Both the position numbers and the translations under genes were made by a program. From Pseudomonadota bacterium (lineage in GTDB: Bacteria > Pseudomonadota > Gammaproteobacteria > Burkholderiales > Ferrovaceae): a stretch of DNA of 33,795 nucleotides. The notes beneath the pieces were generated by a model. That model searched no databases. It had not been told where the DNA came from and saw nothing but the letters and a program-made list of their open reading frames with translations. Of this stretch, positions 1 to 33,795 are shown piece by piece (position 1 is the first letter of the stretch; every line of letters begins with the position of its first letter). Location: assembly GCA_021850135.1 (NCBI GenBank), contig JAJZRV010000014.1, positions 1-33,795 on the forward strand. Direction: 5' to 3'.

Positions 1-1514
1 GTAAACGTCCCACCCACATGACCCGTCACCGCCACCGGGGCGCTTCCCTGCTCGCTCCAGGTCACGTCATTGTTCAACGGCACGTTCACCGTGATCGTCG
101 GCGTCGTATCCACCGTGTACGCTGCGTTGACGCTCGCCAACTGGACATTGCCCGTGGCGTCATGGGCGCTCACAGACGCTTGTATTGAAGCGTTTCCAAC
201 CAGGGCAGAACCGGAGACGCCGATGCTGTAATGGCCGCTGGCATCCACAGTACCGCTGAAGGAATGCCCGCCCACGGTCAATGTGACCGTGTCTCCCGCC
301 CGGAATGTCCCGGTGACCTGGCCGCTGACCGGCAACGTCCCTGTCTCTGCATCCCAGCTCACCACGTCAGGCATGGCCAGTGAAATGTGCGTAGAGACAA
401 TTTGTGCCGCCTGCTGCGCCAAGGTGGCTTCATTACCTGCCTGGGTGCTTGCCGCGCCTGCGCTGTCTGATGCCGCGGAAGCAGTGGCTTCCGCACCCGT
501 TGCCGTAACGGCGGCAGCTTTTGCTGCAGCAAGATCCGGCGCATCATGAGCCGCGGTCGCCGCAGTAGCCGCCTGGGATGCCGCCGTTGCCGCAGCATTG
601 GCCGCCGTTTGTGCAGCAGCGGCATCTCCGGCCGCGGCCACCGCAGCCGCCTTGGCTGCGCTGATTGCGCTGGACACGCCGTTCAGCACGGCTGCCGCCA
701 ATGCCTGGCTGGCCACATCGGCCGAATGGGCGGCGGCATCTGCAGCTTTCTGGGCAGCGCTGGCGTCGGCCGCGGCTTGCGCAGCAGCGGCCGCTGCTAC
801 GGCTTGTGCCGCCTCCTTGGCAGCCTCATCCACCTTGGCCTGAGCATCAACTGCCGCAGCTGCCTGGGCTATCTGAGCACTCTGGGCCGCATTTTGAGCA
901 GCGGAGGCGCCAGAGTCCTGGGTGACCGTCTGGGTTGTGGTCTGAGTCGTGTTTTGCGTGGTGTTTTGAGCCGTCGACTGCGTGTTGACGGTGCTTTGAG
1001 TCTGCCCGGTCGATCCTGTGCCGGACTGGCTGATGATCGTATTGGTGGTTTGGGATGCCGAACTGGAAGAAGTAAAGCTTGGCATTGCGCTGGGAGGAGC
1101 GACGGATACGCCTGTGGAATGGAAAGTGTTTGGGGGCGGCGCGCTGGTTGATGAAGAACTACTGCCAAACCCCCCGCCCTGGACCACAGAATCGAGCGTG
1201 CTGCCCACCTTGAGGGCATTGTTCAGGACATTGCTGGTATCAGCGCCGGGATGTACCGCACTGTCCGCCCCTGTCGGCGCATTGCCCGCCCCTGCAGCCA
1301 CTTCGTGCTGAAGCAGTACCTTCTTGTTGTCGAGGACTTCCTGATTTCGCCCATCTGTCATTGTCAAATCGACGGTTGCCCCTTTCGCAGTCGTAATGAG
1401 TTCCCCGATGAACACCTGATCACCCACATGCAGCGTTCTTGTGGCGCCCGTTTTGGGGTCCACGGCAACAACTTCACCCTGGAGACTGACTACTTTTCCT
1501 GCTACGTCGGCCAT
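1..1514 (-). CDS. LapA-like giant adhesin, N-terminal part (runs off left edge)
   Basis: This reading frame is missing from the ORF track because it has no stop inside the window. I translated it from the ATG at 1514, which has an AAGGAAA-type ribosome site just upstream, and it stays open for 504 codons to base 1. Residues 1-75 resemble the retention module of LapA-type adhesins (MADVAGKVVSLQGEVVAVDP...) and include an AAG at 73-75 (EVAAGAG) where LapG-type proteases cut. Residues about 150-200 are Ser/Thr/Gln-rich with TQNTTQ-like repeats. Residues about 201-380 are extremely Ala-rich and probably helical. After that come beta-sandwich (Ig-like) repeats starting near PDVVSWDAETGTLPVSG. Its position at the end of a LapBC/TolC secretion operon makes it the likely substrate. 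The C-terminal repeats and the RTX secretion signal would lie outside the window. The family call is by pattern; the cleavage site is inferred. Confidence 0.85.
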   Translation of the reverse strand, partial: MADVAGKVVSLQGEVVAVDPKTGATRTLHVGDQVFIGELITTAKGATVDLTMTDGRNQEVLDNKKVLLQHEVAAGAGNAPTGADSAVHPGADTSNVLNNALKVGSTLDSVVQGGGFGSSSSSTSAPPPNTFHSTGVSVAPPSAMPSFTSSSSASQTTNTIISQSGTGSTGQTQSTVNTQSTAQNTTQNTTQTTTQTVTQDSGASAAQNAAQSAQIAQAAAAVDAQAKVDEAAKEAAQAVAAAAAAQAAADASAAQKAADAAAHSADVASQALAAAVLNGVSSAISAAKAAAVAAAGDAAAAQTAANAAATAASQAATAATAAHDAPDLAAAKAAAVTATGAEATASAASDSAGAASTQAGNEATLAQQAAQIVSTHISLAMPDVVSWDAETGTLPVSGQVTGTFRAGDTVTLTVGGHSFSGTVDASGHYSIGVSGSALVGNASIQASVSAHDATGNVQLASVNAAYTVDTTPTITVNVPLNNDVTWSEQGSAPVAVTGHVGGTF

Positions 1515-1583
1515 GACGGTTTCCTTGACGACTTTTATGGAGAGACTGGAGGAAGATTCTGCGCGAGATCAAGCAGGAAGACC

Positions 1584-1601
1584 ATTGTACGGAAGTACAA
1601 T
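1584..1601. promoter_or_regulatory. 18-bp palindrome upstream of the adhesin gene, possible operator
   Basis: ATTGTAC-GGAA-GTACAAT is a perfect inverted repeat with 7-bp arms. It sits in the 120-bp gap between the LuxR-type gene and the adhesin start, about 70 bp upstream of that start. Its size suits a dimeric helix-turn-helix regulator, and the neighbouring LuxR-type protein is the obvious candidate. The binding itself is inference. Confidence 0.4.
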
Positions 1602-1634
1602 ACGCCCGGATGAACGCCGGGGTGAAGCCGCAGC

Positions 1635-2258
1635 CTAACGGTTGGCGATGCCGTTGACCAGCAGGGTCAGTTGCAGCCGGTCCCTGACCTGCAGTTTTTC
1701 AAAAGCAGATCCCAGGTGGGCTTTTACCGTGCGCTCGGTGATGCCCAGCCGATCTGCGATCTCCTTGTTGCTGGCCCCCGTTGCAACGGCCAGCGCCACA
1801 CTCTGTTCGCGTTCGGTCAGATGGCGGGTCCAATCCGCGGCGATCGATGCGGGGGCTGGGGTCTGTTGGGCTGTGACGGCCACGAGCTTCTGCAAGAGGG
1901 ATTGCCCAAGCCACACCCCCCCCTGCTGTACCGACTGCGCAACCTGGAGCAGGACGGGTGGCGAAGCGTATCCATTGCAGTACCCGGAAGCCCCCGCTCT
2001 CAGGGCCATGACCCCTTCTTCGTCACGCGGTTCATCCGATAGCGCCACCAGCGACGCCTTACCGGCTGCATGGCGCCACTGCTGGATCAGGATTGTGATA
2101 TCGCCCTCATAGGGCAGTACCAACCAAAACACGCTGCCTTTGAAAGGCCGCTTGTACGCAGACCAGTGTGCCAGCCGCGCTTCCGGAAAAGCTGCTCGCC
2201 AGTTTGAGCGCAACGGCTCATCTTCGGTCACGAAGATGTGTTTTGACGTCGTCGCCAT
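1635..2258 (-). CDS. LuxR-type transcription factor with degenerate receiver domain
   Basis: This 207-residue protein has a receiver-like N-terminal half (about 5-120) and a clear LuxR/NarL helix-turn-helix at the C-terminus (LTEREQSVALAVATGASNKEIADRLGITERTVKAHL). The acidic pocket is partly kept (TEDE, residues 11-14). Where the phosphoacceptor Asp is expected, the strand reads VFWLVLPYEGD with no Asp, so control by phosphorylation is unlikely. The gene starts 4 bases after the stop of the fusion-protein gene and lies directly before the adhesin gene, so it is co-transcribed with the secretion system. Regulators of this kind sit next to LapBC-like exporters in other betaproteobacteria (recollection). 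Control of the adhesin gene is inferred from position. Confidence 0.85.
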   Translation of the reverse strand: MATTSKHIFVTEDEPLRSNWRAAFPEARLAHWSAYKRPFKGSVFWLVLPYEGDITILIQQWRHAAGKASLVALSDEPRDEEGVMALRAGASGYCNGYASPPVLLQVAQSVQQGGVWLGQSLLQKLVAVTAQQTPAPASIAADWTRHLTEREQSVALAVATGASNKEIADRLGITERTVKAHLGSAFEKLQVRDRLQLTLLVNGIANR

Positions 2259-2262
2259 GGTG

Positions 2263-3759
2263 TCATCGTTCGGTCAGAGCGCGCTGGCGCGCTCTCAGCA
2301 CAGGTTTGAGCAGGTAGCTCAGGACAGATTTCTCGCCCGTCTGGATGTCCACCTCGGCGACCATCCCGGGGATGATCGGCAGATTCTTGCCCAAATTGTT
2401 TTTATCCGTCTTGACGCGCACCAGGTAGAAGGCGTTGCCTTTTTCATCCACAACCGTGTCCGCCCCAATGGATTCCAGCGTTCCCGGGAGGCCGCCGTAA
2501 ATGGAGAAATCGTAGGCGTTAAAGCGCACCATGGCACGCAATCCCGGACGCAGGAAGCCAATGTCCTTGGGCTGTACGCGAACCTCCAGAAGCAGGTTGT
2601 CGTCCAGCGGGACGATTTCCATCACGTTTTCGCCGGGACGGATGACTCCGCCCACGGTGTTCACCAGCAGACGTTTGACCGTGCCTCGCACCGGAGAGCG
2701 CATGATGGAATGGGCCACCTTGTCCGACAACCCCACATTGGCCTCATTCAGGCTGTTAAGCTTGGCCATGGTTTCGGACAGTTCCTTGCGAGCGTCGTTG
2801 CGAAAGCTGTCTTCCACTTCCCGCACCTTGCCGGTGGATTCCACGATGGCGGCTTTTACGCGCTGGATCTGTGCCGAGGCCATGTCACGGTCCCCCCGAA
2901 ACCGGGCCACATCGCGATCCAGTTTGAGGATGTCCACGTCAGACACCGCCCCTGCCGACAACAAGGGCTTGGTCAACATCAGCTCCTTGTAGGTCAACTC
3001 CCAGGCTTTGGCCGCCTGATCGCGTTTGGCCTGCAATTCAACCAGTTCGTGCTGGCGCTGCTCCAACTGTCCCCGCGCAATCGCAATGGTGTTTTCAAGT
3101 TCCGATTTCCTCGATTCGTAGAGACGTCGCTCTTCTTCTGCCGTCGTCGGATCCTCCTGGATCACCTCGTTCGGCATGGCCAATTTGCTCCCTTCCGCCA
3201 GCGCGCGCAGTCGGGCCGCCTTCGCTTCCAGTGAAAGCACCTGGGCACGGCTTTCCTTCAACGAGGAAAGTGAGCGGGTGTCGTCAATGCGCACCAATGT
3301 CTGGTCCTTTTGCACGACATCGCCCTCGTGCACCAGAATTTCAGACACGATGCCTCCGTCCAGATTCTGGATCATTTGCACTTGGCTGAAGGGGATCACT
3401 TTCCCTTCTCCCCGAGTGACTTCGTTCACTTTTGTGAAACCGGACCAGACCAGAAAGATCAGGATCATCCAAACCAACACTTTCAACAAGACGCGGGCCT
3501 GGGCAGGTTCCTGGCTCAGGATGGCATAGTCCGCGCTTGCCATGAAATCGTCGGTGCCCGCGTCGTCAAACCTGCTTTCGTTGCGATGGAGCATCCAGTC
3601 GAATACGGGCTGCAGTTTTTTCCTGGGCCATTCCAGCCAGCGCACCGCTCCCTTCGCCACAAGCTGCAATGCACCCGGTGCGCGCAGTTCCCCACGCGCA
3701 AGTTCGCGCCACCAGCGTCGGATACGGCGCTTCGTGTGCACGCGAAACTTTCGGGTCAT
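2263..3759 (-). CDS. lapC: Type I secretion periplasmic adaptor (HlyD/LapC family)
   Basis: This 498-residue membrane fusion protein would link the ABC exporter to the outer-membrane channel. A single membrane segment lies near residues 90-110 (VLVWMILIFLVWSGF). It is followed by the biotinyl-lipoyl motif typical of the family (VQMIQNLDGGIVSEILVHEGDVV), a long coiled-coil hairpin (about 165-345), the second lipoyl half (VAHSIMRSPVRGTVKRLLV) and a C-terminal beta domain. The ATG overlaps the exporter stop by 4 bases (ATGA) and has a strong GGGAGGGCAGG ribosome site, so I accept this start. It gives an unusually long, Arg/Trp-rich cytoplasmic leader of about 90 residues (RRIRRWWRELARG). Internal Met codons near residue 57 or 69 would give a more usual length. 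Confidence 0.92.
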   Translation of the reverse strand: MTRKFRVHTKRRIRRWWRELARGELRAPGALQLVAKGAVRWLEWPRKKLQPVFDWMLHRNESRFDDAGTDDFMASADYAILSQEPAQARVLLKVLVWMILIFLVWSGFTKVNEVTRGEGKVIPFSQVQMIQNLDGGIVSEILVHEGDVVQKDQTLVRIDDTRSLSSLKESRAQVLSLEAKAARLRALAEGSKLAMPNEVIQEDPTTAEEERRLYESRKSELENTIAIARGQLEQRQHELVELQAKRDQAAKAWELTYKELMLTKPLLSAGAVSDVDILKLDRDVARFRGDRDMASAQIQRVKAAIVESTGKVREVEDSFRNDARKELSETMAKLNSLNEANVGLSDKVAHSIMRSPVRGTVKRLLVNTVGGVIRPGENVMEIVPLDDNLLLEVRVQPKDIGFLRPGLRAMVRFNAYDFSIYGGLPGTLESIGADTVVDEKGNAFYLVRVKTDKNNLGKNLPIIPGMVAEVDIQTGEKSVLSYLLKPVLRARQRALTER

Positions 3760-5963
3760 CCTGCCCTCCCCACCCGGCCGGCTTGCAAATCGGCGATCAC
3801 CCGATCCCGCGGACCGTCGGCCACGATACAGCCGTTATCGATGACGATGATTCGGTCGGCCAGATCCACAAGACTGGAGCGGTGCGTGGAAATCAGCAGT
3901 GTTTTTCCGGGGCTGGAGCGCTTCGTGAAACGCCCAAGTCGGGTCTTGAACTCATTTTCGGTGGTGTAATCCATCCCGCTTGTCGGCTCGTCCAATAACA
4001 GCAGCGGAGGATCCGTCAAGAAGGCGCGTGCAATGGCCACGCCCTGGCGCTGTCCGCCCGAGAGCGTGTCGCCCCGCTCCCCGATTTGCATGTCGAATCC
4101 GCGTGGGTGCCGGTTGACCATGTCGAGCAGGCCCGCTATCCCGGCGGCAGCCAGAATGGCAGAATCATCCGCATAAGGTGCGCCAAATACGATGTTGTCC
4201 CGCAATGTCCCGTAAAACAGGATGGATTCCTGCCCCACATAGCCCATATTGCGGCGCAGATCAGCCGGATCGATTTGTCGGAGATCGATGTCGTCCACGA
4301 GCACCGAACCCTGCTGGGGCTCATAGAAGCCCATCAGCAGTTTCAGGATGGTGGATTTTCCTGAGCCCACTTTCCCCAGCATGACCACGGACTCTCCCGG
4401 TTCGATGCGAAACGAAACATTTTTCAGTACCGCATCGCTCCCGGGATACTTGAACGTCACGTTGCGAAACTCGATTTGCCCCTTGAGTTCGGCACGGTGC
4501 ACAAAAGCGGACTCCGGGGGCCGTTCTATGGGCGCTTCCATCAACTGATTCAGGGGTTCCAGGGACGTCCGGGCCCCCTGATACTGGATCAGCAGACCTG
4601 CGAGCTGCCCCAATGGCGCCATGGCCCGCCCCATGAGCATGGTGCTTGCAATCATGCCCCCCTGGGTCAGCATATCTTCGTGAATGAGGTAGACCCCAGC
4701 CACCAACGCTGCAATATTGACCAGCTGTTGCATAGTCTGGACGCTCTGCGTTGCAGACAGGGACAGCACACGCTGCTGGTTGGACACCTTGGTGAGAAAT
4801 GCGCTGGTCTTCTCCCAATTGGCCTGAACCTGGCTTTCCGCGCCCAAGGCCTTGATGGTTTCCATGGCCGACAGGCTTTCCACCAATGCAGCGTTACGCA
4901 ATGCGCCGGTCTTGTAAGTCGTTTCAGCCAATTCGTGCATCTTGTGCTGTACGGCGTACACGTAGATGCTGACAATGAGAAAGCCCAGGATCGGGATAAA
5001 CACCAGCGGCCAGGCAATCCAGAAAATTGCTGCGTAGAACAGCAGCGCAAAGGGCATGTCCACCAGTGCAGCCACGGTTGCGGAGGCGATGAAATCCCGG
5101 ATGATTTCGTAGGATTTCATGGTGGCCGCAAAAGCGCCCACCGATTCGGGCCGCGCCGTCATTTTCAGACCCAGTACCCGTTCCATCAGGACTGCGGACA
5201 ATTGCAAATCAATGCGTGCGGAGGCCTGATCGATGAAATGGCCGCGCATCATGCGCAGCAGGAAATCCAGCGCCAGCAGCAGCAGCACGCTGAGAGCCAG
5301 CACCCATAGGGTGTCCACCGCATAGTTGGGCACCACACGGTCGTACACATTCATGGAAAACAGGGGCAACGCCAGGGCAAACAGGTTGATCAGCAGCGCT
5401 GCAACCAGAATGTCCCGGTATACACGCCACTGCCGCGCGATCACCCCCCAAAACCAGTGCTGGGAACGCAGCTTGGCGATCTGCGGAATGCGCCGGTCAT
5501 ATTTGAAGCGCGGGTGCAAAAAGACCGCGATGCCGGCATAGCGTGCCGTAAGTTCAGTGCGTGGCATGAACAGCGCCGATTGGCCAGTATTCGGCAGCAA
5601 AACCTCCGCCTCGTCGCCCCGCGCATTCCAACCGAGCAGAACGCAAGCCTCGTTGCCCTTCAACAACAAAATGACCGGCAGTTGTGCAGCATCGATTTTA
5701 CCCAGGCCCTTACGCACAACCCGGCAGTTCAATCCTGCCCGGTTGGCGGCCCGCGCAATCAAGGCGGGCGTCAGATGCCCATTCTGCAGCGGCAGGCCGG
5801 CCACAAGTGCTGCGCGCGTGCTGGCTCGCCCATGGATTCTGGCGACCTCCAGCAAGCAATCCAGCAAGGGGTCGTGCAAAAGCAGGTCCTCCCGCAACCC
5901 GTGGTGGGATGAAGGGGCAGATTCGCCTTGCGGAATGGTGGATTGCTCGGGGGGGCCGTTCAT
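3756..5963 (-). CDS. lapB: Type I secretion ABC exporter (LapB-like)
   Basis: This 735-residue exporter joins a C39-peptidase-like domain (about 25-155), a membrane domain (about 175-440) and an ATPase (about 500-720). The N-terminal domain lacks the catalytic Cys expected of a true C39 peptidase, as is usual for LapB/RTX-type exporters, where it binds substrate rather than cutting it. The ATPase shows Walker A GKVGSGKST, signature LSGGQRQGVAIARA, Walker B LLLLDEPTSGMD and the switch His in STHRSS. It would power export of the giant adhesin across both membranes. The gene begins 11 bases after the outer-membrane protein gene and overlaps the adaptor gene by 4 bases. Confidence 0.93.
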   Translation of the reverse strand: MNGPPEQSTIPQGESAPSSHHGLREDLLLHDPLLDCLLEVARIHGRASTRAALVAGLPLQNGHLTPALIARAANRAGLNCRVVRKGLGKIDAAQLPVILLLKGNEACVLLGWNARGDEAEVLLPNTGQSALFMPRTELTARYAGIAVFLHPRFKYDRRIPQIAKLRSQHWFWGVIARQWRVYRDILVAALLINLFALALPLFSMNVYDRVVPNYAVDTLWVLALSVLLLLALDFLLRMMRGHFIDQASARIDLQLSAVLMERVLGLKMTARPESVGAFAATMKSYEIIRDFIASATVAALVDMPFALLFYAAIFWIAWPLVFIPILGFLIVSIYVYAVQHKMHELAETTYKTGALRNAALVESLSAMETIKALGAESQVQANWEKTSAFLTKVSNQQRVLSLSATQSVQTMQQLVNIAALVAGVYLIHEDMLTQGGMIASTMLMGRAMAPLGQLAGLLIQYQGARTSLEPLNQLMEAPIERPPESAFVHRAELKGQIEFRNVTFKYPGSDAVLKNVSFRIEPGESVVMLGKVGSGKSTILKLLMGFYEPQQGSVLVDDIDLRQIDPADLRRNMGYVGQESILFYGTLRDNIVFGAPYADDSAILAAAGIAGLLDMVNRHPRGFDMQIGERGDTLSGGQRQGVAIARAFLTDPPLLLLDEPTSGMDYTTENEFKTRLGRFTKRSSPGKTLLISTHRSSLVDLADRIIVIDNGCIVADGPRDRVIADLQAGRVGRAG

Positions 5964-5974
5964 AAATTTTTGGA

Positions 5975-7747
5975 TTATCGCACAGCCGCGCCATCCTCGC
6001 TGGAGGCAGGGACACCTTTGGGGCCCGCTGGCTTCTGTTCAGATTTTCGTCTATGTTTTTGTTTTTGCTTGTTTTTTTTCTTGTTTTTGCTTTTTTGTTT
6101 GGGATTGGACTGATGTTTGGGGGCAATCTTAGGTGTTGGCACCTTGATAACCTCCGGTGCGGCATGATCCGACATCGGTGCCCCAGCGGTCTTCGGCGCC
6201 TCGGCGGGCCCTGACGATGGCGCTGGTGCCGATGGTTCGCCAGATGCTGACGGCTCGGCGGGCGCTGACGGTTGTAACGGAGTCATCGACGGGACAGGGA
6301 CATTAGCTTGTATGGGCTTGAGCTGTTCGCGAGCACTCTGGATCAATGCTTCCTTGCGATCCTGCATGGACTGCGACGCTTCCGCGGGACAGGCTTCCGG
6401 CTTTTCCTCTGTGCCCACCGATGCCCCGGCAACGTCCCCCGCGTCCAGACGCGTCAGCCCCAACGCGCCAACCAGCTTACCCATCCCCGCCAGGGTTTTG
6501 GCCACGTTGATGGCACGGTCATAGACGGCGTTGATGTAAGCACGCTTGGCCTGGTACAACTCATTCTCCGAATCCAGGAGATCCAGAAGCGAACGCTGTC
6601 CCAAATCAAACTGCTTTTTATAGGCGTATCTGGCTTTCTCAATGGATATCTGACGCTGCTCCAGGAAGCCGAGTTGTTCGGTAATGGTCCAGATGCCGTG
6701 ATAAGCCAGATCCACTGCCTGTCGCACATCCCTGCAGACCTTATCGCGTTTGGAACGTGCCGATTCCAGGTGTTCGATGTACTGATCGGAGCGGGACGAG
6801 TCCGCTCCCCCGTTGAAGAGGTTCCAGCTCATGACCACCTGGGCCACGGCATCACGGTTCTGCCCCAGGACGCCGCCTGCATTTTGGCCACGGGACTGGG
6901 ATAACACCAGATCCACCCGAGGTTGATATTTGCCTCGCCTCTCGTCCAGATCCGATTGCGCTGCCATTACATTCTCGACTGCGGCCAAGACCGCAGGATT
7001 ATTGCCAATCGCAACGGCCAACTGGGATGCCGCGGCGTTCTTGGGAACCAGATTGATGAGATCGTTGGGGCTGGCAGAATTTTCCTGTGCGGGAAGCTCG
7101 TTCACGAGCCGCATCATGCGCGCATTCACATCATGCACGTTGGCGTTATCGTTGACGAGATTCGATTCGCTCAGCGCAAGCCTTCCCTTGACTTGCTCCA
7201 GGTCCACGGCTCGCCCCACGCCGGCGTTTACCTTCATTTGAATTTGTTCGAATACCACGCGATGCGATACGAAATTTTCCTCGGACAACCGGTATAACGC
7301 CTTATGCCGCATCAGATCGAAATAGGCCTGCGCCGTTTCGAGCGCTGAATTCTCCATAGCGTCCGACCATTCGAAGTAGCGGCTGAGCTGGACATGATTG
7401 AGGCGACGCACTTCGTCACGCGTGATGAACCCATCGTAGAGCATCTGCGTCATGGTCAACGTCGTGGTGTCACGGTAAAAGCTGGAACTGATGGGCTGAA
7501 ACTGGGCCAGGGGCGTGGTCAATTGTTCATTGCCAGCGTTGCTGGAGAGGTCCACTTTGGGAAAGTATCCGCCGCGCGCCACGCTGATTTCATTCGTTGC
7601 GGCCTTGAAGTCGTGCCAGTGCGAGAGCACATCGGGATTCGACACCATCGCCTTCTGAGCAAGCTCCTTGAGGAGTTCGTCATTGGCGACCGTTGCCCCC
7701 GACAGACTCAAACCCAGGAGGGCAAGGATCAGGCGTCGCTTTCGCAT
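5975..7747 (-). CDS. TolC-family outer-membrane secretion channel with long basic tail
   Basis: This 590-residue protein starts with a signal peptide (MRKRRLILALLGLSLSGATVA). Residues about 25-445 match the TolC/LapE outer-membrane factor fold: two long helical repeats with the characteristic YDGFITRDEVRRL and WNLFNGGADSSRSDQYIEHL segments. TolC proteins usually end near here. This one continues for about 140 residues, first Pro/Ala/Ser-rich (SAPAEPSASGEPSAPAP), then a Lys/Gln/Asn block (KQKSKNKKKNKQKQKHRRK). The TolC C-terminus is periplasmic, so the tail probably reaches into the periplasm. It is the first gene of the secretion operon and so sits next to the promoter region. The ribosome site is weak. 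Confidence 0.92.
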   Translation of the reverse strand: MRKRRLILALLGLSLSGATVANDELLKELAQKAMVSNPDVLSHWHDFKAATNEISVARGGYFPKVDLSSNAGNEQLTTPLAQFQPISSSFYRDTTTLTMTQMLYDGFITRDEVRRLNHVQLSRYFEWSDAMENSALETAQAYFDLMRHKALYRLSEENFVSHRVVFEQIQMKVNAGVGRAVDLEQVKGRLALSESNLVNDNANVHDVNARMMRLVNELPAQENSASPNDLINLVPKNAAASQLAVAIGNNPAVLAAVENVMAAQSDLDERRGKYQPRVDLVLSQSRGQNAGGVLGQNRDAVAQVVMSWNLFNGGADSSRSDQYIEHLESARSKRDKVCRDVRQAVDLAYHGIWTITEQLGFLEQRQISIEKARYAYKKQFDLGQRSLLDLLDSENELYQAKRAYINAVYDRAINVAKTLAGMGKLVGALGLTRLDAGDVAGASVGTEEKPEACPAEASQSMQDRKEALIQSAREQLKPIQANVPVPSMTPLQPSAPAEPSASGEPSAPAPSSGPAEAPKTAGAPMSDHAAPEVIKVPTPKIAPKHQSNPKQKSKNKKKNKQKQKHRRKSEQKPAGPKGVPASSEDGAAVR

Positions 7748-7789
7748 CGGTTCAGAATCAAATCAAAATCCTCGATGGATTCGTCATTC

Positions 7790-7803
7790 TTGATAACAGT
7801 CAA
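7790..7803. promoter_or_regulatory. FNR/ANR-like box
   Basis: TTGAT-AACA-GTCAA matches the FNR/ANR consensus TTGAT-N4-ATCAA at 9 of 10 fixed positions. Its centre is about 50 bp upstream of the outer-membrane channel start. At that distance it could repress or, with a short leader, activate the secretion operon in response to oxygen. No regulator of this family is encoded in the window. Confidence 0.4.
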
Positions 7804-7945
7804 TGGGTTACATCATACATTAAAAGTTGTAGGAAAAGTTATTACAAACCGGAAAAATCTCACTATTTTTTGAAAAATCACAATAAATTCCATAAGTTAT
7901 ACGACACCAAAGTATGCGAGCGCTTACTATCGTGAAAATAGCTGA

Positions 7946-8069
7946 ATTTCAGAAAGCAGGCCCCTGAAAAACAGGAGGAAACCCTGAAAACCGCCGGCAA
8001 ACTTACGGATTTCACGGGATAAAACCACCTTTTCCCCTTAAAATGAGGGCCTGCCCTCGTTCATTTTTT
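7946..8069 (+). promoter_or_regulatory. Structured mRNA leader with terminator-like hairpin (possible attenuator)
   Basis: A hairpin GAGGG-CCTG-CCCTC (8045-8058, extendable by three weaker pairs) is followed by T6 at 8064-8069, only ten bases before the rhodanese ATG. It looks like an intrinsic terminator inside the leader. Upstream, GCAGGCCC (7956-7963) is exactly complementary to GGGCCTGC (8047-8054) within that hairpin, so the two pairings exclude each other. GCAGGCCC can itself be displayed in the loop of a TTTCAG/CTGAAA hairpin. This is the logic of an attenuator or riboswitch, but I recognise no known class. Folding is inferred by eye. Confidence 0.35.
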
Positions 8070-8079
8070 GGAGTCGTTG

Positions 8080-8460
8080 ATGAAATCCGCACATGATCTG
8101 GTCGTCGCTGCCAAGGGTCGCATCCGTGAAATTCCCGTGGAACAGGCCGATCAAGCCATCCGCAATGCCGACCTGCTGATTGACGTGCGTGAGGCGGACG
8201 AGTTTGCCGCCGGACATATCCCTGGCGCAGTACATATGTCGCGCGGGATGCTGGAGTTCAAACTCAGCAGCAACCCCAACCTGGCGGCACGCGACCTCAA
8301 TGTGGTGGTGTATTGCAAGACAAGCGGCCGTGCGGCACTGTCCTGCGTCGCCCTCCAAGAAATGGGGTACCTCAACGTCCAATCCATCGCGGGGGGGTAC
8401 GACGCCTGGGTTGCAGCCGGCAAGCCAGTCGCCAAACCTCCTGTGACAAAATTCGAGTGA
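8080..8460 (+). CDS. Rhodanese-domain sulfurtransferase
   Basis: I start this 126-residue single rhodanese domain at ATG 8080, preceded by GGAG at 8070-8073. The ORF track uses an upstream TTG instead. The domain shows LLIDVREADEFAAGHIPGAVHM, typical of the rhodanese N-terminal strand-loop. The active-site loop VVYCKTSGRAAL carries the persulfide-forming Cys, and GGYDAWVAAGKP closes the fold. No signal peptide is present, so it acts in the cytoplasm. It overlaps the metallo-hydrolase gene by 4 bases. The pairing suggests sulfane-sulfur handling: the rhodanese moves sulfur between thiols and the partner oxidises persulfide. Confidence 0.93.
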   Translation: MKSAHDLVVAAKGRIREIPVEQADQAIRNADLLIDVREADEFAAGHIPGAVHMSRGMLEFKLSSNPNLAARDLNVVVYCKTSGRAALSCVALQEMGYLNVQSIAGGYDAWVAAGKPVAKPPVTKFE

Positions 8461-9341
8461 CCGCACCCCTCGATGGCAGCGCCTCCGTGTTGGTCGAGTC
8501 GCTGTTCGACCCCTCCACCGCAACTCTAAGTCACATCGTGCTGGACACGGCCACGCGCCAATGCGCGCTGGTCGACAGCGTTCTGGATTTCAACCCCCAC
8601 TCCGGCCGCACCCGCACCGAAAGTGCGGATCGCCTGATCGCCCGGGTGCGCGCACTGGGTGCGACGGTGCAATGGATTCTGGAAACGCACGTTCACGCCG
8701 ACCACCTGTCCGCTGCGCCCTATCTGGCCGATCGTCTCGGTGGCCGGATCGCCATCGGCCGGCGCGTCACACAAGTGCAGCAGATTTTTGGAGACATCTT
8801 CAATGCCGAGGCGGGTTTCCGGAGAGACGGCAGCCAGTTCGACCATCTTTTCGATGATGACGAAGCATTCATGATCGGCAGCCTTGAGGCCAGGGCTTGG
8901 CATACGCCTGGCCATACGCCAGCGTGCATGACCTATGTGGTGGGGGACGCCGCGTTTATCGGAGACACGCTGTTTGCGCCCGATTACGGGACGGCACGTT
9001 GCGACTTTCCCGGCGGCGATGCGGTCGCACTCTACCGTTCCATTCGCCGTTTGCTGGCCTTGCCTGCGACAACGCGCCTCTTTCTCTGCCATGATTACCG
9101 GTCCGGTGAACGCGCGGTCGTCACCCAAACCACGGTAGCAGAACAACGCGCCACAAACATTCACATTCGTGACGGCATCGGCGAAGCTGCCTTTGTCGAA
9201 ATGCGCACTGCACGTGACGCGACGCTGGACATGCCTACACTCATCCTGCCCTCGGTTCAGGTCAACATGCGTGCCGGCCACCGACCGCCCGCGGAAGAAA
9301 ACGGAATTTGCTACCTAAAAATTCCACTAGACGTTCTTTGA
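8457..9341 (+). CDS. Metallo-beta-lactamase-fold hydrolase, persulfide dioxygenase/Blh type
   Basis: I start this gene at GTG 8457, overlapping the rhodanese stop (GTGA), which gives 294 residues. The longer ORF in the track reads back through the rhodanese gene. The metal site is clear: THVHADHLSAAPYLADRLGG (HxHxDH), HTPGHTPACMTYVVGD, GDTLFAPDYGTARCDFPGGDA and LFLCHDY. The DFPGGDA segment and the family pattern place it with ETHE1/persulfide dioxygenases and the related Blh proteins, which use a mononuclear iron to oxidise glutathione persulfide to sulfite. Together with the rhodanese it probably detoxifies sulfide or consumes sulfane sulfur. Its 3' end overlaps the convergent ATP-grasp-like gene by 15 bases. 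Confidence 0.9.
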   Translation: MTAPLDGSASVLVESLFDPSTATLSHIVLDTATRQCALVDSVLDFNPHSGRTRTESADRLIARVRALGATVQWILETHVHADHLSAAPYLADRLGGRIAIGRRVTQVQQIFGDIFNAEAGFRRDGSQFDHLFDDDEAFMIGSLEARAWHTPGHTPACMTYVVGDAAFIGDTLFAPDYGTARCDFPGGDAVALYRSIRRLLALPATTRLFLCHDYRSGERAVVTQTTVAEQRATNIHIRDGIGEAAFVEMRTARDATLDMPTLILPSVQVNMRAGHRPPAEENGICYLKIPLDVL

Positions 9342-10640
9342 GCAGTCCATTTTTTCCGTCCATTCCCACACTGGCGCAAACCCTCCTCCCGGAGTGCGGA
9401 AGTTGGTTGTCTGCCCCTGGTACAGGCGTGCCGCCACCCACTGCACCGCTCCGTCGTACACATAGTTACGTAAATCGAATTTCAGCCTCTGTGCGGGTTG
9501 AGGCTCTGAAATGATGCGTTCACCCGGCATCACGATCCGTTGCGCCACGTAGTCTCCCGCAAGAATTTCCTGCCAAACCCGCTGCGTGAGCTTGTCGCCA
9601 CGATAAGCCGCGCGACTGCCAAAACCTGCGACAGGTTTGAAAAACAGCTGGCGTCTGTCGTGCCACAGCCGTTCGGCCTGCGCGACCGCAACAACCTCGG
9701 TATGCGGAATACTGGACAGCAGGATTTCCCGAGTGGTCTGCGGCACACCCCATGAGCGCAAGCGTGCCTCATCTGTCAAAAGAGCGAGGTTGCGTTTATC
9801 CGCGTAAAGTGCGTGCGCGCGGGGATGCGGGGTAAGCACTGCTGCACGATTCAGCCAGGCCTCGCGCAATGATGTGTGGGAAACGTTTTCAAGCGCAAAA
9901 TCCGTCAGGCGATTGTAGACCAGGTCAATTGCCATTTCGCCGTACCACAAGCGCCCCTTCCGAAATTGCAATTCCGCAGGATCTGCAATCACTGCCTGCA
10001 GACCATGGCGCTGAAAGTACCGTTGAAACAGAAGGAACTCGGGGTAGAGGTATTGCTGCACAGGCTCATCGTCCACGATTGCGATACTTTGCAAGGGGCG
10101 ATCGGCACCCGCAAGGCGCCACTCCTCCAGGAACATGGCATGGATACGCGATTCGAACTGATCGGCCTGCGTCGCGGGTGAAACCAGCGGAGACATTTCA
10201 GGGCAGCATGCCCGCTGCGCCCTGGCAAGCGCTGCGTTGAGCAGTGCCCCGCCTGCATTGGTATTGATCTCGATCAGTCCTACCTGTTCATCTGTCACAT
10301 GGAAATCATAGCCCAGAAACACGCCATGCGACCCCGCCTCTCCCAGTCGCGCCAGTTCGGGAGCCTGGGCCAGCGCATCTTCCTGGTAAGCAGGCAAGGC
10401 AGCGACCGACGTCACCGCCTGCACAACCTGCGCCATGCGGCCAATCCGTTCCTGTGACACAAACACCGCGCGTGGGGCAAACAGATGGGGACAATGCTGC
10501 TGAATCAGCGCGTACAACCCAGGCTGCCCCAGCTCGGACTCCAGAGCGCTGCGCAGGGCCGCCTCGTCCAGACTGACGCAAAAACAGTGGCTGTTGAGAT
10601 TTTGACAGTTGAGGTCAGAACCTGCTTTCGGTTTGTTCAT
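9327..10640 (-). CDS. Uncharacterised ATP-grasp-like protein, last gene of the ars operon
   Basis: This 437-residue protein has no signal peptide or membrane segment. I recognise no exact family. Several segments recall ATP-grasp ligases of the glutathionylspermidine-synthase or circularly permuted kind: LIEINTNAGGALLN (about 122-135), IAIVDDEPVQQYLYPEF (about 186-202), IDLVYNRLTDF (about 238-248), KRNLALLTD (about 282-290), LFFKPVAGFGSRAAYRG (about 332-348) and FDLRNYVYDG (about 388-397). The Lys in FFKPVAG and the later acidic/Asn residues could bind ATP-Mg. The ATG overlaps the end of acr3 by 26 bases and has AAGGG upstream, so it is translationally coupled to arsenite efflux. ATP-dependent ligation of a carboxylate to an amine or thiol is a reasonable class prediction; the substrate is unknown. 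Confidence 0.75.
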   Translation of the reverse strand: MNKPKAGSDLNCQNLNSHCFCVSLDEAALRSALESELGQPGLYALIQQHCPHLFAPRAVFVSQERIGRMAQVVQAVTSVAALPAYQEDALAQAPELARLGEAGSHGVFLGYDFHVTDEQVGLIEINTNAGGALLNAALARAQRACCPEMSPLVSPATQADQFESRIHAMFLEEWRLAGADRPLQSIAIVDDEPVQQYLYPEFLLFQRYFQRHGLQAVIADPAELQFRKGRLWYGEMAIDLVYNRLTDFALENVSHTSLREAWLNRAAVLTPHPRAHALYADKRNLALLTDEARLRSWGVPQTTREILLSSIPHTEVVAVAQAERLWHDRRQLFFKPVAGFGSRAAYRGDKLTQRVWQEILAGDYVAQRIVMPGERIISEPQPAQRLKFDLRNYVYDGAVQWVAARLYQGQTTNFRTPGGGFAPVWEWTEKMDCSKNV

Positions 10641-11712
10641 ACCAACCCTTGCTCGTATTCACCGCACGCACCACCAGCAGCATCACCGGAACTTCGATCA
10701 GCACACCGACTACCGTAGCCAGGGCTGCACCGGAGTTGAACCCGAACAGGCCGATGGCGGTTGCAACAGCCAACTCAAAAAAATTGGAGGCACCAATCAA
10801 CGCCGAAGGACAGGCAATGTCGTGTTTCTCCCCCAACATGCGGTTCAGACCATAAGCCAAGGCGGAATTGAAGAGTACCTGAATCAGGATGGGGACCGCC
10901 AGCAATGCGATCACCATGGGTTGATGCAGAATGGCGTCCCCCTGAAATGCGAACAACAGCACCAGGGTGGCGAGCAGTGCCGCAATGGACCAGGGCCCGA
11001 CCCGCACCATGGCCTCATCGAATGCCTCTTGTCCGCGTGTCAACAAGGCGCGACGCCAGATCTGTGCAAGCACCACGGGAACGACGATATAGAGCCCAAC
11101 AGACGTCAGGAGCGTGGTCCAAGGCACGGTAATGGCCGAAATTCCCAACAGGAAGGCCACCAGCGGTGCGAAGGCAAACACCATGATGGTGTCGTTGAGT
11201 GCCACCTGCGACAATGTGAACAGCGGATCCCCCTGGGACAACCGGCTCCATACAAATACCATGGCGGTGCAAGGCGCTGCGGCCAGCAAAATCAGCCCGG
11301 CGATATAACTGTCGATCTCACCTGCGGGCAACAGCGGTGCAAACCAGTGGCGAATGAACAACCAGCCCAGAAAGGCCATCGAGAACGGCTTGACCAGCCA
11401 ATTCACGAACAAGGTCACGCCAATACCGCGTACATGTCGTCGTACCTCATGCAATGCAGAGAAATCCACCTTGACCAGCATCGGAATGATCATCACCCAG
11501 ATCAGCAGCCCCACGGGCAAGTTCACCTGGGCAATGGCCATCTTTCCGACCGCCTGAAACAATGCAGTGAAAAACTGCCCCAATGCGACGCCTGCGACGA
11601 TGCAAAGTAATACCCAGAGTGAGAGGTAACGTTCGAACACGCTCATCGGCGCATCCCCGACTTGCTTCATAGAGACTTCACATTGTGCAGACATTGAGGG
11701 TTTCCGCGTCAT
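10615..11712 (-). CDS. acr3: Arsenite efflux permease Acr3
   Basis: This integral membrane protein of about 365 residues and ten hydrophobic segments belongs to the Acr3 family of arsenite/antimonite efflux carriers in the inner membrane. Family hallmarks are LLAAAPCTAMVFVWS, with the Cys essential for transport in studied members, ALNDTIMVFAFAP, and IGASNFFELAVATAIGLFG, with the conserved Glu. I prefer the ATG at 11712, which overlaps the arsC2 stop by ATGA. The track starts further upstream, and an ATG at 11694 is also possible. It is the fourth gene of the operon and exports the arsenite made by the two reductases. Confidence 0.95.
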   Translation of the reverse strand: MTRKPSMSAQCEVSMKQVGDAPMSVFERYLSLWVLLCIVAGVALGQFFTALFQAVGKMAIAQVNLPVGLLIWVMIIPMLVKVDFSALHEVRRHVRGIGVTLFVNWLVKPFSMAFLGWLFIRHWFAPLLPAGEIDSYIAGLILLAAAPCTAMVFVWSRLSQGDPLFTLSQVALNDTIMVFAFAPLVAFLLGISAITVPWTTLLTSVGLYIVVPVVLAQIWRRALLTRGQEAFDEAMVRVGPWSIAALLATLVLLFAFQGDAILHQPMVIALLAVPILIQVLFNSALAYGLNRMLGEKHDIACPSALIGASNFFELAVATAIGLFGFNSGAALATVVGVLIEVPVMLLVVRAVNTSKGWYEQTESRF

Positions 11713-12212
11713 TGATGGCACTGCATACCCATTTCGTTCAGTTGGGTTTGCAGTGACAGATGATCAAGTTTGTTGAGCGGCAGGCTCATGAATAGCCGGA
11801 GACGATTGGCGATATGAAACTCTGCCTGGGTAAAAGCCCTGAGTTGCTGCTCCCGCCCCCCGGCGACCGCTGCGGGATCGGCAAAGCTCCAATGCGCCGT
11901 TACAGGCTGTCCCGGCCACGCTGGACAAACCTCGCCAGCGGCCTGGTCACATACCGTAAAAATGAAGTCCATCGGTGGTGCATCGGGTAAAGCGAACTCT
12001 GTCCAGCGCTTGCTGCGCAGGCCGACTACGTCGTAGCCCTGGTGGGTGAGGACCTCCAGCGTCAGCGGATGCACTGTACCGCGTGGGTCGCTGCCGGCGC
12101 TGTAGGCCCTGAAACGCCCCCGTCCCAGATCGTTCATGATGGCTTCCGCCATGATGCTGCGTGCCGAGTTTCCGGTGCAAATAAAAAGAACGTTGTAGAT
12201 TTTATCTTTCAT
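11709..12212 (-). CDS. arsC: Arsenate reductase ArsC2, low-molecular-weight phosphatase type
   Basis: I start at ATG 12212 (MKDKIYNVLF), inside the end of arsC1, giving 167 residues. The track ORF adds seven residues. The P-loop is CTGNSARS, with Cys 12 as nucleophile. FTVCDQAAGEVCP carries Cys 88 and Cys 96, the resolving pair of thioredoxin-coupled ArsC enzymes of the S. aureus pI258 type. It reduces arsenate to arsenite in the cytoplasm. It is clearly paralogous to arsC1 but strongly diverged, so the duplication is old or the two have separate origins. Confidence 0.93.
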   Translation of the reverse strand: MKDKIYNVLFICTGNSARSIMAEAIMNDLGRGRFRAYSAGSDPRGTVHPLTLEVLTHQGYDVVGLRSKRWTEFALPDAPPMDFIFTVCDQAAGEVCPAWPGQPVTAHWSFADPAAVAGGREQQLRAFTQAEFHIANRLRLFMSLPLNKLDHLSLQTQLNEMGMQCHQ

Positions 12213-12708
12213 GGCGCTGCGGCTGCCCCTCATTTTCGGAGTTTCCGATCTCGACTAGCAACGCCTGCAACTGCTCAGGCTTGTCCTGCAATGCTTCAAG
12301 CGGCAGCGCCACGAAGGCCTCGATACGCCTGCGCAGGATGCGATAAGCCGTCTGGAAGGCCGCATCGATTTCTTCATCTGTACCCGTGGCGTGCGCGGGA
12401 TCTTCCACGCCCCAATGGGCGCGAAGCGCCGGGCCAAGATAGGCCGGACAGGTTTCTCCTGCTGCGCTGGCACAGACCGTAATGACGATGTCCGGGGGTT
12501 GGGGCAGGCTATCCCAGGATTTGCTGTGGTACCCCTCAATGGGCACCCCTTCTCGCGCCAGCAATGCCAGGGAACGCGGATGGACCAGTCCTGTGGGGTG
12601 ACTTCCGGCACTTGTGGCCTTCCAGCCCGGGGGAGCCAGGTGATTGAAAACCGCTTCAGCAAGAATTGAGCGGCAGGAGTTGCCTGTACACAGGAATAAG
12701 ATATTCAT
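12202..12708 (-). CDS. arsC: Arsenate reductase ArsC1, low-molecular-weight phosphatase type
   Basis: This 168-residue enzyme begins directly with the phosphatase P-loop (MNILFLCTGNSCRSILAEA), with Cys 7 as nucleophile. ITVCASAAGETCP holds Cys 79 and Cys 87, the likely disulfide relay of thioredoxin-dependent arsenate reductases. The P-loop has an extra Cys (NSCRS) where its neighbour has Ala. The gene starts 3 bases after arsR and overlaps arsC2 by 11 bases, consistent with one polycistronic mRNA. Confidence 0.93.
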   Translation of the reverse strand: MNILFLCTGNSCRSILAEAVFNHLAPPGWKATSAGSHPTGLVHPRSLALLAREGVPIEGYHSKSWDSLPQPPDIVITVCASAAGETCPAYLGPALRAHWGVEDPAHATGTDEEIDAAFQTAYRILRRRIEAFVALPLEALQDKPEQLQALLVEIGNSENEGQPQRHER

Positions 12709-12711
12709 GGA

Positions 12712-13083
12712 TCACGGCTTTTCTTGGTTCGAAATGGATAAGGCTGCGGCGGGCTCACCGCATGCCACGCCAGAACGGATGTCCATACATTGCCCGGGGT
12801 TTCCGGAGCAACACTCCTCAGTGAGATACGCGACGAGATCCAGCATCAGCGGGATGTTGGCTCGGTAGCGCTGATACCGCCCCTCCTGTGTCACCGTGAT
12901 CAGCTGGGTTTGCGTCAGCGCCTTCAGGTGGAAGGAGAGGTTGGCTGGTGGAACTTCGAGCGCTGCACCGATTTCTCCCGCCACCATGCCCGCCGGCCCT
13001 TGCTTGACGAGCAGGCGGAACACATTGAGACGGACCCCCGAGGCCAGGGAGTTGAAGAGCAGTGTCGCGGTAGGATGGTACAT
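12712..13083 (-). CDS. arsR: Arsenic-responsive repressor ArsR
   Basis: This 123-residue winged-helix repressor of the ArsR/SmtB family has a recognition region around VPPANLSFHLKALTQTQLITVTQEGRYQRYRA. It lacks the ELCVCDL arsenic site of plasmid R773 ArsR. It carries Cys 91, Cys 92 and Cys 99 in ECCSGNPGQC near the C-terminus, resembling the three-Cys site of Acidithiobacillus ferrooxidans ArsR. It should bind the promoter directly upstream and release it when As(III) binds. No ribosome site precedes the ATG, and a -10 hexamer lies 6 bases upstream, so the mRNA may be leaderless. Confidence 0.95.
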   Translation of the reverse strand: MYHPTATLLFNSLASGVRLNVFRLLVKQGPAGMVAGEIGAALEVPPANLSFHLKALTQTQLITVTQEGRYQRYRANIPLMLDLVAYLTEECCSGNPGQCMDIRSGVACGEPAAALSISNQEKP

Positions 13084-13119
13084 GTTTTAATTGTACAACA
13101 AATATTTAAATAATGAAAA
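13084..13119 (-). promoter_or_regulatory. Promoter/operator of the ars operon
   Basis: Reading the minus strand, TTTTCA (13119-13114) and TACAAT (13095-13090) are 18 bases apart, and the -10 ends 6 bases before the arsR ATG. The palindromes TTGTACAA (13091-13098) and ATTTAAAT (13104-13111) overlap this promoter and could form the ArsR operator. Confidence 0.5.
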
Positions 13120-13120
13120 C

Positions 13121-13164
13121 AACAAAAGGAGAGGCCTGGAAGCAATGGTGCTCGAGGCCCCTCC
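13121..13164 (-). terminator. Rho-independent terminator after the hsp20 pair
   Basis: On the minus strand GGAGGGGCCT pairs with AGGCCTCTCC (10-bp stem, one G-U pair) around a 17-base loop, followed by TTTTGTTGTTTT. It lies just after the second small heat-shock gene and insulates it from the ars promoter. Confidence 0.7.
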
Positions 13165-13177
13165 CTGGGACTGCGGA

Positions 13178-13558
13178 TCAGTTCATCCGGATTTCGATCT
13201 TTCGCGGTTGGGCATGGGCGGCTTTGGGAATCCTCAGCTTGAGCACGCCCTGATTGAAATCAGCCGTCACCTTTTCACCATCCAGTTCCTTGGACAGGGT
13301 AAAAATCCGCCGGAAACGCGGTAGTGCCACCTCTGCGTGACTCGACACCATTTCCTCAGGAACATCCAGCGTGATGTCTCCTTCGACGGTCAATGTGTTG
13401 GCTTCCACCTGGATCGACACCTTGTCCTTGGGCACTCCGGGAAGATCTGCGTAGAGCGTGATGCCTGAAGCATCCTCGATCACGTCCACCGGAGGCATGA
13501 GGACGCTCTCACCATGCCCGGTTGCTGGAGTTTCAGCCGCTTTTTTCTGTTCTGTCAT
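13178..13558 (-). CDS. Small heat-shock protein Hsp20, second of tandem pair
   Basis: This 126-residue alpha-crystallin-type chaperone is a single domain from about residue 22 (PVDVIEDASGITLYADLPGV) to the C-terminus. It includes the conserved VTADFNQGVLKLRIPK near the end, where the family shows A-x-x-x-N-G-V-L. The C-terminal I-x-I motif (IEI in KIEIRMN) allows oligomer formation. GGAGGGCAGGAC directly precedes the ATG. The gene follows the other hsp20 by 12 bases, so both are probably expressed from the same heat-shock promoter. Confidence 0.93.
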   Translation of the reverse strand: MTEQKKAAETPATGHGESVLMPPVDVIEDASGITLYADLPGVPKDKVSIQVEANTLTVEGDITLDVPEEMVSSHAEVALPRFRRIFTLSKELDGEKVTADFNQGVLKLRIPKAAHAQPRKIEIRMN

Positions 13559-13570
13559 GTCCTGCCCTCC

Positions 13571-14011
13571 TTACTGGATGGTGATGCGCCGCGGCTGTGC
13601 CGCCTCTCGGCGCTGGATGCTGATGTGAAGTACACCGTCGCGGTAACGCGCATCCACCGCGTCCGGATTGATGTCATCCGGGAGCGCGACCACACGGCGA
13701 AAGCGTCCGGAGAAACGTTCGTCAATATGTACGGTGGCCTCGTCATTCTTGGCTGGCATGCTGGCTTGACGCTCGCCGGCTATCGTCAACACGCCCTTTT
13801 CCAACTGGATATCGATGTCGGCCGGATCCAACCCCGGAACAAAGGCATAGACCTCCACCGACTTTGCGGTTTGGCCTACATTCAGCCCTGGAAACCCGCC
13901 TCGGGCCAGACCACGGATACTTGGCGAAAACTCAAAAGCCTGCTGCATATCCCGCTGCAGGCGGTCGAGCTCTGAAAAAATGTCGCGGGGAAACAATGTT
14001 CGGTAAATCAT
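13571..14011 (-). CDS. Small heat-shock protein Hsp20, first of tandem pair
   Basis: I start at ATG 14011 (MIYRTLFPRDIF), preceded by GGGAGG, giving 146 residues. The track ORF extends upstream without a ribosome site. The N-terminal segment IFSELDRLQRDMQQAFEF is typical of the Hsp20 class found beside a second, shorter Hsp20. The alpha-crystallin domain spans about 45-145, ending with YRDGVLHISIQ and the I-x-I motif (ITIQ). It binds unfolding proteins in the cytoplasm without ATP. It is divergent from a CbpA-type DnaJ gene, forming a protein-quality cluster. Confidence 0.92.
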   Translation of the reverse strand: MIYRTLFPRDIFSELDRLQRDMQQAFEFSPSIRGLARGGFPGLNVGQTAKSVEVYAFVPGLDPADIDIQLEKGVLTIAGERQASMPAKNDEATVHIDERFSGRFRRVVALPDDINPDAVDARYRDGVLHISIQRREAAQPRRITIQ

Positions 14012-14068
14012 CAAAACCTCCCTTCGATTCGTTACGGGTGCCGCGACACACGGCACTCCATGCGACAT

Positions 14069-14097
14069 ATTTGAGGGCGACCTCGCTTTGGTTCAAG
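14069..14097 (-). promoter_or_regulatory. Sigma-32 type heat-shock promoter of the hsp20 pair
   Basis: On the minus strand CTTGAAC (14097-14091), a 13-base spacer and CCCTCAAAT (14077-14069) match the sigma-32 consensus CTTGAAA-N(11-16)-CCCCATNT well. The start codon follows about 58 bases later. The leader contains a GTGCCG/CGGCAC hairpin. Confidence 0.6.
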
Positions 14098-14135
14098 ATC
14101 TTGATATTTCCCACTTCCGACCCCAGGTGCTCCAG

Positions 14136-15077
14136 ATGAAATTCAGGGATTACTACGACACATTGGGCGTCGCTCGCGATGCCTCTTCGGAAGACATCAA
14201 GAGGGCCTTTCGCAAGATGGCGCGCAAGTATCACCCCGATGTTTCCAGGGAACAGGACGCAGAAGCCAGCATGAAGGCCGTCAACGAAGCCTATGCCGTG
14301 CTTTCTGACCCCGAAAAACGGGCCGCTTACGATCAGGTAGGGCGGGACTATCGTTCGGGACAGGATTTCAGGCCCCCCCCTGACTGGGATGCCGGGTTTG
14401 AGTTTTCCGGACGCAACGGTTCTGCTCAGAATGCAGGGGACTTCAGCGACTTTTTTTCGGAACTATTTGGACGCATGGGTGGGGCCTCAGGCGGTTATGG
14501 AGGCCGCGGGCATCGTTTTGAAACGCACAGCGAAGACCATCATGCCAAAGTCATGCTGGACCTGGAAGACGCTTTCACGGGGGCAACGCGTCAGATCACC
14601 CTGCGTTCACCCAGGCAGGATGCCCAGGGGCGGGTTTTCACAGAGACGCGTACGCTCAACGTGAAGATTCCCAAGGGGCTGCGCGCTGGACAAACCATTC
14701 GCCTTGCGGGGCAGGGTTCTCCTGGAGGCTCCGGATTTCCGGCGGGCGACTTATTGCTGGAGGTGCATTTCAAACCGCACGCGCAACTTCGCGCCGAAGG
14801 TGACGATCTGCATATGAAACTGCCGATCACCCCCTGGGAAGCTGCTCTGGGCGCTGACATTCCTGTTGCGTTGCCGCAAGGAACGATCAAGGTCCGCATT
14901 CCCGCAGGGACCCAGAATGGGCGCCAGTTGCGCGTTCGCGGCAAGGGTTTGCCGGGTGACCCGGCCGGTGACCTGCTCCTCGAAATGGCGGTGGTGCTGC
15001 CACCCGCCGACACCCCCCAGGCCCGTGCCCTGTACGAAACCATGGCACGTGAGATACCGTTCAACCCGCGCGGCTGA
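14136..15077 (+). CDS. cbpA: CbpA-type DnaJ co-chaperone
   Basis: I start at ATG 14136 (MKFRDYYDTLGV), preceded by AGGTG; the track ORF adds 16 residues. The 313-residue protein has an N-terminal J domain with the HPD motif (ARKYHPDVS) that stimulates DnaK ATPase, a Gly/Phe-rich linker (about 75-125, SGGYGGRGHRF) and two C-terminal substrate-binding beta domains (LNVKIPKGLRAGQTIRLAGQG; VKVRIPAGTQNGRQLRVRGKG-like). The CxxCxGxG zinc fingers of true DnaJ are absent, which places it in the CbpA class. It ends exactly where the convergent chemoreceptor gene ends, with no space for a separate terminator. Confidence 0.93.
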   Translation: MKFRDYYDTLGVARDASSEDIKRAFRKMARKYHPDVSREQDAEASMKAVNEAYAVLSDPEKRAAYDQVGRDYRSGQDFRPPPDWDAGFEFSGRNGSAQNAGDFSDFFSELFGRMGGASGGYGGRGHRFETHSEDHHAKVMLDLEDAFTGATRQITLRSPRQDAQGRVFTETRTLNVKIPKGLRAGQTIRLAGQGSPGGSGFPAGDLLLEVHFKPHAQLRAEGDDLHMKLPITPWEAALGADIPVALPQGTIKVRIPAGTQNGRQLRVRGKGLPGDPAGDLLLEMAVVLPPADTPQARALYETMAREIPFNPRG

Positions 15078-16964
15078 CTACTCCCCTATCAGCCCATGGG
15101 GGTCAAACCCCACTCGGAGTGCGCCCCAGTGGCGTCCTCGCACGCAAATCGGCATAGACAGGTCATTGAGCACCTCGCCCGTATCCCGCATATAGGTTTG
15201 CAGCAGAAATGGTTGCGTGTTCCTCGCCGCGCGGAGTCCCGTAACATCATTGAAAATACGTTTGTCACGGCTGGACAGGACGTCCACCGCAGGGTCGCCG
15301 GTCGCGGGACGGGAAAATTTGCTGTTATGGGTGGGCCCGTAGCCATTGACGTCAACGCACAGCGCAAATGCGCCTCCCTGGGTTTCTTCCACCAGACGGT
15401 CGGAGAGCGGCTGAATCTGGCGCGCAAACTCGTCGTCATAAACCGTCTTGTATTTTTGTGGTGCCGTGTTGGGAATCGGGCGGTATTGCTGGTCGAACAC
15501 CTGGATGCCCCGGTCCGCCATCGCTTCGATGGCCGTTGCGACCCGGTCCCGGTATTCGCGCACCTTCCCCATGTTAAAGTCGAAGTTGCCCTTCCCAATA
15601 CGGAATCGGGATACCAGCTCCTGCACCTTTTCGGTGGATTGGTTGAGGCGCTCCGAGGAGTCTCTCGAGTCCTTCATACGCAGGCTGATTTCGCTTGCCA
15701 TCGCCTGGATTTGCGCGACATTGTCGTGGGTAAGGTCATTGGCGGTAGACAGCTCATCCATCGCCGCTGCAATCACGGTCAACTGGTCATTGGTGGATTC
15801 GAAGTCGCTCACCATCTCTCTGAAATGATCCGAAGAACGGCGCACCACGGCTTTGGCTTCCGCCGTGGCAACGCTGATCCCTTCGGTTTCATGGATCGTT
15901 TCCTTGACGAGTCCGATCATGCCGTTGATGTTGCCAGAAATCTCTTCGGTCGCTCCCTTGACGCGCTCAGCCAGGCGACGCACTTCATCAGCCACAACCG
16001 CAAAGCCTCTCCCCGACTCGCCAGCCCGCGCCGCCTCGATGGCCGCATTCAGCGCCAACAGGTTGGTCTGATCCGACACATTTTCAATCAATTTGACAAT
16101 ATCCCTTATCCCCTCCGAACTGCGACTCAGCCCCTCCACCGTCGTGACAAAGTGGGACAGCTTGAGGCCGATTCCATCGATCTGCTCCGCTGCACGCGCC
16201 ATTTCCGTCAATGAGGAGCGGGCTTTGTCCAGATTGGTGGATGTCGAGGCAGAAATCTGTTGCGCATTGCTGCTGACATCCTTGATGGCCTGTGTCGCTT
16301 CGTGGCTGGCATTGAATACCGCCTGGGTCAGGGCATCCTGGCGTTCGGTGCTGGTCACGGCATCGCGGATGATCTTGGCCACGCGCGCCGAATCCGATGC
16401 AATATTGACGCCCAACTTGCGCACGCTATCGATAATCTCCCTCAACTTGGAAAGGAAGCCGTTATAGCTTTGCGACAGCAACCGGATTTCATCGTAGGTC
16501 ATGAGCGGCAGATCGCGCGTGAGGTCCCCCTCCCCCTTGCTCATTTCCTGCAGCAATGCTGCAACGGTCCGAATCGGACGGACGATGAGGTAGCGCAGGT
16601 ACCATACCATGAATGCGGTAAACAGGAAGATGGCCACCGTAAGCACGACCACCAGCTGCAGCGTATCCCCCATCACGCCCATGATCTGCGCCGAGGCCCC
16701 CGCCCCAACCGCCGCACCCTCCAGGATGGACTGCACCGTATTACGCGCATCCAGCACCAGCCATAAACAAGCCAACTGGGCAACAAATACAAAGAAGAAA
16801 CTGGATAGCTTGCGCGTCAACGTGTTCCAAAGCGTTTTTTCGGCACCCTCATAGAGCGCATAGAGCATGGGAAAGGATTTCACGAAGGGGACAGACCTCA
16901 TTTCCTTTGAAATGAGGTCTGTCCCCTGGGATCCCATTGGCGATGCATTTTCCACTGTTGTCAT
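15078..16964 (-). CDS. Methyl-accepting chemotaxis protein with C-terminal sensory domain
   Basis: This 628-residue chemoreceptor has two membrane segments (about 53-72 and 103-124) with only a short periplasmic loop, then HAMP (about 125-180) and a signalling coiled coil with the conserved tip [16 protein letters not shown]. After the signalling domain, a C-terminal domain of about 150 residues follows ([20 protein letters not shown] ... RVGFDPHGL). It resembles the cytoplasmic Cache/PAS-like extension of receptors that sense inside the cell. The start at 16964 has GAGG seven bases upstream and a sigma-28 promoter behind it. A 42-bp REP-like palindrome is read in frame at residues about 13-27. 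A start at Met 33 would skip it but has no ribosome site. Confidence 0.92.
16885..16928. repeat. REP-like perfect palindrome inside the chemoreceptor gene
   Basis: AGGGGACAGACCTCATTTC, loop CTTT, then the exact reverse complement GAAATGAGGTCTGTCCCCT: 19-bp arms over 42 bp (16886-16927). GGGGACAGACCTCATTT palindromes recall the dispersed REP elements mobilised by RAYT transposases in betaproteobacteria (recollection). The length is 14 codons exactly, so it keeps the reading frame. No transposase is nearby, and I see no second copy in the window. Confidence 0.85.
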
Positions 16965-17001
16965 TACCGGCCTCTTTTGTTTCAGTCGTGCTCAATGTGT
17001 T

Positions 17002-17028
17002 ATATCGGCAACATGCGGCAAAACCGTA
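17002..17028 (-). promoter_or_regulatory. Sigma-28 (FliA) promoter of the chemoreceptor gene
   Basis: On the minus strand TACGGTTT-N11-GCCGATAT matches the flagellar sigma-28 consensus TAAAGTTT-N11-GCCGATAA with exact spacing (6/8 and 7/8). It lies about 40 bp upstream of the start codon. It implies co-expression with flagellar and chemotaxis genes encoded elsewhere. Confidence 0.75.
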
Positions 17029-17080
17029 GCGCTGGACTCAGTCCAGACGGGGGCCAGACGCAAGGGCTAAACGGAACGAT

Positions 17081-17581
17081 TCAACGCGCCCAACTGACCC
17101 GCAAGAGATTTTCCTCGGGATGGAAATGGATTTCCAGGCTGCCTTGATAGGCATGACGCAGCGCCTCCCCCAACCCTCGGGCGAGATGGATGTCCGTGGT
17201 CGTCACAAGCACCCCTTCCTCCGTGTTTTCGATGGCCATGATGCGCTGTAACGGATGCTCGGCTTTTTCGCGCGTTTCATGGTGCTGGACAAGTCTCAGG
17301 ATCTCGTCACGATGTGCGGCAAAAAAATCTCCCTTGATGGAAACATAGCCCGCAGGGTACTGGTCCTGGATCCGGTGGCAGGCCGGGCAGGTATGCTGAT
17401 GGGCATTGGATGGCGCAGGAAGCCACTGCCAGCGCCCCCCATGAAAGACCGCACCACATCCCGGACACACCGTGGGTTCCGGCAGTTTTCCACGCATCTT
17501 ATAAGAGTCATGGATCAATTCCAGCAATACGCGATCGTGACGAAATGGTTGAAAGCCTGTCGGAATCTTCATTGCAGCCAT
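17081..17581 (-). CDS. BCAM0308-family zinc-ribbon protein
   Basis: This 166-residue soluble protein carries two Cys pairs, CPGC (39, 42) and CPAC (65, 68), which probably bind zinc. An alpha/beta tail follows, with LVTTTDIHLARGLGEALRHAYQGSL, a segment found in proteins annotated as BCAM0308 family. AAGGAG lies seven bases before the ATG. The founding member belongs to the low-oxygen-activated locus of Burkholderia cenocepacia, and here it also neighbours a nitroreductase, a FixLJ-like pair and an Hsp20. The zinc ribbon plus the basic, histidine-rich tail may bind RNA or ribosomes; that role is inference. Confidence 0.85.
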   Translation of the reverse strand: MAAMKIPTGFQPFRHDRVLLELIHDSYKMRGKLPEPTVCPGCGAVFHGGRWQWLPAPSNAHQHTCPACHRIQDQYPAGYVSIKGDFFAAHRDEILRLVQHHETREKAEHPLQRIMAIENTEEGVLVTTTDIHLARGLGEALRHAYQGSLEIHFHPEENLLRVSWAR

Positions 17582-17616
17582 GTTGGGCTCCTTGGTTCTG
17601 GGTATCTGATAGTGGT

Positions 17617-18246
17617 TCAGGACGGTTGGACATCGCGTATGCCCACGTTTGGTAACATCCAGGCCAGGACCTGGGGTTTTTTTCTGGAAGTGGCAGGACT
17701 TCTCCCACGCGGCACGCCGACGACAATCGGTGCGATCGCCCTGAATTCCGACGGAATTCCGAGCGACGCCTTCACTGTCGGCGTGTTCAATGCAGACAGT
17801 GACGACCCCACCACACAGCTTCCAAGTCCCATGGCGCAGGCGGCCAACATCAGGTTTTCCGCTGCCAGCCAGCAGTCTGCCTCGACAAAGGCCCCCGACA
17901 TTTTTGTGCCGATGATGATGAGCGTTCCGGCATCATGAAAAATGTTGAAGTCGGGATGATTGAAGGTGCTGACGACCCGGGGCGAAGGGGGATCGGCATG
18001 CAACAACCGTTCGATGAACATCGGTTTGGCATCGTCCGACAGGCGCTTGAGCGCAGGCTTGTCCTGCACGACGACAAAGGCCCAGGGTTCTTCGTGCATG
18101 GCCGTCGGCGCACGCACTGCAGCTTCCAGCAAGGTCTGGATGGTCGTGATATCCAACACCCTGGATTCATAAGTCCGTACGGAACGACGGGCCAGAATGG
18201 CCTGAAACAAGCTCAGTTCGCGATTTTTCCTGTCCGCTTCGGCCAT
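17617..18246 (-). CDS. Nitroreductase-family flavoprotein
   Basis: I start at ATG 18246 (MAEADRKNREL), preceded by GAGGGGGCGACC, giving 209 residues; the track ORF begins 8 codons earlier. The nitroreductase fold is shown by the FMN-binding ARRSVRTYESR, AAVRAPTAMHEEPWAFVVVQD, and WLAAENLMLAACAMGLGSCVVG plus GIPSEFRAIAPIVVGVPRG. Such enzymes pass electrons from NAD(P)H via FMN to nitro compounds or quinones; the physiological substrate is not visible. It lies downstream of the two-component genes after a 74-bp gap that contains the AGTCCGTACG motif, so it may be a direct target of the response regulator. Confidence 0.9.
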   Translation of the reverse strand: MAEADRKNRELSLFQAILARRSVRTYESRVLDITTIQTLLEAAVRAPTAMHEEPWAFVVVQDKPALKRLSDDAKPMFIERLLHADPPSPRVVSTFNHPDFNIFHDAGTLIIIGTKMSGAFVEADCWLAAENLMLAACAMGLGSCVVGSSLSALNTPTVKASLGIPSEFRAIAPIVVGVPRGRSPATSRKKPQVLAWMLPNVGIRDVQPS

Positions 18247-18301
18247 GGTCGCCCCCTCAACACTGCACATTGGGACAATAGCACCAACCTCTCCTGCGGA
18301 A

Positions 18302-18311
18302 AGTCCGTACG
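18302..18311. promoter_or_regulatory. AGTCCGTACG motif upstream of the nitroreductase gene
   Basis: AGTCCGTACG lies 55 bp upstream of the nitroreductase start. AGTCCGTA recurs at 18172 (within the nitroreductase gene) and at 20135 (before the DUF2934 gene). It is a candidate binding element for the FixJ-like regulator encoded between them. This is inferred from recurrence only. Confidence 0.35.
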
Positions 18312-18320
18312 AACACCTAG

Positions 18321-18941
18321 CTATGCGATTGGAGCCCGTCCTACAGACTCGGCAATGCGCGCCAGGGCCAGTAGACTGGAGGCGCCGGTTTTGTGCATGA
18401 CCCGGGCGCGATGAATTTCCACCGTCCGATGGCTGATGTTCAATCGCAGCGCGATTTCCTTGTTGGTCAGTCCAGTCACGGCCAGGGCCATGACCTCCTG
18501 TTCACGTGCAGTGAGGGTGGCCAGGCGGATCAACAGTTCGCGGTGGGCATCCGAGTGCTCCAGACGCTGGATGTTCTGGCTCATGGCCTCCTGGACTCGG
18601 TCAAGCAACAATGCCCCGTCCACCGGCTTCGTCAGGAAGTCCACGGCGCCGTTCTTGATGGCCTGGACAGACTGGGTGATGCTGCCGTAGGCCGTCAGGA
18701 AAATGACGGGAAGAAGAATGCCGCGTCGAAGCAATTCCCGGTGCAATGCCGGCCCTTCCATGTCCGGCATTTTCACGTCAAGAATGATGCACCCCTGACA
18801 TTCATCGTTGCAGACCGCGAGAAAAGCCTGTGCACTGGAAAAACCCTGGACTGCAAATCCCGCAGTCTCGAGCAGCAAGGCCAGCGCATCCCGCACCGCC
18901 TCATCGTCGTCCACCACATAAACTTTGGCAGGGGCGTTCAT
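18321..18941 (-). CDS. FixJ-family response regulator
   Basis: This 206-residue regulator has a receiver domain (about 5-120) with the acidic pair in VVDDDEAV, phosphoacceptor Asp in ILDVKMPDMEG, Thr in FLTAYGS and Lys in FLTKPVD. The C-terminal LuxR/FixJ helix-turn-helix is LTAREQEVMALAVTGLTNKEIALRLNISHRTVEIHRARV. The start overlaps the kinase stop by ATGA, so the two are one signalling unit. Phosphorylation by the partner kinase should allow dimerisation and activation of nearby promoters, probably those for the nitroreductase and for DUF2934/Hsp20. Confidence 0.94.
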   Translation of the reverse strand: MNAPAKVYVVDDDEAVRDALALLLETAGFAVQGFSSAQAFLAVCNDECQGCIILDVKMPDMEGPALHRELLRRGILLPVIFLTAYGSITQSVQAIKNGAVDFLTKPVDGALLLDRVQEAMSQNIQRLEHSDAHRELLIRLATLTAREQEVMALAVTGLTNKEIALRLNISHRTVEIHRARVMHKTGASSLLALARIAESVGRAPIA

Positions 18942-20050
18942 GAGGCAAAGGGCAAGGTGAGATGAAACAGCGCGCCGGGACCTTCACGCGGCGCCACCCA
19001 GAGTTGCCCCCCATGAGCCTCGGTGAGCGAACGACTGACGGCCAGCCCCATGCCGATGCCGCTGGTTTTAGTGGTGAAAAATGGATCAAAAAGACGTTTC
19101 TGCGTCTCCACGCCAATCCCCGGCCCATTGTCCTCGATCGTGACCTCGACCATCCCTTTTTTCTTGAGCGCATGGGCCGTCACGGTCAGCGCCGGGCGGG
19201 CATGGGGGGTCTCCAGCACTGCCTCGATGCCGTTGTGCAGCAGGTTAAGCAGCACCTTGTGAACATGCATCCGATTGGCCTTTACTTTGGGAAGCCCGGC
19301 CTCCAGATGAAGGGCCACCTCAAGAGGCGTGTCGTGCTCCATGCGAACCACGTTGAGTACGTCCCGGATTTCCTGATCCAGGTCGAAGGCTTCGGAGGGA
19401 GAGTCGTTCATGTTCAAAAAATCGAGCATTTCACGAATGGATTGGCCGGCCCGCTGCGCCTGGCGCTCACTTCCCTCCATGGCTTGCCGCATCCTGTCCA
19501 GGTCAGGGTTGTCCTTTTCCAGCATCAGCAGGGCTGACTTGCTGTACGAGGCAATGGCCAGCAGCGGCTGATTGAGCTCATGGGCGATGGCGGCAACGGT
19601 CTGGGCAGCAATGTGATGCTTATGCAGTGCTTCCATTTCCTTGCGTCGCCCCAGGATGTCTCTTTCCAGGCCTTTGCGCACGGTAATGTCATGAATCGCG
19701 GCCAGCGTGTATGACCTTCCCTGCATTTCCAGCGGGCTCAGGCTGATCTCGACCGGAAGCTCGTCTCCGTCACGGGTCAGCGCTGTCAACTCGAGCCCCT
19801 CCCCGGCGGTACGCCGATGGGGCTGCAGGGCAAAACCTCGGTGAAGCTCTCGGTGTCTGTCCCGAGACCGCAGAGGAACCAGCATCTCGACGGGTTGACC
19901 GTTCAATGCGGCTTCGGAGTAACCAAACAATCGCTGGGCACCCGGATTGGAGAGAAGGATACAACCTTCATCGTCAACCAACAGGAGGGCATCGACAATA
20001 GCATCGAACAACCATCGAAATCCTTTACTCTCGAACAGTATCTCGTCCAT
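18938..20050 (-). CDS. PAS-domain sensor histidine kinase, FixL-like
   Basis: This 370-residue cytoplasmic kinase has no membrane segment. A PAS domain spans about 10-130 (IVDALLLVDDEGCILLSNPGAQRLFGYSEA). The HisKA segment has IAHELNQPLLAIASYSKSAL, with His in the FixL/DctB-like HELNQPL form. The ATPase has N box NLLHNGIEA, G1 DNGPGIG, F box FDPFFTTK and G2 GIGMGLAVS. A His follows Pro in the PAS segment FALQPHRR (His 78), about where FixL holds its heme His. GGAAGG precedes the ATG. It is the likely partner of the FixJ-like regulator. Whether it senses oxygen depends on heme binding, which I cannot prove from sequence. Confidence 0.93.
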   Translation of the reverse strand: MDEILFESKGFRWLFDAIVDALLLVDDEGCILLSNPGAQRLFGYSEAALNGQPVEMLVPLRSRDRHRELHRGFALQPHRRTAGEGLELTALTRDGDELPVEISLSPLEMQGRSYTLAAIHDITVRKGLERDILGRRKEMEALHKHHIAAQTVAAIAHELNQPLLAIASYSKSALLMLEKDNPDLDRMRQAMEGSERQAQRAGQSIREMLDFLNMNDSPSEAFDLDQEIRDVLNVVRMEHDTPLEVALHLEAGLPKVKANRMHVHKVLLNLLHNGIEAVLETPHARPALTVTAHALKKKGMVEVTIEDNGPGIGVETQKRLFDPFFTTKTSGIGMGLAVSRSLTEAHGGQLWVAPREGPGALFHLTLPFAS

Positions 20051-20085
20051 GGCCTTCCCGTACGCAGAAGTAAGTAATCCCCCTT

Positions 20086-20103
20086 ATACGGATTCGACCG
20101 TAT
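20086..20103. promoter_or_regulatory. 18-bp palindrome in the kinase/DUF2934 divergent region
   Basis: ATACGG-ATTCGA-CCGTAT, with 6-bp arms, lies 36 bp upstream of the kinase gene and 78 bp upstream of the DUF2934 gene. A TATACC at 20124-20129 could be the -10 of the plus-strand operon, which would put the palindrome near -41, a standard activator position. The ACGGA half resembles the nearby AGTCCGTA motifs. Confidence 0.4.
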
Positions 20104-20180
20104 TCCCCCCTTTCCGGGGATTTTATACCCTAGTAGTCCGTAATCAAAGATTCCGAATCGGCCCCGATAAGGAGATTGCC

Positions 20181-20465
20181 ATGGCACATACCGCCCCCCA
20201 TTCCCCCAAGAAAGATGCAAAGCGCGCATCTCAGACGAAGAAGGCCCCGCCAGTCCACCAAAAGGAGCAAAAACACCATGCTCCAGTGACTCATGAATAC
20301 CTGCCCGGGGACGGGCTCGATCGTGAAAGCATGATTGCCGAAGCCGCCTATTACCGTGCCGAACGCCGCAATTTCGATGGCGGTGATCCGGTGGCAGACT
20401 GGCTGGAAGCTGAAGCTGAAATCGATGCCATTCTCAGCGGGCAGGAAGAGACCAGCGTTCACTAA
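20181..20465 (+). CDS. DUF2934 small protein
   Basis: I start at ATG 20181, preceded by AAGGAG, giving 94 residues; the track ORF begins far upstream inside the control region. The N-terminal 40 residues are Lys/His/Gln-rich and probably disordered. The C-terminal half, IAEAAYYRAERRNFDGGDPVADWLEAEAEID, matches the short DUF2934 domain, whose function is unknown but which is often encoded beside Hsp20, universal-stress or polyhydroxyalkanoate genes. The stop is followed after 16 bases by the hsp20 gene, so the two form an operon divergent from the FixL-like kinase. Confidence 0.9.
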   Translation: MAHTAPHSPKKDAKRASQTKKAPPVHQKEQKHHAPVTHEYLPGDGLDRESMIAEAAYYRAERRNFDGGDPVADWLEAEAEIDAILSGQEETSVH

Positions 20466-20481
20466 TTTCAAGGAGATTATC

Positions 20482-20928
20482 ATGGCAAACATCAGCTTGC
20501 GAGATCCATTCTTTTCGCGCCTCTCGCGTTTCGACCCTTTCGCCGACGACGACTGGCTCAAGGGGTTCTGGGTCCGTCCGATTGCCGGTGAGACAGAAAC
20601 GGCACCGCAAATCAAGATCGACCTGACGGAAAACGCCACCGCTTACACCGTACGCGCTGAAATCCCCGGGGCAAAGAAGGAAGACATCAAAGTGGAAATC
20701 GAAGGCAATCGGGTTTCCATCAGCGCAGAAGTCAAACGCGAAAAAGAGGAAAAGAAGGACGATAAGGTCATTCGTCGCGAATGCTATCAGGGCGCAAGTT
20801 ACCGAAGCTTTACCCTCGACAGCGACGTGGACGATACCAAAGCCCAAGCCAAGTACGACAACGGCGTTCTGGAGTTGACGCTACCGAAAAGAAACGGCGG
20901 GGGATCGAAACAGCTGCAAATCAATTGA
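20482..20928 (+). CDS. Small heat-shock protein Hsp20
   Basis: I start at ATG 20482, preceded by AAGGAG, giving 148 residues. N-terminal LRDPFFSRLSRFDPFADDD is the usual amphipathic arm. The alpha-crystallin domain (about 43-145) includes YTVRAEIPGAKKEDIKVEIEGNRVSISAE and AKYDNGVLELTLPKR. It belongs to the Hsp20 subgroup with a Lys/Glu-rich middle (VKREKEEKKDDKV), distinct from the tandem pair at 13.2-14.0 kb. Its operon with a DUF2934 gene, opposite a FixLJ-like pair, suggests control by the two-component system rather than by heat alone (inference). Confidence 0.93.
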   Translation: MANISLRDPFFSRLSRFDPFADDDWLKGFWVRPIAGETETAPQIKIDLTENATAYTVRAEIPGAKKEDIKVEIEGNRVSISAEVKREKEEKKDDKVIRRECYQGASYRSFTLDSDVDDTKAQAKYDNGVLELTLPKRNGGGSKQLQIN

Positions 20929-20980
20929 TGCAACCTGGTCGCGAGTGCCAGCCATTTCCGTGCGCTCGCAGCCAAAACGT

Positions 20981-21907
20981 TCAGGAATCCACGCCCCTGT
21001 AGGCTTCTGCCGTGATACCGCGATGTGCTCTCAGAAACTGGATGAAGGCCCGCAGGGGCGCCGACAATTGGTGCCGGCTCGCGTAGTACAAATAATAGCT
21101 GTGATACGGCGGCGACCAATCGGTCAGCATGGGGACCAGCCGCCCCACCCGGATATCTTCAGCAATGTAGGCTTCCACAGCATATCCGATGCCCACCCCG
21201 GCAATTGCCGCTTTGATCATTAAATCTACGTCATTGACAATGAGCGGCCCGTTCACGGCGATTTCAATTTTTTTCTTGTGCCGCTCAAATTCCCACGGCA
21301 CCACCTGCTGATTGGCAAGCCGGTAACGGATGCAGGCGTGGTGCTGCAGTTCCTGCGGCGTTTTGGGTTGGGGATGAAGCGTCAGGTACTCCGGCGAGGC
21401 CATGGCAATGATCCGGGAAGGCGGGCTCGCCCGCACCAACAACATGTCCTGGGCAATGCGCCGACCATAACGGATTCCAGCATCGTAGCGTCCCATGGCA
21501 AGTTCACTGCTCATGTTGTCCACCGTAATGTCCATGTGTATGGCCGGGTACTGCGCGAGAAACTCCTTCAATAATGGGGCCAGAATCAGCTGCGCCGGAA
21601 TGGTGGATACGCTAAGCCGCAGCGTACCCATGGGCGTGTCGCGAAAATCGTTGATGGATTCCACGGCCGCGCCAAGGGCATCGAATGCCGGCCGGATTCT
21701 TGCCAGCAAGCGCTCACCTGCCTCTGTCAGCGACAGGCTTCGGGTAGTACGGTGCAACAAACGGACACCGAGGCGCGCCTCCAAGGCGCGAATGGTCTGA
21801 CTTAACGTCGAAGCCGCCATATCCAGCGTTGCCGCAGCGCGGGCAAAGTTCCCCCGCTCCACCACCGTCATGAAAGCTTTCAATTCCGCAAATTCAGCGC
21901 CGCGCAT
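20981..21907 (-). CDS. LysR-family transcriptional regulator
   Basis: This 308-residue regulator has the N-terminal LysR helix-turn-helix (FMTVVERGNFARAAATLDMAASTLSQTIRALEARLGVRLLHRTTR) and a type 2 periplasmic-binding-like effector domain (about 90-300). AAGGA lies seven bases upstream of the ATG. It is transcribed away from the EmrAB-type efflux operon across a 102-bp region, the usual arrangement for a LysR protein that controls its divergent neighbour. The inducer is probably a substrate of the pump; its identity cannot be read from sequence. Confidence 0.93.
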   Translation of the reverse strand: MRGAEFAELKAFMTVVERGNFARAAATLDMAASTLSQTIRALEARLGVRLLHRTTRSLSLTEAGERLLARIRPAFDALGAAVESINDFRDTPMGTLRLSVSTIPAQLILAPLLKEFLAQYPAIHMDITVDNMSSELAMGRYDAGIRYGRRIAQDMLLVRASPPSRIIAMASPEYLTLHPQPKTPQELQHHACIRYRLANQQVVPWEFERHKKKIEIAVNGPLIVNDVDLMIKAAIAGVGIGYAVEAYIAEDIRVGRLVPMLTDWSPPYHSYYLYYASRHQLSAPLRAFIQFLRAHRGITAEAYRGVDS

Positions 21908-21959
21908 TATTCGTCCTTATCGAATAGTGTATTTTGATTATGCGTCTTTATCGCTGTAA

Positions 21960-21983
21960 TTGACATCCTTTAGACTGTGTCAA
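21960..21983. promoter_or_regulatory. Inverted repeat and possible promoter of the efflux operon
   Basis: TTGACA-N12-TGTCAA lies 27 bp before the adaptor start. The left half is also a perfect -35 hexamer for the plus strand, though the -10 17 bases later (ACATCC) is poor, as often seen at LysR-activated promoters. A second dyad-like stretch, ATCGAATAGTGTATTTTGAT, lies at 21919-21938 and could be the LysR site. Confidence 0.4.
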
Positions 21984-22009
21984 CATCCAAAAAATCAGGA
22001 AATCCGCTC

Positions 22010-23053
22010 ATGAACGACGAGAGCCTAAAGGCAGGCTGGCTCGAGCGCCACCGGCGCAGCCTGCTGATCGGCGGTCCCGTGCTGGTGCTGCTGGCAGCAG
22101 GGCTGCTCTACCTCAACAGTCTGAGGTATGTCTCCACCGACAACGCCTATGTGAGCGCTGCACGCACAGAAATCAGCGCCAATGTGGCTGGACGCGTCAT
22201 CGAAATCGACGTCAAGGACAACCAGGTCGTACATCCAGGTGACGTGTTGTTCAAGCTTGATGAGCGGGATTTCGCGATTGCCGTGGCGGACGCCCGCGCG
22301 CAGCTTGCCAACGCGAAACTCCATATCGCCGCCCTGAGGGCTACTTACCTGCAACATCAGGCGGATGTGGAGGCCTCGAGGGAAGCACTCGCTTACGCCG
22401 AACACGAACTCGAACGCCAGAAACGACTGGCCAGCCAGGGAATTTCATCCCAAGCACAACTGGATCAGGCACAGCATGCCTGGGCCCAGGCGCAGCAAAA
22501 GGTACGGGCGGTGCAGCAGGAACAGGAAAATGTGCTGGCCGCGCTGGACCATCATCCCGATCAGGACATTGCCGACCACCCCTCAGTGAGGCAAGCCCAG
22601 GCCGCGCTCGACCGGGCAGCGCTCAATCTTTCCTACACAATCGTGAAAGCTCCCCAGGAAGGCGCGGTCTCCAAGGTCGAACAATTGCAGGTCGGTGACT
22701 ACATCAACGCTGCCACTCCGGTCTTCGCGCTGGTTTCCAGCCAAAACGCCTGGGTCGAAGCCAATTTCAAGGAAACCGAGTTGGCCCGCATGCAGCCAGG
22801 CCAAAGGAGTACGATTGAAATCGATGCCTACCCGGGAAAGACGTTTCATGGCCACGTGCAAAGCTTGAGCCCCGGTACGGGGGCAAGCTTTTCTTTGTTG
22901 CCGCCGGAAAACGCCACCGGCAACTGGGTCAAGGTCGTTCAGCGCCTGCCGGTGCGCGTCAGCGTGGACGACCCCGATCCTCGCCTGCCGCTGCGGGCAG
23001 GGTTGAGCGCCACGGTGGAAGTGGATATCCGTCATGACCCCGACCATCGCTGA
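22010..23053 (+). CDS. emrA: EmrA-type membrane fusion protein
   Basis: I start at ATG 22010 (MNDESLKAGWLERH), preceded by AGGAAA, giving 347 residues; the track uses an upstream GTG. One membrane anchor lies at about 18-38 (LLIGGPVLVLLAAGLLYL). The family signature YVSTDNAYVSAARTEISANVAGRVIEIDVKDNQVVHPGDVL follows, then a coiled-coil hairpin (about 95-195) and the second lipoyl half (LSYTIVKAPQEGAVSKV). It bridges the inner-membrane MFS pump and the outer-membrane channel. The gene overlaps emrB by 20 bases. Confidence 0.93.
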   Translation: MNDESLKAGWLERHRRSLLIGGPVLVLLAAGLLYLNSLRYVSTDNAYVSAARTEISANVAGRVIEIDVKDNQVVHPGDVLFKLDERDFAIAVADARAQLANAKLHIAALRATYLQHQADVEASREALAYAEHELERQKRLASQGISSQAQLDQAQHAWAQAQQKVRAVQQEQENVLAALDHHPDQDIADHPSVRQAQAALDRAALNLSYTIVKAPQEGAVSKVEQLQVGDYINAATPVFALVSSQNAWVEANFKETELARMQPGQRSTIEIDAYPGKTFHGHVQSLSPGTGASFSLLPPENATGNWVKVVQRLPVRVSVDDPDPRLPLRAGLSATVEVDIRHDPDHR

Positions 23054-24566
23054 AACCGACAAACTCGATCGCCCCCTGATCACGGCCTCGGTGATGGCTG
23101 CCACTATCATGCAGGCCCTGGATTCAACGATCGCCAACGTGGCTTTGCCAAAAATGCAGGGCACGCTGTCCGCGACGCAGGACCAGATGGCCTGGGTGCT
23201 CACGTCCTATATCGTGGCCACAGCCATCATGATCCCCTTGACAGGATGGTTGGCCCAGCGGTTTGGCCGAAAGCCCGTGTTCCTGATTTCAATCGTCGGG
23301 TTCACGGTGGCATCCGCCTTGTGCGGCATCGCCACCAGCCTGCCAGAAATCGTTCTGTTCAGGATATTGCAGGGCATCTCGGGGGCAGCCCTGGTCCCCC
23401 TGTCGCAAGCCGTCCTGTTCGATATCAATCCGAGAGAAAATCACGGCCGTGCCATGGCCATGTGGGGGGTGGGGGTGACCATGGGCCCGATCCTCGGACC
23501 GGCTCTGGGCGGATGGTTGACCGATCACTATAGTTGGCGCTGGGTGTTTTACATCAACGTTCCGATCGGGATTCTGGCTTATATCGGCCTGTCTGTTTCG
23601 ATGCCAAATACCAAAAAAATTATCGGCAGCTTCGATTTCTTTGGATTCACGAATCTCGCCCTGGGCATCGGTGCGCTGCAGTTGATGCTGGATCGAGGAG
23701 AACTCAAGGACTGGTTTGGCTCCGCCGAAATTGTTGGCTATGCCCTCGTCATGTGCATTGCGTTTTACCTGTTCATCATTCATACCCTCACGCACCGGCA
23801 CCCGTTCCTCAGCCCCGCCCTGTTCGCCGACCGTAATTTTCTCACCACCAACGTCTTCATTTTCCTGATAGGCGTGGTGCTCTTTGCCACCCTGGCCCTG
23901 GTGCCTCCCATGCTGCAAAACGAGATGGGTTATCCGGTACTGCTCACCGGGCTCGTCACCGCTCCACGCGGCGCAGGCACCATGCTGGCCATGATCATAG
24001 TGGGTCGTCTTGTGGGAAAATTCGATGCGCGCTTGATCATGGCGGCCGGATTGGGAATGACCGCGCTGTCGCTATGGCAGATGACCCGATTCGACCTGCT
24101 GATGGACGACACGCTCATCATCTCCACCGGCGTTCTCCAGGGATTTGGGATTGGCTTGTCTTACGTGCCCCTGTCCACCGTCGCTTTCAGCACTTTGCCT
24201 GCTATGCTGCGCAACGAAGGCACTGCCTTTTTCAATCTGCTCCGCAACATCGGCAGCGCCATCGGAATCTCGGTGGTTCAGACGCTGCTCACCCGGAATA
24301 CTCAGACCATGCACGCCACCCTGGCCGAGCACGTCACACCCTATACCCTGCACCAGCCAGCTTATGCCGCAATCCACCTCGATCCGACCCAACCCGCCGG
24401 ACTGATGGCTCTGAATGGCATGATCACTCGCCAGGCGGCAATGATTGCCTACAACAACGATTTCAAATTGATGATGATCATCACGATCGCCGTGATCCCT
24501 TTGCTTCTGCTGCTTCGTCCGCCGGCGCGGCACACGGGTCCGAAAGAAGTCGCAGTCATGGAATAA
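23034..24566 (+). CDS. emrB: EmrB/QacA-type MFS efflux pump (DHA2, 14 TM)
   Basis: This 510-residue transporter of the drug:H+ antiporter-2 family has about 14 hydrophobic segments. Family motifs are D1 LDSTIANVALPKMQG, motif A GWLAQRFGRKPVF and motif C GVTMGPILGPALGGWL. It exports hydrophobic or anionic compounds using the proton gradient. With the EmrA-type adaptor and the lipoprotein channel downstream it forms a complete tripartite efflux machine. It ends 4 bases before the channel gene. Confidence 0.94.
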   Translation: MTPTIAETDKLDRPLITASVMAATIMQALDSTIANVALPKMQGTLSATQDQMAWVLTSYIVATAIMIPLTGWLAQRFGRKPVFLISIVGFTVASALCGIATSLPEIVLFRILQGISGAALVPLSQAVLFDINPRENHGRAMAMWGVGVTMGPILGPALGGWLTDHYSWRWVFYINVPIGILAYIGLSVSMPNTKKIIGSFDFFGFTNLALGIGALQLMLDRGELKDWFGSAEIVGYALVMCIAFYLFIIHTLTHRHPFLSPALFADRNFLTTNVFIFLIGVVLFATLALVPPMLQNEMGYPVLLTGLVTAPRGAGTMLAMIIVGRLVGKFDARLIMAAGLGMTALSLWQMTRFDLLMDDTLIISTGVLQGFGIGLSYVPLSTVAFSTLPAMLRNEGTAFFNLLRNIGSAIGISVVQTLLTRNTQTMHATLAEHVTPYTLHQPAYAAIHLDPTQPAGLMALNGMITRQAAMIAYNNDFKLMMIITIAVIPLLLLLRPPARHTGPKEVAVME

Positions 24567-24570
24567 CCTT

Positions 24571-26028
24571 ATGAAACCCTACCTCGTTTCCGCTTTTCCC
24601 CTTGCGTTGGCGCTCTCGGCTTGCAGCGTCGGGCCGGATTTCACGACACCAGACCCTCCCGCCACGAAAACGTATACCTCTGAGAAGGAAGTCCTCAGTC
24701 CTGAACGACGGGCCGCATTGGGCCAGCACATGGAAGCAGAATGGTGGACGCTGTTTGCCTCGAATACCCTCAATACCCTGATTCATCAGGCGGTTTCAGA
24801 CAACTACGACATCGCCGCTGCCCGGGAAACCCTGGCGCAAGCTGAGGCCGCTGTTCAGGCCCAAAGCGGCAGCCTGATGCCCCAAGCCTCGTTGGATGCG
24901 CTGGCTGGCCGGCAAAAATACGGCGTGGCTTTGTTCGGCCCCTCCAATTTCTTTATTCCACCTTTCACCTATTACGAGGCCGGCCCATCATTGAGCTGGA
25001 CCGTTGACCTCTTTGGTGGAGGGCAGCGCAGGGTTGAGCGCCAGAAAGCACTGGCGGAATTCCAAGGCCACGAACTGGATGCCATGTATGTCGCGCTCAC
25101 CGGCAATGTGGTCTCCCAGGCCATTCAACTGGCTGCCATAAACACAGAAATTTCAACCCTAGAACGCATCCTGGTGGCGGATGAAAAAATACTCGCCCTG
25201 GTCCAGGCCGCATTTGAGGCGGGATCCGCCACACGCATGGATATCCTGTCAGCCCAAAACCGGTTGACGACTGACCGTGCATTGTTGCCCTCCCTGAAAC
25301 AGCGATTCAATCTGAATTACCACACCCTGTCCGTCCTCGTTGGCAAGGCACCTGCCGATTGGGCCCCGCCGAATCTGGATTTCAAGCAACTTGCTTTGCC
25401 CGAAATACTCCCGGTGAGCCTGCCCTCCGAGCTGGTACGAAAACGTCCGGACATCATGGCAGCCGAAGCCAATCTGCATGCAGCCAGCGCCAATATCGGC
25501 GTAGCCACTGCCAACCTCTACCCCAGCTTCACGCTCAGCGCCAACATGTTCCAGGAAGCACTGACGCCCTCGCGAATCTTTTATGGAACGAGCAATGCCT
25601 GGGCTCTGGCTGGCGGCGTGACCGCACCCATTTTCAACGGCGGCATGCTCTCTGCGGAAAAGCGCGAAGCGGAGCACGCCTTCCAGGCCAGTCTTGCCGA
25701 GTACCGCCAAACGGTGGTGCAGGCTTTCAGTCAGGTGGCTGATGCCCTCACCGCACTCGCCCACGATGCCGAGATGATCGACGCCCTGAAGGCAGGCGTT
25801 GACACAGCTCAAGCTTCGTTGGATCTGGCGCAGAAAAGCTATGAGGCCGGGAACACCGGCCTGCTTCAAATTGAAACGGCGCAACGCGAACTCGCGCAGG
25901 CAGAGTGGCGTCTGGTCGAGGCACAAAGTCAGCAACGTCTCGACATGACTCAATTATTCGTGGCGTTGGGGGGATCCCCATTGCGAAGCGCTTCGATGAC
26001 ATCCACCCCTGGGGAGCACAGAGGATAG
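24571..26028 (+). CDS. NodT/OprM-type outer-membrane efflux lipoprotein
   Basis: This 485-residue outer-membrane factor has a signal peptide with lipobox LSAC (LALALSACSVGPDF), so the mature N-terminal Cys is lipidated. It has two TolC-like repeats with the hallmark segments WWTLFASNTLNTLIHQAVSDN, LLRKRPDIMAAEANLHAASANIG-like (VRKRPDIMAAEANLHAA) and FNGGMLSAEKREAEHAFQA. It is the outer channel for the EmrAB-type pump. The operon ends with a strong terminator just downstream. Confidence 0.94.
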   Translation: MKPYLVSAFPLALALSACSVGPDFTTPDPPATKTYTSEKEVLSPERRAALGQHMEAEWWTLFASNTLNTLIHQAVSDNYDIAAARETLAQAEAAVQAQSGSLMPQASLDALAGRQKYGVALFGPSNFFIPPFTYYEAGPSLSWTVDLFGGGQRRVERQKALAEFQGHELDAMYVALTGNVVSQAIQLAAINTEISTLERILVADEKILALVQAAFEAGSATRMDILSAQNRLTTDRALLPSLKQRFNLNYHTLSVLVGKAPADWAPPNLDFKQLALPEILPVSLPSELVRKRPDIMAAEANLHAASANIGVATANLYPSFTLSANMFQEALTPSRIFYGTSNAWALAGGVTAPIFNGGMLSAEKREAEHAFQASLAEYRQTVVQAFSQVADALTALAHDAEMIDALKAGVDTAQASLDLAQKSYEAGNTGLLQIETAQRELAQAEWRLVEAQSQQRLDMTQLFVALGGSPLRSASMTSTPGEHRG

Positions 26029-26033
26029 ATCAA

Positions 26034-26075
26034 TCGGGAAAATCATACGGCATTGTGATTTTCTCGAATTTTTTT
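26034..26075 (+). terminator. Rho-independent terminator of the efflux operon
   Basis: CGGGAAAATCA pairs with TGATTTTCTCG (11-bp stem with one G-T pair, 10-base loop), followed by AATTTTTTT. It lies directly after the outer-membrane channel gene. The minus strand lacks a T-run here, so it does not serve the converging AlkB-like gene. Confidence 0.75.
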
Positions 26076-26080
26076 ACTCA

Positions 26081-27094
26081 TCAAGTAAATAATTGCGCCT
26101 TGTTTTGGGGCAACGATTTTCCCAGCACACGTCGAAACAAAGGCGGGAAATTGGCCAGCGTTCCCATGACCGCGTAGCCGTAGGGCATTTGCGGCGCTTC
26201 GGGCGTTTGTGCCAGCGCGTTGAGATCCCTGCCGGGGTGGATGTGGTGATCGGCATGGCGGCAGTTGTTGAAAGAGACCAGGGTCGTGATCCAGTTGCTG
26301 CAATCCCAGGTGTGTTGGGGGCCGACTCTCTCGAACCGGCCGTCGCGCTGTTCGCGATGCAGCGCCCAGTGCTGGATAAATGTAATCGATGCGTCCACCG
26401 TGTACATGACGACGGTTTGCACCGTCAGAAAAAAAACTCCTTTCCAGCCCGCCAGAAAAAACATTCCAACGTTGAGCAGGCCGTAAAAGAAAACGGGACC
26501 GACCACTTCGGACCACAGGTTGCCGCGCGCCCTGGCAATTTCCAGCCCCAAGCGAAACTGCTTGACCATGTTGCGCTGCGAGAAGGCGGCCAGGGTATCC
26601 GTGACGTGGGTATACAGGCTGTCACGAGGCGTGCCTACCAGCACGTGATGGCCTGCTCCATGCTCCTGAGTGTAATGGCCGAAACAGACCGTCGTGAAAA
26701 ACCACTTGGCAAGACGTCGGTCCCACGTCAGGCGACTATGCCCCAGTTCGTGGCCCAAAGCATTGCCCGAACCGCCTGCAGCGTATCCGGAGCCCGCGCC
26801 TGCCAGCAGCACGAGCCCCCATGAATAATGCTGGGACAGATAAGCGCCTACCAGCCCCTGCAAGGTGATCCCCGCCAGGATGATGCGCAGCGCCCAGAAA
26901 TTCCAGTAGGGGATGGGGCCCTGATAGGTTCCCACGGCCAGCTCCAGGAGCGGCAGGCCAATCAGGCCAACGAAAAAGGGCCAGCCAGGATGGCCGAGCG
27001 CAATGCATAGCGCAGGAAGCCAGGCAAAACCGAGGGCCAACAGGGCCCCCAGAAATGCCAGCGGATGGGCAAGAGATGCACGGGACGATTCCAT
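26081..27094 (-). CDS. AlkB-like membrane di-iron monooxygenase/fatty acid desaturase family protein
   Basis: This 337-residue integral membrane protein has several hydrophobic segments and the His clusters of membrane di-iron enzymes: GHELGHSR, QEHGAGHH, IQHWALHRE and NNCRHADHHIHPGR. The order and spacing match AlkB-type alkane hydroxylases (HExxH, EHxxGHH and RHxDHH) rather than fatty-acyl desaturases. It is shorter than typical AlkB (about 400). No rubredoxin or rubredoxin reductase is nearby. It could hydroxylate an alkane, a xylene-like compound or a lipid. No ribosome site precedes the ATG. An extended -10 lies six bases upstream, so the transcript may be leaderless. Confidence 0.85.
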   Translation of the reverse strand: MESSRASLAHPLAFLGALLALGFAWLPALCIALGHPGWPFFVGLIGLPLLELAVGTYQGPIPYWNFWALRIILAGITLQGLVGAYLSQHYSWGLVLLAGAGSGYAAGGSGNALGHELGHSRLTWDRRLAKWFFTTVCFGHYTQEHGAGHHVLVGTPRDSLYTHVTDTLAAFSQRNMVKQFRLGLEIARARGNLWSEVVGPVFFYGLLNVGMFFLAGWKGVFFLTVQTVVMYTVDASITFIQHWALHREQRDGRFERVGPQHTWDCSNWITTLVSFNNCRHADHHIHPGRDLNALAQTPEAPQMPYGYAVMGTLANFPPLFRRVLGKSLPQNKAQLFT

Positions 27095-27099
27095 GCGTT

Positions 27100-27106
27100 T
27101 ATAATA
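27100..27106. promoter_or_regulatory. Overlapping -10 hexamers for tRNA-Ala (+) and the AlkB-like gene (-)
   Basis: TATAAT at 27100-27105 on the plus strand is a perfect -10 for the tRNA gene, 11 bases upstream of it. The same bases read on the minus strand give TGGTATTAT, an extended -10 for the AlkB-like gene. Neither side has a clear -35. Confidence 0.5.
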
Positions 27107-27116
27107 CCAAGACCGT

Positions 27117-27192
27117 GGGGGGTTAGCTCAGCTGGGAGAGCGTCTGGTTCGCAATCAGAAGGTCGGGAGTTCGATCCTCCTACCCTCCACCA
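27117..27192 (+). tRNA. tRNA-Ala (anticodon CGC)
   Basis: I folded this by hand. Acceptor GGGGGGT pairs with ACCCTCC and contains the G3-U70 wobble that identifies alanine tRNAs. The D stem is GCTC/GAGC, the anticodon arm TCTGG-TTCGCAA-TCAGA gives anticodon CGC (reads GCG), and the T arm is GGGAG-TTCGATC-CTCCT. The discriminator A is followed by an encoded CCA. CGC is the rarer of the bacterial alanine anticodons, useful in a GC-rich genome. Confidence 0.95.
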
Positions 27193-27243
27193 TCCCGGCA
27201 GTTTTCAGCCTTTGAAGTCTACAAATGTACGACTCGTCTCATT

Positions 27244-28017
27244 TCATGAGAGCGCATCAGGATCTATTTTTCCGACAGCCTCAAATGTGGGTTTGCAGAA
27301 AAGAAAGCCCTGAAAATAATCCACCTCTCTAGTCACCAAAAAATCCCGTTCTGGCTTTGTTTCTATACCTTCCGCCAGAACCTTGATGCCTAGTTTGTGG
27401 CACATATGAACAATTCCTTCAACAATTGCTTGTTTAGGCCTGCTGTTGCCGATGTCGCGAACTAGGTCCATATCAATCTTGACAATATCGGGTTGAAATT
27501 CCGCCAGTAAATTCAGACCAGCATACCCTGCACCAAAATCGTCGATTGCGGTCTTGAAGCCGAAGCGCCTGTACTCTTCGAAAATGTTGAGTAAATGCGG
27601 TCGATCCGAAATGTTCTCACCTTCAACAACTTCAAAAACAATTCTTTCCTTAGGGAAACTGCACCTTTGTGCCGCCTCGAAGGTAGAGCGAATACAGGCC
27701 CCTGGTTCGTACACTGCATTAGGCAAAAAGTTGATTGACAGAAATTCCTGAATTCCCAATTTTGCAGCACCTTCGACGGCTTTTACTCGGCAGGTTTGAT
27801 CGAAGAGATAGCGGTTATCGTCATTAACCTTGGCCAATACGGAAGCGGCGGGTTCCCCATTTGGCCCTCGGACCAGGGCCTCATGCGCAAATATTTTTTT
27901 GTTACGGAAATCGACTATCGGCTGATAAGCGTAGGAAAAGTCGAAATGAAGCGGCTCAAGCTTTCTACAACGATCACACCCAGGAATTTTGCTCGGTTGT
28001 TCACTAAGATGGGGCAT
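27244..28017 (-). CDS. Stand-alone EAL-domain cyclic-di-GMP phosphodiesterase
   Basis: This 257-residue protein is almost entirely one EAL domain with no membrane segment or GGDEF domain. Catalytic motifs are intact: EALVRG, SINFLPN, FEVVEGE, AIDDFGAGYAG, VKIDMDLVRDI, AEGIET and QGFLFCKP. It should therefore hydrolyse cyclic-di-GMP to pGpG. A short N-terminal CDRC pair may bind metal. Cyclic-di-GMP controls LapA-type adhesin retention in other bacteria, so a link to the adhesin at the left end is plausible but unproven. The start has no clear ribosome site. The upstream 246-bp gap is shared with the divergent TPR gene. Confidence 0.92.
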   Translation of the reverse strand: MPHLSEQPSKIPGCDRCRKLEPLHFDFSYAYQPIVDFRNKKIFAHEALVRGPNGEPAASVLAKVNDDNRYLFDQTCRVKAVEGAAKLGIQEFLSINFLPNAVYEPGACIRSTFEAAQRCSFPKERIVFEVVEGENISDRPHLLNIFEEYRRFGFKTAIDDFGAGYAGLNLLAEFQPDIVKIDMDLVRDIGNSRPKQAIVEGIVHMCHKLGIKVLAEGIETKPERDFLVTREVDYFQGFLFCKPTFEAVGKIDPDALS

Positions 28018-28054
28018 AGGTTGTTACATCTGAAGTTGACAAGGCTACGGACAC

Positions 28055-28070
28055 TATGACGGACATCATA
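28055..28070. promoter_or_regulatory. Dyad in the EAL/TPR divergent region
   Basis: TATGA-CGGACA-TCATA is a 5-bp-arm dyad 38 bp upstream of the EAL gene. It is a possible regulator site, but short arms of this kind also arise by chance. The rest of 28018-28263 is AT-rich with no gene that I can support. Confidence 0.25.
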
Positions 28071-28263
28071 CAGCCTCATTTGTAATCATTTATAACAGAA
28101 TGTAATTGCCAGGCTCGCTTGCCGCCGGGGTGTTAGGATCATTTCACACTGGGATATTTAAATCGCCAAACCACCCTCACAGACGAATGTGGTACAGCCC
28201 ATCTGTAATACTTCATGCCTGTGGTTGCGCCATACCCGGCCCAAAATATGAAAGGGTTTTGGG

Positions 28264-30702
28264 ATGAGCGCCGGAAGAAATGATCCCTGTCCTTGCGGCA
28301 GCGGCCTGAAATACAAAAAATGTTGCCAGAACAAATTGGCAGCACGCATGATCAACCCAACCATCCTGCCAAAAGTTTCCGTACCGTCACCCACTGAAAT
28401 CAACCAGCTCGCCACCCTGTTCAATTCCGGGCGCCACAAGGCAATGGAAGAACTGGCGCGCAGGCTGCTCGAGCGACATCCGGATTCCGGATTGGTCTGG
28501 AAGGCCCTGGGCGTTTCCCTCAAGGCACAACATAAAATGGCACTGTTCGAGCTACAAAAGGCGGCGGAACTCCTGCCTGATGATGTCGAAGCGCATTACA
28601 ACCTGGGCCATGCCTTTAAAGCGCTTGGGCGGCTTGATGACGCAGTGGCCAGTTATCGCAGGGTACTCAAACTCAAGCCCGATCTCGCTGAGGGGCACAA
28701 TAATCTGGGCAACGCATTGAAAGATCTCGGGCAGATTGAAGCGGCGGTGACCAGTTACCATCGGGCACTCAAGCTCAAGCCGGACTACGTCGAAGCGCAT
28801 TACAACCTGGGCAACGCCTTGAAGGATCTTGGGCAGTTTGAAGAGGCGGTGACCAGTTATCATCGGGCACTCAAGGTCCGGCCGGATTTCGCCGAAGCGC
28901 ACGGCAACTTGGGCGTTGCCCTGAATGACCTTGGACATTTTGATGACGCCGTAACGAGCTACCGACGCGCGCTGGAAGTCAAACCTGAATATGTTGTGGC
29001 CTTGAACAATCTTGCCTTACTGCTCAACGCACAAGGCAAGCCAGCGCAGTCCATGAATTACATCATGCAATCGCTTTCTCTTGAAGAAACTGTGGAAGCA
29101 AAATCCATTTTTGTAGCATGCGTCAGGCATTTTCCCATTACCGCTGACGACACCGAGGTTAGGCTGGCGCTGGTTCGCGCATTGACAGAAAACTGGGGAC
29201 GACCCACCGAGCTTGCAGGGGTTTGCATCAAATCACTCAAGCTGAATTCTGGCATTCAGGAAGCCATGGCGCGGGTCACCCATGCCTGGCCTCAACGATT
29301 GCCGATCCAGGAACTGTTTGGGGCGGGCGGCCTGACCGCACTTCAATCAGATCCATTGCTGTGCTCCATACTCAATACCGCGCTCGTTGATGACATTGAG
29401 GCTGAACGTTTTCTGACCACGGTGCGGTGTGCCCTGCTCGAGGCCATTGATGAAGCTGGAGCACCCGATTGCGCCTTGAACGGGGCTATGGATTTCTACA
29501 GCGCCCTGGCAACTCAATGTTTTATCAATGAATACGTGTTTTCTCACACGGATGCAGAAATCCGGAAGGCGAGTGGTCTGCGACATTCACTGGCAGCTGC
29601 GCTGGATGCCGGGACCGGGGTTCCAGCACTCTGGGCGCTAGCGGTTGCGACCTACTTTCCGCTCTTTTCCATTCCGAGCGCCACCCGCCTTCTGGATGGG
29701 CGCTGGCCTGACCCGGTGATGGCCGTGTTCAAACAACAAATCAGCGAACCGGAGGAAGAGCGCCGGTTGCGTGCCACGATTTCCAGAGCGACCCGCATCG
29801 AAGATGATGTGTCATTGCGGGTCCAGCATCAGTATGAGGACAATCCTTACCCGCGCTGGATCAAGGTATCGCCAACACCGAAAGCCAAGCATGTTCCGGG
29901 ATATTTGTCCCGAAAACTTCCGCAAGCCGTTCTAAAGAATCACGTCAGGACGGGCAGCATCGAGGTTTTGATTGCCGGATGCGGTACGGGCCAGCATTCA
30001 ATCGAAACCGCCAGACAACTCCAAGGCGCAAGCGTACTGGCCATTGACTTGAGCCTGAGCAGCCTGGGTTATGCAAAGCGCAAGACGCAGGAACTGGGTC
30101 TCACTTCCATCGAGTACGCACAAGCAGACCTGCTGAATTTGGGGGCGATGGGGCGTGAATTTGATGTGATTGAATCCGTGGGGGTATTGCATCACCTTGC
30201 GGATCCCTGGGCAGGGTGGCGAGTGCTTCTGTCCATCCTTCGCCCTGGTGGGTTCATGAAGCTCGGTTTCTACAGCGAAATGGCGCGACGCGACATCGTC
30301 AAGACGCGCGCCATTATCGCCGGACAAGGTTATGGGCCCACAGCCGACGAAATCAGGGAGTGCAGGCAATATCTGGTCGACCTGGACCGGCACGAAAATC
30401 TCGGTTCAGCAGTAAGAACCCTCGATTTTTTCAGCACCAGCGCTTGTCGGGATTTGCTCTTTCACGTTCAAGAGCACCGCATGACATTGACGGTCATTGG
30501 CTCGTTTTTGCGGGAAAACAATCTGGACTTTCTGGGGTTTGAATTGGATCCCTGGGTGGTTGGTGCCTATCGGCGGCGTTTCCAAAATGATCAAACGCTC
30601 ACCAATCTCGATCTGTGGCAGCTATTCGAAGGCGAGCATCCGGACACCTTTTTCGGCATGTATCAATTCTGGATCCAGAAGTCGATCGCCTCCGTGCCCT
30701 GA
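28264..30702 (+). CDS. SEC-C / TPR / class I methyltransferase fusion protein
   Basis: This 812-residue protein begins with a SEC-C zinc motif (NDPCPCGSGLKYKKCC; Cys 9, 11, 20, 21), the metal-binding tail first known from SecA. About six TPR units follow (roughly 75-275), some nearly identical in DNA with 102-bp period. The middle part (275-510) is helical and unassigned. Then comes a segment with NPYPRWIKV and a Rossmann-type methyltransferase: motif I VLIAGCGTGQHS (about 566-577), acidic residue in VLAIDLS, and EFDVIESVGVLHHL. It should bind S-adenosylmethionine and act on a partner presented by the TPRs. Only the presence of each module is seen; the substrate is unknown. The start has a weak AAGGG site. 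Confidence 0.88.
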   Translation: MSAGRNDPCPCGSGLKYKKCCQNKLAARMINPTILPKVSVPSPTEINQLATLFNSGRHKAMEELARRLLERHPDSGLVWKALGVSLKAQHKMALFELQKAAELLPDDVEAHYNLGHAFKALGRLDDAVASYRRVLKLKPDLAEGHNNLGNALKDLGQIEAAVTSYHRALKLKPDYVEAHYNLGNALKDLGQFEEAVTSYHRALKVRPDFAEAHGNLGVALNDLGHFDDAVTSYRRALEVKPEYVVALNNLALLLNAQGKPAQSMNYIMQSLSLEETVEAKSIFVACVRHFPITADDTEVRLALVRALTENWGRPTELAGVCIKSLKLNSGIQEAMARVTHAWPQRLPIQELFGAGGLTALQSDPLLCSILNTALVDDIEAERFLTTVRCALLEAIDEAGAPDCALNGAMDFYSALATQCFINEYVFSHTDAEIRKASGLRHSLAAALDAGTGVPALWALAVATYFPLFSIPSATRLLDGRWPDPVMAVFKQQISEPEEERRLRATISRATRIEDDVSLRVQHQYEDNPYPRWIKVSPTPKAKHVPGYLSRKLPQAVLKNHVRTGSIEVLIAGCGTGQHSIETARQLQGASVLAIDLSLSSLGYAKRKTQELGLTSIEYAQADLLNLGAMGREFDVIESVGVLHHLADPWAGWRVLLSILRPGGFMKLGFYSEMARRDIVKTRAIIAGQGYGPTADEIRECRQYLVDLDRHENLGSAVRTLDFFSTSACRDLLFHVQEHRMTLTVIGSFLRENNLDFLGFELDPWVVGAYRRRFQNDQTLTNLDLWQLFEGEHPDTFFGMYQFWIQKSIASVP

Positions 30703-30744
30703 CAGATTTACAGCAGTAAACCGTGCACGATGCAGTGGTGCAAC

Positions 30745-31671
30745 TCAGCTCAGGGCAGGCATTTTGACGCGCTTCATGGCAAGACCTGCAGCCGAGGTGC
30801 GCGTCTCCACCCCCAGTTTTTCGAACACATGTTCCAGGTGCTTGTCCACGGTGCGCCGGCTACTGCCCAGTATCATGCCGATCTCCCGATTGGTCTTGCC
30901 GTTGACCACCCAGAATAGCACCTCGGCCTCCCGCAGGGTCAGGCCGAAGGCCCCGGACAAGGCCTGGATCAGGTCTCCCCGGTTTTCCTCGCGCAAGGTG
31001 ATGATCAATTCCTGGCTCGAATCGCCGCGATGTACATTCCCCAGCAGACGCTTCGTGCTCCGTTCCATGATGATGGGAGCATCCTGGCCGCGGCTTGCAG
31101 CCTCACGCACCTTCGCGATCCATTCCAGGAGCAGGAGCGGAGCCTGTTCGTCCACGATCTCGAAATAGTCATTGAGCAACGCCCAGGCCTGGGGCGTTTT
31201 CCAGACGATCCGCCCTTCGGCTTCATGAACGGTAATCGCAGCCTGATCGAGCCGGTCCAGGGCCGTGCGTGCCTGCTTGATATGCCGGGCATTTTGCATA
31301 TGGGCCGAAATGCGGGCGAGCACTTCCTGTGGCCGGATGGGCTTGGTCACATAGTCTGATCCGCCGCTTGCAAAAGCTGCCACCACGCTCTCGGTTTCCG
31401 TGAGCCCTGTCATGAAAATGATAGGGATATTCTGCGTGGAAAAATCCGCCTTTAGCGCCTGAGCCAACTGAAAACCATCCATTCCTGGCATCAGGGCATC
31501 CAGGAGAATCACGTCGGGCCGATTCCTGTGTGCGCTCTGCAGGGCGCTCTCCCCGTTGGTAGCCACAAGAACGGTGTATCCGGCCTCATCCAGGGCATCA
31601 TGGAGCAGGGCAAGATTTTCCGGCACATCGTCCACGATCAGGACGATCTCGCCTCCAGCACTGTCACTCAT
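30745..31671 (-). CDS. Response regulator with LuxR-type DNA-binding domain
   Basis: This 308-residue regulator has a receiver domain (about 8-125) with the acidic pair in IVDDVPEN, phosphoacceptor Asp in ILLDALMPGMDG, and Lys in YVTKPIRP. A linker of about 100 residues follows, PAS-like in part (VHEAEGRIVWKTPQAWALLNDYF), then a C-terminal LuxR helix-turn-helix (LTLREAEVLFWVVNGKTNREIGMILGSSRRTVDKHL). Its ATG overlaps the stop of the hybrid kinase gene by 8 bases. The pair is therefore one operon and almost certainly one phosphorelay. I see no terminator between it and the convergent TPR gene. Confidence 0.92.
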   Translation of the reverse strand: MSDSAGGEIVLIVDDVPENLALLHDALDEAGYTVLVATNGESALQSAHRNRPDVILLDALMPGMDGFQLAQALKADFSTQNIPIIFMTGLTETESVVAAFASGGSDYVTKPIRPQEVLARISAHMQNARHIKQARTALDRLDQAAITVHEAEGRIVWKTPQAWALLNDYFEIVDEQAPLLLLEWIAKVREAASRGQDAPIIMERSTKRLLGNVHRGDSSQELIITLREENRGDLIQALSGAFGLTLREAEVLFWVVNGKTNREIGMILGSSRRTVDKHLEHVFEKLGVETRTSAAGLAMKRVKMPALS

Positions 31672-33795
31672 TTCTCTCTCCTACATCGCCAAGTCCTGTC
31701 TTCAACAGGGTTTTCATGGCATCGAACTGGAACTGCCCGGCCAACTTGCGCAACACATTCACGAACCCCTCATGGCAGGGGTCCAGTTTTTCGATTTCCC
31801 CCAGCTCGGTCATCACGCCCCGGACATAACCGCGCTCCACATGGTTCAACAACAGCTGCAACTGGGCGAGTGGCGGATAGACCATCGGGGAGATCTGTGC
31901 GGGCATCCGATCCAGCGCTGTTTCTTCCGCCGCCATGACCCACTCCAGTTTGAGATGCCGGCCGATCCAGTCCACCAGGTCATCCAGGCGCACCGGCTTG
32001 GTGATGAAATTCTCCGCCGTGATGCCTGCCTCGTTTTCTGTTCCACGCTCAAAGGCATTGGCGGAAATGATGGCAATCTCGCATTCGCTCAGCCCACCTG
32101 ACTGAATGCGCCGGATGGTTTGCCAGCCATCCATGTCGGGCATGGCAAGATCCATGAAAATCAGATGGGGGCAGAAGCCGGGCAGAATATCGAGGCACTC
32201 CTGGCCATTGCTGGCCTCGGCCAACTGAAAACCCAGGGGGCCCAGCATGCTCACCAGAAGGTCACGGTCGTTCTTTTCGTTATCCACGACCAGAATCCGG
32301 CGCCTTACCCCCACATACCCCACGCATCTCCGGTGACGGGGCTCGTTGGCGGGCTGAAGGGGCAGAATATGGGGCAGGAAAAGCCGGATCTTGAACCGCG
32401 AGCCTCGTCCCAGAACGCTATCCACGGACAGTTCGCCGCCCATGAGGTCCGTCAGCATCTTGGCAATGGTGAGCCCAAGCCCCGTGCCTCCCGTAGCTCC
32501 CGCATGGGCAGCGGTACCGCGCGCGAAGGGCTCGAAGATGAGCTCCAGTTCCTTGGGGTCGATTCCGGGACCGGTATCCTCGATCTCGAAAACCGCAATT
32601 TCATTCTGATAGCGCAGATGAAAGACAACTTCGCCCTGGGTGGTGAATTTCACCGCATTGCCCAGAATATTGATGAGAATCTGGCGCAATCGGCTGACAT
32701 CCGCGCGCACGAAAGCGGGCAGCTCACCCGAAGCGCGGTAGGAAAACCGGATCCCCTTGTTGTGGGCCTGAACCTCGAACATGCTGACGATCTGCTCGAC
32801 GAATTCCAGAAAGTTGAGTGGCTTGATCTCGAGCCGGAGCTTGCCGCCTTCGATACGCGCAATGTCCAGGGTCCCTTCGATCAGGGACAACAAATGGTCG
32901 CCGCTCCTGCGGATCACGCTTACCGCCTGACGGCGGTTCTCTGGAATGGAAGCATCCCCATCGAGAATCTGTGCATAGCCCAGAATACTGTTCAGTGGCG
33001 TGCGCAACTCGTGGCTGATGGCCATGATGTAGCGACTCTTTGCCTGGTTGGCCTGATCCGCGAACCGCTTGGCCCCCTGCAGGAGCAGATCGGTTTGGTG
33101 GTGCGAATTGATTTCCTGGAGCAGCAATCCGGTCTGGTGCCGCGCTTCTTCCTGGGCCACATGGCGGCTTTTGCTGGTCAGCACCATCCACCAGGCAATG
33201 ATGCCCGATATCAGCAGCAGAGCGGATCCGATTCGAACATAAGCGCTGCGCAGATAATCCAGAAGTCCGTCATCCCCCGGTTTCACGGTGATGATTTCCT
33301 GATAGTACAGAAGGCTCATCACGAAGCCGAGGAACAGGGTAAACCCCAGCATCATGAGCAGATATTGTCCGAGACCTGCTTTCAGATAAGGCACCATGGA
33401 TCGAGGCATAAATTTGCCGATGAATCGCGTCCATTGCTCTGTCAGGGCCGCCTGGGGTTTGCATTGGTCATGGCAGCGCACGTCCAGCGTGCAGCAGAGT
33501 GAGCAGATATTGCCGCGATAGGCCGGACAGCTGGCCAAGTCCTCGCGCTCATAACGCACCCCGCAAATCAGGCAAGTCTGCTCGGCGACCGGATCGGCCC
33601 GGGGCGCAAGATTCCTCGGGCGCGCGATGTAGTATTTGCCACGGGTGGCCCAGGCCAGAGCTGGGGACAGGACCAGGGGAAGGAGCACGGCAATCAGAAT
33701 GGCGAAGGGCTGTACCCCCGGGCCGAATACCCCAAGATACACGGACAGGGACAGGGCCGAGGTCATCCCCATGGTGCCAAAGCCTACCGGATTGA
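31664..33795 (-). CDS. Hybrid histidine kinase with cysteine-rich linker, partial (runs off right edge)
   Basis: The reading frame stays open through the right edge (NPVGFGT before the track's first Met), so the start lies outside; the track start is arbitrary. In track numbering, residues 1-40 are membrane segments that look like the end of a permease-like domain, ending AWATRGKYYIARP. Eight Cys follow (CLIC, then ICSLCCTLDVRCHDQC; 67-104), a pattern I associate with permease-histidine kinase fusions of betaproteobacteria. Next come two membrane segments (about 137-155, 180-200), HisKA with His 254 (AISHELRTPLN), HATPase (DTGPGID, GGTGLGLTIAKM), a receiver domain with Asp in IFMDLAMPDMDG (about 490-605) and a helical tail that could act as an HPt-like module. 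The overlapping response regulator gene is its likely partner. Confidence 0.88.
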   Translation of the reverse strand, partial: NPVGFGTMGMTSALSLSVYLGVFGPGVQPFAILIAVLLPLVLSPALAWATRGKYYIARPRNLAPRADPVAEQTCLICGVRYEREDLASCPAYRGNICSLCCTLDVRCHDQCKPQAALTEQWTRFIGKFMPRSMVPYLKAGLGQYLLMMLGFTLFLGFVMSLLYYQEIITVKPGDDGLLDYLRSAYVRIGSALLLISGIIAWWMVLTSKSRHVAQEEARHQTGLLLQEINSHHQTDLLLQGAKRFADQANQAKSRYIMAISHELRTPLNSILGYAQILDGDASIPENRRQAVSVIRRSGDHLLSLIEGTLDIARIEGGKLRLEIKPLNFLEFVEQIVSMFEVQAHNKGIRFSYRASGELPAFVRADVSRLRQILINILGNAVKFTTQGEVVFHLRYQNEIAVFEIEDTGPGIDPKELELIFEPFARGTAAHAGATGGTGLGLTIAKMLTDLMGGELSVDSVLGRGSRFKIRLFLPHILPLQPANEPRHRRCVGYVGVRRRILVVDNEKNDRDLLVSMLGPLGFQLAEASNGQECLDILPGFCPHLIFMDLAMPDMDGWQTIRRIQSGGLSECEIAIISANAFERGTENEAGITAENFITKPVRLDDLVDWIGRHLKLEWVMAAEETALDRMPAQISPMVYPPLAQLQLLLNHVERGYVRGVMTELGEIEKLDPCHEGFVNVLRKLAGQFQFDAMKTLLKTGLGDVGERNE

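Follow-up and report, generated by a model that had tools for sequence, protein, structure and literature searches.

ATP-grasp ligases use ATP to activate a carboxylate as an acyl phosphate, which is then passed to an amine or a thiol. In the canonical members RimK and ATPgrasp_ST, a G.D...E.N..PG motif lies near the C terminus. The operons for arsenic (ars) and copper (cop) resistance are taken as well catalogued, and they hold a conserved enzyme family that is named "hypothetical protein." The ions concerned, arsenite and Cu(I), have one property in common with Hg(II), which is their affinity for thiols. Here, we describe a member of this family, X, encoded in a window of 33,795 nucleotides (the whole stretch of DNA analyzed; contig C18 of a 1.78-Mb genome, whose nearest named relative is a Ferrovaceae MAG), in which the G.D...E.N..PG motif aligns to residues 108-133 of 437.

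Results

X is the last gene of an ars operon

X (9327-10640, minus strand) has an ATG start and encodes 437 amino acids. It closes an operon of the order arsR-arsC1-arsC2-acr3-X, the genes of which overlap or almost touch their neighbors. The ArsR/SmtB repressor gene arsR (12712-13083, minus strand) scores above the cut-off of PF12840 and just below that of NF033788 (49.6 bits, cut-off 55). Both arsC1 (12202-12708, minus strand) and arsC2 (11709-12233, minus strand) encode arsenate reductases of the LMW-PTP type, which exceed the PF01451 cut-off and remain, with 80.7 and 71.6 bits, respectively, below the 174 bits of TIGR02691, the thioredoxin-coupled arsC model. The gene of the arsenite efflux permease, acr3 (10615-11721, minus strand), matches TIGR00832 with 388 bits (cut-off 283). 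The start codon region of X lies inside acr3, with an overlap of 26 bp (10615-10640), and a ribosome-binding site read from the sequence, AAGGG (10646-10650, minus strand), is found 5 nt 5' of the ATG, also inside acr3. The coordinates agree with the preliminary description of this DNA, in which X was the terminal gene of arsR-arsC1-arsC2-acr3 and overlapped acr3 by 26 bp. The motifs quoted there (among them VYNRLTDF and FDLRNYVYDG) all occur in the translation, and the claim that X lies outside every ars family is borne out by the lack of a match in Pfam or NCBIfam.

X is a real gene under purifying selection: its dN/dS is 0.07-0.09 as compared to two congeneric copies, similar to that of the arsC and arsR neighbors. 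In the window's genus, X stands behind acr3 in all four species where it was found (including genomes G001, G002, and G004).

The 3' end of X overlaps by 15 bp a convergent gene for an MBL-fold, persulfide-dioxygenase-like protein (about 8470-9341, plus strand), which forms a pair with a rhodanese gene (8068-8460, plus strand). The same pair is likewise convergent in two other loci (L040 and L041). That genes for sulfane-sulfur/glutathione-persulfide chemistry lie next to a putative thiol ligase might not be a coincidence.

The family recurs in arsenic and other metal-resistance loci

We found the family in 62 of 349 genomes of the window's order (18%), in 16 of 370 genomes of its class (two of them very weak), and in 90 of 398 genomes of a phylum sample. 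Two further groups in that sample, which we take to be Zetaproteobacteria and Magnetococcia, carry a shorter form almost universally. A tblastn search detected the family in 33 plasmid records, annotated as "hypothetical protein" except for two rows without annotation, while viral contigs yielded a single relative. We labeled a set of 114 members by their neighbors as metal (39), ars (13), MFS-linked (7), GT-linked (6), or other (49); these counts are not frequencies, because reference proteins were limited and sampling was partly chosen from plasmids.

Adjacency to arsC or acr3, seen in 13 of the 114 members, changes state 10 times on the family tree, a number that is approximate given the weak inner nodes of this quick maximum-likelihood tree. 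Junctions of 4-26 bp between the family gene (FAM) and ars genes occur in at least five unrelated families. The orders are FAM-arsR/arsC-acr3 with 18 bp (L044); arsR-FAM-arsC-acr3 with gaps of 16 and 5 bp (L075) or with an ATGA-type overlap of FAM with arsR (L090); arsR-arsC-acr3-FAM with 22 bp (L098); arsR-acr3-FAM with an ATGA-type overlap (L110); and arsC-FAM-acr3 with 11 bp, in which acr3 is cut by the contig end (L120). FAM is divergent to arsR-arsC-arsC in L099, and ars genes lie 1.4-3 kb from it in L052, L070, and L102. Tested against NCBIfam, the ACR3s at the tight junctions pass their cut-off, and two ArsC and two ArsR proteins stay below theirs. In 40 gene-bearing genomes of the order, acr3 lies within 3.5 kb of six family copies, where 0.11 were expected (Poisson 2e-9). 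Moreover, acr3 is present in 32 of 40 gene-bearing versus 16 of 40 gene-free genomes (Fisher 5e-4, a test that ignores kinship). The family is a recurrent ars operon gene across unrelated lineages.

Copper, mercury, and other metal-resistance loci (39 of 114) are nevertheless a commoner setting than arsC/acr3. On plasmids, the neighbors include copper P-type ATPases, CopA/CopB/CopC/CopD, multicopper oxidases, DUF2933, and DUF305, together with metal sensor kinases, RND and CDF efflux systems, and mer genes. Thus, the preliminary description of X as "locked" to arsenic holds for the repeated, non-random ars link that the neighbor survey revealed, but not for exclusivity. We rejected both extremes: an ars-only gene is contradicted by the metal-labeled members, and random positions without an ars link by the repeated adjacency in the wider census. 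On the family tree, the window's clade is closest to a copy from a Polaromonas copper island (L003), and for this reason, the X gene of the window's operon was probably derived from a metal island.

Some chromosomal clades of the family have no metal neighbors. One of them (L047, L105, L112, L122, L124, L125, L128, L135, and L136) shows the order dinG-X-mobB-moeA-moaE, stable over several genera, in which the dinG-like and molybdenum cofactor genes were identified by reading sequences rather than by profiles. Another chromosomal setting is thiolase/crcB. Copper islands also carry metabolic cargo, such as ppk2, transaldolase, and phosphoketolase. We saw no gshA, thiol transporter, or further gene of a ligase pathway that accompanies the family consistently, and therefore, no neighbor fixes the substrate of X. 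In three loci, a gene for an asparagine-synthase-like NAGGN amidotransferase lies directly 3' of the family gene (L003, at 7633-9465; L095; and L103). The NAGGN osmolyte dipeptide pathway likewise uses an ATP-grasp ligase, and a dipeptide product of the family is another option.

A deep clade is linked to TIGR04283 and TIGR04282

In the deep f230 group, the family gene is followed by genes of TIGR04283 and TIGR04282 with overlapping starts, both of which score above cut-off. NCBI names both as arsenosugar biosynthesis glycosyltransferases. TIGR04283 lies next to the gene in about 35 genomes, which belong to a single family of another class. The three-gene cluster (L054, L055, L056, L062, L063, and L067) lies opposite rlmN in five of these six loci. 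ArsS (TIGR04167) exceeds its cut-off in all 20 TIGR04283-linked and all 12 MFS-linked clade genomes examined, where it is not adjacent to the gene; in the window's genome, both ArsS and TIGR04283 are below cut-off.

None of the 16 f230 genomes examined has a canonical gshB above cut-off, and in the two inspected (G472 and G500), the best gshB match appears, by its N-terminal sequence, to be RimK. Of the 17 family-bearing genomes examined from the window's class, 14 have a canonical gshB above cut-off, and therefore, the metal-linked copies can at most supplement it. The idea of the whole family as a gshB substitute was discarded, since most metal-linked hosts have gshB. These findings in f230 hint that the ancestral role may have been in thiol or organoarsenical chemistry, and the three-gene cluster is a lead for the missing steps of arsenosugar or thiol synthesis.

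Profile comparisons point to the ATP-grasp superfamily

In single-sequence searches, the X protein alone had no match in Pfam, NCBIfam, PHROGs, or the PDB. It did not match CP_ATPgrasp_2 (PF14403) at E<1, and a deep member (L054) reached 13.7 bits against this family, below the gathering cut-off of 32. No family member, scanned singly, was found above any Pfam or NCBIfam cut-off. Single members gave weak matches to four ATP-grasp Pfam families, namely, CP_ATPgrasp_2 (best 4.8e-6), ATP-grasp_3, ATPgrasp_ST, and YheCD, as well as to TTL (5.8e-6, one member).

We compared profiles built from two family alignments: A1 comprises 29 relatives, and A12, which is broader, comprises 20 sequences including deep branches. 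Using hhalign, the E-values of which refer here to single pairwise comparisons and not to database searches, we aligned two profile versions of the family with CP_ATPgrasp_2 at probabilities of 94.6 (E 6.6e-8) and 96.6 (E 4.8e-10). By comparison, an unrelated glycosyltransferase profile gave 0.04-0.07 and a reversed profile 0.1. Eukaryotic-type glutathione synthetase scored 65.9 with the broad profile, over 309 co-linear columns, and 16.6 with the narrow one; EINT was placed on EINT and FFKP..G on VLKPQREGGG. This comparison used four glutathione synthetase sequences taken from PDB search results (A13), for which the query was a sequence of the human enzyme that matched 2hgs over its full length. 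GSP_synth (PF03738) scored 0.6-3.1. A search of the PDB with the A12 profile returned three sequences at E<10, all of them ATP-grasps: 3n6x, a putative glutathionylspermidine synthase and the best match (E 0.015), and E. coli glutathione synthetase (1gsa and 1glv, E 1.4-1.5). When the family profile was rotated to reverse the permutation, its score against canonical ATP-grasps, whose profiles are shallow, did not rise. Two AlphaFold2 runs gave pLDDT values of 41.1 and 39.4 and are uninformative because their alignments held three sequences only.

By sequence profile, the family is recognizable as part of the ATP-grasp superfamily, and X very probably belongs to this enzyme class. The preliminary description had proposed a ligase of the glutathionylspermidine-synthase or permuted ATP-grasp kind. 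The second of these was upheld by the likeness to CP_ATPgrasp_2 (97% hhalign probability). Glutathionylspermidine synthase was dropped as the nearest kin, since GSP_synth reached 3%, eukaryotic-type glutathione synthetase 66%, and CP_ATPgrasp_2 97%.

Conserved motifs indicate a circular permutation

The residues D112, H114, I123, E124, N126, R244, D247, K282, K335, P336, Q367, D389, R391, and R405 are invariant in the 114 members, among them the presumed ATP-binding lysine (K335), D/R segment (D389, R391, and R405), and E-x-N metal ligands (E124 and N126). The predicted metal-binding segment, DFH...LIEINTNAGG (residues 112-131; 10248-10307, minus strand), is N-terminal in X; its E-x-N aligns with the C-terminal E-x-N of RimK and ATPgrasp_ST and with the N-terminal EINT of eukaryotic-type glutathione synthetase. 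The putative ATP-binding lysine and glycine-rich loop, FFKPVAGFGSRAAYRGDKLT (residues 333-352; 9585-9644, minus strand), aligned to the K/G-loop of CP_ATPgrasp_2, glutathione synthetases, and ATPgrasp_ST. In the CP_ATPgrasp_2 alignment, the C-terminal ATP-grasp segment corresponds to KFDLRNYVYDG...AARLYQGQTTNFRTPGGGFAPV (residues 386-424; 9369-9485, minus strand), which holds the invariant D389, R391, and R405. Judged by this motif order, X is circularly permuted: E-x-N precedes the KP..G loop, an arrangement also seen in CP_ATPgrasp_2, GSP_synth, and eukaryotic-type glutathione synthetase. In one of the deep members, residues 58-81 match the C-terminal motif of ATPgrasp_ST, and residues 242-343 match the N-terminal half of ATP-grasp_3.

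The member alignment also revealed a signature of four cysteines, composed of C19-x-C21 (CxC; codons at 10578-10586, minus strand) and C145-C146 (CC; 10203-10208, minus strand). C19 and C21 are each present in 13 of 13 ars and 38 of 39 metal members and are missing from the TIGR04283-linked clade. All four cysteines occur in 13 of 13 ars and 35 of 39 metal members (48 of 52 together), 24 of 49 others, and 0 of 13 deep members. The association with the metal setting (Fisher 1.6e-6) is not significant over independent pairs of the tree, because the signature marks one large clade, with losses in vertically inherited chromosomal copies; an adaptation to the metal setting was therefore rejected. 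Metal binding by the CxC/CC cysteines is plausible. Four copper-island members (L003:5944-7617, L005:5956-7617, L026:5986-7635, and L028:5998-7707) are extended at the C terminus by about 115 amino acids, and this extension showed no Pfam match.

Discussion

Our computations establish operon membership, ATP-grasp-type motifs and topology, and a recurrent linkage to ars and copper/metal loci. On this basis, we tentatively favor, at somewhat below even chances, X as a permuted ATP-grasp ligase accessory to soft-metal(loid) detoxification, most likely with a glutathione-like or peptidyl thiol product. In such a scheme, arsenite would lead ArsR to derepress X along with arsC and acr3. The induced enzyme would bind ATP-Mg via K335, E124, and N126, convert a carboxylate to an acyl phosphate, and couple this to an amine. 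It would most likely make or extend a small glutathione-like or peptidyl molecule bearing a thiol, which could buffer As(III) in the present operon and Cu(I), Hg(II), or similar ions in other settings. Co-induction, the ligase chemistry, the thiol or peptide product, and metal binding by the CxC/CC cysteines are what we infer. Arsenite, Cu(I), and Hg(II) all bind thiols, and a stand-alone thiol/peptide ligase would suit all three settings, unlike a metal-specific enzyme. Several results speak against this scheme: the low pLDDT of the structure models, the failure of any member to exceed a Pfam or NCBIfam cut-off, the absence of a constant pathway neighbor, the four cysteines missing from about half of the sampled members beyond the ars and metal sets and unlinked to the metal setting on the tree, and the canonical gshB in most of the window's-class hosts examined. 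A direct part of the family in metal(loid) tolerance is probable, and a thiol or peptide product, which the preliminary description had also raised as a binder of As(III), is conceivable on a more speculative footing. It is doubtful that the family forms a new low-molecular-weight thiol or metal-binding peptide for arsenic, copper, and mercury loci and replaces canonical glutathione synthetase in lineages without one above cut-off.

Several other readings have to be weighed. X could be a general stress gene that travels as cargo of metal islands, or it could stand in for a housekeeping ligase such as glutathione synthetase, in either case with no direct metal role. Many chromosomal copies beside unrelated conserved genes (dinG-X-mobB-moeA-moaE and thiolase/crcB) would fit, as would the other metabolic cargo of the copper islands (including ppk2, transaldolase, and phosphoketolase) and the 16 of 16 f230 genomes without canonical gshB above cut-off, with the RimK-like best match in G472 and G500. 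However, hitch-hiking does not readily account for independent insertions inside ars operons, which come from at least five unrelated families and have junctions of 4-26 bp, and X is under strong purifying selection, which makes this reading unlikely. That X is not an ATP-grasp, or is inactive, would agree with the missing domain match above cut-off and the failed AlphaFold2 models (pLDDT 39-41, three sequences), but the concordant weak matches to five ATP-grasp families, the strong hhalign result, the invariant catalytic-type residues, and dN/dS of 0.07-0.09 leave it scarcely credible.

The stand-alone position of the gene, without a pathway, would also suit a protein modifier that, like RimK or tubulin tyrosine ligase, adds amino acids to a protein such as ArsR, ArsC, or a transporter and so tunes or protects it under metal stress. 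TTL and RimK are in the same superfamily, TTL matched one member at 5.8e-6, and RimK profiles have the E-x-N motif in common with X. Nonetheless, the neighbors vary among ars, cop, mer, and chromosomal loci such that no common protein target is visible, and we regard such a role as quite improbable. Still less probable is an arsenic-specific chemistry, in which X would conjugate an arsenical or organoarsenical precursor, as in arsenosugar- or arsinothricin-like compounds, and the copper-island copies would be secondary recruits. It is favored by the repeated recruitment into ars operons, by TIGR04283 and TIGR04282 directly after the gene in about 35 genomes, and by ArsS above cut-off in 20 of 20 TIGR04283-linked and 12 of 12 MFS-linked genomes examined. 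Yet ArsS is encoded elsewhere in those genomes, ArsS and TIGR04283 are below cut-off in the window's genome, the arsenosugar family names depend on NCBI annotation, and the commoner setting is copper and mercury loci without ars genes.

The X family is covered by no curated family, although its superfamily is known. Among the open-access papers searched, we found none that ties ars or cop operons to an ATP-grasp protein, and the use of an ATP-grasp ligase as an accessory of metal resistance appears to be undescribed there. If the metal-protective product proves true, it would represent a new biosynthetic arm of arsenic and copper resistance besides reduction, efflux, and methylation, and one that is mobile on plasmids. 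With a stand-alone gene, an obvious enzyme class, and phenotypes that lend themselves to clear assays, the family is directly testable.

Among known ATP-grasps, CP_ATPgrasp_2 (PF14403, e.g., 3n6x) shares with X the motif order and 220-231 aligned columns, including VYNRLTDF, FFKP..G.G, and the Q and D.R segments. It differs in its low identity (15-18%) and a best single-member match of only 4.8e-6, and the N-terminal CxC segment is peculiar to the X family. Eukaryotic-type glutathione synthetase (2hgs, 1m0t, and 3kaj) is of similar length, with EINT N-terminal and the KP..G loop C-terminal, whereas X is without the GGGNN loop and other invariant residues and shows no direct sequence match. GSP_synth (PF03738; bifunctional and YgiC-type) has an aligned E-x-N motif in its N-terminal half, but the hhalign probability is 0.6-3.1 and the ATP-binding half of X is unaligned. 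The canonical ATP-grasps RimK, ATPgrasp_ST, and GshB have single motifs in common with X, either E-x-N or KP.GSGGKG; in contrast to X, in which E-x-N lies in residues 112-131 of 437, they carry it at residues 245-282 of about 300-326.
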